Assembly: GCA_022793685.1 (NCBI GenBank)
Contig: JAAWDI010000011.1
Location: 62,001-126,000 of the forward strand
Reading direction: 5' to 3'
Source of the DNA: Oscillospiraceae bacterium
GTDB taxonomy: Bacteria; Bacillota; Clostridia; Oscillospirales; Oscillospiraceae
Length of the DNA stretch: 64,000 nucleotides
Program-made: the position numbers and the translations under genes
In this document: positions 1 to 64,000 of the stretch, piece after piece
How the letters are laid out: each line of letters starts with the position of its first letter
Position numbering within the stretch: position 1 is the first letter of the stretch
Notes under the pieces: model-generated
Database searches by the model: none
Told to the model about the DNA's origin: nothing
What the model saw: only the letters and a program-made list of their open reading frames with translations

Positions 1-2383
1 ACTTGCCGGACAGCAGGGCATAGGTGTCGTCCCGATAGAGCACCGTGGAGCAGTTCTGCACCAAGATGGTCTGCTTGTCCTCGTCCAGCAGGAAGAAGGG
101 GTAAACCACCGCGTTTTCCGGGCTGACCTGAGGGGTGCCCTGACTGGCGCGGGCCGGAGAAAAACCGGAATCCCACAGCAGGCCCGCCCGCCATTCCGAG
201 CGGAAGGTCTGGCTGGGGGAGGCGGTGCTGGAATACCATGTATGGCGGTTAGCGCCCACGGTCTCCGTGTCGATGCCATAGCTTTGCAGCGCCCACTTCT
301 GGGCTGACAACTCCGCCACCTCCGCCTCTACGGTGGCATACCGTCCGGTCATGACGTGCAGCCCCAGATAAAAGCCCCGTTCCTTGGCAAAATCAACTGT
401 TTTTTGCAGCTCCTCCCGATGGGGGAAATAGGGGGAGTCGATGGGGTAAGCCATACCGTATTCCAGCGAGCCAATCAGCAGGTCTATTACGCCGTCGCCG
501 TTCAGGTCGTAAAAGACCGGCACGCAGTTGTTTTGGAACATCAAAAGGTCGTTGCCATGGTAGTTGGCGGCGGTGTTGGCCAGATAGCCGTCAAAGCGTA
601 GTGCTCCGTCCACGGTTTTCAGCTTCATGATATAGCCCGCGAAGGTTCCGACTGCCAAGTCGTTTTTGCCGTCGCCGTCCCAGTCCACCACCCGCGGGGC
701 CAGAAAGCTGCCCGTCTCCTCTTCGGGGACGGTGATAACTGTTCGGCGGCCCCCCACGCTGAGCCGGTCTGTCCGGTTCCCGTACCACACCTCCAGCCGA
801 CGGGTGTCGGAACCGATAACCAAATCGGGGCAGCCGTCGTTGTTCAGGTCGCCCACCTCCGGGAGAGCCTGTCCCCCCATACGGGCGGAACAAAGCTGCC
901 GCCGGGCAGAGAACGTGCCGTCCTCATTGCCAGCAAACCAGTACACCCGTCCGTCGCCCGCTCCGCAGACCACATCGGGAATGCCGTCGCCGTTGACCTC
1001 CGTCAGCACTGGGGCGGAATAGCTTCCCACCGTAAGGGGCTTGCCCAACACATCCTTGAGCAGCACCGCCTCTTTGGTGGTCAGCCGGTCGTCAAAACCG
1101 ACGCCTTCAAAATAGTAAAGCAGGCCGTCGCTGCTGCCGCACAGCAGGTCTACCTTGCCGTCTCCGTTCCAGTCGCAGGCGCAGGGATAAGCCCGCTGGT
1201 CATACTGGGGATAGCTTTCAAAATAGCCGCCTGCGTCGGGAATATCCGCCAGCGACAGCCATGTTTCTCCGGCGGCTACATGGGTCCCTGAACCGTATGC
1301 GCTTTCGCTGCTGTCCAAGCCATAAGCGTACCGCCCGCCCGGCTTGCCCAGCAGGTAGGTCACGGACTCAGAGCGCGTCCACCACGCCATGGAATTGCGC
1401 ACCAGCGTATAGGACGGCACCTGAGAGGCGTCCATGGCCGCCTCGGCAAATAACTCCGCCGCACCGTTGGCGATGCCGGTCAGTTCCTCATAGTGCAGCT
1501 CCCACGACATATCGGGCCGCCCATAGCTGCCATATACCTTGGAAAGGGAAAACCCCCACCGCTGACGAGCCAGATAAGCCATGAATTCATTGACCATCAG
1601 CTGATTGCAGGAGGCCGTGGCGCTGGAAAAGGCGGTCTGTCCTTCCCGCGCCTCCATAGCCAAGCCCGTGATGAAAAAGGGATTGGGCAGGAGCGCGTTG
1701 GTAAACAGCACATGACCCTCGCCCCAACGGTTGAGGGCGTATACCGCAAGGCCGTTCCGCTCTGCCAGCGCCTCCGCCGTGGAGGGCGCCATGCCATAGC
1801 CGTAGTCGTTCTCCTTGAGCGCCGGATAGTCCTTGTATTCCGCATAGAGTCCGGCGAAGTCCTCCACCAGCTCCTGTATGGGCCTTAAATCCTCCCCCAC
1901 TGCGGGGTATTCCATTCCCTCTGCCGGACAGTCCTCGATTTTTTGAAAGGACTCCGCGCCCAAAACGGCGGGGTCAAAGTAATCCCACAGCTCGTTTGGT
2001 ACGAACACGCCGCCGCCCGCCGCCGCAAAGTCCGCAATAACGTTCGCCCACGAGGTGCCGTTTTTGAGGGAGGCGTCCAGATACAGCGCGTCATAGCCCG
2101 CAAGGCTCCATTCGCCTGACATATCCACCGCCACAGCGTCAAACCCCAGCACCACCGCCTGCTGAAGATGGGACAGGGTATCCTGCCATGTGCCGTCGTT
2201 GTCGCTGCCGCAATAGAGCACCGCCGCATGCAGTACATTTTCTCCGCTGTTTGCAGAAAGCGACTGCAAGCCCAATTCAGCGGCAGGGTCGTTTCCTGTG
2301 CAGGAGACACAGGAAAGCAGCACGCTGGCGCAGAGGACAAAAGAAAGGGCGCAGGCCAGTCGCCGGCGGAGTGTATGGTTCAT
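1..2383 (-). CDS. FG-GAP/VCBS-repeat lipoprotein, 3' end cut by window
   Basis: Reading on the minus strand starts at an ATG preceded by GGAGGTG and runs without a stop to the window edge, so the C-terminus is missing. The N-terminus has basic residues, a hydrophobic stretch and a cysteine (LLSC) near residue 25, consistent with a lipoprotein signal. Residues about 35-300 do not match a family I recognise. From about residue 400 to 630 there are five calcium-binding-like blade motifs (DWNGDGK, EVNGDGI, DLNNDGC, DWDGDGK, DLNGDGV; near 403, 460, 512, 567, 625), typical of FG-GAP/VCBS beta-propellers. A later segment (HREELQKTVDFAKERGF) could begin a polysaccharide-deacetylase-like or TIM-barrel domain. 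Likely an exported cell-surface protein binding or processing glycans; the substrate is unknown. It is monocistronic, with its own promoter upstream. Confidence 0.75.
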   Translation of the reverse strand, partial: MNHTLRRRLACALSFVLCASVLLSCVSCTGNDPAAELGLQSLSANSGENVLHAAVLYCGSDNDGTWQDTLSHLQQAVVLGFDAVAVDMSGEWSLAGYDALYLDASLKNGTSWANVIADFAAAGGGVFVPNELWDYFDPAVLGAESFQKIEDCPAEGMEYPAVGEDLRPIQELVEDFAGLYAEYKDYPALKENDYGYGMAPSTAEALAERNGLAVYALNRWGEGHVLFTNALLPNPFFITGLAMEAREGQTAFSSATASCNQLMVNEFMAYLARQRWGFSLSKVYGSYGRPDMSWELHYEELTGIANGAAELFAEAAMDASQVPSYTLVRNSMAWWTRSESVTYLLGKPGGRYAYGLDSSESAYGSGTHVAAGETWLSLADIPDAGGYFESYPQYDQRAYPCACDWNGDGKVDLLCGSSDGLLYYFEGVGFDDRLTTKEAVLLKDVLGKPLTVGSYSAPVLTEVNGDGIPDVVCGAGDGRVYWFAGNEDGTFSARRQLCSARMGGQALPEVGDLNNDGCPDLVIGSDTRRLEVWYGNRTDRLSVGGRRTVITVPEEETGSFLAPRVVDWDGDGKNDLAVGTFAGYIMKLKTVDGALRFDGYLANTAANYHGNDLLMFQNNCVPVFYDLNGDGVIDLLIGSLEYGMAYPIDSPYFPHREELQKTVDFAKERGFYLGLHVMTGRYATVEAEVAELSAQKWALQSYGIDTETVGANRHTWYSSTASPSQTFRSEWRAGLLWDSGFSPARASQGTPQVSPENAVVYPFFLLDEDKQTILVQNCSTVLYRDDTYALLSGK

Positions 2384-2419
2384 GGGAGCACCTCCAGGAA
2401 AAACTTCTTTAACTTGTTT

Positions 2420-2448
2420 ACTTTATCATGCCGAGGCATGAATTTCAA
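2420..2448 (-). promoter_or_regulatory. Promoter with a palindrome filling the -35/-10 spacer
   Basis: On the minus strand, TTGAAA (2443-2448) and TAAAGT (2420-2425) are separated by 17 bp and lie about 36 bp upstream of the FG-GAP lipoprotein start. The spacer is almost entirely a palindrome, TCATGCC-GA-GGCATGA (2426-2441), so a DNA-binding protein is likely to control it. The regulator is unknown. Confidence 0.55.
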
Positions 2449-2533
2449 GGCTATCCCGCGCAGCAGCAAGAAAAAAGGGAGGCCGCAGCGCCCCCTGTTT
2501 CCACGCTTCCGTTCAGCCCGTCCGGTTCCCTGC

Positions 2534-2575
2534 AAAAAAGCAAGCGCCGCGCCCAGAACGGCGCGGCGCTTGCTT
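2534..2575 (-). terminator. Intrinsic terminator of the ABC exporter operon
   Basis: A very GC-rich stem (AAGCAAGCGCCGCGCC paired with GGCGCGGCGCTTGCTT, loop of about 6) is followed on the minus strand by six T residues. It lies just past the stop codon of the second ABC exporter gene. Confidence 0.9.
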
Positions 2576-2590
2576 CGCTTATCCTACAAA

Positions 2591-4666
2591 TCAGCTCAAT
2601 TTGAATTGGCCGGTATAGAGCTTATAATAGCGGCCCTGCTGCTCCAGCAGCTCTTCATGGCTGCCCTTTTCCTCAATCTCGCCGTGCTCGATGACCACAA
2701 TGCAGTTGGAGTTGCGCACGGTGGACAGACGGTGGGCGATGACGAAAACGGTGCGGCCCTCCATCAGGGAGTCCATGCCCCGCTGAATGAGCTGCTCTGT
2801 GCGGGTGTCGATGGACGAGGTGGCCTCATCCAGCACCATGACGGGCGGGTCTGCCACAGCGGCGCGGGCAATGGCCAAAAGCTGCCGCTGGCCTTGGGAC
2901 AGGTTCGCGCCGTCTCCGGTGATGACGGTCTGATAGCCCTGGGGCAGACGGCGGATGAAGGAGTGGGCGTTGGCCGTCTTGGCGGCCTCGATGCACTCCT
3001 CATCGGTGGCGTCCAGCCGCCCATAGCGGATATTGTCCATGACGGTTCCGGTAAAGAGGTGAGTATCCTGAAGCACCACGCCCATGCTGTGGCGGAGGGA
3101 GTCCTTTTCGATGAATTGAACGTCGATACCGTCATAGGTGATGGTGCCGCCCTGAATTTCATAAAAGCGGTTGATAAGGTTGGTGATGGTGGTCTTGCCT
3201 GCGCCGGTGGAGCCGACAAAGGCAATCTTCTGGCCGGGGTTCGCAAACACCGTCACCTTTTTCAGCACCGGCTTGTCGGGCACATAGGAGAAGTCCACGC
3301 CGGTCAGGCGCACCGCGCCCGTCAGCTCTGTAAGGGTGGAGCCGTCCTCCGCCTTGCCCACAGCGCCCCGCAGGCGGTGAAGCCCCTGCGCTCCGGTGTG
3401 GTCGACGTACTTCCACGCCGGGAAGGTACCCTCTCCGGTGGAGGCGGTCTCTATAAGGCCGCCGTTTCCGTCCTTCTGCGCCCGTACCAGCTCCATGGGA
3501 TTGGACGCAGGCGTTTTCCACGCCCACACCTTGGTGCGGCCGCCGCCCTTGTACTCGTGCAGCACGCCGTTTCCGTCCTTTTCGGCGGGCACCAGCGTGA
3601 CGTTGCCGTCGTCCTGCTCCGGCTCCGCGTCCATGGCGTCAAAGATACGCTCTGCGCCCGCCAAAGCGGAGAGGATGTTTGTCATCTGCATGGAAATCTG
3701 CTGCATGGGCTGGCTCACCTGGCGGGTGTAGCCAAGGAAGGCCACCAGTCCACCCACGTCCAGTCCGGCAAAGATGACCATCGCGCCGCCGATGGCGGCC
3801 GAGATGGCGAAGGCCACGCTGCTCATCTGCATGGAAATCGGCATGATAACCATGGAGAAGAAGGACGCATTGGTGGAAGCGCCGCGGTAATCTTCATTGA
3901 GCTGGGCAAACTCTTCCTTTGCCTCCTTTTCATGGGTAAACGCCTTGACAACCTTCAGTCCCTCAATCATCTCCTGAATGTTGCCGTTGAGGGCGCCGAG
4001 GGCGGACTGCTGCTGCTGGTAATACTTGCGGCTCTTGCCGCCGAACACCTTAAAGCACAGCAGTGTGATGAACAGGGTGCACACAACCACCAGGAACAAC
4101 AGGCGGCCGATATAAATCATCATTGCCACCACGCCGATAAACGTAATGGCGCTGGAAATCAGGGACACCATGCTCTGCTCCATGGCCATCAGCACGTTGT
4201 CCGCATCGTTGGTAAAGCGGCTCATCAGCTCGCCGTGGGGATGGCGGTCGAAGTAGGAGAGGGGCATATCCTGCAAGCGGTCAAACAGGTCTCTGCGCAG
4301 GCGGTTGACCCCCCGGTGGGCCAGCTTCATCATAATAAAGGACTGGAGGTAGCTGGCCACCACGCTGCCCCCGAAGATGGCCACCAACACCAGCAGGTTC
4401 GCGGCCAATTCTCCAACGCCGTTATATTGGCCGTAGGCCAGCTTGTTGATGATGACGCGGCTGCCGTAATAGGAACCGGCGATGTTGGTAACAGACGCCA
4501 CCACAACACAAATCAGCACTACAATAAGCGGGAGGGGGTTCGGGGCGAGATAGCCCATCAGCCGTTTAATGGTTTTCCCTGCGTTCTTTGGCTTTTGGAA
4601 GCCGCCGCGGGGTCCCCCACCCGGTCCGCCGCCTCTGGGGCCGCGCATCGGTCTTTGTTCAGCCAT
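2591..4666 (-). CDS. ABC exporter half-transporter, catalytic (Glu) subunit, with 90-residue insert
   Basis: Fused membrane domain (about residues 40-340, six predicted helices) and nucleotide-binding domain of a type IV ABC exporter. Walker A is GSTGAGKT (486-493), Walker B ends VLDE with the catalytic Glu at 614, and the H-loop is IAHRLS. The signature is LSQGQ rather than LSGGQ. The first 30 residues are rich in Gly, Pro and Arg. Between the membrane domain and NBD (about residues 360-450, nt 3317-3589) is an insert absent from the minimal fold. The gene overlaps the upstream partner (4659-6404) by 8 nt, so the two are surely co-translated and form a heterodimer. Behind a MarR gene, a multidrug or peptide efflux role is likely; the substrate is not deducible. 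Confidence 0.93.
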   Translation of the reverse strand: MAEQRPMRGPRGGGPGGGPRGGFQKPKNAGKTIKRLMGYLAPNPLPLIVVLICVVVASVTNIAGSYYGSRVIINKLAYGQYNGVGELAANLLVLVAIFGGSVVASYLQSFIMMKLAHRGVNRLRRDLFDRLQDMPLSYFDRHPHGELMSRFTNDADNVLMAMEQSMVSLISSAITFIGVVAMMIYIGRLLFLVVVCTLFITLLCFKVFGGKSRKYYQQQQSALGALNGNIQEMIEGLKVVKAFTHEKEAKEEFAQLNEDYRGASTNASFFSMVIMPISMQMSSVAFAISAAIGGAMVIFAGLDVGGLVAFLGYTRQVSQPMQQISMQMTNILSALAGAERIFDAMDAEPEQDDGNVTLVPAEKDGNGVLHEYKGGGRTKVWAWKTPASNPMELVRAQKDGNGGLIETASTGEGTFPAWKYVDHTGAQGLHRLRGAVGKAEDGSTLTELTGAVRLTGVDFSYVPDKPVLKKVTVFANPGQKIAFVGSTGAGKTTITNLINRFYEIQGGTITYDGIDVQFIEKDSLRHSMGVVLQDTHLFTGTVMDNIRYGRLDATDEECIEAAKTANAHSFIRRLPQGYQTVITGDGANLSQGQRQLLAIARAAVADPPVMVLDEATSSIDTRTEQLIQRGMDSLMEGRTVFVIAHRLSTVRNSNCIVVIEHGEIEEKGSHEELLEQQGRYYKLYTGQFKLS

Positions 4667-6404
4667 TCTCGCTCACTCCTTCCTGCTGAGATGCGTAAAT
4701 CTCCTGATAGATGGCGTTATTAGCCATCAGCTCGTCGTGGGTACCCACGCCCTTAATCTGTCCGTCGTCCAGCACGATAATCTTGTCGGCATACTGCACA
4801 GAGCTGATGCGCTGGGCGATGATGATAACGGAGGTATCCGCCAGATTCTGATGGAACGATTCCCGAATGGCGGCCTCTGTGGCCGAGTCCACTGCGGAGG
4901 TGGAATCGTCCAGAATGAGCACCGACGGCTTGCGCAGCATAGCCCGCGCGATGCACAGGCGCTGCTTTTGTCCGCCGGACACGTTGACGCCGCCCTGCTC
5001 CATGTAGGTGTCAAACCCTTCGGGGAAGGACATGACAAAGTCATAGGCCTGGGCGTCCTTGGCAGCCTGAATGACCTCCTCCTCGGTGGCGTTCGGGTTG
5101 CCCCACTTCAGGTTTTCCCGAATGGTACCCGAAAAGAGGACGTTGCTTTGCAGCACCATACCGATGCGGCTGCGCAGCTCCTCGATGGGGTAGTCCCGCA
5201 CATCCATGCCGTCCAGCAGTACCTGTCCTCCGGAAACGTCATAGAACCTGGGAATCAGGTTCACCAGAGACGACTTTCCGGTGCCGGTGCCGCCTACAAT
5301 GGCCACAAATTCACCCGGCTCCACGGTCAGGTTGATGTCCTCCAGCACGTCGTCGCCGGTGTCGTCGGCGTTGTACTTGAAGTGTACGCCCTTGAACTCC
5401 ACCTTGCCTTTGGATTCGGGGAGCGCAACTGTTTGAGCCGCTTCGCCGTCGCGGATGTCAGGCTCATGGGTGAGCACCTCGTCAATACGGCGGGCGCAGG
5501 CGGTGGCGCGGGAAAATTGCAGCATCATCATACCAATCATCATGACGCTCATGAGAATCTGAAAGATATAGTTGTTAAAGGAACTCAGGTCGCCCACCAG
5601 CATATTGCCGCCGATGACCATGCCGCCGCCGAAATAGTAGGCCGCCACAGTGGCGCCGCACATGCCCAGCATCAGCAGAGGCATCATCAGCACCATACGG
5701 CCGCCCACCTGAAAGCCGGTGTCCATCAGCTCATCGTTCACCTTTTGGAACTTGGTCTTTTCATAGCCGGAACGAACAAACGCCTTGACCACGCGGATAG
5801 CCACCAGGTTCTCCTGCACGGTGTTGTTCACGTTGTCAATCTTGGCCTGCAAAGCGCCAAACAGCTTGTTGCACACCCGCATAATGGCGAAGATACCCAG
5901 CGCCACCAGCGGAACCACCACCAAAAAGATGGCGCACAGCTTTACATTGATGGTTAGGCACATGATGACCGCCACAATAATCATCACAGGGGTGCGCACC
6001 ATCAGGCGCAAGCCCATATTCACAAACTGCTGGAGCTGGTTGGTGTCGTTGGTCATACGGGTGACCAGCGACGCGGAGGAAAACCGGTCAATGTCCCCGA
6101 AAGAGAACTCCTGCACCCGATTGAACTGCCCCCGGCGCAGGTTCGCGCCGAAGCCCATGGCCGCCCGTGTACTGAACCGTGCGGAAAGCACGCCCAGCGT
6201 CATGGAGGCCAACGCCACCAGCAGCATAATAAAGCCCATGCGGACGGTGTAGTTCAGGTCGCCGCTGGGAATGGCCACGTCTACGATGGCCGCCATCATT
6301 CTGGGCATCAGCAGCTCGATGATGGTCTCCACGATGACCAAAATCGGTGTTATAATAAAATATTTCTTGTACTCACCAACATAGTGAGCCAATCGTCTCA
6401 ACAT
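4659..6404 (-). CDS. ABC exporter half-transporter, degenerate-site subunit
   Basis: 581 residues: membrane domain (about 15-300) plus NBD. Walker A GGTGTGKS (371-378) and signature VSGGQ (475-479) are intact, but the catalytic Glu after Walker B is Asp (LILDD, D500) and the H-loop histidine is Gln (IAQRIS). Known heterodimeric exporters such as TM287/288 and BmrCD have one consensus and one degenerate ATP site. Here the degenerate site would combine this Walker B/H-loop with the partner's LSQGQ, and the active site would pair the partner's Glu with this VSGGQ. The gene starts 7 bp after the marR stop and overlaps the next gene, giving the operon marR-ABC-ABC. Confidence 0.94.
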   Translation of the reverse strand: MLRRLAHYVGEYKKYFIITPILVIVETIIELLMPRMMAAIVDVAIPSGDLNYTVRMGFIMLLVALASMTLGVLSARFSTRAAMGFGANLRRGQFNRVQEFSFGDIDRFSSASLVTRMTNDTNQLQQFVNMGLRLMVRTPVMIIVAVIMCLTINVKLCAIFLVVVPLVALGIFAIMRVCNKLFGALQAKIDNVNNTVQENLVAIRVVKAFVRSGYEKTKFQKVNDELMDTGFQVGGRMVLMMPLLMLGMCGATVAAYYFGGGMVIGGNMLVGDLSSFNNYIFQILMSVMMIGMMMLQFSRATACARRIDEVLTHEPDIRDGEAAQTVALPESKGKVEFKGVHFKYNADDTGDDVLEDINLTVEPGEFVAIVGGTGTGKSSLVNLIPRFYDVSGGQVLLDGMDVRDYPIEELRSRIGMVLQSNVLFSGTIRENLKWGNPNATEEEVIQAAKDAQAYDFVMSFPEGFDTYMEQGGVNVSGGQKQRLCIARAMLRKPSVLILDDSTSAVDSATEAAIRESFHQNLADTSVIIIAQRISSVQYADKIIVLDDGQIKGVGTHDELMANNAIYQEIYASQQEGVSENG

Positions 6405-6410
6405 TCAGCG

Positions 6411-6902
6411 TCACATCCTTTCTTCCATAAAGGGTGGTTTGCCCACGTCCTTGTCGCCGCCGATGCGGCACAGGTTTTCCAGCATACGCTTCTCGCAGCT
6501 GAAAAATTGCTGCTTCTCTTCCTCGGTAAAGCCCTGATACATCTGCTCGTCAATGCTGCGGAATACTGCATAGCAGCGTTCCACCACGTCCTTGCCTTTT
6601 TGGGTGATGACCACCCGATTGCAGCGGCCGTCCTGGTCGTCCACCGACTTGGTCACATAGCCCCGCTTTTCCAAGCTCTTCAACGAGGTGGCGACGGTGG
6701 CCGCCGACACATGGAGCTTTTCCGCCAGCTCCTTCTGGGCCGCAATCTCGCCGTCCTTGTTGCTCTGCTCCAGAATAAACAAAATCATCGGCGACCCCAC
6801 ATCAGCCAGCCCTTTTGCAATCAGGTTGGAAAGCAACGCGTTGCGGTGGGCGCGGTGCAGCGTGTGAAAGAGAAATAGATTGCTGTCAGCAGGGGGATTC
6901 AT
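6411..6902 (-). CDS. MarR-family repressor of the ABC exporter operon
   Basis: 163 residues with a winged helix in the middle (LHVSAATVATSLKSLEKRGY as recognition region, then a DDQDGR wing). The ATG chosen has a strong GGGAGGGAG ribosome binding site 4-8 nt upstream; an in-frame earlier start would lie inside the promoter. First gene of the operon encoding the exporter pair, preceded by a consensus promoter with a palindrome at the start site, so autoregulation relieved by an exported compound is the natural model. Confidence 0.93.
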   Translation of the reverse strand: MNPPADSNLFLFHTLHRAHRNALLSNLIAKGLADVGSPMILFILEQSNKDGEIAAQKELAEKLHVSAATVATSLKSLEKRGYVTKSVDDQDGRCNRVVITQKGKDVVERCYAVFRSIDEQMYQGFTEEEKQQFFSCEKRMLENLCRIGGDKDVGKPPFMEERM

Positions 6903-6934
6903 ATTTCTCCCTCCCTTCCTCTTGTCCACTTTAT

Positions 6935-6992
6935 TTAGCCTGCTAACTATCAGCATGTTACGCATTATAGCGTACCAAATATTTAATGTCAA
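6935..6992 (-). promoter_or_regulatory. marR-ABC promoter with palindromic operator
   Basis: Minus-strand TTGACA (6987-6992) and TATAAT (6964-6969), both perfect consensus with a 17-bp spacer. About 18 bp after the -10 sits TTAGC-nn-GCTAA (6935-6946), covering the early transcribed region; such TTAGC half-sites are common MarR operators. Confidence 0.85.
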
Positions 6993-7060
6993 TGGTGAAA
7001 TTGTAAACATTTTATGGCCGCGCCAGCCGGAATATTTTCCGCTTTTCATCAAAAATTGTA

Positions 7061-7099
7061 GAACAAACGTTTGCTTTTCCGGCGTAAACGTGCTATACT
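7061..7099 (+). promoter_or_regulatory. SOS box and lexA promoter
   Basis: GAACAAACGTTT (7061-7072) fits the Firmicutes LexA box GAACRNRYGTTY. It overlaps the -35 TTGCTT (7071-7076), which stands 17 bp from the -10 TATACT (7094-7099). This predicts classical LexA autorepression. Confidence 0.85.
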
Positions 7100-7168
7100 T
7101 TCATTAAACCGTTGAAACTGTATTGCGGCGACCGCTTTGCCGCCTCTCTGCCAAAGGAGGGCTATCAG

Positions 7169-7777
7169 ATGAAGCAGCTTACACCAAAGCAGCAGCAAAT
7201 CTATGATTTCATCGTCTCCTTTTCCGCCCGCACCGGCTATCCCCCCTCTGTTCGCGAAATTGGCGAGGCGGTGGGGCTCAAATCCCCCTCCACCGTCCAC
7301 TTCCACCTGAAGGGGATGGAGGCCGCCGGCCTGATTGTCAAGGCGGAGGGCAAGACCCGCGCCATCACCATTCCCGGCGCCGCACCGGTGGCGGAAAACG
7401 ACAATCCTGCCGACCGAATTCCCGTGGTGGGCAATGTGGCCGCCGGCTCTCCCATTTTGGCGGAGGAGTGCATTGAGGACTACCTGACCTTTGACACGCA
7501 GGGGTTGACGGGGGAACACTTCGCCCTGAGGGTGCGTGGAGAAAGTATGCTGTATGCGGGCATCCTGCCCGACGACTTGGTGGTGGTGCACCGCCAGCAG
7601 GATTGCCGAAACGGCGACATCGTGGTCGCCCTGTTTGAGGACGAGGCCACGGTGAAAACCCTCCGGCGCAAGGACGGCGTGACATGGCTCATGCCGGAAA
7701 ATCCGGACTATCAGCCCATCGACGGCACTAACGCCCAGCTTTTGGGCAAGGTGGTGGCCGTGGTTCGGCGGTACTGA
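7169..7777 (+). CDS. lexA: LexA repressor
   Basis: 202 residues. An N-terminal winged helix (TPKQQQIYDFI..., recognition helix near KSPSTVHFHL) is followed by the S24-type autoprotease domain: cleavage site Ala92-Gly93 (NVAAGSP), catalytic Ser126 (RGESML) and Lys163 (ATVKTL). The ATG was chosen because AAAGGAGG lies 8 nt upstream and the protein then begins MKQLTPKQQQ as in LexA proteins; an earlier in-frame ATG at 7112 has no ribosome binding site. It represses the SOS regulon until RecA filaments stimulate self-cleavage. Its own SOS box is upstream and an intrinsic terminator follows. Confidence 0.97.
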   Translation: MKQLTPKQQQIYDFIVSFSARTGYPPSVREIGEAVGLKSPSTVHFHLKGMEAAGLIVKAEGKTRAITIPGAAPVAENDNPADRIPVVGNVAAGSPILAEECIEDYLTFDTQGLTGEHFALRVRGESMLYAGILPDDLVVVHRQQDCRNGDIVVALFEDEATVKTLRRKDGVTWLMPENPDYQPIDGTNAQLLGKVVAVVRRY

Positions 7778-7781
7778 TGCA

Positions 7782-7819
7782 AAAACAAGGGCAGGCCTCA
7801 CAGCCTTCCCTTGTTTTTT
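7782..7819 (+). terminator. lexA terminator
   Basis: AACAAGGG-AGGC paired with GCCT-CCCTTGTT (one internal mismatch), then a T run. It lies 5 bp after the lexA stop. Confidence 0.85.
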
Positions 7820-7822
7820 GCC

Positions 7823-7852
7823 TTGGAACGTGTTAAAATATATTATTATACT
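7823..7852 (+). promoter_or_regulatory. Probable mgtE promoter
   Basis: TTGGAA (7823-7828), 18 bp, TATACT (7847-7852) in an AT-rich stretch. A small hairpin or operator-like repeat ACTGC-TTTTA-GCAGT (7850-7864) covers the expected transcription start. Confidence 0.55.
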
Positions 7853-8091
7853 GCTTTTAGCAGTAAATCCAGCATCAAAAGGAAGTGAAACGACCGTGGC
7901 AGACCGAAGTACGCGCCTGGAAGGGGACAGTCAGGCCCATGAACGTAGGGCAGTCGCGGTTGTACGCGGTTGCCTATAAGGCGTTGCCGTCTTTTTCGCT
8001 CATGTGCCCACAGGCTCCGCTTTGAGCGGCGTCCTGTGGTTTTTTGTCCTCTCTTCCCAGTGCGTAATCTGAACTGGAAGGAGTGAGACCC
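7853..8091 (+). promoter_or_regulatory. Structured mgtE leader ending in a terminator; candidate riboswitch of unrecognised class
   Basis: About 230 nt of untranslated leader. Local helices visible: GCCTG/CAGGC (7915-7936), GCCC/GGGC (about 7934-7951), CGCG/CGCG (about 7955-7968) and GCC/GGC around TATAA (about 7972-7983), then a strong terminator at 8008-8045, 46 bp before the start codon. The arrangement is that of an attenuated metal-responsive leader. I do not see the conserved segments of the M-box that usually precedes mgtE, so I cannot assign a class. Confidence 0.5.
8008..8045 (+). terminator. Attenuator terminator inside the mgtE leader
   Basis: CCACAGG...CCTGTGG with inner CCGCT/AGCGG, followed directly by six T residues. 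Since it precedes mgtE, read-through must be regulated or partial. Confidence 0.88.
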
Positions 8092-9438
8092 ATGCAGAAA
8101 TTCGACCAACAGGAGCTGCTTGCCCTGGCAGAAAAAAAGCAGTTCCGCAAGCTGAAAAACCTCCTGGTGGAGGAAAACGAGGTGGATGTGGCCGCCTTTC
8201 TTTCCGAGCTGGACGAGGAACGGGCCGTGGCTGTATTCCGAATGCTGCCCAAGGCCCTGGCCAGCGATGTGTTCGCCTGTCTGGAGGTAGACCGGCAGGA
8301 GGACATCATCAACGGCATCACCGATAAAGAGCTTGGCACCATCATCGACGACCTGTTTGTCGACGATGCGGTGGACATGCTGGAAGAGCTGCCCGCCAAC
8401 GTGGTGCGCCGCGTGCTGAAAAATACCGGCAGCGACACCCGCCAGCTCATCAACCAATTCCTGAACTATCCGGAAAACAGCGCGGGCAGCATCATGACCG
8501 CCGAGTACATCGGCCTGAAAAAATCCATGACGGTGGAGCAGGCTTTCCGCTATATCCGCGCCCACGCCGTGGACACGGAGACCATTTACACCTGCTATGT
8601 CACCGACGCCACCCGCACACTGGAGGGGGTGGTCACCGTCAAAGACCTGTTGCTCAACCCCTATGAGGCCAAAATCGAAGACCTGATGGACACCCATATT
8701 ATCATGGCCACCACCACGGATGACCGGGAAGCCGTTGTTGCCAGCTTCAACAAGTACGACCTGCTTTCCCTGCCTGTGGTGGACAAGGAAAACCGTCTGG
8801 TGGGCATCGTTACCGTTGACGACGCGGTGGACGTTATGGAGCAGGAGGCCACCGAGGACTTCCAGAAGATGTCCGCCATGCTGCCCAGTGAGAAGCCCTA
8901 TCTCAAAACCGGAGTGTTCACGCTGGCAAAAAACCGGATTCCATGGCTGCTTATCCTGATGGTCAGCAGTATGCTCACCGGCGGTATCCTCGCCCGGTAC
9001 GAGGCCGCCTTTGCCGCCATCCCCCTGCTGGTCACCTTTATCCCTATGCTGACCGACACCGGCGGCAACGCCGGCAGCCAGTCCAGCACCATGATTATCC
9101 GCGGCATGGCCGTGGGTGAGATTTCCCCCCGCGACATCTTTAAAGTCATCTGGAAAGAGCTGCGGGTGGGGTTCATTGTGGGGCTTGTGCTGGCGGCGGT
9201 GAACTTTGTACGGCTGATGATTATGTATCCCGGCAATGCTCTTATCTGTTTTGTCATTGTAGCCAGCGTGTTCGTCACCGTGCTGCTGGCCAAGACCATC
9301 GGTTGTGTCCTGCCCATTGTGGCCAAGGTGCTGCGGCTTGACCCGGCCATTATGGCGGCTCCCCTCATCACCACCATCGTGGATGCCATCGCGCTGGTGC
9401 TCTATTTCCAGCTTGCCTGCGCCCTGCTGCCCATCTGA
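8092..9438 (+). CDS. mgtE: MgtE magnesium channel/transporter
   Basis: 448 residues with the MgtE order: N-terminal superhelical domain (about 1-130), tandem CBS domains (about 130-260) and a five-helix membrane domain (about 280-448) containing the hallmark TDTGGNAGSQSST segment. It imports Mg2+ and is gated by Mg2+ binding to the cytosolic N and CBS domains. The ATG has GGAAGGAG 9 nt upstream; an in-frame GTG at 8083 lies inside that site and is rejected. Transcription passes through the attenuated leader, so Mg2+-dependent expression is plausible. A bidirectional terminator follows. Confidence 0.96.
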   Translation: MQKFDQQELLALAEKKQFRKLKNLLVEENEVDVAAFLSELDEERAVAVFRMLPKALASDVFACLEVDRQEDIINGITDKELGTIIDDLFVDDAVDMLEELPANVVRRVLKNTGSDTRQLINQFLNYPENSAGSIMTAEYIGLKKSMTVEQAFRYIRAHAVDTETIYTCYVTDATRTLEGVVTVKDLLLNPYEAKIEDLMDTHIIMATTTDDREAVVASFNKYDLLSLPVVDKENRLVGIVTVDDAVDVMEQEATEDFQKMSAMLPSEKPYLKTGVFTLAKNRIPWLLILMVSSMLTGGILARYEAAFAAIPLLVTFIPMLTDTGGNAGSQSSTMIIRGMAVGEISPRDIFKVIWKELRVGFIVGLVLAAVNFVRLMIMYPGNALICFVIVASVFVTVLLAKTIGCVLPIVAKVLRLDPAIMAAPLITTIVDAIALVLYFQLACALLPI

Positions 9439-9448
9439 AAAAAGCTGC

Positions 9449-9494
9449 AAAAAGCCCTTAAAAACCGGCGGCTCCGGTTTTTAAGGGCTTTTTC
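9449..9494. terminator. Bidirectional terminator between mgtE and the HD gene
   Basis: AAAAAGCCCTTAAAAACCG pairs with CGGTTTTTAAGGGCTTTTT around a short GC loop; A and T tails flank both sides, so it can serve both convergent genes. Confidence 0.9.
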
Positions 9495-9497
9495 GTT

Positions 9498-10076
9498 TTA
9501 TTCGTTTTCCAGGAAATAGCTGGCTTCCATGTCCGCCGTGGACAATGCAAAGGCCAGCGGATAGCGGGACAAAGCCTGTCCCACCGTGCGGCTGTCCTCG
9601 CAGCCGGAGAAGCCCATGTGCCAGCGGATAGCCATGGCCTCTTCCCGAGACAGGCGTAGGAACCCGTTGGCGATGTAAACCGACTTCTCTCCATGGCCGT
9701 AGGGGAGGGGGTCGTCAAACTGAAAGGTGGGGACGGCCTGCCATTTGCCGTCCGGACCTTTCACATTTCGGGTGGACGGCTTATAGCATCCCACCTTGCA
9801 CAGGTCGTGAAGCAGCGACACAATGGCCACCGTTTCATTGGAATACTCCAATCCGTACAGCTCCTGTACGCGGGGCCGGGCCAGATAATCCACCAGGCAG
9901 TGGTAAACGTTGACGCTGTGGTCGCACAGGCCGCCTTCATAAGCGCCGTGGTAACGGGCGGACGCAGGCGCGGTAAAGAAATCGCTCTTATTTTCTAAAT
10001 AATCCAGCAGAGCGTCAGCGCCCTCCCTTGTAATATTGGCGCGGTAAATCTCGATAAACTCCTCTTTTGCGGACAT
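9498..10076 (-). CDS. HD-domain protein (putative metal-dependent phosphohydrolase)
   Basis: 192 residues. An HD-type metal site is visible as His in CDHSVNVYHCL, the LLHDLCKVG His-Asp pair, and later His residues (YGHGEKS, RWHMGF). This order resembles small HD hydrolases that act on nucleotides or oligonucleotides; the substrate cannot be read from the sequence. Start: ATG with GAGGAG 8 nt upstream, giving MSAKEEF; the earlier MKERG start overlaps that site. Monocistronic between convergent mgtE and divergent ytaF-like genes. Confidence 0.8.
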   Translation of the reverse strand: MSAKEEFIEIYRANITREGADALLDYLENKSDFFTAPASARYHGAYEGGLCDHSVNVYHCLVDYLARPRVQELYGLEYSNETVAIVSLLHDLCKVGCYKPSTRNVKGPDGKWQAVPTFQFDDPLPYGHGEKSVYIANGFLRLSREEAMAIRWHMGFSGCEDSRTVGQALSRYPLAFALSTADMEASYFLENE

Positions 10077-10107
10077 AGCAACCGCTCCTCTCTCTTTCAT
10101 TACTGCT

Positions 10108-10137
10108 ATTTTAGCACAGTTCCCATGACAAAAACAA
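10108..10137 (-). promoter_or_regulatory. Possible promoter of the HD gene
   Basis: Minus-strand TTGTTT (10132-10137), 18 bp, TAAAAT (10108-10113), about 30 bp before the start codon. Confidence 0.5.
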
Positions 10138-10197
10138 CTCTGTCACCCCTTCTTTTTCCGCCACATAGCATGGTGAGAAGGAAAGGAGGGGGTCACC

Positions 10198-10758
10198 TTG
10201 GCAGAGCTTATCGGCGGCGCGCTGCTTTTCGCCCTGGCCTGCAATCTGGACACCCTGATTTTAGCCATTACTTACGGCCTGAAGGGCCTTCGCCTCACCG
10301 TGGCGGCCGTGCTGGTGCTGGGCGCCGTCACCACGGCCGTCACTGGGGTGGCGCTGTCCCTTGGGCATCTGGCCGCCGACATTTTAGCGCCCCTGTCCGG
10401 CCTGTTGGGCGGCCTTACACTGGCGGGCTTGGGCCTTTGGACTCTGCTGGACGCCCTGCGCCAGACCGCGCCCAACAGCGAACCGAATACGCCGCCCGTT
10501 CTGACTCCCGCGGCCTGCGTCCCCCTGGGGGCGGCACTGGCGGTGAACAACGCCGGGGCGGGCGTGGCCGCCGGCTTGTCAGGCCTGCCGGTCGTCTGGT
10601 GCGCGGCTGCCAATCTTCTGGTAACCGTGCTCGCCCTGCTGGCCGGGCGGGCGCTGGCCGTTCGGGTGCGCACTTTACCCCGGCTGGGCAAAGCAACGCT
10701 TCTTCTGTCTGGCGGACTTCTTCTTTTATTAGGCGTCCTGCAAATATGGAACGGCTGA
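10198..10758 (+). CDS. YtaF/MntP-family membrane protein
   Basis: 186 residues with six hydrophobic segments in two related halves. The first holds ALACNLDTLILAITYGLKGLRL, the second PLGAALAVNNAGAGVAAG; this Asp/Asn-containing duplicated layout is that of the MntP (Mn2+ efflux) and YtaF (sporulation membrane protein) family, and the ITYGLK motif is closer to YtaF. The start is TTG, supported by AAAGGAGGGGG 6 nt upstream. Probably a metal or small-ion exporter; a sporulation link is only a family association. The stop codon falls inside the terminator. Confidence 0.72.
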   Translation: MAELIGGALLFALACNLDTLILAITYGLKGLRLTVAAVLVLGAVTTAVTGVALSLGHLAADILAPLSGLLGGLTLAGLGLWTLLDALRQTAPNSEPNTPPVLTPAACVPLGAALAVNNAGAGVAAGLSGLPVVWCAAANLLVTVLALLAGRALAVRVRTLPRLGKATLLLSGGLLLLLGVLQIWNG

Positions 10759-10792
10759 CAGGCGGCTTACGCCGTCCGTCAGCCGTTTTATC
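10751..10792 (+). terminator. Terminator overlapping the ytaF-like stop codon
   Basis: ACGGCTGAC-GGCGG / CCGCC-GTCAGCCGT with T tail; the TGA stop (10756-10758) is part of the 5' arm. The convergent HAD gene ends in the same segment, so it may act both ways. Confidence 0.85.
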
Positions 10793-11606
10793 AACTGTAT
10801 ATCCCGTCGAGGATGTCAATGATGTCCGCCATAGCGCCTTCTGCGCAGGTGCAGACCAGACGTGCGCCGGAAACCTCCTTTACCATGGGGGCCGCGTTGC
10901 CCGGCACAAAGGGAATGGCTGCACATTTGAGCATGGGAATGTCGTTGGGATTGTCCCCCGTACAGTAAATGTGCTCCTCCGCAATACCCAGCCGTCCGGC
11001 CACCTGCAATACCGCCTGGCCCTTGGTACTGCCCTTGTCGGTGAACTCCAGCAGGCACCGGCTGGAGAAAATGCACTCATAATGCCCGCCCAGCGTCTGT
11101 AAGACATGGGCCTGCACCCGCTCCAAATAACCGTGGCTCTGCTGAAAGATGATTTTCGTCCAGGGCTGGGGCATTTCCTGAATGGGAGCGCGGGTATAGG
11201 CCGCGCCCACCTTCCGCATATGGGCCTCCGTGACGGAATTGGGGTTGTGAACATAGATGTCCTCACCGTGATAGGCCTCAAACCCCAAGTCGGGGAACGC
11301 CCGGCAGAGGGCCTCCACGTCGTCTGCGGCCTGTGGGCGAAGAAAGCTCTGCCACAACATCTGCTCCGTCTCAAAATCATAGATGGCGGAACCGTTGGAG
11401 AGCACCGCCGGTGCGTTCATGGGAACCTTATCCGCCCAAGGGGCAAAGGTGCGGTGGGCGCGGCCGGTGGCCACCAGAAAGCGGCCGCCCTCCGCCATAA
11501 AGCGGCGAAGCGCAGCAAGACTGCGCTCTGGAACGGTGTTGGTCATACCGTCGCAGAGCGTCTCGTCAAAATCGCTGGCCAGAAGCACACCGTCAAATTT
11601 GCCCAC
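10791..11606 (-). CDS. HAD-superfamily Cof-type phosphatase
   Basis: 271 residues. HAD motif I DFDET near residue 12, motif II ATGR, a conserved Lys in GQAVLQVA context, and motif IV GDNPNDIPML place it in the Cof subfamily (IIB cap), which dephosphorylates sugar phosphates, flavin mononucleotide or pyridoxal phosphate. The exact substrate cannot be inferred. Start: GTG at 11604-11606, chosen because GAGGA lies 9 nt upstream; the in-frame TTG at 11615 abuts that site with no spacing. It lies 17 bp after thiT, so it is probably co-transcribed from the TPP-controlled promoter, hinting at (not proving) a role in thiamine phosphate metabolism. Confidence 0.88.
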   Translation of the reverse strand: MGKFDGVLLASDFDETLCDGMTNTVPERSLAALRRFMAEGGRFLVATGRAHRTFAPWADKVPMNAPAVLSNGSAIYDFETEQMLWQSFLRPQAADDVEALCRAFPDLGFEAYHGEDIYVHNPNSVTEAHMRKVGAAYTRAPIQEMPQPWTKIIFQQSHGYLERVQAHVLQTLGGHYECIFSSRCLLEFTDKGSTKGQAVLQVAGRLGIAEEHIYCTGDNPNDIPMLKCAAIPFVPGNAAPMVKEVSGARLVCTCAEGAMADIIDILDGIYS

Positions 11607-11623
11607 AACTATCAATCCTCAAT

Positions 11624-12202
11624 TCAATTCTGACGCGCCATCAGGCTTTTCCGCAGGGGAGGCGCCGCCTGAAAAACGCCCAGCACAATCAGGTTTACCA
11701 CGGTGACCACCACAATTAGCAGACCGTTCAGCAGGATGGAATAAACCCACGGGTTCACCATGGGAATGCCGAGAAACTCCTCCGGCATATACATATACCA
11801 CAAAAGTCCGCCGGACAGGGTCAGGGAGACCCAGCGGCCAAAGCCGCCCAGAATGGTACCCCACAGCCAGCCCAGTTTTTTCCCTGCGGCAAAACCGCAC
11901 AGGAACACCAGCGTGTACGCCACCACATAGTCCAGCAGCATGGACTGCCACGAAATGGCGATGCCGCCGCCCAGGAAAAATTGAAGCACGCCGTTGACAA
12001 AGCAACAGCCAAGGCTCCATTTCGGCCCCCACCGCAGGCAATACAGCAGAATGGGTACCATGGCGAAGTCCACAGAACCGCCTGCGGGGAAGCGGTACAG
12101 CCGGACATAGCCCAGCACGGTGGCAAGGGCAATCATCACGGCCGCTTCCACCAACGCACGGGTGCGGAGGGACAGCTTGTTCTTCGTTTTGCTCTCAGTC
12201 AT
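11624..12202 (-). CDS. thiT: ThiT, substrate-binding (S) component of ECF thiamine transporter
   Basis: 192 residues, six predicted helices. Thiamine-site features of ThiT are visible: GGSVDFAMVP after helix 2, the WQSMLLDYVVAY segment with conserved Trp and Asp-Tyr, and GRWVSLTLSG. ThiT binds thiamine and couples with a shared EcfAA'T module encoded elsewhere. The assignment is secured by the TPP riboswitch upstream. Its ribosome binding site (AGAGGAG) is inside a long hairpin, so translation is probably the controlled step. Confidence 0.93.
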   Translation of the reverse strand: MTESKTKNKLSLRTRALVEAAVMIALATVLGYVRLYRFPAGGSVDFAMVPILLYCLRWGPKWSLGCCFVNGVLQFFLGGGIAISWQSMLLDYVVAYTLVFLCGFAAGKKLGWLWGTILGGFGRWVSLTLSGGLLWYMYMPEEFLGIPMVNPWVYSILLNGLLIVVVTVVNLIVLGVFQAAPPLRKSLMARQN

Positions 12203-12205
12203 AGG

Positions 12206-12274
12206 GTATCGTCTCCTCTGAAAATGAAGTACCGCAATGCAAACGGGTGCAATGCGGTACGAAAGAGACGATAC
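12206..12274 (-). promoter_or_regulatory. Hairpin sequestering the thiT ribosome binding site
   Basis: Two nested perfect stems: outer GTATCGTCTC (12206-12215) with GAGACGATAC (12265-12274), inner GTACCGCAATGCA (12229-12241) with TGCAATGCGGTAC (12248-12260). The GAGGAG of thiT is in the outer arm, 4 nt before the start codon. It sits between the TPP aptamer and the gene, as expected for a translational expression platform. Confidence 0.8.
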
Positions 12275-12293
12275 GCCGAAAGACGCATCCTCA

Positions 12294-12395
12294 TAAGCTT
12301 CCTACGCCGGCATTACCCGGATCAGGTTCAAGGTGACCTGAGGCGGCACTACGCCTCAATCTCAGCCGGACATGCGCCCAGCGCCCCTGTTATTC
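12294..12395 (-). promoter_or_regulatory. TPP riboswitch (thi box)
   Basis: The minus strand carries the conserved thi-box segments: GGCTGAGA followed by a variable stem (TTGAGGCG...CGCCTCA), then ACCTTGAACCTGATC, CGGGTAATGCCGGCGTAGGAA. Thiamine pyrophosphate binding shuts off downstream expression. Outer edges are approximate. Confidence 0.97.
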
Positions 12396-12417
12396 GTTTG
12401 TCTCGCGGTCTGGCCTG

Positions 12418-12447
12418 ATTTTACCCCATGGTCCGGAGCTTTGTCAA
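12418..12447 (-). promoter_or_regulatory. thiT promoter nested in the 3' end of rluD
   Basis: Minus-strand TTGACA (12442-12447), 18 bp, TAAAAT (12418-12423). Both elements lie in the last codons of rluD and the -10 overlaps its TAA stop. Confidence 0.75.
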
Positions 12448-13344
12448 GACCCGTTCAAACCAGTCGGGCAGCGGAGCCTCCACCGTCAGCCGCTCCCCGG
12501 TCGTCGGGTGTGTAAAGGTGAGGGCTTTTGCGTGAAGGCACTGTCCCCCAAGCTCTGGGAAGCCCTTCCGCGCGCCGCCGTACACCGTATCTCCCAGCAG
12601 GGGATGGCCAAGAGAGGCCATGTGCACCCTGATTTGATGGGTGCGGCCTGTCTCCAGACGGCAGGTCAGGTGGGTATAGCCGGAAAAACGCTCCTCCACC
12701 GACCAGTGGGTGACCGCTTCCCTGCCGCTTTGGCGGTCTACCGCCATTTTCTTCCGGTCGGTGCGGTGCCGCCCGATGGGCGCGTCCACCGTGCCGCTGT
12801 CCTCTCGGAAGCCACCCACCGCCACCGCCGCATACACCCGGTACATGCTGTGTTCCTTCAACTGGGCGGACAGGGCTTGGTGGGCGGTGTCGTTCTTGGC
12901 GGCAATGATAAGGCCGGAGGTATCCTTGTCGATGCGGTGGACGATGCCCGGGCGCTTCTCTCCGCCGATTCCGGAGAGTGATTCTCCGCAGTGATATAAC
13001 AGAGCGTTTACCAATGTGCCGTCGGGATGGCCAGGAGCGGGGTGCACCACCAGCCCCACCGGCTTGTTCACGACAATCACGTCGTCATCTTCATAGCGCA
13101 CATCCAGCGGGATATTTTGGGGGACAAGCCCGCTCTCCGCCGCCTCTGGCAGGGTGACCTGCAAAATGTCCCCAGCGTTCAGCTTCCCGTTCTTCTTGTA
13201 AGGCCGCCCGTCGGGACGAACGACTGCGCCGTCCTCCAGCAAACGCTGAACGGCGGAACGGGTCAGCTCTGGGAGGGCGCGGGTCAAAAACACGTCGCAG
13301 CGTTCTCCGGCGACCTCCGCCGTGAAGGACAGGGGGGCGCTCAC
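12421..13344 (-). CDS. RluD-family 23S rRNA/tRNA pseudouridine synthase
   Basis: 307 residues: an S4 RNA-binding domain (about 12-75) followed by the RsuA/RluA catalytic fold with the signature HRIDKDTSG (136-144, catalytic Asp139). Enzymes of this group isomerise specific uridines of 23S rRNA; the Firmicutes member beside lspA (YlyB in Bacillus) is usually called RluD-like. The ATG overlaps the lspA stop (ATGA), so the pair is translationally coupled, the usual gene order in Firmicutes. Confidence 0.93.
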   Translation of the reverse strand: MSAPLSFTAEVAGERCDVFLTRALPELTRSAVQRLLEDGAVVRPDGRPYKKNGKLNAGDILQVTLPEAAESGLVPQNIPLDVRYEDDDVIVVNKPVGLVVHPAPGHPDGTLVNALLYHCGESLSGIGGEKRPGIVHRIDKDTSGLIIAAKNDTAHQALSAQLKEHSMYRVYAAVAVGGFREDSGTVDAPIGRHRTDRKKMAVDRQSGREAVTHWSVEERFSGYTHLTCRLETGRTHQIRVHMASLGHPLLGDTVYGGARKGFPELGGQCLHAKALTFTHPTTGERLTVEAPLPDWFERVLTKLRTMG

Positions 13345-13811
13345 TGCCTGCCGCCCTTCTTCTCCAGCTTGTCATAGCCGAGGATGACATACAGCGCCAG
13401 CGCGAAGCACCCCACCGTCAGGCAGATGTCCGCTACATTGAAAATGGCGAAGTTCATAAACAGCGTGCGGAACATATCGGTGACATAGCCGAAGGCCGCC
13501 CGGTCGATGAGGTTACCCACTGCGCCCGCCAGCAGCAGAGCGAGGATACACCGCCCCAGCGGATGCCGCAGGCCCTTTTTCCGCACCAGCAAAACCAGCA
13601 ATAACACCGCCGCCGCCCCGGAAATCACCGTCAGCACCCAAGTGTGCCGGGCGAACAGGGAAAAGGCCGCGCCGGTATTTTGGCAGTAGGTCAGCTCCAA
13701 CACATGGGGCAGGAAGGGAACTGACCCTCCCAAGGGAATATTGGCGCGGACGGCGAATTTAACCAGCTGGTCAATGGCCACCAGCGCGGCGGCAAGCAGC
13801 AGATAAAGCAT
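13341..13811 (-). CDS. lspA: Lipoprotein signal peptidase (signal peptidase II)
   Basis: 156 residues, four membrane helices. The catalytic aspartates are in GNLIDR (Asp103) and FNVAD (Asp128), with the conserved NTGAAFS segment near residue 45. It cleaves prolipoprotein signal peptides before the lipidated cysteine; several lipoproteins in this window are likely substrates. First gene of an operon with rluD; the ribosome binding site GAAGGGAAG falls inside a 15-bp inverted repeat. Confidence 0.97.
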   Translation of the reverse strand: MLYLLLAAALVAIDQLVKFAVRANIPLGGSVPFLPHVLELTYCQNTGAAFSLFARHTWVLTVISGAAAVLLLVLLVRKKGLRHPLGRCILALLLAGAVGNLIDRAAFGYVTDMFRTLFMNFAIFNVADICLTVGCFALALYVILGYDKLEKKGGRQ

Positions 13812-13813
13812 GG

Positions 13814-13903
13814 GCGGAAACGCTTCCCTTCAAAACGTAGTATATGACAGCGCCGGAAAATTAGTCGCTTATTCAAGTATTGTAACATGGGAAGCGTTTT
13901 CGC
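13814..13903. repeat. 15-bp inverted repeat flanking the lspA promoter -10
   Basis: GCGGAAACGCTTCCC (13814-13828) and GGGAAGCGTTTTCGC (13889-13903) are complementary at 14 of 15 positions and 60 bp apart. One arm covers the lspA ribosome binding site, the other lies between its -35 and -10 elements. Confidence 0.8.
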
Positions 13904-13907
13904 ACAA
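13879..13907 (-). promoter_or_regulatory. lspA-rluD promoter
   Basis: Minus-strand TTGTGC (13902-13907), 17 bp, TACAAT (13879-13884), about 70 bp before the lspA start. Confidence 0.6.
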
Positions 13908-13915
13908 CCAGCTTT

Positions 13916-15181
13916 TTACCCGCCGATGGAAAGGCGGGTACGGAAAATGCACGTCATGCTCTCCGTCTCATAGTAGCTTGCTGTGTCCGATTCCAGCACC
14001 TCAACGATACCGCAGAGCTGGCTGACACGGGGGCTGTATTCGCCGGTCGTTTCATCCGGCTGCGCCGTGGCTACCTTTGTACCGCTTGCCAGATAATATT
14101 CGATTTCCATCTCGCCCGCGTCGGCAGAGGAGTAGGCCAGCACCAGCCCGGGCGCGTCCACATCGAGCATCTTGTCCTTCTCAAAGGTCACATAGCGGTT
14201 CGGGCCAAAGTCGAACAGCTTTTCGCCCGCCATGTTATAGACCAGCCCGTCGTCTCGGAAAACCACCACCCCCGCGCCGATTTCCACGCCGCCTTCGCCT
14301 GCCGGGTGGTCGATGGTGACGGTCTCCTCCCCACGGGTCAACACCGTGGTATTCCCCTCCACGCGGACATCCCAGTCGCCGCTCTGTTCCGCGCCGTTGT
14401 CCATGGCGTGCCAGTCGTCATAGGAAATAACGTCATGGGCACCGTCCGCCGGACGGAAAATGTGCAGGGCGTCTGTGCCCTCAACGTCCGCCCAGCACAG
14501 GGCAATCCAGCCCTGCTTCCGGTCGCCGTTCACGCCCTCGCCCCAGCGGAATTCGTTCAGCGCGTTTTGAAAATCCTTGTCTGTCAGCCCCATTTGCTCT
14601 GCCGTCCAGCTCTTGGTAACCGTCCCGACGGTCCCGTCCAGCGTCACCCAGTCCGCGCCGTCCGCCCGAAGCAGTAGCAGACCCTCCGGGGCCGCCATGA
14701 CCCCGGCATATTCAAATTCCGTGCACCAGCTTCCGTCCTCCGCCGCCAGTGCATAGAGCTTCTCCGCGCCCATGTCCGGGTTGTTCGGCTGTTTCCCCCG
14801 CACCAGCACCAGCACAGGCAGCATATGGGGAAGAACGCTTCCATCCCAATAGCCCGGGTGGTAAACGTCGCTATACACCGGGTCGGTTACCGCCACGCCG
14901 TCTATGGTCATCAGGCCATACAGGCACCCGCTGTCCGCAGGCCAGCCCTCCGCCAGCCGCAGGCCGGCATAGGGAACGAGGGTGCCATATTCATGCGGAA
15001 TTAATTCCCCGGTGTATTCGTCATACCACCGCTCGCCCACCAGCGGGGCGGTTTCCACCGCGTCTAGCTTTGACCAGTCGGTATAGACCAGCGGCCCGTC
15101 GGACTTGTCCGGCTGAACCGGCCCCGCGCAGCCCCCCAGCAAGAGGAGCAGGGCGAGAGCCGCCGCTGCCGCCCGCCTCAT
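13916..15181 (-). CDS. Predicted lipoprotein, unknown function
   Basis: 421 residues. The N-terminus is a clear lipoprotein signal (basic start, Ala/Leu core, lipobox LGGC at about residue 15-18). The body is rich in Asp, Gly, Trp and Tyr and contains phrases such as LYGLMTIDGVAVTDPVY that resemble WG-repeat (KWG) beta-strand units, but I cannot define regular repeats. Its ATG overlaps the stop of the PstS-like gene (ATGA), so the two are translationally coupled and probably work together at the outer face of the membrane. Confidence 0.7.
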   Translation of the reverse strand: MRRAAAAALALLLLLGGCAGPVQPDKSDGPLVYTDWSKLDAVETAPLVGERWYDEYTGELIPHEYGTLVPYAGLRLAEGWPADSGCLYGLMTIDGVAVTDPVYSDVYHPGYWDGSVLPHMLPVLVLVRGKQPNNPDMGAEKLYALAAEDGSWCTEFEYAGVMAAPEGLLLLRADGADWVTLDGTVGTVTKSWTAEQMGLTDKDFQNALNEFRWGEGVNGDRKQGWIALCWADVEGTDALHIFRPADGAHDVISYDDWHAMDNGAEQSGDWDVRVEGNTTVLTRGEETVTIDHPAGEGGVEIGAGVVVFRDDGLVYNMAGEKLFDFGPNRYVTFEKDKMLDVDAPGLVLAYSSADAGEMEIEYYLASGTKVATAQPDETTGEYSPRVSQLCGIVEVLESDTASYYETESMTCIFRTRLSIGG

Positions 15182-16095
15182 TCTTCCACCTCCATGATGG
15201 ACACATAACCCTCATGGGCCACCAGCTTCTGGCCCTCCTCGCTGAGCAGCCAGTTATAGAGGATGCGGTTGGGCGCGTCCTCCGCCGCATCGGCGGGCAG
15301 CACCGCATACTTGGGGTTCAGCAGGGGATAGGTCTCGGAACGGATGGTCTCCGGATTCGGCTCCACGCCTTCCAGCTTCAGCAGCTTCAGACCTTGAGCC
15401 ATCTCCATTTCTTCGGCGTAGTAATACACGCTGTATCCGATAGCGCCGGGGGCGTTGTCATAGCCCTTGACCGCCTCCATCAGTTGACCCATGCTGCCGA
15501 TGATATAGTCGGTGGGCGCGTCCATCATGGGCGTTCCCTGCATCACCAGCTTTTCCATCAGGGTTTGACTGCCCGCTTCCTCATTGCGCTGGAAAGGGAT
15601 AATCTCCCTATCCTCTCCGCCCAGCTCCTTCCAGTTGGTGATTTCACCGGCATAGATGCGCCGCGCTTCGTCCACGGTGATGGAGTCCACCGGATTTTGC
15701 TCGTTTACCACAAATACAAAGGCGTCGGTGGCGAAGGCCTCCCGCTCCCACTCAAAGCCCTGTTCCTCCTTTGCCGCCAGCACGTCGGCGTTGGCCTCGC
15801 CTACAATCAGCAGGTCGGCCTTGCCCTCCATCAGGTTATAGTAAGCCGTGGTGGTCTTGTTGAACTGCACCAAATCGCTTACCTCATCCCGGCTCTCGCC
15901 CAGCAGAACCGCACACACCGCTTCCGCCAAGGGCGCGGTGGAGGTGGAGCCGTCCAAACGGGGCATATTCTCCCTGGTAAAGCGGAAGGCCTCCGGCGGA
16001 GGGGTCTGGCTCTCCTTCGGCTGCGTGGTGCAGCCGGACAACATCAAGCCTGCCGCAAGAGCGCAGGTCAACAACACGGCAACTTTCTTCTTCAT
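15178..16095 (-). CDS. PstS-like periplasmic-binding lipoprotein
   Basis: 305 residues. Lipoprotein signal with lipobox LSGC at about 18-21. The mature part opens with LDGSTSTAPLAEAV, the ligand-contacting motif of PstS/PBP-like proteins, and continues with LLIVGEANADV, FVFVVNEQNPV and AGEITNWKELGG, all typical of that fold. The ATG has AAGGAGG 7 nt upstream. No pstC, pstA or pstB gene is nearby, so it may be an orphan phosphate/oxyanion sensor or a sorting or signalling protein rather than a transporter component. Coupled to the lipoprotein gene that follows. Confidence 0.85.
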   Translation of the reverse strand: MKKKVAVLLTCALAAGLMLSGCTTQPKESQTPPPEAFRFTRENMPRLDGSTSTAPLAEAVCAVLLGESRDEVSDLVQFNKTTTAYYNLMEGKADLLIVGEANADVLAAKEEQGFEWEREAFATDAFVFVVNEQNPVDSITVDEARRIYAGEITNWKELGGEDREIIPFQRNEEAGSQTLMEKLVMQGTPMMDAPTDYIIGSMGQLMEAVKGYDNAPGAIGYSVYYYAEEMEMAQGLKLLKLEGVEPNPETIRSETYPLLNPKYAVLPADAAEDAPNRILYNWLLSEEGQKLVAHEGYVSIMEVEE

Positions 16096-16197
16096 CGGTA
16101 AATCCTCCTTCTCTTTTGGGGTACCAAAGACAGGATACCACAAACAAGAACTGGAAATCCCCCCCCCTGGATTACAAATCCTTACAGAACGGTAACA

Positions 16198-16233
16198 GAA
16201 AAACGGACGCGCCCATTCGGACACGTCCGTTTT
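16198..16233 (-). terminator. ileS terminator
   Basis: AAAACGGACG pairs with CGTCCGTTTT around an irregular loop, with a short T tail on the minus strand, 13 bp after the ileS stop. Confidence 0.75.
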
Positions 16234-16245
16234 GAATTGGTTTGC

Positions 16246-19047
16246 TTATCCCTCCGCCTTCAGCACAGCGGCGCAGCGGGGGCAGAGGCCGTCGGCGCTC
16301 ACATGAGGGTCGAACTTCCAACAGCGGAGGCATTTTTCGCCCACCGCGCTCTCCACCTTGACGGTGAGGCCGGGGACGGTCTCGCCAGCATACCCCTCCA
16401 CGCTTTCGGCAGAAACGGTCAGTCCGGAGACGATGCACAGGTCTGCCAGCTCTGCGGCGTCAAATTCTGCCAGCGCATTCTGCACGGAGGCGGCTTCGCT
16501 GCCGAAGTGCAGGGTGACGGCCGCTTCAAGGCTCTTGCCGATGCGCTGCTCACTCCGCGCCATCTCCAGCGCCTTGTTCACGTCGGCGCGCAGGGCAATG
16601 ACCGCGTCCCACTTGGCCTGTTCTGCCTCAGACAGCGCCAAGGCCGTGTCAAAATCGGGGATGTCGTTCAGGAGCACGCTCTCCCCGTTGGCAGAGGCGT
16701 CGTGAGGCATGGCGTGCCAAATCTCGTCGGAGGTAAAGGCAAGGATGGGGGCCACCAGACGGGTCAGACCGTCCAGAATACGGTAGAGCACCGTCTGGGC
16801 GGAGGCGCGCTCCTGCTCGCTGCCGCAGTAGAGCCGGTCCTTGATGATGTCCAGATAGAAGTTGGACATATCCACCACGCAGAAATTGTAGATGGCGCGA
16901 TACACACCATGAAACTCATACTTTTCATAGGCGGCGCGGGCAGCCTTCACCAGCTCGTTGAACCTGGCCACCGCCCAGCGGTCAAGGGGCAGCAGGTCAG
17001 CGAGGGGGGTGGGGCGGTCTGGGTTGAAGCCGTCCAGATTGCCCAGCATATAGCGGGCGGTGTTGCGGATTTTCAAATATGCTTGGGAGAGCTGCTTCAT
17101 AATGTCCCCGGAAATACGCATATCCTGCGTATAGTCCGCCGAGGACACCCACAGGCGAAGCATATCCGCACCGTAGTCCTTGATGACCTCGTCGGGGGAC
17201 ACTGCGTTGCCCAAAGACTTGTGCATGGCCTTGCCCTCGCCGTCCACCGTCCAGCCGTGGGTGATAATCTGCTTGTAGGGGGCCACGCCGTTGCAGGCGA
17301 TGGAGGTGAGCATACTGGACTGGAACCAGCCGCGGTACTGGTCGCCGCCCTCCAGATAAATGTCAGCGGGATACTTCAGGTAGGGCCGCTCATTGGCCAC
17401 GGCGGCCCATGTGGAACCGGAGTCAAACCACACGTCCATGATGTCGGTCTCTTTGGTGAAGTGGGTGTGGCCGCACTTGGGGCATTTCAGACCCGCGGGG
17501 GCCAGTTCGTCGGCCTCCTTGTCGAACCAGATGTTGCTGCCGTGCTCACGGAACAGGCCGGAAATGTGGGCAATGGTGTTGGGGTTTACAATGGTCTCGC
17601 CGCATTCGGCGCAGTAGAACACGGGAATGGGCACGCCCCACACCCGCTGGCGGGAAATGCACCAGTCGCTGCGCTCGCTAATCATGGCGACCATGCGCTC
17701 CTTGCCCCATGCCGGATGCCAGCCAATGCCCTCGCAGGACTGCACAGCCGCCTCCTTGATGGCGTCCACGGAGCAGAACCATTGCTCGGTGGCGCGGTAG
17801 ATGATAGGGTGCTTGCAGCGCCAGCAGTGGGGGTAGGAGTGAACGATGTTTTCCTTGGCCAGCAGGAAGCCCTCCCGCTCCAAGTCCTCCACCACCATGT
17901 CGTTGCCCTTGGTGTAGTGCTGGCCGTCATAACGCGCGTCGGTCATAATGCCGCGGTCGTTGACCGGCACGGGCACGCCAATGTGGGTCAGCCCCGCCTT
18001 GTCGTAAGCCTGACAGATATTAAAGTCGTCCGCGCCGAAGCCGGGGGCGGTGTGAACGCAGCCGCTGCCCGCTTCCAGCGTAACGTGGTCGCCGTTGAGG
18101 ATAACGGAGTCCTGCTCCAGCAGGGGGTGCTTGGCCACCATCAGGTCGAACTCGCTGCCCTTCATGGTCGCCAGCACCTTGCAGGCGGCGTAGTCCAGTC
18201 CGGCGGCTTTGCAGACCTTCTCCGCCAGCTCCTTGGCCATAATATAGACCTCGCCGCCGGGAGCCTCCAACAGAACATAGTCAAACTCAGCATTCAGGCT
18301 GATGGCCGTGTTGCCGGGAATCGTCCACGGGGTCGTCGTCCAGATGACGAAGAACAGCTTGCTCAGGTCGCAGTACTGCCCCAGCTTGCCTTTGTCGTCC
18401 TTCACCGGGAACTTGACAAAGATGGTGGTACAGGGGTCGTCCTGATACTCAATCTCCGCCTCGGCAAGGGCGGTCTGGTCGTGGGGGCACCAGTACACCG
18501 ACTTCATGCCCTTGTAGATGAGGCCCTTTTCCGCCATCTTGCCGAAGACCTCAATTTGCTTGGCCTCGAACTCCGGCAGAAGGGTGATATAGGGGTTCTC
18601 CCACTCGCCCAGCACGCCCAGCCGCTGGAACTGGCCGGTCATCTTGTCGATATACTGGGTGGCGTACTCCCGGCACTTGTCCCGAAATTGGGCAGTGGTC
18701 ATTTCATTGCGCTTAACCTTCTTGTCCTTCAGCACAGCGGACTCGATGGGCAGGCCGTGAGTGTCCCAGCCGGGGACATAGGGGGCGCAGTAGCCCGTCA
18801 TGTTTTTATACTTGACGATGACGTCCTTCAAAATCTTGTTCATCGCCGTACCGATGTGGATATTGCCGTTGGCATAGGGAGGGCCGTCGTGGAGCACGAA
18901 GGTGGGCTTGCCTGCGTTCCGCTCCATCATCTTGTGGTAAAGCCGGTGCTCCTCCATCTCCTTCAGCATATCAGGCTCCCGTTTGGGTAGGCCTGCCCGC
19001 ATGGGGAAGTCGGTCTTGGGCAGGTGTACGGTCTGGTTGTAATCCAT
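16246..19047 (-). CDS. ileS: Isoleucyl-tRNA synthetase
   Basis: 933 residues, the usual length of bacterial IleRS. The class I HIGH motif appears as NGNIHIGTA and the KMSKS-equivalent loop as KAMHKSLGN (Met-His instead of Met-Ser). An editing domain lies between, and the C-terminal zinc finger CLRCWK...CPRC is present. ATG at 19045-19047 with GGAGGAACCACCC upstream; a longer frame upstream runs through the T-box and is not coding. Expression is controlled by the upstream T-box with an ATC specifier. It charges tRNA-Ile in the cytoplasm. Confidence 0.97.
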
Positions 19048-19084
19048 GGGTGGTTCCTCCTGTATCTTCCAAATGGAGCGGTTC

Positions 19085-19325
19085 CAAAAAGAAAAACGCC
19101 CTTGTCCCCAAAGAGACAAAGGCGCAAACCTCTGCGGTACCACTCTTTTTGCCGGGTATTCCGGCCTCTCAAGCTGTGATGTAACGGTCACGCCCGCCGG
19201 AGCTTACTCTCGTTCAGCCCCGAAGCTGTGAGGTGATATTCCGCCCGGTTTCCCGTCCGCCTTGCACCAAACGGCGGCTCTCTGCGCGGGAAAGCTGTGC
19301 GTACTCGTCCTCGTCCTCGCTTTTG
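19085..19325 (-). promoter_or_regulatory. T-box leader (isoleucine) with terminator
   Basis: Minus-strand features: GCAGAGAGC near the 5' end; specifier loop AATATCACC with codon ATC (19235-19237) for Ile; the T-box core GAGTGGTACCGCAGAGG (19129-19146 region); and a terminator CGCCCTTGTC/GACAAAGGCG (19097-19124) ending in a T run. Uncharged tRNA-Ile stabilises the antiterminator. This accounts for most of the 417-bp gap between ileS and divIVA. Confidence 0.95.
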
Positions 19326-19338
19326 TGTATTTCGCTTT

Positions 19339-19367
19339 ATTTTATCCGCTTTTCCGGGCGCTGTCAA
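19339..19367 (-). promoter_or_regulatory. ileS promoter
   Basis: Minus-strand TTGACA (19362-19367), 17 bp, TAAAAT (19339-19344). Confidence 0.85.
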
Positions 19368-19419
19368 GAGGTGTGCTTCGGGACGGCCAGAAGTTGGCCG
19401 GACACAAATGCCTCATAAT

Positions 19420-19451
19420 GAAAACCGGCATGGCCTGCGGCCATGCCGGTA
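19420..19451 (-). terminator. divIVA terminator
   Basis: Perfect 12-bp stem ACCGGCATGGCC / GGCCATGCCGGT with a 3-nt loop and a short T tail, 14 bp after the divIVA stop. It ends the long housekeeping transcript. Confidence 0.85.
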
Positions 19452-19464
19452 AAGCGTTTTTTCG

Positions 19465-20259
19465 TTAAGGCTCAAAGCCCGCGCCGAAATGGCTTGCAAG
19501 GTCGTCCAAGTCAAAGCGGTCCCGACGGGTAGGCTCCTCCACCGGCGGCTCCTCATCCTCTTCAGGCCCCTCTACGGTACGCTCCCGCTCTGCGTCCTCC
19601 CCATCCTTTTCGTAATCGAACAGGGCGGCCGGTTCCTCTTCCCGGCGGGCGGAAACATCCACGGTAACAGGCGCGAACACCTGCGTGGCAGCAGAGCTGT
19701 CCTCCGGCTCCTGTACCTTCGGCTCGGCCTCTTTCCTGACCAAGTCCTGCATGGTGCGCTCAATATCAAAGGCAGCGCTCAGCACCGGGTCGGGCTTTTT
19801 CTCCGGAGCAGAGATTTCCTCAAGGCCGCTGATAAAGTCCACTTCTTTGGACAGTTCCCGCTTCAGCGTCGCCACATATTGACTGGTAGCAGCCTTGGCC
19901 GCCTCCAGACGGGCAAGCTGGTCCGCTTCCTGCTTCTTTAGCTCCTCCATGCGGGCAGCAGCGTCTTCCTCCACCTGGTCGAGCATAGCTTTTTTCTTGC
20001 TTTCGGCGTCGCTCACCATCTCGTCAGCAATGCGCTGGGCAGTCAGCAGGGCCTTTCGCATGGCTTCTTCTGTGGAGCGGTATTCCTCCACCTTGTCCAC
20101 CAGCACCTTCATTTTGCTTTTCAGAACTGCGTTCTCGTTATAAAGGGCGGTGTAGTCCGCCGTAAGCACGTCGAGAAAATCATCCACCATGCCCATGTTA
20201 TAGCCGCCAAAGGAAGCCTTGGCAAAAGAGCGCTCAGATACCTCTTGGGGTGTCAGCAT
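19465..20259 (-). CDS. divIVA: DivIVA-domain protein
   Basis: 264 residues. Residues 1-60 form the DivIVA domain (MLTPQEVSERSFAKASFGGY, then VDDFLD), which binds negatively curved membrane through an N-terminal loop. A long coiled coil follows (about 30-150), then an acidic disordered tail (PEEDEEPPVEEP). In Firmicutes it directs division-site or polar proteins. It lies after sepF in the usual ylm-type neighbourhood but 200 bp away, with a structured intergenic element between. Confidence 0.93.
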   Translation of the reverse strand: MLTPQEVSERSFAKASFGGYNMGMVDDFLDVLTADYTALYNENAVLKSKMKVLVDKVEEYRSTEEAMRKALLTAQRIADEMVSDAESKKKAMLDQVEEDAAARMEELKKQEADQLARLEAAKAATSQYVATLKRELSKEVDFISGLEEISAPEKKPDPVLSAAFDIERTMQDLVRKEAEPKVQEPEDSSAATQVFAPVTVDVSARREEEPAALFDYEKDGEDAERERTVEGPEEDEEPPVEEPTRRDRFDLDDLASHFGAGFEP

Positions 20260-20371
20260 ACAGGTTCCCCCTTATTAAACTCTCTATACAGGGACGCCGG
20301 AAATGTGCGTTTTCGCAGTGCGGGCACGCTCACGCTGGACGCATGGCCGGGTCGATAACCCCTCCGACTGC

Positions 20372-20415
20372 GCCGACAAACAGACCGCACGTTGTGCGCT
20401 TTTCGGTTTGTCGGC
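20372..20415 (-). repeat. Structured element between sepF and divIVA
   Basis: Perfect 10-bp outer stem GCCGACAAAC (20372-20381) / GTTTGTCGGC (20406-20415) enclosing a second hairpin CGCAC-GTT-GTGCG (20386-20398). There is no T tail. The rest of the 204-bp gap (20260-20463) shows no convincing gene. Confidence 0.65.
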
Positions 20416-20463
20416 ATCCGCTCCGGGGTCTATCTCCCCTATGCGCCTCCGCGAGCGCTTCTT

Positions 20464-20949
20464 TTAGAAATACATTCCGTTGTTTTCCAGCTCGTCAATG
20501 AGGTCGCCCAGAATGTCCACGTTATAGGGCGTAATGATGTACGTCGAAATGGCCACCTTCTTGATTTTGCCCTCGTTGGCATAGGCCACGCCGGACAGGA
20601 AATCCAGCAAACGGCGGGCAATTTCCTTGTTGGTGGACTCCAAATTCAGCACCACCGTGCGCTTATCCCGCAGATGGTCCGCAATTTCAGAGGCGTTCTC
20701 AAAACGGTCAGGCTTCACCAGCACCACCTGAAGCTGGGTGGTGGTGTGGATATTGACCACCTTATTGCTGCGGCGCGGCTCCAGCTCCGCGGTGGGCATG
20801 GTATTCTCCCGCTCGCGGACGGCCAGCCTGTCGCGTTCGCGGCGGTCGCTGCGCTGCACCGGCTCGAAGTCGTCGTCCAGCTCCTCGTCGTCTAAATCGT
20901 CCTCATCATACGGACGGGCCAGGCGCTTGATTTCATCAAACAGTCCCAT
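20464..20949 (-). CDS. sepF: Cell division protein SepF
   Basis: 161 residues. The N-terminal amphipathic membrane anchor (MGLFDEIKRLARPY) and C-terminal SepF domain (VVLVKPDRFENASEIADHL... RTVVLNLE...) are clear, ending in NVDILGDLIDELENNG. SepF polymerises into arcs that bind the FtsZ C-terminus and anchor the Z-ring. The central linker (about 15-70) is very acidic and then Arg-rich. It follows yggS by 26 bp. Confidence 0.96.
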   Translation of the reverse strand: MGLFDEIKRLARPYDEDDLDDEELDDDFEPVQRSDRRERDRLAVRERENTMPTAELEPRRSNKVVNIHTTTQLQVVLVKPDRFENASEIADHLRDKRTVVLNLESTNKEIARRLLDFLSGVAYANEGKIKKVAISTYIITPYNVDILGDLIDELENNGMYF

Positions 20950-20975
20950 TGGAAAAATTCCCCCTGTCGTTGGTT

Positions 20976-21701
20976 TCAGTTCTTGTGTGATGGCACTGCC
21001 TTCTGTGCGCGCGGGCCGAACAGCGTTGTACCAAGCCTCACCATTGTGGCGCCGGCACGCACCGCGTCCTCGTAATCTCTGCTCATACCCATGGAAAGAC
21101 AGTTTATAACACTTACATTATCGTTGATTTTAGTTCTTATGTCAACATAAAGCTGCGCCATTTTTACAAAAAACTCTCGGTTACCCCCAGCCGCGACGCA
21201 AATCGGCGGGATAGCCATCAGTCCCCGCAGGCGAAGATGGGGAAATTGAGAGATGGTTTCCGCCGCCGTTTGGGTCTCCGCCGGAGAAAAACCGCCCTTG
21301 GCCTCCTCGCCGCCGACATTGACCTCCAGCAGAATGTCCTGCACAACGCCCAGCTTGTCCGCCTGACGCTCTATGGCCTCCGCCAGATGGAGAGAGTCCA
21401 CCGAATGAATCAGGCTGACCTTGCCCACCACATATTTCACCTTATTGGTCTGAAGCCGCCCGATAAAGTGTAGCTTCGCGCCCTCATAGGCGTTCTCCGC
21501 CAGATGGGCGTTCATCTCCTGCACCCGGTTCTCACCGCAGACGGTTATTCCGGCCCGGATAGCGGCCCGAATGGTCTCATCCGTCTGTGTTTTCGTGGCG
21601 GCCACCAGCGTAACCTCCGCCGGGTCGCGCCCCGCCTCCAGAGCCGCCGCACGAATGTTTTCACGTGCCTGCGCCACCCGTTGCTCCAAGGTCTCCATCA
21701 T
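20976..21701 (-). CDS. YggS/PLPBP-family PLP homeostasis protein
   Basis: 241 residues, an alanine-racemase-type barrel without the second domain. PLP lysine in LVAATKTQ near residue 37; other conserved parts are GENRVQE, HFIGRLQTNK and LSMGMSRDYEDAV. Such proteins bind PLP and buffer its level and amino-acid metabolism; they have no racemase activity. Start: first of two adjacent ATGs, with AGAGGG 6 nt upstream. Sits in the conserved yggS-sepF-divIVA order. Confidence 0.95.
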   Translation of the reverse strand: MMETLEQRVAQARENIRAAALEAGRDPAEVTLVAATKTQTDETIRAAIRAGITVCGENRVQEMNAHLAENAYEGAKLHFIGRLQTNKVKYVVGKVSLIHSVDSLHLAEAIERQADKLGVVQDILLEVNVGGEEAKGGFSPAETQTAAETISQFPHLRLRGLMAIPPICVAAGGNREFFVKMAQLYVDIRTKINDNVSVINCLSMGMSRDYEDAVRAGATMVRLGTTLFGPRAQKAVPSHKN

Positions 21702-21720
21702 CAAGCGCCCTCTTTCTCTG

Positions 21721-22941
21721 TCACCGGACGATTTTCCCGTCATAAAGCCCTGTGGCGGATACAATGACTTCATCTCCTGCCCTGAGGCTTGTCCTGTCGT
21801 CTACTGCCGCGCTCAGAACATAGTAGTCGTCGCCCTCCGCCAGCACCTTGGCCGGTTTGAACTCCGCCTTCTGTCCCACGGCGCAATATACGCCGGGGGC
21901 CCCCTCTTCGTTCACCCGCAGGGCCGCCTTGGGTACCCGCACGCCGGTCTTGCGTTCAAATATGATGTCCACCGTCTGGCGGCGGAGAAGAGTAATTTCG
22001 GACAGGGAGTGGGTAGAGGAAAAAATCACGGTCACTCGTCCGTCCTGTACGTCGGAAATGGACTCCACCCGCATGGACACATCGCCCGACCAGTCACGGG
22101 AAAAGCTGACGGTAGCAAGCTGTCCCTCATAAAGCCGTTCCGCATCGGAGGCGGAAATCGCCGTGACAAAATACCACCGGCTGGACGTGATGAGCTTGCC
22201 CAAGGCCGTGGTCTCCTGTTCGCCGCGCCCCATCAGTTGGTCCATCTCTTCCGGGGTCAGGCGGAAAATGGTCTCCGGCGTTACCACGGCTTCATAGCCG
22301 TCGGCCCGCGCGGAAAAAACGCCGGACGCGGGCGCCGTCACTGAGGTGGTGTCCGCGCCTGCCTGCCGCCGCAGGTTGGTCAGCCGGTCTCTCAACTGGC
22401 TCAACTGGCCGGTCAGAGCCGCTACATCCCCCTCGCCATAGGTATATTCCCGCTTGAGGATGCCGCTTTTCAGCTCCAGCACACCCTCTTCTAAATTGGT
22501 CAGGTCGCTTTCTGCGGCGGCGGCGCGCAACTTGATGATGCTCTCCCCGATGCTCTCGTCCAGCCGTGCGGAGGAAGAGCCTTCACCCACGCCTGTGATG
22601 GCGTACTCAAGCTGTTCCGCCTCCATTTCCAGCGCGCGTATCTCCTGCGCCCTGTCCTGGGCGGCGGAGGAGCTGTAAATCACTGCCACCTGTTGGCCGC
22701 GGCCTATCTTTTCGCCTTCTTCGGCCGTGATGGAAACAATACCGGCGCGCTCAGGGAGCACGCTCTCCTCCCGCACCAGCAGGCCGGACGCCTCCACGCC
22801 GTCGTCCACCGTATATGTATAGGCCACGGTGGTGGTAAGCGGGTCGCTCAGACCCTGCACGGCGTGAACGCAAAAATAGATGGCGATTCCAATAAAAAGA
22901 ATCACCATGACCAGGCGGGTGATGACCGTTCCCTGCTTCAT
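21721..22941 (-). CDS. HlyD-like membrane-anchored adaptor protein
   Basis: 406 residues. One N-terminal membrane segment (about 8-28), then biotinyl-lipoyl-like halves around a helical hairpin (SAAQDRAQEIRALEMEAEQLEYA ... GQLSQLRDRLTNLRRQ, about 90-195), then beta-barrel domains. The segment SVTAPASGVFS marks the second lipoyl half. The organisation is that of periplasmic adaptor/membrane-fusion proteins, although the cell is Gram-positive and no transporter gene adjoins. Position directly upstream of yggS-sepF suggests an envelope or division role. Confidence 0.8.
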   Translation of the reverse strand: MKQGTVITRLVMVILFIGIAIYFCVHAVQGLSDPLTTTVAYTYTVDDGVEASGLLVREESVLPERAGIVSITAEEGEKIGRGQQVAVIYSSSAAQDRAQEIRALEMEAEQLEYAITGVGEGSSSARLDESIGESIIKLRAAAAESDLTNLEEGVLELKSGILKREYTYGEGDVAALTGQLSQLRDRLTNLRRQAGADTTSVTAPASGVFSARADGYEAVVTPETIFRLTPEEMDQLMGRGEQETTALGKLITSSRWYFVTAISASDAERLYEGQLATVSFSRDWSGDVSMRVESISDVQDGRVTVIFSSTHSLSEITLLRRQTVDIIFERKTGVRVPKAALRVNEEGAPGVYCAVGQKAEFKPAKVLAEGDDYYVLSAAVDDRTSLRAGDEVIVSATGLYDGKIVR

Positions 22942-23053
22942 GGTCTCTTAACCTCCCTGTTTCTGTCTCTCAGAAGGTGTGTAGAAGGCTTGTCCCCCGC
23001 CGGGCCACGCCCCGCGGGGACTCCTTCCCTTGGAAATGCTCGCGGGTACACGC

Positions 23054-23113
23054 CCCGCCGCCGCCAAGGTTTTGCGCAGCAAAGCCTTGCGCGCCGCTTT
23101 GCGGCGGTGGCGG
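23054..23113. repeat. GC-rich nested inverted repeats between hfq and the HlyD-like gene
   Basis: In a 184-bp gap (22942-23125) there is AAGGTTTTGC-gca-GCAAAGCCTT (23066-23088, one wobble), a second hairpin GCCGC-TTT-GCGGC (23093-23105) and flanking CCGCCGCC/GGCGG tracts. No T tail, no coding signal. It resembles a REP-like intergenic element; whether it recurs elsewhere cannot be seen here. Confidence 0.5.
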
Positions 23114-23125
23114 CAAGCGCCTCCC

Positions 23126-23347
23126 TTACAGCTCCACCGGCTGCTCCGGTGTAAAGGTGGAAATCGCGTGCTTGAAAATCATCTGCTGCTTGCCGTCGGT
23201 CATCAAAATGACCGAAAAGGTGTCATGTCCGGCGACATAGCCCTTCAACTGGTAGCCGTTCATCAGGAAAACGGTCACCGGGCGGCGGTCTGTCTCCAAC
23301 GCGGTGAGGAACTGTTCTTGAATACTATTGTTGTCTTGCTTTTGCAT
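23126..23347 (-). CDS. hfq: RNA chaperone Hfq
   Basis: 73 residues, as in short Firmicutes Hfq. Sm1 motif around NGYQLKGYVAGHDTFSVIL and Sm2 motif IFKHAISTF with the RNA-contacting Lys-His. The start gives MQKQDNNSIQEQFL; the longer upstream frame overlaps miaA and is rejected. It lies 31 bp after miaA, the classic miaA-hfq order. The hexamer binds U-rich and A-rich RNA and aids sRNA-mRNA pairing. Confidence 0.95.
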   Translation of the reverse strand: MQKQDNNSIQEQFLTALETDRRPVTVFLMNGYQLKGYVAGHDTFSVILMTDGKQQMIFKHAISTFTPEQPVEL

Positions 23348-23378
23348 ATGGGCACACTCCTTTTTCTTGTCTATGCCC

Positions 23379-24317
23379 CTATGATAATCCAAATTCTTCC
23401 ATATAGTGTGTCGAATTTTGGATGGCCTGCTGAAAATCGGGCGTTTTTCCCCAAAGGAGCCACTTGGCCTCCTGATTTCGCCGGAACCATGTGAGCTGCC
23501 GCTTGGCATACTGCCGGGAACGGAGCTTCACCTCCGCCGCCGCCTGCCCCACGTCGCCGCCCGTTTGGATGGCGGCCGCCAGCTCCTTATAGCCGATAGC
23601 CTGCATGGCAGTACATTTGGCCGGAACGCCCTCCGCAAGCAGGGCGCGCACCTCCTGCTCCAATCCGCGGGCCATCATTTCGTCCACCCGCTCGTCGATG
23701 CGGCGATGAAGGTCGGCACGGTCGGCAAAGGACAGAACGAGCGTCAGCGCCTCATACCGTGGCGGCCGGACCGCGTCCTCCTCGTCGTGCTGGGTGATGG
23801 TCTTTCCCGTCTCATAGTAGACCTCCAGCGCCCGAAGGATACGCTTCCCATCCGCCAGCGGCAGCTTGGCCGCCCGCTGGGGGTCGATGGCCTTCAGCTC
23901 CTCCCACAGCGGAGTAATGCCCTCTTCTTCCGCACGGCGCTGCAATTTTAAGCGGGTCTCCCCCGTAAAAGCGGCGAAGCGCCGACCGGAGAGAAGGGAG
24001 TCCAAGTAAAGTCCGGTGCCGCCCACCAAAATGGGTAGCTTTCCCCGTGACAAAATATCGTCAACACAGCGCCCCGCCATATCCACATAACGGGCCACAG
24101 AAAAATCCTCGTCCGGCTCCGCCACGTCCAGCATATGGTGAGGAACGCCCCGCATCTCCTCCGCCGTGGCCTTGGCGGTTCCAATATCCATGCGACGGTA
24201 GACCTGCATGGAGTCGGCGGAGACCACCTCGCCGCCGTGGCGCAGGGCCAGCTCTACCGACAGCGCCGTTTTGCCTGTGGCGGTGGGGCCGCAGATGACC
24301 AGTACCTTCGGCGGCAA
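23379..24317 (-). CDS. miaA: tRNA dimethylallyltransferase MiaA
   Basis: 312 residues. P-loop GPTATGKT near the N-terminus, DSMQVY substrate motif, and GGTGLYLDSLL. It transfers a dimethylallyl group to A37 of tRNAs reading UNN codons. The next modification enzyme, MiaB, is encoded upstream in the same gene run. Followed by hfq. Confidence 0.97.
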   Translation of the reverse strand: MPPKVLVICGPTATGKTALSVELALRHGGEVVSADSMQVYRRMDIGTAKATAEEMRGVPHHMLDVAEPDEDFSVARYVDMAGRCVDDILSRGKLPILVGGTGLYLDSLLSGRRFAAFTGETRLKLQRRAEEEGITPLWEELKAIDPQRAAKLPLADGKRILRALEVYYETGKTITQHDEEDAVRPPRYEALTLVLSFADRADLHRRIDERVDEMMARGLEQEVRALLAEGVPAKCTAMQAIGYKELAAAIQTGGDVGQAAAEVKLRSRQYAKRQLTWFRRNQEAKWLLWGKTPDFQQAIQNSTHYMEEFGLS

Positions 24318-24338
24318 CGCTCTCTCCTCCTCTTATGG

Positions 24339-24989
24339 TCACACTGACGTGTCACACGCCGCACCATAGGCGGCTTTGGCGGTTTCCACCAGCCGCTCCA
24401 GCAGGTCGGTGGACGCATCCTCCACAACCTTCGCCGGCAAAATCTCGTCGCCGTCCCCTACGCCCTTCAGCGTGCCCCATTCCACGGGGAACAGGTTCGT
24501 GCGAACCTCCAGCAGATGGTCGGTTCCCCCGTCTGATGGAATCAGCTTCAAAAACAGCGGCAATACCGCCGGCGCTTTCTCCCTTGCCTTACGCAGGCAT
24601 CCCTGCAAAGCGGGCCGGGACAACATCAGTCGGGCAAACGCCTCGTCGTCCGTCTTGACCTGATAGCCCTCGATTGACTGCGCCTCCGTCTTTTTCCCCA
24701 GCAATCCGCGCAGACCCTTTTGGGGCTGCACGGTCACGGTGCGCCGCCTGTTCAACTCCACCTCTGCCGCCGCCATCGTCCACATCGCGCCCCCTCTGGG
24801 CGCTCCACCGGAGATGTTGGTGCGTACCACCGCGTCATACTCCGGACAAACGGTTACCTTGGCGCCTCGGTACGGCAGAATGAGCGTTCCGTTGGGCCGC
24901 ACATCTTCCGCAAGACCTGCGGGCGGCGTGCCGAAAAAAGCGCCGCCCAGCTTCTCATGCAAGCGGTAAAGGTTTTCGTTCCAGTGCAT
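24339..24989 (-). CDS. Conserved-context hypothetical protein between mutL and miaA
   Basis: 216 residues; I do not recognise the family. No signal peptide or membrane helix is visible; the composition is mixed alpha/beta with Gly-rich turns (GGAPRGGAMW near the middle). The motif RRTVTVQPQKGLRGLLGKK is basic. It fits tightly between mutL (10-bp gap) and miaA (21-bp gap) on the same strand with matching codon usage, so it is a real gene of the operon. Confidence 0.65.
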   Translation of the reverse strand: MHWNENLYRLHEKLGGAFFGTPPAGLAEDVRPNGTLILPYRGAKVTVCPEYDAVVRTNISGGAPRGGAMWTMAAAEVELNRRRTVTVQPQKGLRGLLGKKTEAQSIEGYQVKTDDEAFARLMLSRPALQGCLRKAREKAPAVLPLFLKLIPSDGGTDHLLEVRTNLFPVEWGTLKGVGDGDEILPAKVVEDASTDLLERLVETAKAAYGAACDTSV

Positions 24990-24999
24990 AGTTTCTCCT

Positions 25000-26958
25000 T
25001 TATGTGCGCTTAAAGCGCTTCTCCAACTGGGCCTTGGTCAGCTCGGTGGCCACCGGCCTGCCGTGGGGACAGTATTTCACCGTGCCGTTGATGACCTCCC
25101 GCGCCACCCGGTACAGCTCCGCCTCTCCGTTCTTTTGGCCGCCCTTGATGGCCGCCTTGCACGACATACTGTGAAGCAGCGCGTCCCGCGCCCCGTCCGG
25201 GTCGGGCCGTCCGCCCTCTGCCAGCTTCCCGCCCAGCTCGCACAGCACCCCTTCCACATCGTCGGCGTCCACGTCAAAGGGAGCCTGCCGTACCAGCAAC
25301 GCGCCGTCGCCAAATGGCTCCACCTCAAACCCAAAGCGCCTCAGCAACTCCTGCTGCTCCAGCAGAGCGGCTCCCTCTTCGGCGGGGGGCGTGAACACCA
25401 GCGGCGTTAAAAGCTGCTGTACCATGGGGGTATAGCCCTCCGCCTTCATGCGGTCGAAGTTCATGCGCTCGTGGGCGGCGTGCTTGTCGATAAGCAACAG
25501 GGTATCTCCCTGCTCCACAAGGATATAGGTGTTGAAGGCCTCGCCCACCACCCGCCACGGCTGGGCCGCTTCGGCGTCCTCCGGAAGCAGGGGCGGCAGC
25601 TCCTGCTGGGGTGCGCGCACAGCCTCCGCCGGGCGGGCTGCCTCTGGGGTGACCTCCTGTATAGCCGATGCAGGCCCGACTTTTTCTGCCTCCGTCTCTT
25701 CCCGATGCACTGCTGCGGCATAGGGAGAACCAGGCCCTGGCTCAAACTTCCCCGGTTGGACTGCGTCCCGAATGGGGAGCGTCGTCCGCCGGGCCGTCCG
25801 CTCTAACAAGGTCTCAGGGCGGCGGGTCTCCTCCGTTCGCTCCGCCCCCTTCGGCTCGGAAAAAACAAGGGAGTCAGGCGTGGGCGGCTCCTTGGGCGCG
25901 AAAGCGCCCGCCTCCTTTGCCGGGGCGGTCGGGGCGGCCCCCGCGTCGCTCAGGACGGACGGGCGGCTGTTCTCACCGTCCAGCGCGCCCATGACCGCGT
26001 AATATACCGCGTCGAAAATGCGGCGCTCGTTGCCGAACTTCACCTCTGTTTTGGCAGGGTGAACGTTTACGTCCACCGCCGTCAGGCGCACCTCTAAAAA
26101 CAGGACGCAGCCGGGGAATTTTCCAACCATCTTCCGGTTGCGGTATGCCTCCTCCAGCGCCGCCGTCATAATGCGGGAACGGACGTGCCGCCCGTTGACA
26201 TAGAAAAACTGGGTGGCGCGGGTGGTACGGCAGCAGGCCGGAATGGAGCAGTAGCCCCGCACCGCCACGTCTTCGCCGCTTCCCACCACCTTGGTGAAGC
26301 CAAGCGCGATATTCCGGCCCAGCACGGCGTACATGGCGCTTTGCAGCTTGCCGTCGCCGGGGGTCAGCAGTTCCTGCTTGCCGTCCCGGATGAATTTGAC
26401 CTTGATTTCAGGGTGAGAGAGCGCAATGCGCTGCACCACCGCCAGCACCGCCGCCCCTTCGGCGGCGTCCCGCTTCATAAATTTCAGCCGGGCGGGGGTG
26501 TTGAAAAACAGGTCACGCACCACGATGGTGGTGCCTTTGGGGCAGCCCACCCGCTCCAGCTTGCCCGGGTCGCCGCCCTCCAGCGTGAGGGAAGCGCCCA
26601 TGGCCACCCCTTCCGGACAGGACATGATTTCAATTCTGGACACCGCCGCGATGGCGGCCAGCGCCTCGCCCCGAAAGCCAAGGGTACCGATGGCCTCCAA
26701 GTCGTGCTCGTCCCTGATTTTGCTGGTGGCATGACGCAGAAAAGCCGTGGGCAGCTCGCCGGCGGTGATGCCGTCGCCTGTGTCCGTCACACGAATGAGC
26801 GTCATGCCGCCGTGATGAATTTCAACTGTAATGGTGTCCGCATGGGCGTCAATGGCGTTTTCCATCAATTCCTTGACCACCGAAGCGGGCCGCTCCACCA
26901 CCTCGCCGGCGGCGATGAGGTCCGCCACATGAGGGGGGAGCTGTGTGATATGAGCCAT
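25000..26958 (-). CDS. mutL: DNA mismatch repair protein MutL
   Basis: 652 residues. N-terminal GHKL ATPase motifs ELMENAIDAHAD, DTGDGI and GFRGEAL; a long variable linker (about 330-450); C-terminal dimerisation domain with a nuclease-type motif DKHAAHERMNFD (491-502) plus SCKAAIKGG and CPHGRPV. The nuclease motif of MutL homologues is DQHA(X)2E(X)4E; here Gln is Lys and the last Glu is Asp, otherwise metal ligands are kept, so nicking activity is likely but not certain. Follows mutS by about 50 bp. Confidence 0.97.
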   Translation of the reverse strand: MAHITQLPPHVADLIAAGEVVERPASVVKELMENAIDAHADTITVEIHHGGMTLIRVTDTGDGITAGELPTAFLRHATSKIRDEHDLEAIGTLGFRGEALAAIAAVSRIEIMSCPEGVAMGASLTLEGGDPGKLERVGCPKGTTIVVRDLFFNTPARLKFMKRDAAEGAAVLAVVQRIALSHPEIKVKFIRDGKQELLTPGDGKLQSAMYAVLGRNIALGFTKVVGSGEDVAVRGYCSIPACCRTTRATQFFYVNGRHVRSRIMTAALEEAYRNRKMVGKFPGCVLFLEVRLTAVDVNVHPAKTEVKFGNERRIFDAVYYAVMGALDGENSRPSVLSDAGAAPTAPAKEAGAFAPKEPPTPDSLVFSEPKGAERTEETRRPETLLERTARRTTLPIRDAVQPGKFEPGPGSPYAAAVHREETEAEKVGPASAIQEVTPEAARPAEAVRAPQQELPPLLPEDAEAAQPWRVVGEAFNTYILVEQGDTLLLIDKHAAHERMNFDRMKAEGYTPMVQQLLTPLVFTPPAEEGAALLEQQELLRRFGFEVEPFGDGALLVRQAPFDVDADDVEGVLCELGGKLAEGGRPDPDGARDALLHSMSCKAAIKGGQKNGEAELYRVAREVINGTVKYCPHGRPVATELTKAQLEKRFKRT

Positions 26959-27009
26959 GACCTGTCTCCTTTCTCTCTATATCACGGCGGCTTTCGCCGC
27001 CGGAGCCGG

Positions 27010-29616
27010 TCACATCAAGATTTCCTGTTCCTCGTCCTCCTCCGGCGCGGTGAGCAGCCGTTGGCGGGCAGAGTACAAAAAGTTCAGCGCCTCTATGGGA
27101 GAAAGGGCCTCCACCTCCGTATTTTTCAACTCCTCCAGCACGGCCCGCTCCGTTTTTCCCGTGACGGCCACCGCCCGCGGCATACGCGCCACAGGGGCGG
27201 GCTGGCCTTGCTCCAATTCCTCCAAAATCGCCCGCGCCCGAACGATAACCGCATCGGGCACGCCCGCCAGCTTGGCCACCTCCACGCCATAGCTCTGGTC
27301 GGCCCCGCCGGGGACGATTTTCCGCAGGAACACCACGCCGTCCTGCCGTTTGCGGGCGGCAATGTTGTAATTCTTCACGCCCTGAAGGGTGTTCTCCAAT
27401 TCTGTCAGCTCGTGATAGTGGGTTGCGAACAAAGTCTTTGCTCCAATCACGCCCGCGCAGTGCTCCAGCACCGCCCGTGCGATGGACATCCCATCATAGG
27501 TGGAGGTGCCGCGGCCAATCTCATCCAAAATCAGCAGGCTGCGGCTGGTGGCGCCCTTCAAAAGCTCCGCCACCTCGCTCATCTCCACCATGAAGGTGGA
27601 CTGCCCCGCCGCAAGGTCGTCGGAGGCGCCCACGCGGGTAAAGATGCGGTCTACCACGCCCACATGGGCGCTCTTGGCCGGTACGAAGCACCCCATCTGC
27701 GCCATGAGCACAATGAGTGCCACCTGCCGCATGTAGGTGGATTTGCCCGCCATATTGGGGCCAGTGATGATGGCGCAAAGATTGTCTCCGCCGTCCATCA
27801 GCGTGTCGTTGGGGACAAAAACCGCGTCTTTGAGCATCCGCTCCACCACCGGATGTCGGCCGCCTTTGATTGCAATTTCAGCACCGGCGTCCACGGTGGG
27901 GCGGCAGAATTCCTGTTCCTCCGCCACATTGGCGAAGTTCACCAGCACATCCAGCTTGGCCACTGCCGCCGCCGCATACTGGATTTCCGTGACCCGTTCC
28001 GCCGTCATCTCCCGCAAAGTACAGAACAGCTCGTATTCAAGGGCAATCAGCCTGTCTTTGGCGGAGAGTATGGTGTGCTCCATGTCCTTTAGTTCTTGCG
28101 TCACATAGCGCTCGCAGTTGGCAAGGGTCTGCTTGCGGATGTAAGTATCCGGCACCAAAGAGTAGTAGGACTTGGACACCTCAAGGTAATAGCCGAACAC
28201 CTTGTTATAGCCCACCTTCAGGCTTTTGATGCCCGTCTTTTCCCGCTCGCGCTGCTCCATCTGCACCACGACGCCCTTGCCGTTCTCTAAAATGTCCCGA
28301 AGCTCGTCCACATCCTTGTGGTAGCCCGCCCGAATGATGCCGCCCTCCTTCACCGCCGCCGGCGGCTCGTCGCAGATGGCGGCGTCCAGCTTCTCCCGCA
28401 GGTCGGGCAGGTCGTAAAGCTGGGAAAAAAGGTCGTTTAGCACCTGCGCCCCTGGTATTTCACTGAGCTGCTCCCGCAGCAGGGGCAGTTTCCCCAGACC
28501 TTGGGAGAGTGCCTGCAAATCCCGTCCTCCGGCGGTGCCGTACACCACCCGACCGATGAGCCGCTGCAGGTCGGTAATCTCCCGCAATAGAATGGTCAAC
28601 TCTCCCCGTTGTACGGGCGCGGCCAGCAGGGCGGCCACCCCGTCCAGCCGCTCATTGATGGCGTCCGCCGACAGCAGGGGATGCTCCATCCACCGCCGCA
28701 GAAGGCGGGAACCCATGGCGGTGCGGGTCTTGTCCAGCACCCACAGCAGGCTGCCCCGCTTTTCCTTGTTACGGAGGGTCTCGGTCAGCTCCAGATTGCG
28801 GCGGGCGGTGATGTCCAGTTCCATGAACTGTCCGGCGGTATAGTAATTGAGGGTGGTCAGGTGGAGGAGGGCGCTCTTTTGGGTGTCGGCGGCATAGCGC
28901 ACCACCGCGCCCGCAGCGGCCAGCAGGGCCTCGCAGCCCTCCGGCAAATTCTCTAGTCCCTCCTTGAACTGCTTGGAGAGGGTCGCCTTGTCCGCGCCCA
29001 TCTCCGCCGCTTGGCAGACGCAGCCCAAGCGTTCTTCCAAAAATGCGCGCATCTTTTCATGCTGCCACGCAGCACGGTTGATGAGCGCCTCCTTGGGGGA
29101 GAAGCGCCCCAGTTCGTTGTAAAGGTGCTCAGCGCCGCCGTCTGCGTCGAAGGTGGTGGCATAGGTTTCGCCGGTGGTAATGTCGGAAAAACAAAGCCCC
29201 CACATCTCGCCGCTTTTGGCAATGGCGCAGATGAAGTTGTTGCGCCCCTCGTCCAGCATGGTCTCGTCAATCACGGTGCCGGGAGTGATGACCCGCGTCA
29301 CCTGGCGGTCCACCAGCCCCTTGGCGGTTGCGGGGTCCTCCATCTGGTCGCACAGGGCCACCTTAAAGCCCTTGGCCATCAGGCGGGAAATATACGCCTG
29401 CACCGAGTGGTACGGCACCCCGCACATGGGTATCTGGTCTTCCTTGGCCTTGTTCCGGTCGCGGGTGGTAAGCGTCAAATCCAGCTCTCTGGCCGCCAGC
29501 TGGGCGTCCTCCTGGAACATCTCGTAAAAGTCCCCCAAACGGAACATTACGATGCAGTCGGGATACTCCTGCTTGACGCGGTAATACTGCTTCATCATTG
29601 GGGTAAGCTCTTTCAC
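27010..29616 (-). CDS. mutS: DNA mismatch repair protein MutS
   Basis: 868 residues, standard MutS1 length. Mismatch-binding Phe-X-Glu motif at Phe30-Tyr31-Glu32 (GDFYEMF), connector and clamp domains, then Walker A GPNMAGKS (619-626), Walker B LLILDEIGRG and ATHYHEL. It recognises mispairs and recruits MutL, encoded immediately downstream. Confidence 0.98.
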   Translation of the reverse strand: MKELTPMMKQYYRVKQEYPDCIVMFRLGDFYEMFQEDAQLAARELDLTLTTRDRNKAKEDQIPMCGVPYHSVQAYISRLMAKGFKVALCDQMEDPATAKGLVDRQVTRVITPGTVIDETMLDEGRNNFICAIAKSGEMWGLCFSDITTGETYATTFDADGGAEHLYNELGRFSPKEALINRAAWQHEKMRAFLEERLGCVCQAAEMGADKATLSKQFKEGLENLPEGCEALLAAAGAVVRYAADTQKSALLHLTTLNYYTAGQFMELDITARRNLELTETLRNKEKRGSLLWVLDKTRTAMGSRLLRRWMEHPLLSADAINERLDGVAALLAAPVQRGELTILLREITDLQRLIGRVVYGTAGGRDLQALSQGLGKLPLLREQLSEIPGAQVLNDLFSQLYDLPDLREKLDAAICDEPPAAVKEGGIIRAGYHKDVDELRDILENGKGVVVQMEQREREKTGIKSLKVGYNKVFGYYLEVSKSYYSLVPDTYIRKQTLANCERYVTQELKDMEHTILSAKDRLIALEYELFCTLREMTAERVTEIQYAAAAVAKLDVLVNFANVAEEQEFCRPTVDAGAEIAIKGGRHPVVERMLKDAVFVPNDTLMDGGDNLCAIITGPNMAGKSTYMRQVALIVLMAQMGCFVPAKSAHVGVVDRIFTRVGASDDLAAGQSTFMVEMSEVAELLKGATSRSLLILDEIGRGTSTYDGMSIARAVLEHCAGVIGAKTLFATHYHELTELENTLQGVKNYNIAARKRQDGVVFLRKIVPGGADQSYGVEVAKLAGVPDAVIVRARAILEELEQGQPAPVARMPRAVAVTGKTERAVLEELKNTEVEALSPIEALNFLYSARQRLLTAPEEDEEQEILM

Positions 29617-29655
29617 TTCGTCCCCCTCCTGTTCTACGCCGTTTCGGCTGTTTCT

Positions 29656-31044
29656 CTATTTCAGTTCCCCGAACAGCGCCCAGGTGGACGCGCCGGTGAT
29701 GCGGGCCATTTGGTATGTGCCGATGGCGGAGGCGTCACCCGTCAGGTGGACGAGCCGCCCGCCTGCGGTGCGGGCCGTCAGGTCGTGCTTGCCGTCGCTG
29801 TCCGCGCCGTCCACCAATACCCGCAGCTCCCTGCCCACATAGGCGGCGTGTTTCTCCGCCGAAATGGCGTTCTGCGCCGCCACCAGCTCATCGAACCACC
29901 TGCTCTTTTCCGCGGCAGGAACGGGGTCGGGCAGCTCCGCTGCCGGTGTGCCGGGACGGGGGGAGTAGAGAAAGGTAAACAGCGCCTCGTACCGCACCTG
30001 TTCAATCAGCCTGAGGGTCTCGCGGAACTCCTCTTCCGTTTCGCCGGGAAAGCCCACGATAATGTCGCTGGTCAGCACAACGTAAGGGATACGGGCGCGA
30101 AGCTGCTCCACCAAATTCAGATAATGCGCGGCGGTGTACCCCCGATTCATGGCTTTCAATATCCGGTCACTGCCCGCCTGTACCGGCAAGTGCAGGTGGG
30201 GGGCCACCTTTTCGCACTGGGCCATGGCGTCAAACAGAGCGGGGGAGGCGTCCTTCGGGTGGCTGGTCATAAAGCGTATCAGGAAGTCCCCCGGCACGCC
30301 GTTCACCTTCCGCAGAAGGGTCGCAAAGTCCATATTTCCAGGCAAGTCCTTCCCATAGGAATTCACATTCTGCCCCAGCAGGGTGATGTCCTTGTACCCC
30401 GCGGCGGCCAGCTCCCCCACCTCACGGAGAACGGCTTCCGGACTGCGGCTGCGCTCCCTGCCCCGAACATGAGGCACGATGCAGTAGGAACAAAAGTTGT
30501 TGCAGCCGTACATGACGGATACCCACGCTTTGGTATCCCCCTGCCGCACCACCGGAATGCCCTCGGCGACGGAGTCCTCATCGTTTGCGTCAAAAAGGCG
30601 CTTGCCGTCGGAAAGCACCTGCTCCAACAGCTCTGGGAACCGCCACAGGGATTGGGGCGGAAAGGTCATATCCACATGGCGGTAGCTGCCCTTTACCTTG
30701 GCCACTACATTCGGCTCGTTCATCATGCACCCGCAGATGCAGATGACCTGCCCCGGATGGCGGCGCTTGCTGTGCACCAGCGCGCCCACGTTGCCCAGCA
30801 CCCGCTGCTCCGCATGGGCGCGGACGGCGCAGGTATTGACGACGATAACGTCCGCCTCGTCCGGTTCTCCGGTAAAGCTGCACCCCATGGCCTGAAGGTA
30901 GCCCCGAATGCGCTCGGAATCGGCCTCGTTCTGCTGGCAGCCGTAGGTATCCACCATGGCCTTCGCACCGCTCCCCAGCTTGGCGGCGATGCGGGCGCAT
31001 GCCGCAAGCTGTGCGTCAATCTGCTCTTTTGTGATTTCAGTCAA
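29656..31044 (-). CDS. miaB: tRNA-2-methylthio-N6-dimethylallyladenosine synthase MiaB
   Basis: 462 residues. N-terminal UPF0004 domain with three cluster cysteines (TYGCQQNEAD, NTCAVR, CGCMMN), radical-SAM core GCNNFCSYC with three Cys, then PHVRGRERSR, and a C-terminal TRAM domain. It adds the methylthio group to i6A37 made by MiaA. Overlaps the end of the dnaC-like gene by 8 nt. Confidence 0.96.
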   Translation of the reverse strand: MTEITKEQIDAQLAACARIAAKLGSGAKAMVDTYGCQQNEADSERIRGYLQAMGCSFTGEPDEADVIVVNTCAVRAHAEQRVLGNVGALVHSKRRHPGQVICICGCMMNEPNVVAKVKGSYRHVDMTFPPQSLWRFPELLEQVLSDGKRLFDANDEDSVAEGIPVVRQGDTKAWVSVMYGCNNFCSYCIVPHVRGRERSRSPEAVLREVGELAAAGYKDITLLGQNVNSYGKDLPGNMDFATLLRKVNGVPGDFLIRFMTSHPKDASPALFDAMAQCEKVAPHLHLPVQAGSDRILKAMNRGYTAAHYLNLVEQLRARIPYVVLTSDIIVGFPGETEEEFRETLRLIEQVRYEALFTFLYSPRPGTPAAELPDPVPAAEKSRWFDELVAAQNAISAEKHAAYVGRELRVLVDGADSDGKHDLTARTAGGRLVHLTGDASAIGTYQMARITGASTWALFGELK

Positions 31045-32038
31045 AGCGTTCTCCCTCTTCCGGCGTCAGGCGGATGTCGTCCCCGTAAAACAGCAGGGTC
31101 TCATACTCCCCCAGCAGGCGGGATGCAATCTGGGGGGAATAGCGCGCCATGATTTCGCCGGTGCTCAGGTTTGTGCTGATAACCGTATGCCTGCCCGCCA
31201 CCAGCCGGTCGTTTATGAGTGTGTAAAGGGCGCTTTGGACAAAGGTTGTGGTCAACTCGCTGCCCAAGTCGTCCAGAATCAGTAAATCACAGGCCAGATA
31301 GCGCCGTGCGGCGGCCTCCGCCTCCTCCGTGCGCTGGAACTTCTGCTCTTCAAAGGCTGCAAAAATGCGAGCCGCCGTATCGTAAACCACCGAAAACCCG
31401 TTCTCCGCCACCGTACGGGCAATGCAGGCGGAAAGAAAGGTCTTGCCCAGTCCGGTGCCGCCGCTGAACAGCAGGCTTCGGACGGAAAAGCGGGGGAACT
31501 TTTTAGCAAAATTCCACGCCATATCCCGAACAAACTCCATATTCTCCTGGGGCGTCTGCTCCATCCCCAGCCAAGGCTCATGGCTATACTTGTCCAGGGA
31601 AAAGGTCTCAAAGCTGGCGTTTCCAAGGGGCAGCATACTGGAGAGCACCTTCACCTGCGCGTCGGCGCACAGCGCCTTCAGGCAGGCGCACATCTCCGAG
31701 CCGACCCACCCCCGGTCTCCGCAGGCGCGGCAAAGGGGCGTTTCATCCAGCGCGTCCTCAGGATAGCCCGCCGCGCCCAGCAGCGCCCGGCGCTCCTGCT
31801 GGAGGGACAGGTTGCTCTCCTTCAGCACCCGAATGCGGGGGCTGGGGTCTTCCCCCCGCTGAAAGGCGGACATGGCCGCCTCCGCCACCGTGCGGCGGAG
31901 CTGTGCGTCAATCTCTTTCAGACGGGGATAGGCAGAATAGAGCCTCTCCCGCCGCGCCTGCTGCTCCTGCTGGTGCTCCTTGCGCTGCCGCTCCAGCTTG
32001 GCGCCGGCCAACCGGATTACCTGTGCATCGTATGCCAA
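31037..32038 (-). CDS. DnaC/DnaI-like helicase loader ATPase
   Basis: 333 residues. N-terminal coiled coil (about 10-90), a zinc-binding Cys cluster (CRACGDRGWVGSEMCAC, about 103-119) as in DnaI, then a AAA+ domain with Walker A SGGTGLGKT (192-200) and Walker B LLILDDLGSE. It loads the replicative helicase; the adjacent DnaD-domain gene is its usual Firmicutes companion. 6-bp gap after dnaD, overlap with miaB. Confidence 0.92.
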   Translation of the reverse strand: MAYDAQVIRLAGAKLERQRKEHQQEQQARRERLYSAYPRLKEIDAQLRRTVAEAAMSAFQRGEDPSPRIRVLKESNLSLQQERRALLGAAGYPEDALDETPLCRACGDRGWVGSEMCACLKALCADAQVKVLSSMLPLGNASFETFSLDKYSHEPWLGMEQTPQENMEFVRDMAWNFAKKFPRFSVRSLLFSGGTGLGKTFLSACIARTVAENGFSVVYDTAARIFAAFEEQKFQRTEEAEAAARRYLACDLLILDDLGSELTTTFVQSALYTLINDRLVAGRHTVISTNLSTGEIMARYSPQIASRLLGEYETLLFYGDDIRLTPEEGERFD

Positions 32039-32044
32039 AGACGG

Positions 32045-33001
32045 TCACCCCTTTTCTTCCTGTTCCTGCCGCATCCTGCGGCGCAGCCGCTCCATGCTGG
32101 CCTTGGCCCGCTCGTCCTGCTCCGGACGGGGCGCTTTCCCGGGGGCCATGCCCGCCGCGCCGCCGGAAGTCCGCCGGGGGCCGTCCCCCGCCTGAATGGC
32201 CGCCACCGTGTGGAGGCCCTTGGCGTGCCAGTTTTTCAGGATAGAGTTCATGTAGGCCCAGTTGAGGGTCTGCTTTTTCAGCACCGTTTTCTCATAGGCA
32301 AGCCGGATAGCTGCGTCTTCAAAGCCCATGGAGTCCCACGCCTCTAAATAGGCCTGCTCCTTTTCCACAGGCGGGCGGGGAGGCAAATCCAGCAGGCGGA
32401 AAAGCTCCTTCTGGCGCTTGTTCATCTCGCTGCGCCGACGAACATAGCCATCCGCCGCCTCCGCCGTGTCCACGCCCAGCCGCCGCCAGAGAAAGGCCTC
32501 CTTCCGGATTTGGGACATGCGGGGCTTTCTGCCCGCGCCGTACTTGCGCTCTGTCTCCTCCACACACCAATTCACCAGCAGCAACACCACCTCGGCGGGC
32601 AGCGCCAGATGGTCGTACACCGTCAGCAGCGCCTTCAAGTCGGCCACCGTCAGCTTGCGGCCCAGCCGCCGCTCCACCTCCGCCGCCAGATGGGGAAACG
32701 CGCCGCCGTTCTCCAGCTCCTGCCGGAGGTCGTCGGCGGTGTAGTCGGGGGGAAGGGCTTCGCCGCTCTGCTCCGGCGCGCTGAGGGGGGCGGTCTCCGC
32801 CTCCTTGGTTACAAGTCCAAGCTCCGCCAGCACAGAGCGGGCTGCGGCCAGGCGGGCCTCCGGCCATTTCCCCACGGGGAAGGAGCCGCGACGCAGAAGA
32901 TGCAGATATAAAAGCGCCGCATCGCCGTCGCCCTTTTGCAGCAGGCGGTCGGCCGCGCCGCTTGTCATGGACAGAATGCCGTCTGGGATATAGTCGGCCA
33001 T
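32045..33001 (-). CDS. DnaD-domain replication initiation protein
   Basis: 318 residues. N-terminal winged-helix-like part, linker, then a DnaD/DnaB-type domain ending in the helix with YMNSILKNWHAKG, close to the YxxxIxxxW signature used for DNA binding, and a charged tail. It acts in primosome assembly with DnaC/DnaI. Start at ATG 32999-33001 with AAGGCGG upstream; a TTG 21 nt earlier is less likely. First gene of the long minus-strand run to divIVA. Confidence 0.9.
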   Translation of the reverse strand: MADYIPDGILSMTSGAADRLLQKGDGDAALLYLHLLRRGSFPVGKWPEARLAAARSVLAELGLVTKEAETAPLSAPEQSGEALPPDYTADDLRQELENGGAFPHLAAEVERRLGRKLTVADLKALLTVYDHLALPAEVVLLLVNWCVEETERKYGAGRKPRMSQIRKEAFLWRRLGVDTAEAADGYVRRRSEMNKRQKELFRLLDLPPRPPVEKEQAYLEAWDSMGFEDAAIRLAYEKTVLKKQTLNWAYMNSILKNWHAKGLHTVAAIQAGDGPRRTSGGAAGMAPGKAPRPEQDERAKASMERLRRRMRQEQEEKG

Positions 33002-33045
33002 ACCGCACCGCCTTTCCGTCAAAATTCAGATAATAATACGTTTAC

Positions 33046-33074
33046 ATTGTACATGAAAATCCTCGCCGCGTAAA
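33046..33074 (-). promoter_or_regulatory. Promoter of the dnaD-dnaC-miaB-mutSL run
   Basis: Minus-strand TTTACG (33069-33074), 17 bp, TACAAT (33046-33051), 45 bp before the dnaD start. Confidence 0.65.
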
Positions 33075-33152
33075 CCCAAAATCCGACACATCCCAAAAAT
33101 GTTTTGTTTCCTGCGAAATTCACAAATATTTTATTTCTAAAGTAGGACGAGG

Positions 33153-33163
33153 TATGCTATAAT
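33153..33163 (+). promoter_or_regulatory. zapA promoter with extended -10
   Basis: TATGC-TATAAT: a perfect -10 (33158-33163) with the TGn extension, 57 bp before zapA. No good -35 is seen 17 bp upstream. Confidence 0.6.
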
Positions 33164-33219
33164 GTGGTTGATATAGAAAAATTCTTCGCGTTCCCAGACA
33201 GACAGAGGAGGGCCGAGTT

Positions 33220-33534
33220 ATGAAAAACAAGATAACCGTTGTCATTGCCGAGCGGGAATACACCCTTGTGGGCGCTGAGGAGGAGGCCTATGTTCAGCAG
33301 GTGGCCGCCCATGTGGACGCCCAGGTGCGTGAAATTATGGAGTCCGCCCACGTCTCTCTGGCCGACGGCGCGGTGCTGGCGGCCATCAATGTGGCGGACG
33401 AGCTGTTTAAAGAGCGGGAGGCCGCCGAGAACCTCCGCCGCCAATTGAAAGAGTATTTGGAGGAGGCCACCAAGCTGAAGCTGGAGCTTTCCGAGGCAAA
33501 GCGGGAAATCTTCAAGCTGCAAAACAGAAAATAA
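33220..33534 (+). CDS. zapA: Cell division protein ZapA
   Basis: 104 residues. N-terminal globular domain (KNKITVVIAEREYTLVG, HVDAQVREIM) and C-terminal coiled coil (about 60-104), the ZapA pattern. It bundles FtsZ protofilaments. ATG with GAGGAGG upstream. Leads a plus-strand run including the mre genes. Confidence 0.9.
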   Translation: MKNKITVVIAEREYTLVGAEEEAYVQQVAAHVDAQVREIMESAHVSLADGAVLAAINVADELFKEREAAENLRRQLKEYLEEATKLKLELSEAKREIFKLQNRK

Positions 33535-33591
33535 GCCGTTTCGCCCCAGACCTTACCGTTTGGGACAAGCGCCCTGTGCAGGAGTTCAACC

Positions 33592-35676
33592 ATGCTGGAA
33601 CTGCTTTCCCCCGCCGGTTCGCCGGAGGCGGTGGTCGCCGCCGTCCAAAGCGGCGCCGACGCCGTCTATCTTGGATACGGGTCCTTCAACGCCCGCCGCA
33701 ATGCGAAAAACTTCTCAGAGGAGGAGCTTGCGGCGGCGGTTTCTTATTGCCATTTGCGGGATGTAAAGGTCTACCTCACCCTGAATACGCTGGTCACCGA
33801 CCGAGAACTGCCCACCGCCGTGGAGCACGCCCACCACGCCGCCGCCCTTGGAGTGGACGCGGTGCTGGTGCAGGACTTGGGGCTGGCCCGCGCCCTGCGG
33901 CAGACTGTCCCCAGCCTGCCCCTCCACGCCTCTACCCAAATGTCGGTGCACAATCTGGACGGCGTAAAGGCGGCCGCCGACTTGGGCATGACGCGGGTGG
34001 TGCTGGCGCGGGAGCTTTCCCTCAAGGAGCTGGACGCCATCTGCACCCACGCGCCCATTGAAACCGAGGTGTTTGTCCACGGCGCGCTGTGTATGTGCTT
34101 CAGCGGGCAGTGCTATATGTCCTCCCTCATCGGGGGACGCAGCGGCAACCGTGGCCTGTGCGCCCAGCCCTGCCGCCAGCAGTACGGCTTTGACGTAAAG
34201 CCCGACCGCTTCCCCCTCTCTTTGAAAGACCTCTCCCTCGCCGAGCACATTCATGAGCTGAAAAAGCTGGGGGTAAGCTGCCTGAAAATCGAGGGGCGCA
34301 TGAAGCGGGCGGAGTATGTGGCGGTGGTGACCTCTATTTACGCCGCCCTCATTGCGGAAGACCGCGCCCCCACAGAGGAGGAGCTTCAAAAGCTGACCAC
34401 CGCCTTTTCCCGTCAGGGCTTTACCGACGGTTATTTCACCGCAGCGGCCGGAAAGGATATGTTCGGCGTGCGGGAAAAGAATGACGACCCTGTCTCTCTC
34501 TTCACCGCCGCCAAGGCCGCCTACGAGCAGGAGGACCAGCGTCGGGTCAACGTCAGACTTTATGCCCTTATCCAAAAGGGGCAGAACGCTCAGGTAGCGG
34601 TGCAAGACCCGATATTCGGCGCATTCACCGCTTCCGGTCCTGTTCCGGAGGACGCCCGCACCCACCCCCTCACTGCCCAGGAGGTGGAGCGCCAGCTTTC
34701 CCGCACAGGGGGCACCCCTTTCCGGTGCGAAAAGGCGCAGGCGTTGGTAGAGGAAGGGCTGTCCCTGCCCCTGTCCACTCTGAACGCCCTCCGGCGGGAC
34801 GTGCTGGAGCAGCTGACGGCGGCCCGTCTGCAAACAAAGGAACACCCCGCGTCTCCCTTCAAGGCGGGGGTGCGCTATGAAAACCGCAGGGAGGCCCCCG
34901 GCCTCACCGTCTCCCTTCGCAAATACGACCAGCTTTCCCGTGAGCTTTTGGCCCTCAAGCCGGAGCGGCTGTACCTGCCTCTTCAGGATATTTTTGAGCA
35001 TCAGGAGGTCATCGCCCAGTGCGCCAAGGCGGGCGTTCCCCTGTGCGCTGTCCTGCCCCGTGTGGCCTTTGACTCGGAAATGGACACCGTCCGTTCCGCT
35101 CTGGACGCCATCGCACCCCAAGGGGTGGAGGATGTGCTCGCCGGCGATTTGGGGCTTGCCGCTCTGGCGGCAGGGAAGGGCTTTTGCCTGCGGGGAGACT
35201 TCGATTTAGGCGTGTATAACAGTCAAACCATCAAAGAGCTGAAGCGCCGCGGCTTCCAGTCGGTCACCGCGTCCTTTGAGCTGAAGCTCGCCCAGATACG
35301 CGACCTCTCCAAGGCGGTGGACACGGAGCTGCTCGTTTACGGCCGCCTGCCGCTGATGATTACCCAGAACTGCATTGTCAAGTCCGCCCTGAACCGCTGC
35401 GCCTGCGAAAACAGCGCCGCCCTCACCGACCGGCTGGGGGAGCGGTTCCCCATTGTAAAGGCTCCCGGTTGCCGCACAGAACTGTTGAACGGAAAAAAGC
35501 TCTATCTGGCCGACAAGAAGGCGGACTGGCAGCGGCTGGGTGTCCGCTGGGCGCGGCTGAGCTTCACCACGGAAAACTCCCGTGAGTGCGTTTCTGTGCT
35601 GGAGCGGTACATGGAACGAGGTCGCTGGAGCCCCAACGACTACACCCGCGGCCTCTATTACCGGGACGTGGAGTGA
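33592..35676 (+). CDS. U32-family peptidase-like RNA hydroxylation protein
   Basis: 694 residues. Begins MLELLSPAGSPEAVVAAVQ, the U32 N-terminus, and carries the cysteine signature CMCFSGQCYMSS...GNRGLCAQPCR around residues 165-195, then a long C-terminal DUF3656-type region. By length and the extra domain it resembles RlhA (23S rRNA C2501 hydroxylation) more than the shorter TrhP (tRNA U34 hydroxylation); either role is possible. The old collagenase label is probably wrong. Followed by dut after 10 bp. Confidence 0.88.
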   Translation: MLELLSPAGSPEAVVAAVQSGADAVYLGYGSFNARRNAKNFSEEELAAAVSYCHLRDVKVYLTLNTLVTDRELPTAVEHAHHAAALGVDAVLVQDLGLARALRQTVPSLPLHASTQMSVHNLDGVKAAADLGMTRVVLARELSLKELDAICTHAPIETEVFVHGALCMCFSGQCYMSSLIGGRSGNRGLCAQPCRQQYGFDVKPDRFPLSLKDLSLAEHIHELKKLGVSCLKIEGRMKRAEYVAVVTSIYAALIAEDRAPTEEELQKLTTAFSRQGFTDGYFTAAAGKDMFGVREKNDDPVSLFTAAKAAYEQEDQRRVNVRLYALIQKGQNAQVAVQDPIFGAFTASGPVPEDARTHPLTAQEVERQLSRTGGTPFRCEKAQALVEEGLSLPLSTLNALRRDVLEQLTAARLQTKEHPASPFKAGVRYENRREAPGLTVSLRKYDQLSRELLALKPERLYLPLQDIFEHQEVIAQCAKAGVPLCAVLPRVAFDSEMDTVRSALDAIAPQGVEDVLAGDLGLAALAAGKGFCLRGDFDLGVYNSQTIKELKRRGFQSVTASFELKLAQIRDLSKAVDTELLVYGRLPLMITQNCIVKSALNRCACENSAALTDRLGERFPIVKAPGCRTELLNGKKLYLADKKADWQRLGVRWARLSFTTENSRECVSVLERYMERGRWSPNDYTRGLYYRDVE

Positions 35677-35686
35677 GGAGAAAGCA

Positions 35687-36130
35687 ATGAACACCAAAAT
35701 TTTCTTTCAAAAGCTGGACGAGCGGGCGGTCATTCCCCAGTACCAAACAGCCGGCAGTGCCGCCATGGACCTTCACGCAGTATTGGACGAACCGGTGACC
35801 ATCGCCCCCCGGCAGCTTGTAAAGATACCCACCGGGCTTGCTATGGCTCTGCCCGATGAGAACTGGGTGGGACTGATTCTTGCCCGCAGCGGTCTGGGGG
35901 TCAAGCACGGAATATCCCCCTCCAACTGCGTTGGGGTTATCGACAGCGACTACCGGGGCGAATTGATGGTGGGGCTGACCAATTTTTCCGACACGCCCTA
36001 TACCATCCAGCCCGGCGACCGGTTTGCTCAACTAATGATTGTCCCCGTGGCCCGCTGCACCGTCCACGAGCTGGACGAACTGCCCCCCACGAGCCGGGGC
36101 AGCGGCGGGTTCGGCTCCACAGGTCGGTAA
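35687..36130 (+). CDS. dut: Deoxyuridine 5'-triphosphate nucleotidohydrolase
   Basis: 147 residues with all five trimeric dUTPase motifs: AGSAAMDLHA, ARSGLGVKHGI, GVIDSDYRGEL, QPGDRFAQLMIVP and RGSGGFGSTG. It hydrolyses dUTP to dUMP and pyrophosphate. Start at the ATG following GAGGAGAAAGCA, just after the U32 stop. Confidence 0.97.
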   Translation: MNTKIFFQKLDERAVIPQYQTAGSAAMDLHAVLDEPVTIAPRQLVKIPTGLAMALPDENWVGLILARSGLGVKHGISPSNCVGVIDSDYRGELMVGLTNFSDTPYTIQPGDRFAQLMIVPVARCTVHELDELPPTSRGSGGFGSTGR

Positions 36131-36166
36131 TTCTGCTTTTTACTCTCCCACGAAAGGCGGCTTTTT

Positions 36167-36769
36167 ATGGACATTATTCTTGCCTCCGGCAGCCCGCGGC
36201 GCAGGGAATTGCTTACCGCCATGGGCGTCCGCGATTTTCAAATCGTCATCCCTGATTTTGATGAGCGGTCGGTCGGCCCTTTCCCGCCCGCCGACTTGGT
36301 GCGCCGCCTTGCGGTGGGCAAAGGTCGTGCCGCTGTTGCCATGGTAGGGGAGGACACCCTTGTCATCGCCGCTGACACGGTGGTGGCGCTGGACGACGAG
36401 GTGCTGGGCAAGCCCCGCAGCGAAGAGGAGGCCAAAGATATGCTCCGCCGCCTGTCCGGGCGCACCCACCGGGTGTTCACCGGCGTGACCGCCATGCGGC
36501 AGGGGAGAGAGAGCACCCACTACGTCTGCACCGAGGTCACCTTCCGCGCCCTGACGGAAGAAGAAATTTCCAACTATGTCCGCACCGGCGAGCCGATGGA
36601 CAAAGCGGGCGCTTACGGTATCCAAGGCGTGGGCGCACAGCTTGTCAGCTCCATCAGCGGCGACTACTTTAACGTTATGGGCCTGCCCGTATGCACACTG
36701 GCGGAGATGCTCCGCCACTTCGGAGTGGATACGCTGGCTCTTGCAGCCGAAAGGGGGGCGGACGCTTGA
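36167..36769 (+). CDS. maf: Maf-family nucleoside triphosphate pyrophosphatase
   Basis: 200 residues starting IILASGSPRRRELL, the Maf signature, with AADTVVALDDEVLGKP and GAYGIQG. Firmicutes Maf acts on dTTP/UTP or modified pyrimidine nucleotides and affects septum formation. Stop codon overlaps the mreC TTG start, coupling the two. Confidence 0.95.
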   Translation: MDIILASGSPRRRELLTAMGVRDFQIVIPDFDERSVGPFPPADLVRRLAVGKGRAAVAMVGEDTLVIAADTVVALDDEVLGKPRSEEEAKDMLRRLSGRTHRVFTGVTAMRQGRESTHYVCTEVTFRALTEEEISNYVRTGEPMDKAGAYGIQGVGAQLVSSISGDYFNVMGLPVCTLAEMLRHFGVDTLALAAERGADA

Positions 36770-37608
36770 AAAACTTCTTCCGCCACAACGGCGGCCTCAT
36801 CCTGCTGATTGCCATCCTGCTGGCCATCGCTACCGCCCTCGGTTCTACGCTGCTGGGCGGAACCGCCAACCCCATTGCCAACGCGGTGGGCACCATCACC
36901 GCGCCCATCCGCGGGGCGGTGAATTCCTTCCTCCAGTGGACGGAAAACCGTTACGATTACGCCTTCCGCTATGAGGCGCTTCAGGCGGAAAACGAGGAAC
37001 TGCGTAAGGAAAACGCCAAGCTTCAGGACGACGCCCGCGAGGGGCAGGCCGCCGCACAGGAGAACAAGCGTCTCCGCGAACTATTGAACCTGGCTGCCAA
37101 ACGGCGGGATTTTCAGTTCGCCTCGGCCACGGTGGTATCTTACGGGGCCTCTAACTGGGAGAACACCCTCACCCTTTCCAAGGGCAGCAACTTTGACATT
37201 GCCGCCGGGGACTGCGTCGTCACGGAAACGGGCGCGCTGGTGGGCGTGGTCACGGAAGTCGGCTACAACTGGTGCTCCGTTTCCACGGTGGTGGACGCCA
37301 CCATCGAAATGGGCGGGCTTATCACCCGCACCTCCAGCGCCGGTATCCTGAAGGGCGACTTTGCCCTGATGACGGAGGGCCGCTTGAAGCTCTCCTACCT
37401 GCCGGAGGAGGTGGACTTCATCGCCGGCGACGAGGTGGTGACCTCCGGCATGGGCGGCGTGTACCCCTCCGGCCTGCTGGTTGGCTATGTGGAGGAGATA
37501 CACAGCGAGCCGTCCGGTATGGCGCGCTATGCCGCCGTAACCCCCGCCGTAACCCTCTCTGACCTTATCGAGGTCTTTGTCATCACCGACTTTGACGTGG
37601 TGGAGTGA
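36766..37608 (+). CDS. mreC: Rod shape-determining protein MreC
   Basis: 280 residues. Single N-terminal membrane helix (about 10-30), coiled coil (YEALQAENEELRKENAKLQ, about 70-105), then the beta-barrel core with GxVVTxxGxVG-like repeats (CVVTETGALVGVV; DEVVTSGMGGVYPSGLLVG). Starts at TTG (36766), sharing bases with the maf stop; GGGGGGCGG lies 5 nt upstream. It links the elongasome to PBP2. No mreB is in the window. Confidence 0.93.
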   Translation: MKNFFRHNGGLILLIAILLAIATALGSTLLGGTANPIANAVGTITAPIRGAVNSFLQWTENRYDYAFRYEALQAENEELRKENAKLQDDAREGQAAAQENKRLRELLNLAAKRRDFQFASATVVSYGASNWENTLTLSKGSNFDIAAGDCVVTETGALVGVVTEVGYNWCSVSTVVDATIEMGGLITRTSSAGILKGDFALMTEGRLKLSYLPEEVDFIAGDEVVTSGMGGVYPSGLLVGYVEEIHSEPSGMARYAAVTPAVTLSDLIEVFVITDFDVVE

Positions 37609-37635
37609 CCCACCCACCGAAAGGAGCAACCTTTC

Positions 37636-38151
37636 TTGACCCGACAGGACTTTGCTTTCAAATGGCTGCTGTACGCCGTGGCGCTGCTGCCCGTGCTGCT
37701 GCTGGAATTTGCCGTCTTTTCCCGCTGGCCGTTGCTGGGAGTGTCGCCGGTGCTGGTGCCGGTGGCCGCCTTCACGGTGGCGGTGCTGGAAGGCTCCACC
37801 GGCGGCGCGGGTTACGGTTTGTTCTGCGCCCTGTTCTGGAGCGCCGCCACCCCCGGCGACACCGGCGGGGTGTTTGTGACGCTCACCCTCCTGTGCCTGC
37901 TGGCAGGCTTGCTGGCCCAGCGCTTCCTGCGCCAGAACCTGCTTGGCTGCCTGCTGTGTTCCCTGTTGGGTCTTACGGTCTGGGAGCTGTTCCGGGTGGC
38001 AGTACGGCTTTTTTCCCGTGCGGCCACGCTGCCCCAGCTTTTGAAGATTGCCCTGCCTGAGCTATTGTTGTCCCTTGCGTTTGTGCTGGTCATTTATCCC
38101 CTCTACCGGGCGGTGTACCGCAAGGTGGGAGGCACCAAGCTGGCGGACTGA
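37636..38151 (+). CDS. mreD: Rod shape-determining protein MreD
   Basis: 171 residues, five hydrophobic segments, hydrophobic throughout, with the characteristic GYGLFCALFW stretch. TTG start with AAAGGAG 9 nt upstream. Lies between mreC and the class B PBP as is standard. Confidence 0.85.
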   Translation: MTRQDFAFKWLLYAVALLPVLLLEFAVFSRWPLLGVSPVLVPVAAFTVAVLEGSTGGAGYGLFCALFWSAATPGDTGGVFVTLTLLCLLAGLLAQRFLRQNLLGCLLCSLLGLTVWELFRVAVRLFSRAATLPQLLKIALPELLLSLAFVLVIYPLYRAVYRKVGGTKLAD

Positions 38152-38187
38152 CCGTTCCGCCCACTCTGTAAGAAAGGAGGCCGCCCC

Positions 38188-40290
38188 TTGGAGCAAAAAC
38201 AATTCCGCCGACGTTCCAATTTGCTGCTCGCCGTATTCGTCGTCGTTCTGGCGGCCTTCATCTGGGTGCTTTATGACCTGCAAATCAACAAGGGCGAGGA
38301 ATATCTGGCTCAGTCCCAGCGTAAAATTGCCGTTACGGAGACCGTGGAGGCCGCCCGCGGCGAAATCCTTGACCGGTACGGCCGGGTGTTGGTATCCAAC
38401 CGTCTCTCCTATCAGGTGACGCTGGACACCTCTTTGATGGGTACTCCGGCGGAGCGCAACGCCACACTGCTGGCCTTAATCAAGGTCTGTCAGGAACAGG
38501 GCGTGGCGTGGACGGACACCCTGCCCGTCACCCAGCGTTCCCCCTTCCGGTTCACCTCCGATACCCCCTTCTCCTACGAGAGCACCAACGACGACGGCAC
38601 GACCAAAACCAACGCCACCCAGCTTGGCAGGCTCACTGAGCTGATGAACGGCTGGGAGGCCGACATGACCGCCACGGAGCTGCTCACTGCCATGCGGAAA
38701 AGCTGGGAGGTGGAGGAGGAGGTATCCAACGCCGACGCCCGAGCCCTGTGCGGCGTGCTGTATGAGCTGTGGCTCCGGCGGCGGGAGGTCACCTGGTCGG
38801 CTTACGTCTTTACCGAAGATGTGGACATCAGCTTCATCACCCGCGTGAAGGAGCTGAGCCTGCCCGGCGTGCGGATTCAGGCGGTCACCGTCCGCGAGTA
38901 CAACACCACCTATGCCGCCCACCTGTTGGGACGGGTGGGACCAATCTTTCGGGACGAGTGGGAGTATTACCAGTCCCTTGAAAACTATCAAATGGACGAC
39001 ACCGTGGGCAAGGACGGTGTGGAGCGCGCCTTTGAGCAATATCTTCGGGGCGTGCCCGGCACCCGCGCGCTGGAGACCAACACCGCCGGAAGGGTAGTGA
39101 GCGAGACGTGGCTCACCGACAGCAAAACCGGCGAATCGCTGGCCCCCCAGCCCGGCGGCAACGTCATCCTCACCATCGACCTCGATTTGCAGATGGCGAC
39201 GGAGGACTCCCTCGCCCAGCGCATCCCCAACCTGCCCAGTAAGGATACCAAGGGCGCGGCCGCCGTGGTGGTGGACGTAAATACCGGCGAGCTGCTGGCC
39301 GCCGCCAGCTATCCCACCTTCGACCTGAGCCGCTATAATCAGGATTACAACGATTTAAACAGCGACCCGCTGACCCCTATGCTGAACCGCGCCTTTCAGG
39401 GCATTTACGCCCCCGGTTCTACCTTTAAGATGGTCACCGCTGTGGCCGGACTGGAGGAGGGCGTCATCACCCCTGACACCAAAATCAAGGATACCGGACG
39501 GTACACCTACTATAAGGGCTATCAGCCCCAATGCTGGTATTTCCGCCAATACGGGGCCACCCACGGCTGGGAAAACGTCAGCGAGGCCATTCGGGATTCG
39601 TGCAACGTCTTTTTCTATGACACCGGACGGCAGGTGGGCATTGAACGGCTGAACGCCTATGCATCCCACTTCGGTCTGGGAGAGAGCACCGGCATCGAGC
39701 TGCCCGAATCCACCGGTATCCTGGCCGGCCCTGACTACACCGAAGGGGTACTGGGCCAAAAGTGGGAGGTCGGCTCCACCCTCCCCGCCGCCATCGGGCA
39801 GGAGAACAACCAATTTACACCCCTCCAGCTTGCCAACTATGTAGCCACGCTGGTCAACGGCGGCACCCGGCACACCGTCCACCTGCTGCGGGCGGTGAAG
39901 TCCTATGACTACTCCGAGACCATTATGAGCTATGGCCGGGAAGCGGTGGACACCATGGACATCAGCGACGAAAACTTGGCCGCAGTGAAATACGGTATGT
40001 ATATGGTGGCCAATTCCCCCGGTTCCGCTGCCGCCCGCTATTTCCAAGGGCTTGACGTGAAGGTGGGCGCAAAGACCGGCTCCGCGCAGGTCACCGGCAA
40101 CCGGAACTCCAACGCCGTGTTCGTCTGCTTCGCGCCCTATGACGACCCGGAGGTGGCCATCGCCATCGTGGCAGAACAGGGCGGTTCCGGCTCGGAGCTG
40201 GCCGCCGTGGCCGCCGACATCCTCCGTGCTTACTTTGCCACGGAGGAGAGTTTTACCTCTGTCCAGCCGGAAAACACCCTCTTGCCTTAA
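38188..40290 (+). CDS. mrdA: Penicillin-binding protein 2 (elongation transpeptidase)
   Basis: 700 residues, class B PBP: N-terminal membrane anchor (about 12-32), pedestal domain (about 55-320) and transpeptidase domain with STFK (Ser411), SCN (Ser471) and KTGS (629-632). It cross-links peptidoglycan during side-wall growth with RodA and MreCD. TTG start with AAAGGAGG upstream, the third TTG start in a row after mreC and mreD. Confidence 0.94.
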   Translation: MEQKQFRRRSNLLLAVFVVVLAAFIWVLYDLQINKGEEYLAQSQRKIAVTETVEAARGEILDRYGRVLVSNRLSYQVTLDTSLMGTPAERNATLLALIKVCQEQGVAWTDTLPVTQRSPFRFTSDTPFSYESTNDDGTTKTNATQLGRLTELMNGWEADMTATELLTAMRKSWEVEEEVSNADARALCGVLYELWLRRREVTWSAYVFTEDVDISFITRVKELSLPGVRIQAVTVREYNTTYAAHLLGRVGPIFRDEWEYYQSLENYQMDDTVGKDGVERAFEQYLRGVPGTRALETNTAGRVVSETWLTDSKTGESLAPQPGGNVILTIDLDLQMATEDSLAQRIPNLPSKDTKGAAAVVVDVNTGELLAAASYPTFDLSRYNQDYNDLNSDPLTPMLNRAFQGIYAPGSTFKMVTAVAGLEEGVITPDTKIKDTGRYTYYKGYQPQCWYFRQYGATHGWENVSEAIRDSCNVFFYDTGRQVGIERLNAYASHFGLGESTGIELPESTGILAGPDYTEGVLGQKWEVGSTLPAAIGQENNQFTPLQLANYVATLVNGGTRHTVHLLRAVKSYDYSETIMSYGREAVDTMDISDENLAAVKYGMYMVANSPGSAAARYFQGLDVKVGAKTGSAQVTGNRNSNAVFVCFAPYDDPEVAIAIVAEQGGSGSELAAVAADILRAYFATEESFTSVQPENTLLP

Positions 40291-40302
40291 AGGAGGCCGC
40301 AA

Positions 40303-42135
40303 ATGTCCCTTCTTTCCCACATCCCCGCAGGGGCAGTCCCCAGCGGCAGCTTTATGACGTTTACCCTCCGTCCGTTGCGGGCGGAGGGTTTTTCCGCTGC
40401 TCAGTTGACCCTCGCCTTTGAACAGGCGGAAAACAGGCTCGTCACCCTGCCCCTGCCATGGGCGGGGCTGGACGGCGACAGGGACTGCTTCTCCGCTGAA
40501 GTTCAGCTCCCGGAGGACTATTGCGGGCTGGTATGGTGCTCTGCTGTGCTGACCGGACTGGACGGCCGGAAGCGGCGGGAGGGCAGGATACAGCTCACGG
40601 TCTATGACGGCGGCGCCGTTTCGCCCTCATGGTTCGGGGAAGGGGTCACCTATCAGATTTTCCCCGACCGGTTCTTCCGCACCGCCGTCCCTGACCCAAC
40701 AGGTATGGTGGGCGGGCGCACCGTTCACCAAAGCTGGGACGACGCTCCCGATTGGAGACCCGACGAGCGGGGAGAGGTGCGCAATCGGGATTTCTTCGGC
40801 GGCTCTCTCCGGGGCGTCATGGAAAAGCTGCCCTATTTAGAAGCCTTGGGCGTGGAGACCCTATACCTCTGCCCTATCTTCGAGGGAGCGGAGAACCACC
40901 GCTATGGCACCGGAGACTATGAAAAGGTCGACCCCATGCTGGGCACGAACGAGGACTTTTCCGCCCTGTGCGCCGCCGCCCACCGGCGGGGGATGCGCGT
41001 TCTGCTGGACGGGGTGTTCAACCACACCGGTTATGTGAGCCGTTACTTCAACGGCGACGGCAGTTACCCCGACTTGGGAGCGGCCCAGTCCAAGGACAGC
41101 CCCTATTTCGACTGGTTCCGCTTCACCCACTGGCCGGACAAATACGAAAGCTGGTGGGGGGTGTACTCTCTGCCCGCCGTGGACGAAAGCTGCCCCAGCT
41201 ATCGGCATTACATTTTCGGTGGGGAGAACAGCATTGTCCGCCGGTGGCTTCGCGCCGGGGCCGACGGTTGGCGGCTGGATGTGGCCGACGAGCTGCCCGA
41301 CGATTTTATTGCCGCCCTCCGCACCGCCGTACGGACAGAAAAAGCGGACGCTATCCTCATCGGGGAGGTGTGGGAGGACGGCAGCAACAAGGTGGCTTAC
41401 GGCGTTCGCCGGGCACACCTGTGGGGGAATTGCTTTGACGGCTTGATGAACTACCCCTTTCGCACCGCGCTGCTGGCGGCGCTCTCCGCCGGGGATTGGT
41501 CGCTCTTTCGGCAGGAAATGGAAACCCTGCTGGAGCACTATCCGCCCTTTGCCGTCCACAACGCCATGAATTTTCTCGGCACCCACGACACTTGGCGCAT
41601 CCTCACCCAGTTGGGGGCGCTTTCCGCCGATATACCGGAGGATAAGGAAAGCCGCAGCGCCTTCCGTCTGCCTCAAGAGGCCGCACGGAATGCGGAGGCG
41701 CTTCTCAAGATAGCCGCCGCCGTTCTGTATGCCTTTCCCGGCTCGCCCATGCTGTACTATGGCGATGAGCTGGGCCTTCAGGGCTGTGAAGACCCTTTTA
41801 ACCGCGCCCCCTTTCCGTGGGATGTTCCCCGTGGCGCGCTGTGGGACTGGTTCGCCGCGCTGGGCGCGCTCCGCAAAACCTGCCCGTCCCTTCGCCGTGG
41901 AACGCTGGCCTTTCACGCCGCCCATGGGCCGCTACTCCTGTTTTCCCGCTCGCTGGAGGGACAGACCATCTTCTGCGCCGCCAATCTGTCAGAGGGCGCA
42001 CAGGCCGTTCCCCTGCCTGACGGGGTAAACGACCTCCGGCCTTTGCTGGGGGACGGCCTCCTTACCGATGGCAGCATCCTGCTGCCCGCCCGAAGTGCCT
42101 CCCTCTTCCTTTGCGAAATGGAGGAAGATGGTTGA
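40303..42135 (+). CDS. GH13 alpha-glycosidase (neopullulanase/alpha-amylase-like)
   Basis: 610 residues, no signal peptide, so cytoplasmic. N-terminal beta domain (about 1-110), then a TIM barrel: VTYQIFPDRF, DGVFNHTG, WRLDVADE (nucleophile Asp326), LIGEVWED (acid/base Glu355), LGTHDT (Asp429), and a C-terminal beta domain. Similar to enzymes cleaving maltodextrin, pullulan or cyclodextrin. Starts 12 bp after PBP2; the link to the cell-wall genes is probably only positional. Confidence 0.92.
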   Translation: MSLLSHIPAGAVPSGSFMTFTLRPLRAEGFSAAQLTLAFEQAENRLVTLPLPWAGLDGDRDCFSAEVQLPEDYCGLVWCSAVLTGLDGRKRREGRIQLTVYDGGAVSPSWFGEGVTYQIFPDRFFRTAVPDPTGMVGGRTVHQSWDDAPDWRPDERGEVRNRDFFGGSLRGVMEKLPYLEALGVETLYLCPIFEGAENHRYGTGDYEKVDPMLGTNEDFSALCAAAHRRGMRVLLDGVFNHTGYVSRYFNGDGSYPDLGAAQSKDSPYFDWFRFTHWPDKYESWWGVYSLPAVDESCPSYRHYIFGGENSIVRRWLRAGADGWRLDVADELPDDFIAALRTAVRTEKADAILIGEVWEDGSNKVAYGVRRAHLWGNCFDGLMNYPFRTALLAALSAGDWSLFRQEMETLLEHYPPFAVHNAMNFLGTHDTWRILTQLGALSADIPEDKESRSAFRLPQEAARNAEALLKIAAAVLYAFPGSPMLYYGDELGLQGCEDPFNRAPFPWDVPRGALWDWFAALGALRKTCPSLRRGTLAFHAAHGPLLLFSRSLEGQTIFCAANLSEGAQAVPLPDGVNDLRPLLGDGLLTDGSILLPARSASLFLCEMEEDG

Positions 42136-42183
42136 CAGGCGGCACAGCGCCGCGTATAATATATGTAACATATTACATATATT
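42132..42183 (+). promoter_or_regulatory. Promoter and palindromic operator of the MarR redox operon
   Basis: TTGACA (42132-42137) overlaps the TGA stop of the GH13 gene; 17 bp later TATAAT (42155-42160). An 11-bp inverted repeat (42158-42168 with 42173-42183, core ATATGTAA / TTACATAT) covers the end of the -10 and the start site. Bound MarR would block initiation. Confidence 0.88.
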
Positions 42184-42200
42184 TGGAGAGGAGGCCGCTC

Positions 42201-42626
42201 ATGAGCTTGCCAAAAGACCAGCTTGGCTTCAAGCTGAAACGTATCTGCGACGAGGTGGAGCGCTCTGCCAACCAGGAGTCGGCGGCGCTGGGCCTCACCT
42301 TTGTGCAGGGTCGCACCTTGCTTTATCTCTACGAGGTGGGCGGCTCCTGCGGGCAGTGCGATTTGGAGCACTATCTGGGCATCTCCCACCCGGCGGTGGG
42401 GGGGCTTCTGCGGCGAATGGAGGCGAAAAAGCTCCTGCGCTGCGCCTTTGACGCCAGAGACAAACGGGTGAAAAACGTCTATATCACGCCGGAGGGGGAG
42501 AGGCTGTATCCTCAGGTGCTGGCCATCCGGCAGGGGGACGACGAAAAGCTGACCGGCTGCCTTTCGGAAGAAGAGCTGGGCCAGCTTTACACCCTGCTGG
42601 ACAGGGTCTATGACAATCTGAAGTAA
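42201..42626 (+). CDS. MarR-family regulator
   Basis: 141 residues with a winged helix: YLGISHPAVGGLLRRMEAKK as recognition region and a wing with DARDKRVKNV. Cys residues (ICDEV, SCGQCDLE, LLRCAF) could sense redox or electrophiles. ATG with GGAGAGGAGG upstream. Leads the operon of thiol-rich redox proteins; autoregulation through the palindrome is inferred. Confidence 0.92.
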   Translation: MSLPKDQLGFKLKRICDEVERSANQESAALGLTFVQGRTLLYLYEVGGSCGQCDLEHYLGISHPAVGGLLRRMEAKKLLRCAFDARDKRVKNVYITPEGERLYPQVLAIRQGDDEKLTGCLSEEELGQLYTLLDRVYDNLK

Positions 42627-42683
42627 ACCCACGCGCACGGGCGCGTTCACCATATGAGAAACAAAGAAAGCGAGGGAATTAAA

Positions 42684-43187
42684 ATGACTCAGGAGGAAAA
42701 GAAGGCCATCGTCGACAAGGCGGTGGAAACCGCTGTCATGGCGCAGGTGCGGGACGACGTGTGCTCCCGCAGCACCCTGTACGGCCTCAGCACGCAGTTC
42801 GATTTCATTCCCGAGGAAATGGTCACCGCCTCCGCCTCTCTCTGCGGCGGAACGGGCAGCGGAAGCGGAAGCTGCGGCGCTTACTGCGCCGGCCTGCTTG
42901 CCGTCGGCCTGAAGCGCAACGCCACCATTGAGGAGGAGCTGAAGGACCCGGAGAGCTTCGGCAAAACTGCCGCCGCCTTCACCGAATACCGGGAGCGGTT
43001 CGTCAAAGAGATGGGCACCATCATGTGCCCCAAAATTCACGAGAAGCTGTTCGGCAAGGCCTACGACCTGACCGACCCCGTGGACAGCGAGGAGTTCCTC
43101 AATCTGCCCGGCCATGTGGAGAAGTGCGGCGAAACGGTGGCGGTGGCCGCCCGCATTGCCGCGGAAATGCTGTTGGAAGACGAGTAA
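42684..43187 (+). CDS. C_GCAxxG_C_C-family putative redox protein
   Basis: 167 residues. The family motif is visible around residues 54-70 (LCGGTGSGSGSCGAYCAG), with further cysteines at DVCSRS, MCPKIH and EKCGE. Proteins of this family are thought to bind metal or do thiol redox chemistry but are mostly uncharacterised. Start at the ATG 7 nt after GAGGG. Confidence 0.82.
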   Translation: MTQEEKKAIVDKAVETAVMAQVRDDVCSRSTLYGLSTQFDFIPEEMVTASASLCGGTGSGSGSCGAYCAGLLAVGLKRNATIEEELKDPESFGKTAAAFTEYRERFVKEMGTIMCPKIHEKLFGKAYDLTDPVDSEEFLNLPGHVEKCGETVAVAARIAAEMLLEDE

Positions 43188-43226
43188 ACACACATACATA
43201 TATAAAATTGTAGGAGGGAATCTATC

Positions 43227-44048
43227 ATGAACAAAATCGAGAACATGCACGCTCAAATGAACGACCTCATCGACATGCTGCACCTGTCCCTGAACCCGCA
43301 GGCCATCAAGATGGTGGAGGACGTGAAGGACGTTCCCGCAGACGCCATCTGGCCCCGCCGCGACAAGGGCCAGCACCTGGCCCTGTGCCAGGCCATCGCC
43401 CTGACCAAGCGTGAGGGCAAAACCGTATTCTTCACCAAGGAGGACCACTGGTGCTGGAACCCCCTCATCGGCCTGGGCCATGTGAAATGCGAGCCGGGCA
43501 TGGACTCCTTTGAGGAGGTCAGCAAGAATCTGGGCATCGCCGACCCCACCGCCGCCAAGGAGTTCTTCGCCAAGTTCCCCAAGCTGGAATATGGCAAGTA
43601 TGCCGGTATGCTGATGGCTCCCGCCCAGACTGCAGAGTTCGAGCCGGACGTTATCCTCATCAACTGCGACGACAACTTCCAGCTTCGCACTCTCATCTGG
43701 GGCATCAAGAGCGAGACCGGCCAGATGCTGGAGACCTCCTTTGACGCCATCGATTCCTGCATCCACTCCATCGTGCGTCCCATGCAGGACGGACAATACC
43801 GCATCACCATTCCCGACCCCGGCGACCAGGAGCGCGCGCTGGCCAGCAAGAACGAAATCATCATGTCCGTACCCTTTGACCGTCTGGACGAGCTGATGAA
43901 GGGCACCAAGGCCATCACCAGCCGCGGCGTGGGCTATAAAGGCATGAAGATGGAGATGAAGTACGACTTCGCCCGTCCGCCGTTCTATAACACCCTCTAT
44001 AAAATCTGGGGCCTCGACCAAGGCGAGGATTGGGAAATGCGCTCCTGA
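43227..44048 (+). CDS. DUF169-family protein
   Basis: 273 residues, no membrane segments. Contains Cys/Trp/His-rich stretches HLALCQAIALTK and EDHWCWNPLIGLG and the C-terminal SRGVGYKGMKMEMKYDFARPPF, features of DUF169 proteins, which are common in anaerobes and of unknown function. SD AGGAGGG. Middle gene of the operon. Confidence 0.8.
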   Translation: MNKIENMHAQMNDLIDMLHLSLNPQAIKMVEDVKDVPADAIWPRRDKGQHLALCQAIALTKREGKTVFFTKEDHWCWNPLIGLGHVKCEPGMDSFEEVSKNLGIADPTAAKEFFAKFPKLEYGKYAGMLMAPAQTAEFEPDVILINCDDNFQLRTLIWGIKSETGQMLETSFDAIDSCIHSIVRPMQDGQYRITIPDPGDQERALASKNEIIMSVPFDRLDELMKGTKAITSRGVGYKGMKMEMKYDFARPPFYNTLYKIWGLDQGEDWEMRS

Positions 44049-44114
44049 GCCATTCGGAAAGCAGACCTGTTTTCCGGTGATGGAACACACTTTTTCAAAA
44101 AGGAGTGATACCCG

Positions 44115-45755
44115 ATGAAAATCGTTGTCATCGGCGGCGTGGCGGCGGGCGCATCCGCCGCCGCTAAGGCCCGCCGCACTGACGAGCATGCCGAGGTGGT
44201 CATCTTTGAGCAGGGGGAGTACGTCTCCTTCGCCAACTGCGGCCTGCCCTATTATGTGGGCGGCACCATTGAAGACCGGGAAGACTTAATCCTCGTGTCG
44301 CCAGAGCTGTTCCGGGACCGCTACTGCATCGACGTGCGCCTGCGGCACACCGTCACCTCCTTCGACGCAAAGGCCAAGGTGGTGCGCGGCACGTCTCCGG
44401 AGGGGGACTTTGAGGAGTCCTATGACAAGCTCATTCTCGCCATGGGCGGCGAGCCAATCAAGCCCCCCATGCCGGGCAGCGACCTGCCGGGGGTGTACAA
44501 TGTCTTCACCGTGCCCGACGTGGACAAAATCATGGCCGTGCTGAACGGCGTGAAAAAGGCCATTGTAGTGGGCGGCGGCTTCATCGGCGTGGAGACGGCG
44601 GAGGAGCTGCTGAAGCAGGGCGTAGACACCACGCTAGTGGAGCTGGCGCCCCAGCTTCTGAACAACTTCGACGCGGAGTTTTCGCCCCCCATCGAGCGGC
44701 ATTTGCAGTCCCTCGGCCTGAACGTGGTGCTGGGTAAGTCCCTCACCGAGGTGAAGGGGAACGGCAAGGTGGAGCAGGCGGTGCTGTCCGACGGCACTGT
44801 GCTGGATACCGACATGGTCATTCTGGCGGTGGGCGTCCGGCCCCGGGTGGCGCTGGCCAAAGAGGCGGGCGTGGCGCTGGGCGAGACAGGCGGCATCCTC
44901 ACCGACGCCGGAATGCGCACCAACCTGCCCGACGTATTCGCCGCCGGCGACATCGTGGAGTCCCTCCACCTGGTGTCCCGCAAAAAGGTGAAGATACCGC
45001 TGGCGGGCAGCGCCAACAAGCAGGGACGCATTGCGGGCGCAAACGCCGCCGGCGGCCACATGGCCTTCCGGGGCGTGTTGGGCACCGCCATCATCAAAGC
45101 GGGGGAGCTGACCTGCGGCCGCACCGGTCTTTCGGAAAAGGAGGCCAAGGCAAACAGCCTTTCCTATGAGGTGGTCTGGCTGCCCTCGGACAGCAACGCC
45201 ACCTACTACCCCACGGCGGAACCGCTCATCCTCAAGCTGCTGTTTGAAACACCCACCGGCCGCATCCTCGGCGCGCAGGCGCTGGGCCGTCAGGGCGTGG
45301 ATAAACGCATCGACGTCATTTCCACCGCCATCATGGGCAACCTGACGGTGTTTGACCTGGAGCACCTCGACTTGGCCTATGCGCCGCCTTATGGCAGCGC
45401 GAAAGACCCGGTTATCATGCTGGGCATGGTGGCCTCCAACGTCCTGCGGGGCGAGGAGACCCTCATCACTCCCGCTGCCGCCCAGCAAGCGCTGAAGGAC
45501 GACCCCAACGCCGTTCTGCTGGACGTGCGCGAACAGGAGGAATACGACGAGGGTCATGTGGACGGCGCCGTTCTGTTCCCGCTGGACGAAATGCGCAGCC
45601 GCCTCGGCGAGCTGGACAAGAGCAAGCGTTATCTGGTCACCTGTCGGGTGGGCAAGCGGGCGTGGCTGGCCTGCTGTATTCTGCGGCAGAACGGCTTCCA
45701 CGCGGAGAACCTCACCGGCGGCTTCCTTGGCTGCACTATGGATTTGGACGGTTAA
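44115..45755 (+). CDS. CoA-disulfide/persulfide reductase with C-terminal rhodanese domain
   Basis: 546 residues. FAD-binding GGVAAGASAA at the N-terminus, active-site Cys42 in SFANCGLPYY, NAD-binding GGGFIGVETAE, FAD-contact FAAGD, and a dimerisation domain. Residues about 455-546 form a rhodanese domain with Cys510 (YLVTCRVGKRA). This architecture matches CoADR-RHD and Npsr-type enzymes that reduce CoA disulfide, CoA persulfide or polysulfide with NAD(P)H. Implies a sulfur or thiol-stress role for the operon. Confidence 0.92.
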   Translation: MKIVVIGGVAAGASAAAKARRTDEHAEVVIFEQGEYVSFANCGLPYYVGGTIEDREDLILVSPELFRDRYCIDVRLRHTVTSFDAKAKVVRGTSPEGDFEESYDKLILAMGGEPIKPPMPGSDLPGVYNVFTVPDVDKIMAVLNGVKKAIVVGGGFIGVETAEELLKQGVDTTLVELAPQLLNNFDAEFSPPIERHLQSLGLNVVLGKSLTEVKGNGKVEQAVLSDGTVLDTDMVILAVGVRPRVALAKEAGVALGETGGILTDAGMRTNLPDVFAAGDIVESLHLVSRKKVKIPLAGSANKQGRIAGANAAGGHMAFRGVLGTAIIKAGELTCGRTGLSEKEAKANSLSYEVVWLPSDSNATYYPTAEPLILKLLFETPTGRILGAQALGRQGVDKRIDVISTAIMGNLTVFDLEHLDLAYAPPYGSAKDPVIMLGMVASNVLRGEETLITPAAAQQALKDDPNAVLLDVREQEEYDEGHVDGAVLFPLDEMRSRLGELDKSKRYLVTCRVGKRAWLACCILRQNGFHAENLTGGFLGCTMDLDG

Positions 45756-45774
45756 CCGGAAAGGACGGTCAAGC

Positions 45775-46302
45775 ATGGAGGGACTGACCCACATTTACTA
45801 CGGAGACGGCTCTGGGAAAACCACCGCGGCCTTTGGTCTTGCGTTCCGCTGTGCCGGACGGGGAGAACGGGTGGTTATCGCCCAATTCCTGAAGGGTATG
45901 GAAAGTGGCGAGATGCTGGCCGCCGGGCGCTTTCCTGAAATCACCACCCTGCGGTGGGACGGCCCCGCCAAGTTTACCTACCAGATGGACGAAGGGGAAA
46001 AGGTCTCTGCAGGAGACGCCTGCCTTGCATCCTTTGAAGAGGCTGCCCGCCTCGCCGCCGCAGACGGCATCCGCCTGCTGGTGCTGGACGAGGTCATCGA
46101 CGCGGTGGGCTGCGGCTTCCTGTCCCTTTCCCGCCTGTGCGGCTTTCTGGACAAGGAAAAGCCCAGTGGGCTGGAGGTGGTCATGACCGGCCACTCCCTG
46201 CCGGAGAAGCTGGCCGCCCGGGCGGATTACATCTCCCGCGTGACCAAGGAGAAGCACCCCTATGACAAGGGGGTCATGGCCCGCAAGGGCATCGAGTTTT
46301 AG
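45775..46302 (+). CDS. Cob(I)yrinic acid a,c-diamide adenosyltransferase (CobO/BtuR-like)
   Basis: 175 residues. P-loop GDGSGKTTAAFG at the N-terminus, VVIAQFLKG, LLVLDEVIDAV, and the family's C-terminal EKHPYDKGVMARKGIEF. CobO/BtuR enzymes transfer the adenosyl group of ATP to cob(I)alamin. The P-loop Asp after Gly (GDGSGK rather than GNGKGK) is a minor variation. ATG chosen with AAAGGA upstream and a 19-bp gap to the reductase. Last gene of the operon; coupling of a corrinoid enzyme to the reductase suggests reduction of cob(II)alamin or a corrinoid-linked thiol chemistry, by inference only. Confidence 0.87.
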   Translation: MEGLTHIYYGDGSGKTTAAFGLAFRCAGRGERVVIAQFLKGMESGEMLAAGRFPEITTLRWDGPAKFTYQMDEGEKVSAGDACLASFEEAARLAAADGIRLLVLDEVIDAVGCGFLSLSRLCGFLDKEKPSGLEVVMTGHSLPEKLAARADYISRVTKEKHPYDKGVMARKGIEF

Positions 46303-46311
46303 GCGCAAAGT

Positions 46312-46350
46312 AAAAAGCCCCAGACTTCCAACGAAGTCTGGGGCTTTTTT
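46312..46350. terminator. Bidirectional terminator at the convergent operon ends
   Basis: AAAAGCCCCAGACTTC / GAAGTCTGGGGCTTTT with a 4-nt loop and T runs on both strands; it serves the redox operon and the GH25 gene. Confidence 0.95.
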
Positions 46351-46355
46351 ATGCG

Positions 46356-47165
46356 TTAGGGATAGGAACGAAAGCAGATATTCCGGTCCACGTTGCCGCT
46401 GACGCCCGCCACCGTTCCGGTGTGAGAATACTGCCAAATCTGGAAGTCATAGTAGAAGGCGGGCACGGTGTTCAACTCCGCCAGCCACAGGTCGTATGCC
46501 GAGATTCGGGCAATGTCATAGGACAGATAGCCCAAATCCTGATTAAAATAGACCGCCGGACGGAAGCCCGCCTCTGCCACCGACGTGCAGAAGCCTTCCG
46601 CAACATCGGTGAGAGTGCTCATGTCAATGCCGTCGGTGCGTGCGCCCACATCGGGAATCAACTCCCAGTCAAACACCACCGGGTAATCTATTTCCGCGCG
46701 GTACGGCTCAATGAGGGAGAGGAGCAGGTCGGCCTCCTCCCTCGCCTCGTCCGCCGTCAGCGCCTGGGAGAAAAAGTAGACCCCCACCTGTAATCCGGCG
46801 TCCAGCGCGCCCCGCATATTTTGTTGAAATTTGGCGTCCTCATGGAGCAAGCCGTCGGCGCCATAGCCCCGATAGCCCGCCCGAATGATGGCGAAGTCTA
46901 CGCCGTCGTTCTTGACCGCCTGCCAGTCGATGTCCCCCTGATGGGTGGAAACGTCAATGCCGTACTGGGCGGTTCCGCCTTCATAGGTCACCACGCCGTC
47001 CTGGGCGGAAAACGCCTCTGCCGCATAGGCGTTGACCGGCACACCCTCCGCCACGGGCAACTCACGGTCACGGTACTGGATAACGGGCGGTTCCGCCAGA
47101 CCACAGCCTCCCAACAGACAGAGCAGCAGGGCCGCGCAGAGGCAAAGGGTCGGTTTTCGGCGCAT
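46356..47165 (-). CDS. GH25 lysozyme-like lipoprotein
   Basis: 269 residues. Lipoprotein signal with lipobox LGGC near residue 18-21. GH25 fold from about residue 65: YGIDVSTHQGDIDW, FAIIRAGYRGYG, GVYFFSQA, and VFDWE carrying the catalytic Asp-Glu pair, ending with IWQYSHTG. Muramidase acting on peptidoglycan from the membrane surface; probably autolysis or remodelling. The start has GAAAGGAGG upstream. Confidence 0.93.
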   Translation of the reverse strand: MRRKPTLCLCAALLLCLLGGCGLAEPPVIQYRDRELPVAEGVPVNAYAAEAFSAQDGVVTYEGGTAQYGIDVSTHQGDIDWQAVKNDGVDFAIIRAGYRGYGADGLLHEDAKFQQNMRGALDAGLQVGVYFFSQALTADEAREEADLLLSLIEPYRAEIDYPVVFDWELIPDVGARTDGIDMSTLTDVAEGFCTSVAEAGFRPAVYFNQDLGYLSYDIARISAYDLWLAELNTVPAFYYDFQIWQYSHTGTVAGVSGNVDRNICFRSYP

Positions 47166-47198
47166 ACAGCCCCCTCCTTTCGACAGGAAATCCCTTTT

Positions 47199-47227
47199 AG
47201 GATACCACACCGGACGAAAAAAGTAAA
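47199..47227 (-). promoter_or_regulatory. GH25 gene promoter
   Basis: Minus-strand TTTACT (47222-47227), 17 bp, TATCCT (47199-47204). The -10 region TGTGGTATCCT is shared with the region upstream of the PstS-like gene (16130-16140). Confidence 0.5.
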
Positions 47228-47276
47228 TGCGATAAAAAGGGACGGCACGGTTTCCCGCGTCGCCCCTTTTGCTCTC

Positions 47277-49373
47277 TCATTTTCTGCGGAAAGGCCAGAA
47301 GCCCCGGCGCTTCGGCGGCTCCTCGCCGCCGTCCGCATCCTCCGTAGCAGGGGCTGCGGGCGCTTTTTTCTCCGGTGCTGTCGGCGCAGCGCCGCCGCCC
47401 TGAAGGTTTTTCAGCAGCTTTTTGGAGTCCTCGTCGCCCGCTTCAATGGCTTTCTCGTACCACTCCCTGGCCTTTTCCTTGTCCGGCGTGGTTCCCACGC
47501 CGTTTTCATAGCATTTGCCCAAGTTCCGCATCCCGTGCCGCCGTCCGTCCCGTGCAGAGAGGGTATAAAGCTCAAAGGCGCGCGCCTCGTCCTTTTGTAC
47601 GCCCTTGCCCGTGCGGTACAGGTCGGCCAGATTGTTGCGGGCGTCGCCGTCCCCTTGGTCGGCGGCCAACTGGTAAAGCCGTGCCGCCTCCGCAAAATCC
47701 TGCTTCACGCCCCGGCCTGCGGCATAGCACAGCGCCAGATTATACTGCGCCCGACAGTGTCCCTGCTCCGCAGATTTGGTGTACCATTCCACCGCCTTCC
47801 GCTCGTCCTTGGGAACGCCTTTTCCTGCCTCATAGCACCAGGCCAAATTACACTGGGCGCGGGGGTAACCCTGCTCGGCCGATTTGCGGTACCACGCGGT
47901 GGCCTCTTCCCAGCTCTGCTCCACGCCCCGGCCCGCCTCATAGCACCATCCCAGGTTGCACATGGCTGCCCTGTCTCCGCCGTCGGCCCCCTTGCGGTAA
48001 AGCTCCGTTGCCTTTTCATAGTTCTTTTCTACGCCATCGCCGTTTTCATAGCATACGCCCAGATTGCACAGGGCGGGCGGATAACCTGCGTCCGCCGCCT
48101 TCTGGTACCAGCGGGCAGCCTCGCCCTTATCCCTGGGAACGCCCATCCCCCGGCTGTAGCAGTTGGCCAGACAGTGGTAGGCGGGAACATACTCCTGCTC
48201 CGCCGCTTGCCGGTACAGCTCGATGGCCTTCTCCGGGTCGCGGGTCACGCCCTCGCCGTGCTCATAGCAAACGCCCAGGTTGTTCAGGCCGCGGGGGTAT
48301 CCCTGGTCGGCGCTGCGGCGGTACCAGTCAGCGGCCTCCGCCCAGCTTTGGGGCGTGCCTTGGCCGGCCTCACAGCACCAGCCCAAATTACACTGGGCGC
48401 GGGCATGGCCCTGTTCCGCCGCTTTGCGGTACCAGCGCACCGCCTCCTCCCAGCTCTGGGGCGTACCCCGTCCTGTCTCACAGCAAAAGCCCAGATTGCA
48501 CTGGGCGGTAGCGTCGCCCATTTCAGCGCCCTTGTGGTAGTAGAATACCGCTTTTTCCAGGTCAGACTCCACACCGTGGCCGTGCTCATAGCAAACGCCG
48601 AGATTGCAGAAGGCGGGGGGATAGCCCGCGTCCACCGCCTTTTGATACCATTCCACTGCGGCCTTTCTGTCCTGCTCTGCACCGATGCCCTGGCCCAAGC
48701 AGTTGGCCAGGCAATGGCAGGCGGGGGGATGGCCGGACTCCGCCGCCAGGCGGTACCAGTGGACGGCCGCCGCCTTATCCTGCTCAATGCCGATGCCGAA
48801 CTCACAGCAGCGGCCCAAGTCGGTCTGGGCAGGGGCGTACCCCAGCCAAGAGGCGGACTGGTACCACTGGGCGGCTATCCCCTCGTTTCGGGGGACGATG
48901 CGGCCCACCTCGTAAAACTCGCCCAGAAGGTGCTGCGCCCGCGGGACGCCGCCCTCTGCGGCGGTACGGATGCACTCCACCGCGCCGGTCTCGTCCTTTT
49001 CCACGCCGATACCGTTGAGGAAGCACACGCCCAGATTGCACAGGGCGGGGTGGTAGCCCAAATCGGCGGCCTTGCGGTAATAATACACCGCCTGCTTCGG
49101 GTCCTCCGGCACCCCCCGGCCCGCCTCATAGCACCAGCCGATGTTGGTGATGGCCCAACCGTCCTCCAGCTCCTCGCCCCGGTGGAACCGCTCCAGCGCC
49201 AGAGCGTCCTCGCCCCGGTCAAGGGCCATGTTGCCCAGCACCGTCCATTCGCTGCCGCCCAGGTCTTCCTCCTGCACCGGCATGAGCATGGCCCCGCACT
49301 TGGGGCAGTCGTCCTGCTCTCCGCTGTCGGTCAAAAAGCCGCAATCCGCATTTTCGCAGCGGTAATATTCCAT
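47277..49373 (-). CDS. Sel1-repeat protein with N-terminal zinc ribbon
   Basis: 698 residues. Residues 1-30 form a zinc-ribbon (CENADC...CPKC). From about residue 70 there are sixteen consecutive Sel1-like repeats of 36 residues (pattern NLGxCYExGxGVxxDxxKAxxWYxKAAxxG), then a linker rich in Ala and Pro and a basic end (RRGFWPFRRK). Sel1 solenoids mediate protein-protein contacts. No signal peptide. The partner is unknown. Preceded by a consensus promoter. Confidence 0.92.
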   Translation of the reverse strand: MEYYRCENADCGFLTDSGEQDDCPKCGAMLMPVQEEDLGGSEWTVLGNMALDRGEDALALERFHRGEELEDGWAITNIGWCYEAGRGVPEDPKQAVYYYRKAADLGYHPALCNLGVCFLNGIGVEKDETGAVECIRTAAEGGVPRAQHLLGEFYEVGRIVPRNEGIAAQWYQSASWLGYAPAQTDLGRCCEFGIGIEQDKAAAVHWYRLAAESGHPPACHCLANCLGQGIGAEQDRKAAVEWYQKAVDAGYPPAFCNLGVCYEHGHGVESDLEKAVFYYHKGAEMGDATAQCNLGFCCETGRGTPQSWEEAVRWYRKAAEQGHARAQCNLGWCCEAGQGTPQSWAEAADWYRRSADQGYPRGLNNLGVCYEHGEGVTRDPEKAIELYRQAAEQEYVPAYHCLANCYSRGMGVPRDKGEAARWYQKAADAGYPPALCNLGVCYENGDGVEKNYEKATELYRKGADGGDRAAMCNLGWCYEAGRGVEQSWEEATAWYRKSAEQGYPRAQCNLAWCYEAGKGVPKDERKAVEWYTKSAEQGHCRAQYNLALCYAAGRGVKQDFAEAARLYQLAADQGDGDARNNLADLYRTGKGVQKDEARAFELYTLSARDGRRHGMRNLGKCYENGVGTTPDKEKAREWYEKAIEAGDEDSKKLLKNLQGGGAAPTAPEKKAPAAPATEDADGGEEPPKRRGFWPFRRK

Positions 49374-49425
49374 ATGTAAGCGCTCCTTTCCGGGAGAAAT
49401 ACTGCCATTTGGATGTTCCGTCCCT

Positions 49426-49454
49426 ATTATAATACGCTTTCACCGGTCTGGCAA
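49426..49454 (-). promoter_or_regulatory. Promoter of the Sel1-repeat gene
   Basis: Minus-strand TTGCCA (49449-49454), 17 bp, TATAAT (49426-49431); ribosome binding site GAAAGGAGCG follows before the ATG. Confidence 0.8.
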
Positions 49455-49466
49455 TGGGGAACAAAT

Positions 49467-49497
49467 GGGGGACAGACGCGAATTGCGTCTGCCCCCC
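49467..49497 (-). terminator. Stem-loop after the queG-like gene
   Basis: GGGGGACAGACGC / GCGTCTGCCCCCC with one mismatch and a 5-nt loop, 6 bp beyond the stop. No good T run, so termination is probable but not certain. Confidence 0.55.
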
Positions 49498-49503
49498 ATA
49501 ACG

Positions 49504-50337
49504 TCAGGTCTTTTTTCGTTTTTTCTGGAGCTGAAGGTTGCGCTCGATGGGTTTCGGCCCCCGCCAGGTAAACGCCCGTTCCGCATACTTTTCTCGAAAG
49601 GCCTTGCCCGACAGGCCGGACACGTCCTCCTCCTCCAGCCGCCGCAGGAGGTCTTGCCGGAATTCCGGCAGGGCTGTTTCCACCGCCTCCCGATTGTAGG
49701 GGCACACCGCCTGACAGCGGTCACACCCCCAAATCAGGTCATGCTCCGCCACCGCGGCGGATTCCCATCCGTTGAGGGGGTCTTTCTTTTGCGTCAGGTA
49801 AGAGAGGCATACCGTAAAATCTCCTCGGCGTAAAGCCCCGGTCGGGCAGGCCTTCACGCACGCGCCGCAGCCAACGCAGCTTGGCGCAGGGTGGCTGTCT
49901 GTTTTCAGAGGCAAATCGGTGAGAATTGCGCCCAGAAAGACCCAAGAGCCATAGGGCGGCACGATGACCATGTTGTTTCGCCCCGCCAGGCCGATGCCCG
50001 CCAGCCGGGCCGCCGGCCGTTCCGGTACAGGGGAGTTGTCCGCCAGCGCCATAAAGCGGTATTCCGGACGCTCTTCCCGAAGCGCGTCGCACACCGCCTC
50101 CAGCCGCCGGGTGACGGCAAGATGGTAGTCCCGCCCCCAGGCATAGTGGGAGAGGTTGCCGCTGCCCTCCTCCGTATAATAGGGAAACGCGGCTATAAAA
50201 ACCCCTCCGGGCGCAGCGCCTAACAGCTCTGTCGCCCTGCCCTGCGCTGCGCCCGTCATGCACGGTTTCAGGTCGTCGTAATTCACCTGTCCCCACGCGG
50301 CGGCTCCTGCCGCTGTGAACAGCTTATCTATTTCCAT
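49504..50337 (-). CDS. QueG-like epoxyqueuosine reductase, short form
   Basis: 277 residues. N-terminal cobalamin-binding-type domain with the catalytic-Asp region ADNSPVPERPAARLAG and GRNNMVIVP, then two 4Fe-4S motifs (CVGCGACVKACPTGAL and CDRCQAVCP). Full-length QueG proteins are about 380 residues because of a HEAT-like C-terminus that is absent here. QueG reduces epoxyqueuosine to queuosine in tRNA with cobalamin; a different reductase role is possible for the short form. It overlaps the end of the MurE-ArgB gene by 10 nt, so it belongs to that operon. Confidence 0.83.
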   Translation of the reverse strand: MEIDKLFTAAGAAAWGQVNYDDLKPCMTGAAQGRATELLGAAPGGVFIAAFPYYTEEGSGNLSHYAWGRDYHLAVTRRLEAVCDALREERPEYRFMALADNSPVPERPAARLAGIGLAGRNNMVIVPPYGSWVFLGAILTDLPLKTDSHPAPSCVGCGACVKACPTGALRRGDFTVCLSYLTQKKDPLNGWESAAVAEHDLIWGCDRCQAVCPYNREAVETALPEFRQDLLRRLEEEDVSGLSGKAFREKYAERAFTWRGPKPIERNLQLQKKRKKT

Positions 50338-52748
50338 GCGTTTTCAGTTCCCTCGGTTTTACCGCCTACAATGGCAGTTCCGATGCTCTTGGGGGAGACG
50401 GCCTCCAACAGCAGGGCGTGCTCCACCCTGCCGTCCAGCACCACCACGCGATGAACACCCGCCTCCACCGCAGACAGGGCAGAGGTCACCTTGGGCGCCA
50501 TACCGCCGGCAATCAGGCCGCTTTGCAAAAGCTCGGCAGCCCGTTTGGCGTCCATCTCATGGATGAGGGTGCTGCGGTTGTGGCTGTCCACCAAAATGCC
50601 GTCCACATCGGTGAGGTAGAGGAGCTTTTCCGCCTTCAGCGCACAGGCCACCGCCAGCGCCGCGTCGTCGGCGTTCACATTATAGGCCATGCCGTCCTCT
50701 CCCTGCGCCACCGGAGACACCACCGGCACAAAGCCGCCGGAAAGCAGGCATTGCAGCAGGGCGGGGTCTGTGCGCTTCAACTCGCCCACCTGTCCCAGCG
50801 CGGGGTCCTTCGCCGCCGCCGTAAACAGTCCGCCGCTTCGGCCGGACACGCCCACCGCAGGCGCGCCCAGCGCCCGCAGCGCGCCGGTCAGGGCCTGGTT
50901 CACCCCGCCGGAGAGGGCGTATTCCACCGCTTTCATATCACCCGCATTGGTCACACGGTAGCCGTTTTGGAAAACGCTCTTTCGGCCCAGCCGGTCTAAC
51001 AGAGCGGTGATGGCCTTTCCGCCGCCGTGGACGACCACCACCCGCACCCCCGCCATATGGAGGGCGGCAATGTCCTGCAAAATGGACTCCTCCGCCGCGC
51101 CGGGAGTGAGGGCGCTGCCGCCATACTTCACCACCACGGTTTTGCCGGACAGGGCGTTCAGCCGAGGGAGGGTATCCAACAGGCCGCGAACCTTATCCAT
51201 GCCGTCCAGGCCGTGGAGCTTGTCGTACTCCAACAGGGCGGCCTTGGTGTATTCCACATCGGAGGGGCAGTCGATATAGGCGGTGCCCCGCTTCTGGCGG
51301 GTTTCTGCCCCTTTGCCGGTGATGAGGAGGATGGTGGGCTGCTCACTGCTCAATACAGCGCTGCGGATGGCCTCGCCCCGGTCGGGCTGGATGGAATACT
51401 CGCACCCCGCCCGCTCCACGTGGGAGGCCACCTCCTTGCAGATGTCCAGCACGTCCTCTTCGCCAGGGTCTTCTTCGGTGACGATGACCAAATCGGAGTG
51501 CGCCCCCGATATTTCGCCCAAATCCTTGCGGCGGTCAAGCGCCTTTTTGCCCGGACAGCCGAACACGGTGACGATGCGTCGGCCGGGGTATTCCTCCTCT
51601 ACCGAAGCATACAGCTTCTGGAAGGAAAGGCGGTTGTGGGCGTAATCCACGATAGCCACCACATGGTCGTTGGCGTTGGCGTAAACCTCCATGCGGCCGG
51701 GCACACGGGCCTTTTGCAGACCCAGATACACCGCATGCTCCGGAATGCCCAGCGCCTCGCACACCGCAATGGCGGCCAAGGCGTTCTGCACATTAAACAG
51801 TCCCGGCATAGTCAGCCGGAAGGTACGGGAAAAGCGGGGGGTCTTGACCTTGAAAAGGATGTCGCCCCCCTCCTTGCGTACGCCGCTGGCGTACACCGTC
51901 GCGCCGCTGTCATGCTGAGAGAAGGTGATAACCCGTCCGGCGTGCTCGGCGGCGGACAGCACCCGCTTGCTTTCGTCGCTGTCCAGATTGACGCAGGCCA
52001 CCTTGCACTGCTCAAAAATCCTCAGCTTGGAGGAGAAGTAGTCCTCAAAATCCGGATGTTCGATGGGGGAGATGTGGTCATAGCCAATATTCAAAAAACA
52101 GGCCACGGCGAACTCCACGCCCAGCACCCGGTCGTACTTTAACGCCTGACTGCTGACCTCCATGGTCAGCAGGGGAATGCCGCTTTCCAGCGCATGGGCG
52201 AAATGGCGCTCCAGCTCCAGCGGCTCCGGCGTGGTAAGGTGGCTTTCAAAACGCTCCACACCGTCATAGGTGTCGATGGATGAGATGACGGCGCTCTCCT
52301 TGCCGCTCTGGGCCAGCACCTCGTCAAAAATATACTTGAGGTAATACGCGGTGGACGACTTGCCTTTGGTGCCCGTGATGCCCACCACGTCCAGCGTGCC
52401 GCTGGGGTGGCCATAGAAAGCGTCCGCCAGCAGAGCCATAGCCCGGCGCACGTCGTTCACCAGCAGCGCAGGAATGGCCGCTCCCTCCGGGAAGGGCTGC
52501 TCCGCCACATAAAGGATGGCGCCCTTCTCCACCGCCTGCGCCAGATAAGCGCCCTTGAAATGGGCCCCCTTGCAGAGAAACAGGGTGTCCTCCACCACCT
52601 CCTGCGAGTCGCAGGATACCAGCGCCACCGGCTTGGAAAGGAGCGCTGCGGGCAGAGGGGCCGCCCCGTTTTGCAGCAGACCCTCCCGCTGCAAAAGCTG
52701 CACATAATCGCCCACCGGGCGGAGGGTGCGCTTGTTCATGTCATCCAC
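50328..52748 (-). CDS. Fusion of MurE-type Mur ligase and ArgB-type acetylglutamate kinase
   Basis: 806 residues in one uninterrupted frame. Residues about 1-505 are a MurE-like ligase: P-loop GTKGKS (126-131), TTPEP, MEVSSQAL, carbamoylated-Lys position 241 (DYFSSK), VPGRMEV, IVDYAHN and GKGAETRQK. The pattern (EHPDFEDYF, RRKDLG) resembles the streptococcal lysine-adding MurE; the DNPR motif of DAP-adding enzymes is replaced by EEDPG (425-429). Residues about 520-800 are a full amino-acid kinase: KYGGSAL, VVHGGGKA, NGYRVT, SGRSGG, LTDVDGIL, IAGGMAPKV, as in N-acetylglutamate kinase. Two neighbouring ATGs could start it. It lies 16 bp after the racemase gene. I infer synthesis of a peptide with a diamino acid; function unproven. 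Confidence 0.9.
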   Translation of the reverse strand: MDDMNKRTLRPVGDYVQLLQREGLLQNGAAPLPAALLSKPVALVSCDSQEVVEDTLFLCKGAHFKGAYLAQAVEKGAILYVAEQPFPEGAAIPALLVNDVRRAMALLADAFYGHPSGTLDVVGITGTKGKSSTAYYLKYIFDEVLAQSGKESAVISSIDTYDGVERFESHLTTPEPLELERHFAHALESGIPLLTMEVSSQALKYDRVLGVEFAVACFLNIGYDHISPIEHPDFEDYFSSKLRIFEQCKVACVNLDSDESKRVLSAAEHAGRVITFSQHDSGATVYASGVRKEGGDILFKVKTPRFSRTFRLTMPGLFNVQNALAAIAVCEALGIPEHAVYLGLQKARVPGRMEVYANANDHVVAIVDYAHNRLSFQKLYASVEEEYPGRRIVTVFGCPGKKALDRRKDLGEISGAHSDLVIVTEEDPGEEDVLDICKEVASHVERAGCEYSIQPDRGEAIRSAVLSSEQPTILLITGKGAETRQKRGTAYIDCPSDVEYTKAALLEYDKLHGLDGMDKVRGLLDTLPRLNALSGKTVVVKYGGSALTPGAAEESILQDIAALHMAGVRVVVVHGGGKAITALLDRLGRKSVFQNGYRVTNAGDMKAVEYALSGGVNQALTGALRALGAPAVGVSGRSGGLFTAAAKDPALGQVGELKRTDPALLQCLLSGGFVPVVSPVAQGEDGMAYNVNADDAALAVACALKAEKLLYLTDVDGILVDSHNRSTLIHEMDAKRAAELLQSGLIAGGMAPKVTSALSAVEAGVHRVVVLDGRVEHALLLEAVSPKSIGTAIVGGKTEGTENAWK

Positions 52749-52764
52749 TCCGTTCCTCGAATTC

Positions 52765-53490
52765 TTAAACGTTGCGCAGCTTCTTGCCGCAGCTTAAAAT
52801 GGCCCGCTCCACCAGCACCTCCATGGCGTCCAGATAGAAATCGGGCAGGTCGTGATACTGGCGGTACACCGACAGCTCTGTGCACGCCAGTATGGCGCAG
52901 TCGCATCCGGCGGCGCGCACCCAGCGGTCAATCTGGGCGAATTTTTCCCGACTTCCCTGTTCGCCCTTCTTAATTTCATTGTAAATGATATGCATCACCA
53001 GACGTTGTTCTGCCTCGCCGGGGACGGCGCAGGCCATGCCCAGCTTTTCGCACTCCTGCTGATACAGCCCCGCCTGCACCGTGCCGTCGGTGGCCAATAC
53101 GCAGGGCTTTTTCAGCCCGCGTGCGTGGACGGTCCGCACGGTTTCCCGCACCATATGGAGAATGGGAATGGTCAGCTTTTCCTGAAGCCTGTCCACAAAG
53201 TAGTGGGAGGTGTTGCACGGAATGGCAATCACCCTGCAGCCGCAGGTTTCCAGCATCTGGGCGTCGTGGAGCATCCGGTTGAAGACGCCGTCCCCCTTGC
53301 CGGAGAGAATGGCCTCCGTCCGGTCGGGCATTTCGGTGTCGCTGAGGATGAGGGTGGGCAAATGGTCTTGGTCCCGCTCTGCCTCCGTCCGGTCCAGAAT
53401 GCGCTGGTAAAACACCTGTGTGGCTTGGGGCCCCATGCCGCCCAAGATGCCAAGCTGGGGCCGGAAGTCGGGCAGCTTTGTCTGCTCCAT
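52765..53490 (-). CDS. Aspartate/glutamate racemase
   Basis: 241 residues. PLP-independent racemase with both catalytic cysteines: Cys92 in IPCNTSHYF and Cys203 in LACTELSV; N-terminal GILGGMGPQATQVFYQ is the family signature and is closer to aspartate racemases than to MurI. It likely supplies D-Asp or D-Glu to the adjoining ATP-grasp ligase. ATG with AAAGGAGGG upstream, 17 bp after the ATP-grasp gene. Confidence 0.9.
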   Translation of the reverse strand: MEQTKLPDFRPQLGILGGMGPQATQVFYQRILDRTEAERDQDHLPTLILSDTEMPDRTEAILSGKGDGVFNRMLHDAQMLETCGCRVIAIPCNTSHYFVDRLQEKLTIPILHMVRETVRTVHARGLKKPCVLATDGTVQAGLYQQECEKLGMACAVPGEAEQRLVMHIIYNEIKKGEQGSREKFAQIDRWVRAAGCDCAILACTELSVYRQYHDLPDFYLDAMEVLVERAILSCGKKLRNV

Positions 53491-53507
53491 GCCGCACCCT
53501 CCTTTTG

Positions 53508-54719
53508 TTATCTCTTTTTCTCGGCGTACTGCCTGAACAGCCCGTAATTGCGCCAGTGGTTCTTCCAAATGCGCAGGCGGTGGCTGAAACTCTTATCCTG
53601 CGGGCAGAACAGGGGGTTGTTCACCGCCCCGGCGTGAAGCAGTTCCTTCATTTCCCCATGGTATTTGAGGTCGATGTAATCGAACGCCACCTTTTTGGGC
53701 ACCACCATGAACAGGCTCTTTTCCTTTGTGATAGTGAAGGGAAGCTCTTTCCCCTCTATCCAGTCCTCTACCAGCAGGCGGGCGATGTTATGACCCGCAC
53801 CGGTCACATAGTAATTGCTACGTCCCTGACGGCAGTTGACCTCAAAGAGCTTATACTTGCCGTCCCGCTCGTCATACTTCATGTCGATGTTGGAAAATCC
53901 CACATAGCCCACCGCCTCCAAAAAGGAGCGCAGGCGCTGGCAGACGGTCTCTTCATAGGTGGTCTGGATGACGGCATAGTTGCCCACGCCGTGAGGGTTA
54001 TGCTCCTCCAGCAGAACATGGCCCAGACACATGAGCTTCACCTTGCCGTCCTTGCCGGAATAGCTGGTCAGCACCCGCATATGGGTGTCGTCGCCCGGAA
54101 TGAATTCCTGCAAAATCATGTCGTCTGGGTAACCGGCGGCATAGATTTTGTGGAGCACCTCCAGCAGCTCCTCCCGGCTCTGGAGCACAAACCCCTTCCG
54201 GTTGCCCTCAAAGGGGTGCGCCCAATAGGCCACATCGTTGGCCGCCTTGCAGATGTAGGGCGGCTCAAAGGGCAGCTCGAAATCGTCCCCCATATCCGGC
54301 TTATAAATAAAGGTGGCAGGGTGTGGCAAACCGTACTGGTCGCACACCTCATAGAAGGACTCTTTGTTGCCCAAGGTGTTCATCAGCTCGCCGCTGATAT
54401 AGGGGGCGACCACATTGGGGGGAAGCTCCTCCCTATGCTCCGCCAAAATGCGGACATAGCTGTCGCCGCAGCCCATGGCAAGCACCGTTTTGTCCCTGTG
54501 GGCGGCGGCGTACTCCACCACCACGCCGCACAGCACTGCAGGGTTTTCGATGTCCTGCTTCACCTTATAGTCCACAATATCGCTGTCCGCACACACCGAG
54601 GCTCCGAATTTGCCATAGGCCACCGGACGAATCCCATAGCCCTCATAAAATGCGCGGGCTACGCTGTATACATTGATGTCGCCGCCGAATAACAGCGGCA
54701 GAAAGGCGGTCTCACCCAT
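53508..54719 (-). CDS. ATP-grasp ligase, D-aspartate ligase-like
   Basis: 403 residues. N-terminal LLFGGDINVYSVARAFYE, central ATP-grasp with FIPGDDTHMRVLTSYS and CLGHVLLEEH, and the metal-binding end FEVNCRQGRSNYYV. These match the COG3919-type ATP-grasp family that includes the enterococcal D-aspartate ligase, which adds D-Asp to the lysine side chain of peptidoglycan precursors. The adjacent racemase supports a D-acidic substrate. Overlaps the preceding small gene by 8 nt. Confidence 0.87.
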   Translation of the reverse strand: MGETAFLPLLFGGDINVYSVARAFYEGYGIRPVAYGKFGASVCADSDIVDYKVKQDIENPAVLCGVVVEYAAAHRDKTVLAMGCGDSYVRILAEHREELPPNVVAPYISGELMNTLGNKESFYEVCDQYGLPHPATFIYKPDMGDDFELPFEPPYICKAANDVAYWAHPFEGNRKGFVLQSREELLEVLHKIYAAGYPDDMILQEFIPGDDTHMRVLTSYSGKDGKVKLMCLGHVLLEEHNPHGVGNYAVIQTTYEETVCQRLRSFLEAVGYVGFSNIDMKYDERDGKYKLFEVNCRQGRSNYYVTGAGHNIARLLVEDWIEGKELPFTITKEKSLFMVVPKKVAFDYIDLKYHGEMKELLHAGAVNNPLFCPQDKSFSHRLRIWKNHWRNYGLFRQYAEKKR

Positions 54720-54918
54720 GGTTCGCCGTCGCTCCTTCCAATTTTACCAGATACCAGCGCTTGTCTCCGCCATCAAAGGGCAGCTTCTCCACCGCCGCGT
54801 TCGGGTACTCCAAGCGCAGGGCGGCCAGCTCTCGTTCGGAAAGCCGCAGCTCCCGTTCCGCCGCCGCGCCGCCCTCAAAAACGTCCCACGGCAGGACGGA
54901 CGCATCCCTTTCACACAT
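54712..54918 (-). CDS. Small protein of the Mur-ligase/racemase operon
   Basis: 68 residues starting MCERDASVLPWDVF; AAAGGAGCGG lies upstream. No membrane segment, mixed charge, C-terminal DGGDKRWYLVKLEG. I do not recognise it. Tight packing (26 bp after the alr-like gene, 8-nt overlap with the ATP-grasp gene) argues that it is real and co-translated, perhaps as a subunit or chaperone of the ligase. Confidence 0.6.
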   Translation of the reverse strand: MCERDASVLPWDVFEGGAAAERELRLSERELAALRLEYPNAAVEKLPFDGGDKRWYLVKLEGATANHG

Positions 54919-54944
54919 ATGCGCTCCGCTCCTTTTGTTTTTCT

Positions 54945-56003
54945 TTAGCGGTATACCCGTTTCAGTCCCCGCGCAAACATCGGCTCCAGCGGGAAGCGGG
55001 CCACATCGCCCACAGCACACTTCAGGTCGGTCACGTCCAGCAGGGTCTCGCGGGCGCCGGTGCAGATGACCTTGGCCTTGCCGCCGTTTACCAGCACCGT
55101 ATTCCTCCGGTCACCCAGCAGGCTGGACAGGAAGCCCTCCTCCTTCTCCGGTGACTCCACGCCAAAGCCGTTCTCGTATCCCACCGGAAGCAGCGCCACC
55201 CGAGTGGGCTTTTTCAGGGTCAAAGGCTTGCGCATTCCAATGGTGTGGCCCTTGGGCAGCCAGTTGATTTCGGACAGGGTGGCCTCGCCATAACCCACCT
55301 CGATGAGCTTGTCCCCCTTGCTGCGGCGGCAGCGGCCCATCAGCACCGAGCCTGCCCGCACCGCGTCCCGCCGGACAAAGTCATAGGTCAGCAGGGCGTA
55401 AGAGCCTGCAATGTGGATAGCGCCCGTCTCAAAGCCCTCTTGATGCGCCTGCTCCAGCACCGCTTCAAAGGCCTTGATGCGCTCCAGCGCCTGAGGGTTC
55501 GCCCCCTCCTGAAAATGCACCTGCGTATAGACGCCGCTCACCGCCACGTTGGGCATGGTGCGGAAGGCCATCATGATTTTTTCCGGTTCCTCCACCGGGA
55601 AACCACCGAAGCCGAGGCCTGTGTCAATCTGGATGTGGGCCTCTACAATGGTGGCGCGCTCCGCCGCAAGGGCGTTCAGGGCGGCCCCCGTCTCGGCAGA
55701 GCCGACAGAGCACACCGCGTTGCAGTCCACCAGCTGCTCCAGCTCTGTGCGGTCGGTGGTGGAGCGAAGCATCAAAATCTCCTCGTCCACAAAGCCCGCC
55801 CGCCGCAGGGCAGCCACGTCCTCCGGTTCGCTGACGGCAAAGCGGGCAATGCCCGCGTCCCTGCAAATGGTGGCCAGCTCCACAAGGCCGGCGCCCTGCC
55901 CGTCGCCGGAGAGCACGGCATAGATGACCGCCTGTCCGGCCCGCTCCCGCACCACGGCGATATTGTTCAAAACGGCTTGTTTCTCTATTACCAATGCTTT
56001 CAT
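54945..56003 (-). CDS. Alanine-racemase homologue lacking the PLP lysine
   Basis: 352 residues with the full two-domain Alr layout. The motif AVVKANAYGHG of true racemases reads AVLSGDGQGAG here, so the PLP lysine is Ser32. The Lys of HLKVDTGMGR is Gln (HIQIDTGLGF) and its Arg is lost too. The catalytic Tyr of the GYxxG motif (Tyr276, VGYENG) and Arg216 (AVRAGSV) remain. It is therefore unlikely to be a PLP racemase; a structural, binding or regulatory role is more probable. First gene of the operon, AAAAGGAGG upstream, own promoter. Confidence 0.85.
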   Translation of the reverse strand: MKALVIEKQAVLNNIAVVRERAGQAVIYAVLSGDGQGAGLVELATICRDAGIARFAVSEPEDVAALRRAGFVDEEILMLRSTTDRTELEQLVDCNAVCSVGSAETGAALNALAAERATIVEAHIQIDTGLGFGGFPVEEPEKIMMAFRTMPNVAVSGVYTQVHFQEGANPQALERIKAFEAVLEQAHQEGFETGAIHIAGSYALLTYDFVRRDAVRAGSVLMGRCRRSKGDKLIEVGYGEATLSEINWLPKGHTIGMRKPLTLKKPTRVALLPVGYENGFGVESPEKEEGFLSSLLGDRRNTVLVNGGKAKVICTGARETLLDVTDLKCAVGDVARFPLEPMFARGLKRVYR

Positions 56004-56042
56004 TTTTCTGCCTCCTTTTTAGGAGATATCAATACAGAATAT

Positions 56043-56071
56043 AGTATAGCACACCGGGCAAAGCCGCGCAA
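56043..56071 (-). promoter_or_regulatory. Promoter of the Alr-like/ATP-grasp/MurE-ArgB operon
   Basis: Minus-strand TTGCGC (56066-56071), 17 bp, TATACT (56043-56048), 40 bp before the first start codon. Confidence 0.7.
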
Positions 56072-56148
56072 GCGGAATCCCGCCCTTGCGCCCCTGAATG
56101 ACAGCGGCCTCGGCGGTCTACAATAAGTGGAACAGAGGAGATGAGGCT

Positions 56149-56931
56149 ATGCCAACAGAAGTGATACAAGGGATTTTGCTCCCCTTTTTCGGGACGGCGG
56201 CAGGCGCGGCCTGCGTTTTTTTCATGGGGAACAGGCTTCACCCGTCCTTGCAGCGGGCGCTGACCGGCTTTGCGGCGGGGGTCATGGTGGCGGCCTCGGT
56301 CTGGAGTCTGCTCATTCCCGCCATGGAGCAGTCGGCCCGCCTCGGCAGTCTGGCTTTTCTGCCTGCGGCCGCAGGGTTTTGGCTGGGCGTCCTGTTTTTG
56401 CTGGCCCTTGACCGGCTCATTCCCCACCTGCATCAAAACAGTGAACGGCCGGAAGGCCGCCGCGCCCGTCTGAAGCGGAGTACCATGCTGGTGCTGGCGG
56501 TCACCCTGCACAACATTCCGGAGGGCATGGCAGTGGGCGTGGTGCTGGCGGGCGTTCTGTCGGGAACAGAAACCCTCACCGCCGCAGGCGCGCTGGCGCT
56601 GTCTGTGGGCATTGCCGTCCAGAACTTTCCGGAGGGCGCTATCATCTCCATGCCGCTGCGCTCTGAAGGGTTGAGCAGGGGGCAGGCGTTTCTCCGCGGC
56701 GTGCTTTCCGGCGTGGTGGAACCGCTGGCCGCCCTCCTCACACTCTGGGCCTCCGGCCTGATTTTGCCAGCCTTGCCCTATCTGCTGAGCTTTGCCGCCG
56801 GAGCCATGCTCTATGTGGTGGTGGAGGAGTTGATTCCGGAGGCCTCCGCCGGAGAACATTCCAACCTCGGCACGCTGTTCTTTGCCGCCGGTTTTCTCGT
56901 CATGCTGGCGCTGGACACTGCACTGGGATAA
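56149..56931 (+). CDS. ZIP-family divalent metal transporter
   Basis: 260 residues, eight predicted helices. Metal-binding helices 4 and 5 carry HNIPEG and QNFPEG; EELIPEA follows in helix 6. A cytosolic loop after helix 3 is basic (RPEGRRARLKRS) with a His pair at its start. Imports Zn2+ or a related metal. Start ATG with AGAGGAG upstream. Lies divergently from the Alr-like operon. Confidence 0.93.
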   Translation: MPTEVIQGILLPFFGTAAGAACVFFMGNRLHPSLQRALTGFAAGVMVAASVWSLLIPAMEQSARLGSLAFLPAAAGFWLGVLFLLALDRLIPHLHQNSERPEGRRARLKRSTMLVLAVTLHNIPEGMAVGVVLAGVLSGTETLTAAGALALSVGIAVQNFPEGAIISMPLRSEGLSRGQAFLRGVLSGVVEPLAALLTLWASGLILPALPYLLSFAAGAMLYVVVEELIPEASAGEHSNLGTLFFAAGFLVMLALDTALG

Positions 56932-56933
56932 CG

Positions 56934-56970
56934 AAAAACAGGGGACGGTCATGAACCGTCCCCTGCTTTT
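56934..56970. terminator. Bidirectional terminator between zip and pnp
   Basis: CAGGGGACGGT / ACCGTCCCCTG with a 5-nt loop, A run before and T run after; serves both convergent genes. Confidence 0.9.
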
Positions 56971-56978
56971 ATTCTGAT

Positions 56979-59117
56979 TTACGCCTGACCGTTCTTTGCC
57001 TTTATCTCCTTTAGGGCGTCCCGATAGGAAAGGTTCACGCGGCCCTTGTCGTCGATGTCGGTGACCTTGACCCAAATCATGTCGCCGATGTTGACCACGT
57101 CTTCCACCTTCTCCACCCGGTGGTCGGCCAGCTTGGAGATGTGCACCATGCCGTCCTTGCCGGGGGCCAGCTCGACAAACGCGCCGAACTGGAGGATACG
57201 CACCACCTTGCCGTAATACAGGCTGCCCACCTCCGGCACAAAGACGATGGTCTCAATCATCTTTTTGGCCGCATCGCAGCTTGCGGCGTCCACACCGGAG
57301 ATATAAATGGTGCCGTCCTCTTCGATGTCCACCTTCGCGCCGGACTCGGCGCAGATTTTCTGAATGACCTTGCCGCCGGAGCCGATGACCTCGCGAATCT
57401 TGTCGGTGTCAATCTTCATCTTCACCATCTTGGGCGCATAGGGGGAGACCTCCGGGCGGGGCGCGCTGATGCAGGGCAGCATGATTTCATCCAGAATAGC
57501 GAAGCGGGCGTCCCGGGTGATTTCCAGCGCCTCCTTGATGATGGCGTGGCTCAAGCCGTCGTTTTTCAAGTCCATCTGAATGGCGGTGATACCCTTCTTG
57601 GTGCCCGCCACCTTGAAGTCCATCTCGCCGTGAAAGTCCTCCACGCCCTGAATGTTGATGAAGGTGGTGAAACCGCCGTCATCGTCCTGAATCAGGCCGC
57701 AGGAGATGCCCGCCACCGGTGCGGTGATGGGCACGCCGGCGTCCATCAAGGCCAAAGTGGAGCCGCAGATGGAACCCTGAGAGGTGGAGCCGTTGGAGGA
57801 AAGCACCTCGCTCACCACGCGAATGGCATAGGGGAAGTCCTCCTGAGAGGGAATGACAGGCTCAAGGGCGCGCTCGGCCAGCGCGCCGTGGCCGTACTCC
57901 CGGCGGTTGGTGGAGCGGCTGCCCCGTGCCTCGCCCACGGAGTAGGAGGGGAAGTTATAGTGGTGCAGGTAGCGCTTGGAGTCCTCCTCCCAGATGGTGT
58001 CCAGCTTCTGGCAGGCGGAAAGGGTGTCCAACGTACAGACGGACAACACCTGGGTCTGGCCGCGGGTAAACAGGCCGGAACCGTGCACCCGAGGCAGAAC
58101 GCCCACTTCGGCGGCCAGGGGACGAATCTCGTTCTTTTGACGGCCGTCCACCCGATGGCCCTCCAGAAGCCATGCCTTGACAATCTTCTTCTGGAACTTG
58201 TAGGTGATTTCACCCAGATACTTGTCCATTTCGGGATAGTCCTCAAGAAAAAGCTCATGCCAGCGGTCAATGAGCTTGTTCCAGCGCTCCTCACGGACAT
58301 TCTTGTCGTCGGTATCCATGGCGGCCTTGGCCTCGTCCATGGTGGCGGAGACAATCTTCTCAAAAAGTTCTTCGTCGAAATCGGCGTGCTCGTAGGTCAT
58401 CTTTTCCTTGCCGATTTCGGCCACAATCTGATTAATGAAGGCCACCTGCTTCTTGATTTCCTCATGGGCCTTCACGATGCCCTCGTACATGACCTCGTCG
58501 GGGATTTCCTTCGCCCCCGCCTCAATCATAACCACCTTTTCCGCGGTGGCGGCCACGGTCACATCCATCTGGGAGTTGTGGCGCTGCTCCTGGGTGGGGT
58601 TCACCACCAGCTCGCCGTCCACATAGCCCATCTCCACACAGCCGATTGGGCCGGCCCACGGAATGTCGGAGTAACTCAGGCAGGCGGAGGTGCCAATCAT
58701 GGCGGCCACTTCGGGCGAACAGTCATAGTCCACACTCATGACGGTGCAGGTCACCACCACATCGTTGCGGAAGTCGTGGGGGAACAGGGGACGGATGGGC
58801 CGGTCAATGAGACGGCTGGCCAGCACGGCGGGCAGGGAAGGACGGCCTTCCCGACGCATAAAGCTGCCGGGGATGCGGCCTACGGCGTACAGCTTCTCTT
58901 CAAAATCCACGCTGAGGGGGAAGAAATCCACGCCGTCACGGGGACGGACGGAAGCGGTGACCGCCACCATCACGGTGGTGTCGCCGTACTTCACCATAGC
59001 GCTGGCGTTGGCCAGTTCGGCCACCTTGCCCACCTCGATGGACAGGGTGCGGCCCGCCACGTCCATGGTGTAGACCTTGTGGGCGGGAAATTGCTTTTGC
59101 TTGATAATCGTTGACAT
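56979..59117 (-). CDS. pnp: Polynucleotide phosphorylase
   Basis: 712 residues: two RNase PH domains (about 10-230 and 320-545) joined by an all-helical segment, KH domain (about 555-615, IREVIGSGGKVIQ) and S1 domain (about 620-695). FFPLSVDFEEKLYAVGRIPG and GRPSLPAVLASRLIDRPIRP are family hallmarks. It degrades RNA 3'-5' with phosphate in the degradosome. ATG with AAGGAGGAG upstream; a folded leader lies between it and rpsO. Confidence 0.98.
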   Translation of the reverse strand: MSTIIKQKQFPAHKVYTMDVAGRTLSIEVGKVAELANASAMVKYGDTTVMVAVTASVRPRDGVDFFPLSVDFEEKLYAVGRIPGSFMRREGRPSLPAVLASRLIDRPIRPLFPHDFRNDVVVTCTVMSVDYDCSPEVAAMIGTSACLSYSDIPWAGPIGCVEMGYVDGELVVNPTQEQRHNSQMDVTVAATAEKVVMIEAGAKEIPDEVMYEGIVKAHEEIKKQVAFINQIVAEIGKEKMTYEHADFDEELFEKIVSATMDEAKAAMDTDDKNVREERWNKLIDRWHELFLEDYPEMDKYLGEITYKFQKKIVKAWLLEGHRVDGRQKNEIRPLAAEVGVLPRVHGSGLFTRGQTQVLSVCTLDTLSACQKLDTIWEEDSKRYLHHYNFPSYSVGEARGSRSTNRREYGHGALAERALEPVIPSQEDFPYAIRVVSEVLSSNGSTSQGSICGSTLALMDAGVPITAPVAGISCGLIQDDDGGFTTFINIQGVEDFHGEMDFKVAGTKKGITAIQMDLKNDGLSHAIIKEALEITRDARFAILDEIMLPCISAPRPEVSPYAPKMVKMKIDTDKIREVIGSGGKVIQKICAESGAKVDIEEDGTIYISGVDAASCDAAKKMIETIVFVPEVGSLYYGKVVRILQFGAFVELAPGKDGMVHISKLADHRVEKVEDVVNIGDMIWVKVTDIDDKGRVNLSYRDALKEIKAKNGQA

Positions 59118-59158
59118 AGTGCTCCTCCTTTTTTCCTTTGCCTGTCCGGAGAAGCAGC

Positions 59159-59218
59159 CCTTTAGCACTTGCATACAGGTCCGTACCTTGGCACAGGCCC
59201 ATATTCAACTGCTAAAAG
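59159..59218 (-). promoter_or_regulatory. pnp leader stem-loop
   Basis: CCTTTAGCACTTG (59159-59171) pairs with CAACTGCTAAAAG (59206-59218) with one mismatch and one G-U pair, leaving a 34-nt apical region. A double-stranded pnp leader is the known target of RNase III/PNPase autoregulation in enterobacteria; a similar role here is inferred. Confidence 0.6.
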
Positions 59219-59245
59219 CACTGGTTTTCCCCGGACGCTTATGAG

Positions 59246-59280
59246 AAAAAGGGCGGCGCAAGGCTGCGCCACCCTTTTTT
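59246..59280 (-). terminator. rpsO terminator
   Basis: AAAAAGGGCGGCGCA paired with TGCGCCACCCTTTTTT (one mismatch), T tail on the minus strand, just after the rpsO stop. Read-through would supply pnp. Confidence 0.85.
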
Positions 59281-59287
59281 CACAGTG

Positions 59288-59554
59288 TTACTTACGGATG
59301 CCCAACTTGGCGATAATGGCACGATAGCGCTCGATGTCCTTCTTCGCCAGGTAATCCAGCATCTTGCGGCGCTTACCAATCATCTTGTACAGGCCGCGGC
59401 GGCTGTGGTTGTCGTGGATATGCACCTTCAGGTGCTCGGTCAGCTCGTTGATGCGGGCGGTCAGGATTGCAATCTGCACCTCGGGGGAACCGGTGTCGGT
59501 GCCGTGGGTGCGGTTGGCCTCGATAACGGCCGTCTTGTCGTCCTTACGAATCAT
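59288..59554 (-). CDS. rpsO: 30S ribosomal protein S15
   Basis: 88 residues, normal S15 length. Contains [37 protein letters not shown] and the C-terminal [12 protein letters not shown]. Binds 16S rRNA central domain. AAAGGTGG upstream of the ATG. The rpsO-pnp order is widely conserved. Confidence 0.98.
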
Positions 59555-59676
59555 GGTTGTTTCCACCTTTCTGTTTGTCCCCAATGGCTGCGTAACGGGT
59601 GGGTGGCCGCCTGCGGCGCAGGCTCTGTTCTCCCGAAACGAGGCGCATGGGCATTAGCATATTCATATGCGGGGGT

Positions 59677-59705
59677 ACTATATCACAATTTTTTCCCACT
59701 GTAAA
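59677..59705 (-). promoter_or_regulatory. rpsO promoter
   Basis: Minus-strand TTTACA (59700-59705), 17 bp, TATAGT (59677-59682). The roughly 120-nt leader that follows contains GCCTGC-gcc-GCAGGC and could host S15 autoregulation. Confidence 0.75.
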
Positions 59706-59739
59706 GAAAAAAATAGCGCTTACCTTAAAATATGTATCA

Positions 59740-60318
59740 TCACAACAGGACAACACCATATGTTGTGCCGGTCAGCTTGGCGGCGTTGGCCTCGTCATAG
59801 TCAATGTGCATGGCGTCGGCATAGGTGGGATTGACCCGCGCCACCACCTGGTCAAAAATCAGCGCCCGCTCCTCGCCCACGCGCACCTTTAGAATGTCCT
59901 TGTCCTTGATGCCGTGGCGCTCCGCCGTTTCCGGCGTCAGGTGGATGTGCCGCTTGGCCACGATGAGGCCGCAGTTCAGCGCCACCTCGCCCTTCGGGCC
60001 GACCAGCACGCAGCCGTCGGTGCCGTCCAGCGCGCCCGACTCCCGAATTTGGGGGACAAGCCCCAGCGCCCTGGCATCGGTCAGGCTGACCTCCACCTGG
60101 CTCTCCTTCCGGCAGGGGCCGAGCACCGTCATGGAAAGCTCGCCCTTCGGGCCTTTCACCGTCACCTTTTGATGGCTGGCAAACTGCCCCGGCTGGGACA
60201 GCTCTTTTTTTACGTCATGGTCAAGGTCATAGTCCGACCCAAACAGAACGGCGGCGTCCGCCGCGCTCAGATGCGCGTGCCGTCCGGAGCTTTCTATCAT
60301 AATTTTTAAGGGTTCCAT
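59740..60318 (-). CDS. PduL-like phosphate acyltransferase
   Basis: 192 residues. Zinc-site motifs of PduL are present in both halves: SGRHAHLSAADAAVLFG near the N-terminus and AKRHIHLTPETAERHG in the centre, plus TDGCVLVGPKG. PduL converts acyl-CoA and phosphate to acyl phosphate. No microcompartment shell gene or encapsulation peptide is seen, so it probably acts as the cytosolic phosphotransacetylase of an acetate-forming fermenter. Monocistronic. Confidence 0.9.
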   Translation of the reverse strand: MEPLKIMIESSGRHAHLSAADAAVLFGSDYDLDHDVKKELSQPGQFASHQKVTVKGPKGELSMTVLGPCRKESQVEVSLTDARALGLVPQIRESGALDGTDGCVLVGPKGEVALNCGLIVAKRHIHLTPETAERHGIKDKDILKVRVGEERALIFDQVVARVNPTYADAMHIDYDEANAAKLTGTTYGVVLL

Positions 60319-60416
60319 ACCGGTTTCCCCACCTTTCTTATTTCTCTATTGTATTTTAGTTTACCATATATTGCCCCGGCGGAAAAGAGATTTCCCCGAA
60401 ATTTCCCTTGGAACAC

Positions 60417-60445
60417 TTTACAATTCGTATTCATTTGTCTATACT
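60417..60445 (+). promoter_or_regulatory. Promoter of the XRE regulator gene
   Basis: TTTACA (60417-60422), 17 bp, TATACT (60440-60445), 40 bp before the start codon. Confidence 0.75.
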
Positions 60446-60484
60446 ATACGCTGTGTAAAATAACAGAGAGAGGGGATATACCCC

Positions 60485-61177
60485 ATGGAGAGCACATTTT
60501 CCCGCAATTTAGCCTGCCTGCGGCAGGACAAAGGCCTCAGCCAGCGGAAGGCCGCCGCCGGACTGGGCATTTCCCAGGCCCTGCTCAGTCACTATGAAAA
60601 CGGCGTGCGCGAACCGGGCCTCAACTTTGTCATTCGGGCTTGCGATTTTTACGGCGTGTCCGCCGACTTCCTGCTGGGCCGCACCATGGACAGGGATGGC
60701 GCCACCATTGCTCCCGACGAGCTTTACGATTACAGCGAGGAGAAGGACAATGTCCTGCGCGGTTCTGCCGCCGCCGCCCTTTACAAAAAGCTGCTGGTAA
60801 ACTCTTTGGGCGTGGTGTTCGACCTACTGGGCAAAACCGGCTGCCGCAGCGCGGTCAAACCGGCCTTCGACCATATCGGAACGGCGGTGTACACGGTCTT
60901 TCGCCACCTGTACCGCAGCGACAAAAGCCTCAGCGAGGACTTCTTCTCCGTGCCCGACCGGACGTTCTGCGCCGGTGTGTGCGGCGCAGACATGACCTAT
61001 TCCGAGCTTCGGCTGCGGGAAGCCCTTGGGGAGCACGTCCACGACAAAGGCCACCTGCCGCCTATGGACAACGAATCCTTGGAGCAGGGCTATCCGGTGC
61101 TGTACCGCTCCCTGCTGCAAACCCTGCACGACACCAACACCCGCATCCAGCGGGAGGTGGACGCTGCGGAGGGCTGA
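60485..61177 (+). CDS. XRE-family helix-turn-helix regulator
   Basis: 230 residues. N-terminal HTH (LRQDKGLSQRKAAAGLGISQ ... SHYENGVREPGL), then a dimer-like FYGVSADFLLG segment, and a C-terminal helical domain (about 80-230) of unknown ligand specificity. ATG with AGAGAGGGG upstream. Only 4 bp separate it from the acyltransferase gene, so the operon is probably XRE-MBOAT-SGNH, with the regulator sensing something about envelope acylation. Confidence 0.87.
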   Translation: MESTFSRNLACLRQDKGLSQRKAAAGLGISQALLSHYENGVREPGLNFVIRACDFYGVSADFLLGRTMDRDGATIAPDELYDYSEEKDNVLRGSAAAALYKKLLVNSLGVVFDLLGKTGCRSAVKPAFDHIGTAVYTVFRHLYRSDKSLSEDFFSVPDRTFCAGVCGADMTYSELRLREALGEHVHDKGHLPPMDNESLEQGYPVLYRSLLQTLHDTNTRIQREVDAAEG

Positions 61178-61181
61178 GTAG

Positions 61182-62639
61182 ATGGTCTTTCAGTCCTATG
61201 TCTTTCTGCTGCTGTTCCTGATTGCGCTTCTGGGCTATTACCTGCTGGGGCGGCTGGGTGCGGCGCGGGGGCAGCGCCTGTGGCTGCTGGCGGTCTGTCT
61301 GGTTTTTTACGGCTGGGGCGCGCCAAAGGGGCTTGTGCTCCTGCTGCTGGAGTGCGCTTTCAGCTATCTGCTGGGGCGTGCCATTCTGCGCCTGCCCCAA
61401 CGGCGCAAGCTCCTGCTGGCGGTGGGCGCGGCCGGATTGCTGGCTGTGCTCCTGCGCTTCAAATACGCCAGCTTCTTCCTGAGCAACCTCAACGCCCTCA
61501 CCGGCCAGACCCACACGCTGACGGCGCTGGCGCTTCCGCTGGGATTGAGCTTTCTCACCTTTCAGCAGCTTCTGTACCTGCGGGACTGCGCGGCGGGGAA
61601 CGCGCCCCGTCTTTCCCCGCTGGACTATGCGCTGTTCCTCTGCCTGTTCTGCACCGTATCCTCCGGCCCCATCACGCGGGCGGGGGAGATGACGCCCCAG
61701 CTTCACCCTATTCAGGCCCGCCGCTTTGACTGGGGAAATCTTTCTGCCGGACTGTATTGTTTTTCTCTGGGGCTGTTCAAAAAGGTGCTGATTGCGGATA
61801 CCTTTGCCGGGGCGGTCACTTACGGCTGGGACAACCTGGCCACCCTCACCACCCCCACCGCCGCGTTCGCCATGCTGGCCTATACCTTCCAGCTTTACTT
61901 TGATTTTTCCGGCTATTGCGACATGGCCGCAGGGCTGGCGAAGATGCTGGGGCTTTCCCTGCCCGTCAACTTCGATTCTCCCTACCGTGCCGTTTCGGTG
62001 GGCGATTTCTGGAAGCGGTGGCATATCACCCTTTCCCGATTCTTCCGCCTTTGTATCTACATTCCCCTGGGCGGCAACCGCAAGGGAACGCCCCGCACCT
62101 GCCTGAATATCTTCCTTATCTATCTGATTTCCGGTCTTTGGCACGGCGCAGGGTGGACGTTCCTCCTGTGGGGCGCGCTTCACGGCGCGGCCATGGTGCT
62201 GGACAGGCTTTTTCGGGGAAAGGTACGCCTCCCCAAATTCTTCGGCTGGCTGTTTACCTTCATCTTTGTCAACATCACATGGGTCTATTTCCGTGCGCCC
62301 TCTCTGGCGGCGGGGAACCAGATGCTCAGCCGGCTGTTTTCCCTGTCCTTTGCGCTACCTGATGCGGGCTTTACCGGCTCTCTGCTGCTGCCGGAGTTCA
62401 CCACACTTTTGAACCTTCTTGCCGCCAGCCTGCCCCGGCTTGCCCACCAGCTCACCCGCGGCCTGCCCCTGCTGCTGTTCCCGCTGGCGCTGGCGCTTAC
62501 GCTGCTGGTGCAAAATCCGGTGCGGCAAATGCAGGAATTCAAGCCAACGGCAAAAAAGGCGCTGGTTTCGGTGGCCGCCCTGTGCTGGTCGGTGGTCTCG
62601 CTGGCCAACGTCGGCACCTTCCTGTACGTCAATTTTTAG
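61182..62639 (+). CDS. MBOAT-family O-acyltransferase (DltB/AlgI-like)
   Basis: 485 residues, about ten membrane helices. Conserved LSFLTFQQLLYL, SPYRAVSVGDFWKRWHITLSR-type funnel helix, and catalytic His321 in SGLWHGAGWTF with a second His in ALHG. DltB/AlgI/PatA enzymes move acyl groups across the membrane onto cell-surface polymers. No dltA or dltC is nearby, so acetylation of a polysaccharide is likelier than D-alanylation. Confidence 0.92.
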   Translation: MVFQSYVFLLLFLIALLGYYLLGRLGAARGQRLWLLAVCLVFYGWGAPKGLVLLLLECAFSYLLGRAILRLPQRRKLLLAVGAAGLLAVLLRFKYASFFLSNLNALTGQTHTLTALALPLGLSFLTFQQLLYLRDCAAGNAPRLSPLDYALFLCLFCTVSSGPITRAGEMTPQLHPIQARRFDWGNLSAGLYCFSLGLFKKVLIADTFAGAVTYGWDNLATLTTPTAAFAMLAYTFQLYFDFSGYCDMAAGLAKMLGLSLPVNFDSPYRAVSVGDFWKRWHITLSRFFRLCIYIPLGGNRKGTPRTCLNIFLIYLISGLWHGAGWTFLLWGALHGAAMVLDRLFRGKVRLPKFFGWLFTFIFVNITWVYFRAPSLAAGNQMLSRLFSLSFALPDAGFTGSLLLPEFTTLLNLLAASLPRLAHQLTRGLPLLLFPLALALTLLVQNPVRQMQEFKPTAKKALVSVAALCWSVVSLANVGTFLYVNF

Positions 62640-62657
62640 GGAAGGAGGAGAAGCGTT

Positions 62658-63698
62658 TTGAGCGAAAAAACCTTTGGCCGTCTTGTCATCGGCGGCGTTC
62701 TTGTCATACTGGCGGCCCTTGCCGCCATGGTGGCCGTGGTCGACCCCTTCTTTCAGTTCCACGCCCCCGGCAGCGCTGAGACCTATGAAAACGAACGCTA
62801 TGAAAACGCCGGCATGATTCAAAATCTGGACTATGACACCATTGTTATGGGCACCTCGCTGGCCTGCAACTATCGGGCCTCCTGGTTCGATGAGTTGACC
62901 GGCGGCAAAACCATCAAAATCGGCTTTCGGGGCGGCAATCCGGTGGAATTTGACCAGGCTCTCCGGCTTGCCTTTGATACCCATCCCGACATTAAGCAGG
63001 TCTTTTTCGGCATGGACCTCAACATTCTCCTCTTCTACGGCGGCGCTGCGTCGTCATCGCTTCCGGACTATCTCTATAACAGCACGCCGCTGGACGATGC
63101 GGCCTATTTTCTGAACAAGGACGTTTACCTCCGCTGTGCCAAGACACTCCTGCGGCGCAGCCGGGGCGGCGGCGTGCCGTTGGACGACGCTTACATTTGG
63201 GACGGCGCTTACACCTTTTCCCGGGAAACCGCCCTCTCCAACTATGAGCGTCCCGACCCGGCCGACCCGCTGGCAGAGGACTATTTCTTTTATGGGGTAG
63301 ACCACAATCTGGTCCTTTTTGAAGGCTGGCTCACAGAACACCCGAACACCCAGTTCACCTTTTTCCTGTCTCCTTACTCCGTTCTTTACTGGGATTATGT
63401 CCGCCGGACGGGCGCGGCTGACGCCCGGCTTGCGGCGCTGGAACGGGCGGTGGACGCGCTGGTGGACTATGAGAACCTGCGCATCTGCTGCTTCCTTGGT
63501 GAAGAGGACATTATCACCAACCTGGACAACTACACCGATTACATTCACATCTCCGGCGCGACAACCCGCCGTCTGGCGGAGGAGATGACGGCAGGGAAGT
63601 GCGCCGTTACCCGTGAGAATATGGACGAATTTTTCTCCTCTTTGCGCCTGTTTCTGAATGAATACGACTATGACGCCATCTTTAATCCGGCGGCGTAG
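62658..63698 (+). CDS. SGNH/AlgJ-like partner of the MBOAT acyltransferase
   Basis: 346 residues. One N-terminal membrane segment (about 10-30), rest extracellular. Possible catalytic Ser in [10 protein letters not shown] and a C-terminal Asp-His pair in [10 protein letters not shown], the layout of SGNH-like proteins that finish surface O-acetylation with an MBOAT partner (AlgJ/X, DltD). TTG start with GGAGGAG 8 nt upstream, 18 bp after the MBOAT gene. Confidence 0.82.
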
Positions 63699-63719
63699 CT
63701 TTTCCTATGGAGGTATTCT

Positions 63720-64000
63720 ATGACTGACCAATCTAAAATCCGCAATTTCTCCATCATCGCCCACATCGACCACGGCAAGTCCACCCTGTCCGACCGGCTT
63801 ATCGAGCGGTGCGGGGCGGTAGAGCAGCGGGAAATGGAAAGCCAGCTTCTCGACAACATGGAGCTGGAGCGGGAGCGCGGCATCACCATCAAGGCCCGCG
63901 CCGTCCGCCTGCAATACAAGGCGCAGGACGGGGAGACCTATGAGCTGAACCTCATCGACACCCCCGGCCATGTGGACTTTAACTATGAGGTCTCCCGCTC
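63720..64000 (+). CDS. lepA: Elongation factor 4 (LepA), 3' end cut by window
   Basis: First 93 residues: G1 motif AHIDHGKST, switch [11 protein letters not shown], and G3 DTPGHVDF, the LepA/EF-4 GTPase start. Back-translocates or rescues stalled ribosomes. ATG with TGGAGG upstream. The remainder lies outside the window. Confidence 0.97.

Follow-up and report, generated by a model that had tools for sequence, protein, structure and literature searches.

The fusion gene and its neighbors

The window analyzed here is a stretch of 64,000 nucleotides on contig JAAWDI010000011.1 of an Oscillospiraceae bacterium, whose genome is 73% complete. On its minus strand we found a gene of 806 codons (50328..52748; GTG start at 52748, stop at 50328, no internal stops) in which a MurE-type ligase and a complete ArgB-type N-acetylglutamate kinase (NAGK) are encoded as one polypeptide, and we could confirm that this fusion is real. 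Pfam domains occur in the order Mur_ligase_M, Mur_ligase_C and AA_kinase. The ligase part (residues 38–506; 51231..52637, minus strand) scores 299.9 bits against the MurE family TIGR01085 (curated cut-off: 257.3), and the kinase part (residues 517–793, N-terminal helix included; 50370..51200, minus strand) scores 220.1 bits against the ArgB family TIGR00761 (curated cut-off: 151.3) and clearly above the models for LysW-type kinases. The AlphaFold2 model, predicted from an input alignment of 36 sequences (the window and related loci), has a mean pLDDT of 84.8 with both domains folded. According to VIA-align, the ligase half matches the MurE structures of M. tuberculosis (2wtz, Z 36.2) and S. 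aureus (4c12, Z 34.2), and the kinase half matches the hexameric NAGKs 2v5h, 2rd5 and 2bty (Z 38–40), with lower values for LysZ (30.7) and E. coli NAGK (30.4); its identity to the NAGK structures of T. maritima and S. elongatus is 42%.

A first-pass annotation, made from the sequence alone, had reported a single frame joining the two enzymes, with no stop or sign of a frameshift at the junction. Frame, coordinates and junction are all borne out: in the model the final MurE helix (497–511) is followed, within at most five residues, by the NAGK N-helix (517–533), so that the transition is seamless. Separate translation of the kinase from an internal Met was considered and rejected, because only 31 of 60 intact fusions have Met517, where the kinase starts, and internal initiation is thus not a conserved feature. 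The annotation also knew of no described enzyme of this kind, and we likewise found no description of a MurE–NAGK fusion in the open-access literature searched. A fusion of MurE with MurF has been recorded (PDB 8f5d, NF008896), in which MurE is also joined to a second enzyme; the partner there is the next Mur ligase, as against an amino-acid kinase from the arginine pathway in the present case.

Two genes lie directly upstream on the same strand. The nearer one (52765..53568, minus strand) encodes a RacD-like Asp/Glu racemase that passes TIGR00035 and matches PDB 1jfl, its real start probably being an internal ATG before EQTKLPDF; it passes a cysteate racemase model too, which is a caveat on its substrate. 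The other (53508..54719, minus strand) encodes an ATP-grasp ligase that has no phmmer match in PDB and is 36–40% identical to three Lactobacillus proteins, one found beside asnB in L. crispatus, one directly after an amino acid racemase in L. curvatus and one from L. fermentum. Given these contexts, the ATP-grasp protein is likely a D-aspartate ligase of the AslA type. Both genes are conserved partners of the fusion: across 80 related loci (see below) the ATP-grasp gene is found in 61 and the racemase gene in at least 54, and about 20 also have the gene for an alanine-racemase-like protein that lacks the PLP lysine (54945..56003, minus strand, in the window). On the other side, a gene for a QueG-like 4Fe-4S protein (49504..50337, minus strand) overlaps the fusion stop by 10 bases with its start; among the relatives examined, this neighbor is not conserved.

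Active sites of the ligase and the kinase

We refer to the ligase half as MurE2. Residues T125–S131, T172–P174, S199–Q201, R207 and K241 are invariant among 36 aligned fusions, and we take them to be the P-loop, the motifs binding the UDP-MurNAc-dipeptide and the position of the carbamylated lysine. MurE2 thus shares with MurE of the L-Lys and L-Orn types the fold, the P-loop (TGTKGKS), the TTP and SSQ..R motifs, the carbamylated-lysine position and an acidic side-chain pocket. It differs in its EEDPGEE and GKGxETRQKRG motifs, in its C-terminal kinase and in being the second MurE of a host that also has a DAP-type copy.

In the S. aureus enzyme, D406 and E460 bind the side chain of lysine; the motif of DAP-adding enzymes is DNPR (PMC3829189). 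At the DNPR site MurE2 has TEEDPGEE (residues 424–431; 51456..51479, minus strand), with Gly429 in place of the DAP-binding Arg and E426 aligned with D406, and E482, which lies in the GKGAETRQKRG motif typical of this ligase group (residues 478–488; 51285..51317, minus strand), aligns with E460. These replacements make meso-DAP an unlikely substrate. The residue at the E426 site is Asp in two Lys-type enzymes (TDDP in E. faecalis and L. curvatus) and Glu in the MurE of Collinsella aerofaciens, which is the closest named relative of the ligase half outside the fusions (42% identity) and whose gene follows asnB; a literature search on the peptidoglycan chemotype of Collinsella gave nothing decisive. 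The likeness to lysine-adding streptococcal MurE that had been proposed stands as a resemblance, but it does not extend to an assignment: the profile of L-lysine-adding MurE (NF010628) gives 352 bits, below its equivalog cut-off of 536, and is tied with DAP-labelled profiles (354 bits; cut-off: 762). By these alignments, the amino acid added by MurE2 would be ornithine or lysine, and the sequence does not separate the two.

The kinase half retains all acetylglutamate-kinase motifs, as had been claimed. K541, G543–544, HGGG 574–577, R598, N617, N690 and N692, and also D694, D714, GGM 748–750 and K753, are invariant in 60 intact fusions, which means that the catalytic Lys, Asp and Gly residues and the Arg and Asn residues that bind N-acetylglutamate are all kept. 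The N-terminal helix typical of arginine-inhibitable NAGKs is present as well (residues 517–533 in the model, with Leu-Pro invariant in the 60 sequences). In arginine-sensitive NAGKs the N-helices build the hexamer, and the arginine site is flanked by the N-helix and the C-lobe terminus (PMC3329491). The presumed arginine site of the fused kinase, located by alignment and literature rather than in a ligand-bound structure, includes the Tyr after LP, H777, E782 and the Gly at 788. These positions show at least 97% conservation across 31 standalone ArgB proteins but vary in the fusions, so it is reasonable to infer that the fused kinase has been freed from arginine feedback. The fused copy further differs from the arginine-sensitive hexameric NAGKs, which it resembles in its full length, N-helix and catalytic residues, by lying outside any arg operon and by forming a separate clade. 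Three residues near the substrate site are found only in fused kinases: Y597 (beside the Arg that binds N-acetylglutamate; Leu in standalone ArgB), K578 and D695. They leave room for another kinase substrate.

Distribution, history and the other murE and arg genes

A scan of one genome per species yielded 80 loci, among which 59 have the intact fusion, one is cut by a contig end, 11 have an eroded kinase and nine have the ligase alone. The fusion is carried by many gut Clostridia: hosts of the intact form include Intestinimonas, Evtepia, Pseudoflavonifractor (among them P. capillosus), Lawsonibacter and Clostridium viride, and Flintibacter muris has an eroded copy. In a class-wide sample, the fusion was seen in at least three family-level groups. 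Independent assemblies show the frame unbroken in 59 of 80 relatives. We can therefore reject an assembly artefact, and with it the idea, raised in the first-pass annotation, that relatives have the domains as separate genes that were joined at the level of an assembly or a strain.

In a kinase tree, all 25 fused kinases sampled form one clade (support 100/100) outside 46 standalone clostridial ArgB proteins and two reference NAGKs, so the fused copy is not a recent duplicate of the host's own argB. In a quick tree of MurE2 (100 rows), the 11 eroded forms make up one clade and nine kinase-free forms another, both nested among intact fusions; the remaining kinase-free rows fall outside the fusions, except the long-branched L143, a locus with ATP-grasp, racemase and MurE2 genes and no kinase. 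Most simply, the cassette would have arisen first, ArgB would have joined it a single time, and the kinase would afterwards have been eroded once and lost once or twice. By a rough pairwise Nei–Gojobori estimate in three sets of relatives, the intact kinase and the MurE part are under purifying selection of similar strength; given this selection and the spread of the fusion, a chance fusion without function is unlikely. Eroded copies retain, in frame, the N-helix and the strands at the C-terminus, but their catalytic lysines, HGGG loop and NAD motif are gone; the remnants have pairwise dN/dS values mostly below 1 and change at about double the rate of the MurE part. The motifs of MurE2 are unchanged in relatives that have lost the kinase.

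The host has another MurE (L001), with the DAP motif SDNPR and adjoining a penicillin-binding protein, a MurF that adjoins a D-Ala-D-Ala ligase, and MurC. Elsewhere in its genome is an argJ-argB-argD operon with a standalone ArgB. With both of these retained, the fusion comes as an extra MurE and an extra ArgB in its host. A MurE match is found in all 150 family genomes searched (149 above the cut-off), and we can thus also set aside the possibilities that a conventional murE is missing and that the fusion replaces the sole murE. About three quarters of the family genomes have ArgB. An ArgB match falls within an open frame of the size of the fusion in 14 of the 150, and 13 of these (the exception is G025) also have a standalone ArgB above the cut-off.

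Among genomes with the intact fusion, standalone ArgB (30/30), ArgC or an ArgC-like protein (30/30) and ArgJ (24/24) are always found, and 3 of those 24 have no LysA or a very weak match. This co-occurrence agrees with a role of the kinase in ornithine supply, but it is confounded by phylogeny, the genomes being related to one another and in part incomplete. Two kinase-free genomes (L082 and L087) have no ArgB, ArgC or ArgJ and do have LysA, and they keep MurE2, which can thus persist without the ornithine pathway; in these two the amino acid used by MurE2 cannot come via the acetylated ornithine route. The earlier suggestion of a ligase for ornithine or a related diamino acid is in part upheld, as the site is of a non-DAP type and the presence of the arg genes is compatible with it, but lysine fits the sequence too. 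The first-pass annotation was silent on the D-Asp-ligase-like and racemase neighbors, on the canonical ArgB with argJ and argD, and on the lineages with eroded or lost kinases.

A proposed second peptidoglycan-precursor route

In L. lactis, a single racD-aslA operon serves to produce D-Asp and to link it to the stem peptide, with AsnH amidating the D-Asp; in L. fermentum, position 3 is occupied by ornithine (PMC4155827). Considering this operon, the Lactobacillus contexts of the ATP-grasp homologues and the Collinsella murE after asnB, the best reading of the ATP-grasp, racemase and MurE2 cluster is a putative D-Asp-branch cassette. As in the racD-aslA cassettes of lactic acid bacteria (AslA in L. 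lactis, Aslfm in E. faecium; PMC4155827), an Asp racemase is found beside an AslA-like ATP-grasp protein; the cluster described here differs in having its own MurE, in cells that keep a DAP-type MurE, and asnH is absent from the recurrent neighbors across the 80 loci. With a racemase and a likely D-aspartate ligase as its neighbors, the fusion suggests that these bacteria have a second peptidoglycan precursor, one bridged by D-aspartate and seemingly undescribed. Literature searches on murE2 with aspartate racemase and on D-Asp in Oscillospiraceae walls gave nothing decisive, and no report on the peptidoglycan chemistry of any fusion-bearing species was found.

As the best model, which we put forward tentatively and judge somewhat more apt to be wrong than right, we propose that the fusion is bifunctional and serves a second route to a peptidoglycan precursor, combining an arginine-insensitive NAGK with the ligase of a D-Asp-branched, probably ornithine-based precursor. 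The racemase would supply D-Asp, MurE2 would add a basic diamino acid (most likely L-ornithine, otherwise L-lysine) to UDP-MurNAc-L-Ala-D-Glu, and the ATP-grasp ligase would attach D-Asp to the side-chain amine of that diamino acid; in outline, we consider these three steps probable. The fused NAGK, without the arginine-feedback residues, would make N-acetylglutamyl phosphate while arginine shuts the standalone ArgB, and by staying active it would secure the flow of ornithine for the wall. Ornithine together with such an arginine-insensitive kinase is possible, and we hold this part with reserve. The kinase N-helix may also assemble MurE into a ring. The conserved cluster, the non-DAP pocket with the E426 that is common to Collinsella MurE, the invariant residues of kinase catalysis, the varied arginine-site residues, the selection on the intact kinase, its likeness to hexameric NAGKs and the co-occurrence with arg genes (and, in three genomes, the lack of a clear LysA) all point to the model; the phylogenetic confounding of that co-occurrence in a family most of which has ArgB anyway, the persistence of MurE2 without an arginine pathway in L082 and L087, the unchanged motifs after kinase loss, and Y597, K578 and D695 speak against it.

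The strongest alternative, which we regard as somewhat unlikely, is that MurE2 adds L-lysine, giving an A4-alpha precursor (L-Lys-D-Asp) as in most lactobacilli, with the kinase an ordinary or regulatory NAGK that has no direct metabolic link to the ligase. The L-lysine-ligase profile is among the top matches, the acidic pocket resembles that of the TDDP enzymes, and LysA is found in most hosts, including the two without the arginine pathway. However, E426 differs from the Asp of the two Lys enzymes compared, a clear LysA is absent in 3 of 24 fusion genomes, and a fusion of no benefit would hardly be kept intact under selection in three families.

The kinase could instead act mainly as a scaffold or sensor, its N-helix and C-lobe oligomerizing MurE2 or sensing a metabolite and catalysis being secondary. 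This would explain why 11 relatives of one clade keep the N-helix and C-terminal strands in frame, with dN/dS mostly below 1, and it would agree with the hexamer that N-helices build in arginine-sensitive NAGKs (PMC3329491). It is an unlikely reading, as the catalytic residues and those of the N-acetylglutamate site are invariant in the 60 intact fusions, the remnants evolve at roughly double the rate of the MurE part, as decay predicts, and nine relatives have lost the domain wholly. Rather improbable, too, is a kinase substrate other than N-acetylglutamate, such as another N-acyl amino acid or a MurNAc-peptide of the same route. The residues peculiar to the fused kinases, their separate clade and the standalone NAGK already in the host would suit it, but the domain passes the curated NAGK cut-off, scores clearly above LysW-type kinase models, has its nearest folds among NAGKs and retains the Arg and both Asn of the N-acetylglutamate site, and some of the differing positions vary among known NAGKs too. 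We think it very improbable that kinase and ligase share a substrate, with a carboxylate on the UDP-MurNAc-peptide or on its D-Asp branch being phosphorylated by the NAGK-like domain to an acyl-phosphate intermediate; we know of no pathway of peptidoglycan precursor synthesis with an intermediate of that kind.

If the bifunctional model with an arginine-insensitive NAGK is true, control of the arginine pathway and synthesis of a cell-wall precursor would be tied together in a single polypeptide, and common gut bacteria for which the main murE predicts DAP peptidoglycan alone could also make a D-Asp-branched ornithine or lysine precursor. Different muropeptides would then be released, with different hydrolases and immune receptors seeing them. 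The fusion lineages, with intact, eroded and kinase-free forms, provide a natural series for the gain, erosion and loss of a fused enzyme domain.

Mur ligases downstream of MurE2

Some relatives encode a further (third) Mur ligase of ~480 aa a short distance downstream of MurE2, the ligase half of the fusion, which has a non-DAP motif (loci L037, L038, L041, L043, L044, L076, L078, L082, L083, L085, L087 and L088). As the DNPR motif of DAP-adding MurE was found in those of the downstream ligases that were aligned, loci with the third Mur ligase close to MurE2 are predicted from this motif to house two MurEs differing in specificity.

Eroded kinases and ArgC

The ArgB/NAGK half of the fusion is eroded in 11 species, all of one clade (L068, L070–L075, L077, L080, L081 and L086); the N-helix and the C-terminal strands are still in frame, the catalytic segments are lost, and several of these genomes also contain a second standalone ArgB-like gene. 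Among the genomes searched for ArgC, most fusion hosts have an ArgC whose match to the TIGR01850 profile begins only at about position 57 and scores 135–180 bits; the enzyme in these hosts may thus be a divergent, type-2-like form.

Racemase-like neighbors

According to the profile search, the predicted Asp/Glu racemase (window 52765–53568) scores over the cut-offs of two models, one for aspartate racemase and one for cysteate racemase (CuyB), and either amino acid may be its substrate. The alanine-racemase-like protein (window 54945–56003) has Ser at the PLP-lysine position (AVLSGDGQGAG). Among its 21 fusion-adjacent relatives, this position is Ser, Thr or Ala in 20, and only L048 retains Lys. 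The racemase fold is conserved, and judging from these residues the usual PLP binding would not be expected.

Other flanking genes and a tRNA call

A short QueG-like 4Fe-4S protein (277 aa; window 49504–50337) scores under the QueG cut-off, and its gene shares a 10-base overlap with the stop of the fusion. The Sel1-type repeat protein (698 aa; window 47277–49373) has a zinc-ribbon-like start (C4C...CPKC) and many repeats, with profile matches limited to distant repeat models. The single tRNA called in the window by ARAGORN (32735–32829; four-base anticodon ctgc, no amino acid assigned) is probably spurious.

Follow-up and report, generated by a model that had tools for sequence, protein, structure and literature searches.

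The window analysed here, a stretch of 64,000 nucleotides from an Oscillospiraceae bacterium (assembly GCA_022793685.1, contig JAAWDI010000011.1), encodes at 54945-56003 a protein that resembles alanine racemase (Alr) and carries a serine where the lysine that binds pyridoxal phosphate (PLP) is expected. An earlier sequence-only reading took it for a repurposed pseudo-racemase and not for a simple mutation. We asked whether such a protein can still be a racemase, whether it is a broken gene and, if it is neither, what it might do.

The protein is predicted to keep the fold of alanine racemase

The open reading frame has 352 codons on the minus strand and starts with an ATG at 56003 (Table 1). 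The protein matched the Pfam domains Ala_racemase_N (E 4.6e-36) and Ala_racemase_C (E 3.9e-07). With TIGR00492, the NCBIfam alanine-racemase model, it scored 113.5 bits, under the cut-off of 168, and the VanT-G serine racemase was its top match in NCBIfam and among PDB sequences. The AlphaFold model has a mean pLDDT of 94.0 and a pTM of 0.90. Compared over the whole chain with Alr crystal structures, it gave a Z of 36.4 and an rmsd of 2.4 for 335 aligned residues, and a Foldseek search with the same model gave a TM of ~0.85, again with VanT-G as the top match. As modelled, the protein is a complete two-domain Alr fold, with an N-terminal barrel and a C-terminal beta domain, in agreement with the earlier claim that the fold was kept. 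The accompanying claim that the overall length remains is correct for most of the chain and fails at its end: in the alignment the protein lacks the C-terminal tail that would carry Tyr354, and so does the whole subfamily, Lys-bearing members included.

Table 1. Features of the pseudo-racemase locus in the window.
Feature	Positions	Strand	Basis
Alr-fold pseudo-racemase of 352 aa with Ser32 for the PLP Lys	54945..56003	-	Pfam, alignment, AlphaFold
Shine-Dalgarno-like AAAAAGGAGGC ahead of the pseudo-racemase ATG	56008..56018	-	
Ser32 codon at the PLP-lysine position (VLSGDGQG vs VKADAYGHG in the genome's Alr)	55908..55910	-	position computed from the ATG at 56003
Small ORF, 68 aa, MCERDASVLPW..., preceded by a ribosome site of its own and overlapping the ATP-grasp gene start	54712..54919	-	
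ATP-grasp ligase, AslA/Aslfm (D-aspartate ligase) type	53508..54719	-	sequence matches
Asp/Glu-type amino-acid racemase, RacD-like	52765..53568	-	TIGR00035
Second MurE-like ligase, with a fused ArgB (acetylglutamate kinase) domain	50328..52748	-	Pfam, NCBIfam, sequence comparison

Most catalytic residues are replaced

The roles of the numbered Alr residues are established for the family. Lys39 forms the internal aldimine (Schiff base) with PLP, Tyr43 binds the PLP phosphate, Tyr265 is the second base, and Arg219, Ser204 and Gly221 hold the pyridine ring and the phosphate of PLP. The residues of the window protein were read from an alignment with the genome's own canonical Alr (L001, VKADAYGHG) and 160 relatives, so that statements on the pocket refer to alignment with the numbered Alr residues and not to inspected coordinates. 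In this alignment the PLP lysine, Lys39, is replaced by Ser32, Tyr43 by Gln36 and the carbamate-Lys129 site by Gln125; further replacements are Arg136 by Phe132, His166 by Gln161, Asn203 by Gly200 and Met312 by Ala317. Besides the Schiff-base lysine and the phosphate-binding tyrosine, the residues that assist acid/base catalysis have been lost. Ser204 (Ser201), Arg219 (Arg216), Gly221 (Gly218) and the GY-motif Tyr265 (Tyr276) are retained. The alignment thus bears out what had been read from the letters alone: a serine for the PLP lysine, a glutamine for the carbamoylated lysine, the loss of its Arg partner and the survival of the GY-motif Tyr.

A canonical Alr with Lys39, which the earlier reading proposed to look for, is encoded elsewhere in the genome (G000:C22) and scored 363 bits with TIGR00492. 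The genome holds a third PF01168 protein, at ~21012-21668 of the window (minus strand; 67.6 bits, open frame of 274 aa), which is probably a PLP-homeostasis protein of the YggS/YlmE type.

A replacement lysine, named beforehand as an observation that would speak against a pseudo-racemase, was sought in the clade of the window protein: lysines are conserved at 12, 19, 142, 251, 264, 265 and 328, and none of these is an Alr active-site position. The presumed catalytic death of the protein is well supported, and it very probably cannot act as a PLP racemase: no PLP aldimine would be formed and no racemisation would follow.

The lysine is lost throughout two clades

Of 250 genomes searched from the same bacterial family, about half contained full-length relatives, and further ones were taken from species genomes and mid-range matches. 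The source genome is 73% complete, and many of the relatives come from metagenome assemblies. The relatives were divided into three sets: the T clade, to which the window protein belongs (64 tabulated), the S clade, its sister (39), and a basal Lys-bearing grade (55). About 65 orthologues make up the clade of the window protein, and all but one are without the PLP lysine, mostly with Thr or Ser in its place. The residue at this position is T in 50, S in 10, A in three and M in one of the 64 tabulated T-clade proteins, and S in 35, T in three and N in one of the S-clade proteins. The losses are thus common to a large clade and not private to the window protein, and Thr, not Ser, is the commonest replacement. 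Since the loss is shared by more than 100 relatives, a single mutation or an assembly error was ruled out.

The T clade retains much of the pocket floor. The Tyr265 equivalent is Tyr in 61 of 64 proteins, Arg216 is Arg in all 64 (100%), Tyr276 and Asn278 each reach 95%, and the equivalents of Arg219, Ser204 and Gly221 lie between 98 and 100%. The Tyr43 site varies (Gly, Tyr, Gln, His). Most S-clade proteins have Tyr at the Tyr265 site, with Trp also frequent, and Arg219 has given way to Cys or Leu in part of that clade. Every member of the Lys-bearing grade (55/55) keeps Lys, Tyr43, Arg136, His166 and Arg219, and all 14 relatives from other clostridial families have Lys, Arg136, His166, Arg219 and Tyr265. 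In 19 of the 55 Lys-bearing proteins (e.g. L148, L109, L145, L149), mostly FemX-linked, Tyr265 is replaced by Trp with the other catalytic residues intact. Exchange of Tyr265 for Ala makes Alr a D-threonine aldolase, according to work cited in PMC4401734, and by analogy the Lys-bearing proteins with Trp may be PLP enzymes with another reaction that have left racemisation behind.

One operon member, L101, has Ala for Lys in the motif VLAGDAYG; its gene (5929-7305) also encodes a Glu/Ala-rich low-complexity C-terminal tail of ~90 residues. A relative in the same operon with the normal lysine had likewise been named as an observation against a pseudo-racemase. One such relative exists, L099/L205 in genome G036, but it does not look like a racemase either, because Arg136 is replaced by Tyr, His166 by Arg, Arg219 by Gln and Tyr265 by Thr.

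The tree places the Lys-less clades as derived from within the Lys-bearing grade. Two independent losses of the lysine were considered and rejected: a quick tree needed two changes because L099, with its lysine, fell inside the T clade, whereas a tree grouping all Lys-less sequences fits better and was not rejected (p-AU 0.72), so that one loss is sufficient. An order running from the full catalytic set through Tyr265 to Trp and then to the loss of Lys is only one possible inference, since the T clade and most S-clade proteins still have Tyr at the Tyr265 site.

The altered pocket is conserved in the T clade

NG86 dN/dS was 0.06-0.26 in ten close pairs of the T clade vs 0.06-0.11 in the Lys-bearing set. 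The T-clade proteins are under purifying selection, somewhat relaxed. Their pocket columns had a mean entropy of 0.69 vs 1.10 elsewhere (p 0.007); no significant difference in conservation between the pocket and the rest was seen for the S clade. At nine positions the T clade is fixed for a different residue than the Lys-bearing set, and six of the nine lie in or beside the pocket (p 4e-4). Because the T-clade pocket columns are conserved and the fixed differences centre on them, the sequences suggest that the pocket has been altered rather than given up.

On the evidence of these comparisons, the 54945-56003 protein is a pseudoenzyme of the Alr family: the catalytic residue is lost, the protein is under purifying selection and a catalytic paralogue stands in the same genome. 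The earlier reading of a repurposed pseudo-racemase gains support from the canonical Alr elsewhere and from the absence of the lysine across two clades whose members are full-length and under selection. Its retention in this altered form by dozens of related species suggests that the protein probably functions, though not as a racemase (it may be a helper or a sensor), and that the gene is not a broken one.

Gene neighbourhoods of the Lys-bearing and Lys-less forms

The names of the neighbours mutL, Dtd, MiaA, Hfq and FemX come from reading translations, with a Pfam search in addition for FemAB. Neighbouring genes in GC-rich loci were called by composition scoring, and some antisense shadow frames remain (cluster c1). 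A FemAB/FemX-type gene lies directly upstream of the Lys-bearing form in 40 of 55 cases, with a median gap of 6 bases, and a FemX-like gene lies directly upstream in 14 of 14 Lys-bearing relatives from other clostridial families. The FemX-type peptidoglycan transferase and the racemase-like gene form a conserved pair in several clostridial families (L180-L193, L067-L090). With genomes treated as independent, FemAB was found in 25 of the 28 typed family genomes that have only the Lys-bearing form and in 2 of the 74 that have only Lys-less forms (2 of 76 in a separate count with weak matches taken as absent). The window protein is best read as a dead paralogue, conserved in its clade, of a fold-type III racemase that is FemX-linked and spread through the Clostridia, here named Alr2. 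A literature search of limited scope found neither a Lys-less alanine racemase nor a FemX-racemase pair, which is weak evidence.

Directly downstream, mutL is found in 36 of 39 S-clade loci, and in the T clade a D-aminoacyl-tRNA deacylase-like gene (30/64) or an AslA-like ligase (25/64). The deacylase-like gene follows the pseudo-racemase in L005-L033 and L091-L095; in L091 it stands ahead of miaA and hfq, where the S clade has mutL. Among the 250 genomes, with shared ancestry ignored, an AslA-like ligase occurs in 31 of 39 T-clade genomes, unlinked to the pseudo-racemase in 24 of these 31, and in 2 of 66 other typed Alr2 genomes (2 of 39 S-clade, none of 27 Lys-bearing). Genome G036, with the Lys-bearing L099, also has the ligase, as do 26 of 128 family genomes without a close Alr2 member; the pseudo-racemase is therefore not required for it. 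The operon link is not universal, because the deacylase-like gene neighbours 30 T-clade loci and mutL neighbours the S clade, and because the Lys-less form is limited to one bacterial family, hitch-hiking is possible.

In the window the pseudo-racemase heads an operon of cell-wall genes in this gut clostridium and is followed by the small ORF, the ATP-grasp ligase, the Asp/Glu-type racemase and the MurE-like-ArgB fusion. A counterpart of the small ORF was seen in L031 only. Lactobacillar carboxylate-amine ligases share 36-40% identity with the ATP-grasp protein, among them a Latilactobacillus curvatus ligase (40% over 78% of the length of the ATP-grasp protein) that adjoins an amino-acid racemase; a sequence search of the PDB gave no match to the ATP-grasp protein. 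The MurE-ArgB protein has the motif EEDPG vs SDNPR in the genome's other MurE. Its MurE part is nearest to enzymes of Collinsella (43%), Enterococcus (annotated as L-lysine ligase, 39%) and Latilactobacillus (37%), and is thus nearer to Lys-type MurE; the same type of ligase occurs unfused in other genomes. The AslA-type ligase and the aspartate racemase are adjacent in the window and in L194-L199, and the AslA/RacD/MurE2 core is also present in other genomes away from the pseudo-racemase. AslA with RacD is a known route for adding D-Asp side chains to peptidoglycan (PMC4155827). Elsewhere in the window, 47277-49373 (minus strand) encodes a protein of 698 aa that, judged by eye, resembles a long Sel1-like repeat array with an N-terminal CxxC-type zinc-ribbon-like motif.

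Proposed function and alternatives

The reading that we put forward, with a little less than even confidence, is that the protein is a neofunctionalised pseudo-racemase: a partner protein without catalysis of its own that binds a ligand or regulates, in the metabolism of peptidoglycan side chains or of D-amino acids. Its two parts deserve different weight. A role in that metabolism is reasonably likely, because the Lys-bearing relatives sit with FemX and the window protein's own clade tracks the D-Asp ligase module; that the protein acts there as a ligand-binding or heteromer-forming regulator is plausible at best, perhaps one chance in three. The relatives that resemble the ancestor stand behind FemX with a full catalytic set, and the T clade tracks the AslA/RacD/MurE2 D-aspartate-ligase operon instead. 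For the mechanism of such a partner we infer the following. The barrel floor of Arg216, Ser201 and Tyr276, together with the new lining of Gln125, Gln161 and Gly200, would bind a small ligand without covalent PLP, candidates being amino acids, D-aspartyl compounds and B6 vitamers. Through this ligand, or through a heteromer, the protein would serve as a regulatory or scaffolding, prozyme-like partner of the enzymes by which peptidoglycan precursors receive their D-Asp side chains. The boldest version, unlikely as it stands, is that a racemase partnered with FemX changed in stages, in some relatives with Tyr265 to Trp ahead of the loss of the lysine that binds PLP, into a sensor or prozyme that works without PLP and controls D-Asp side-chain addition to peptidoglycan, a bacterial counterpart of antizyme inhibitor and prozymes.

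The same altered pocket could instead serve a new PLP-independent chemistry on the Alr barrel, such as the hydrolysis or epimerisation of amino-acid derivatives, by means of Ser32/Thr32, Gln125, Gln161, Arg216, Tyr276 and Asn278. Fixed differences centred on an active site that is still conserved, and the near-invariance of Asn278, Tyr276 and Arg216 in the T clade, agree with it, but the old-lysine position (Thr/Ser/Ala/Met) and the Tyr43 site are variable, which is unusual for a catalytic residue, and no new conserved acid/base pair is evident; we give it about one chance in five. Rather less probable is a heterodimer with the canonical Alr, in which the pseudo-racemase would lend Tyr276 to the active site at the dimer interface and so alter rate or specificity. 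Such a partner is at hand, with a canonical Alr over the cut-off in 240 of the 250 family genomes, the Tyr265 equivalent is retained in the T clade despite the loss of the lysine, and prozymes offer precedents (PMC3663545). Yet identity to canonical Alr structures is only ~20-25%, the Tyr354 tail is absent and Trp is often found at the Tyr265 site in the S clade.

The high retention of the Arg219, Ser204 and Gly221 equivalents in the T clade would also suit a non-covalent carrier or sensor of PLP or PMP in vitamin B6 homeostasis, in a YggS/YlmE-like role. We consider this improbable: the phosphate-binding Tyr43 is lost and its site variable, some S-clade proteins have Cys or Leu for Arg219, and the genome already has its third PF01168 protein, of a size consistent with YggS. 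Gene decay, or an artefact of assembly or sequencing, could account for a dN/dS about twice that of the Lys-bearing relatives and draws on the incompleteness of the assembly, but a full-length open frame in dozens of genomes, purifying selection, a conserved pocket, a good ribosome site and a confident fold make it very hard to uphold. Least credible of all is a racemase that still uses PLP through another lysine, for although the Arg219 and Tyr265 equivalents are kept, none of the lysines conserved in the clade falls on an Alr active-site position, and Tyr43, Arg136 and His166 are lost too.

Significance and comparison with known systems

Annotation pipelines are likely to label the Lys-less proteins alanine racemases, and many Oscillospiraceae genomes would therefore be credited with a second racemase that they lack. 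The family contains natural intermediates (proteins with all the catalytic residues, proteins with Trp for Tyr265 that retain Lys, and two clades without Lys), so that conversion from a PLP to a non-PLP protein is open to residue-by-residue study. If the link to D-aspartate side chains is true, it would point to an unknown layer of cell-wall control in abundant gut bacteria.

The pseudo-racemase is like Alr and VanT-G (TIGR00492; VanT-G catalytic domain, PDB 4ecl) in its complete two-domain fold and in keeping Arg219, Ser204 and Tyr265, and differs from them in being without the PLP lysine, Tyr43, Arg136, His166 and the C-terminal tail, with 113.5 bits vs the 168 of the model. The FemX-linked Lys-bearing Alr-like proteins of Clostridia are full-length homologues with 29-43% identity and the same shortened C-terminus; they differ in having FemX upstream and a catalytic set of Lys, Tyr43, Arg136, His166 and Arg219.

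AZIN1 and ornithine decarboxylase belong to the fold-type III class of PLP enzymes. AZIN1, an inactive ornithine decarboxylase paralogue, offers the likeness of a non-catalytic paralogue of a PLP enzyme kept as a regulator (PMC3663545), but it is eukaryotic, acts on antizyme and is not a relative of the racemases. The prozymes of trypanosomatids (AdoMetDC, DHS), which with antizyme inhibitor exemplify dead paralogues with regulatory roles, are likewise retained alongside the active enzyme (PMC3663545); those prozymes activate their own paralogue. The AslA/Aslfm and RacD module of lactic acid bacteria and enterococci resembles the window operon in its ligase, to which the downstream ATP-grasp protein is 36-40% identical, and in the adjacent racemase (PMC4155827); the window operon adds to it a Lys-type-like MurE-ArgB fusion and places the pseudo-racemase in front.
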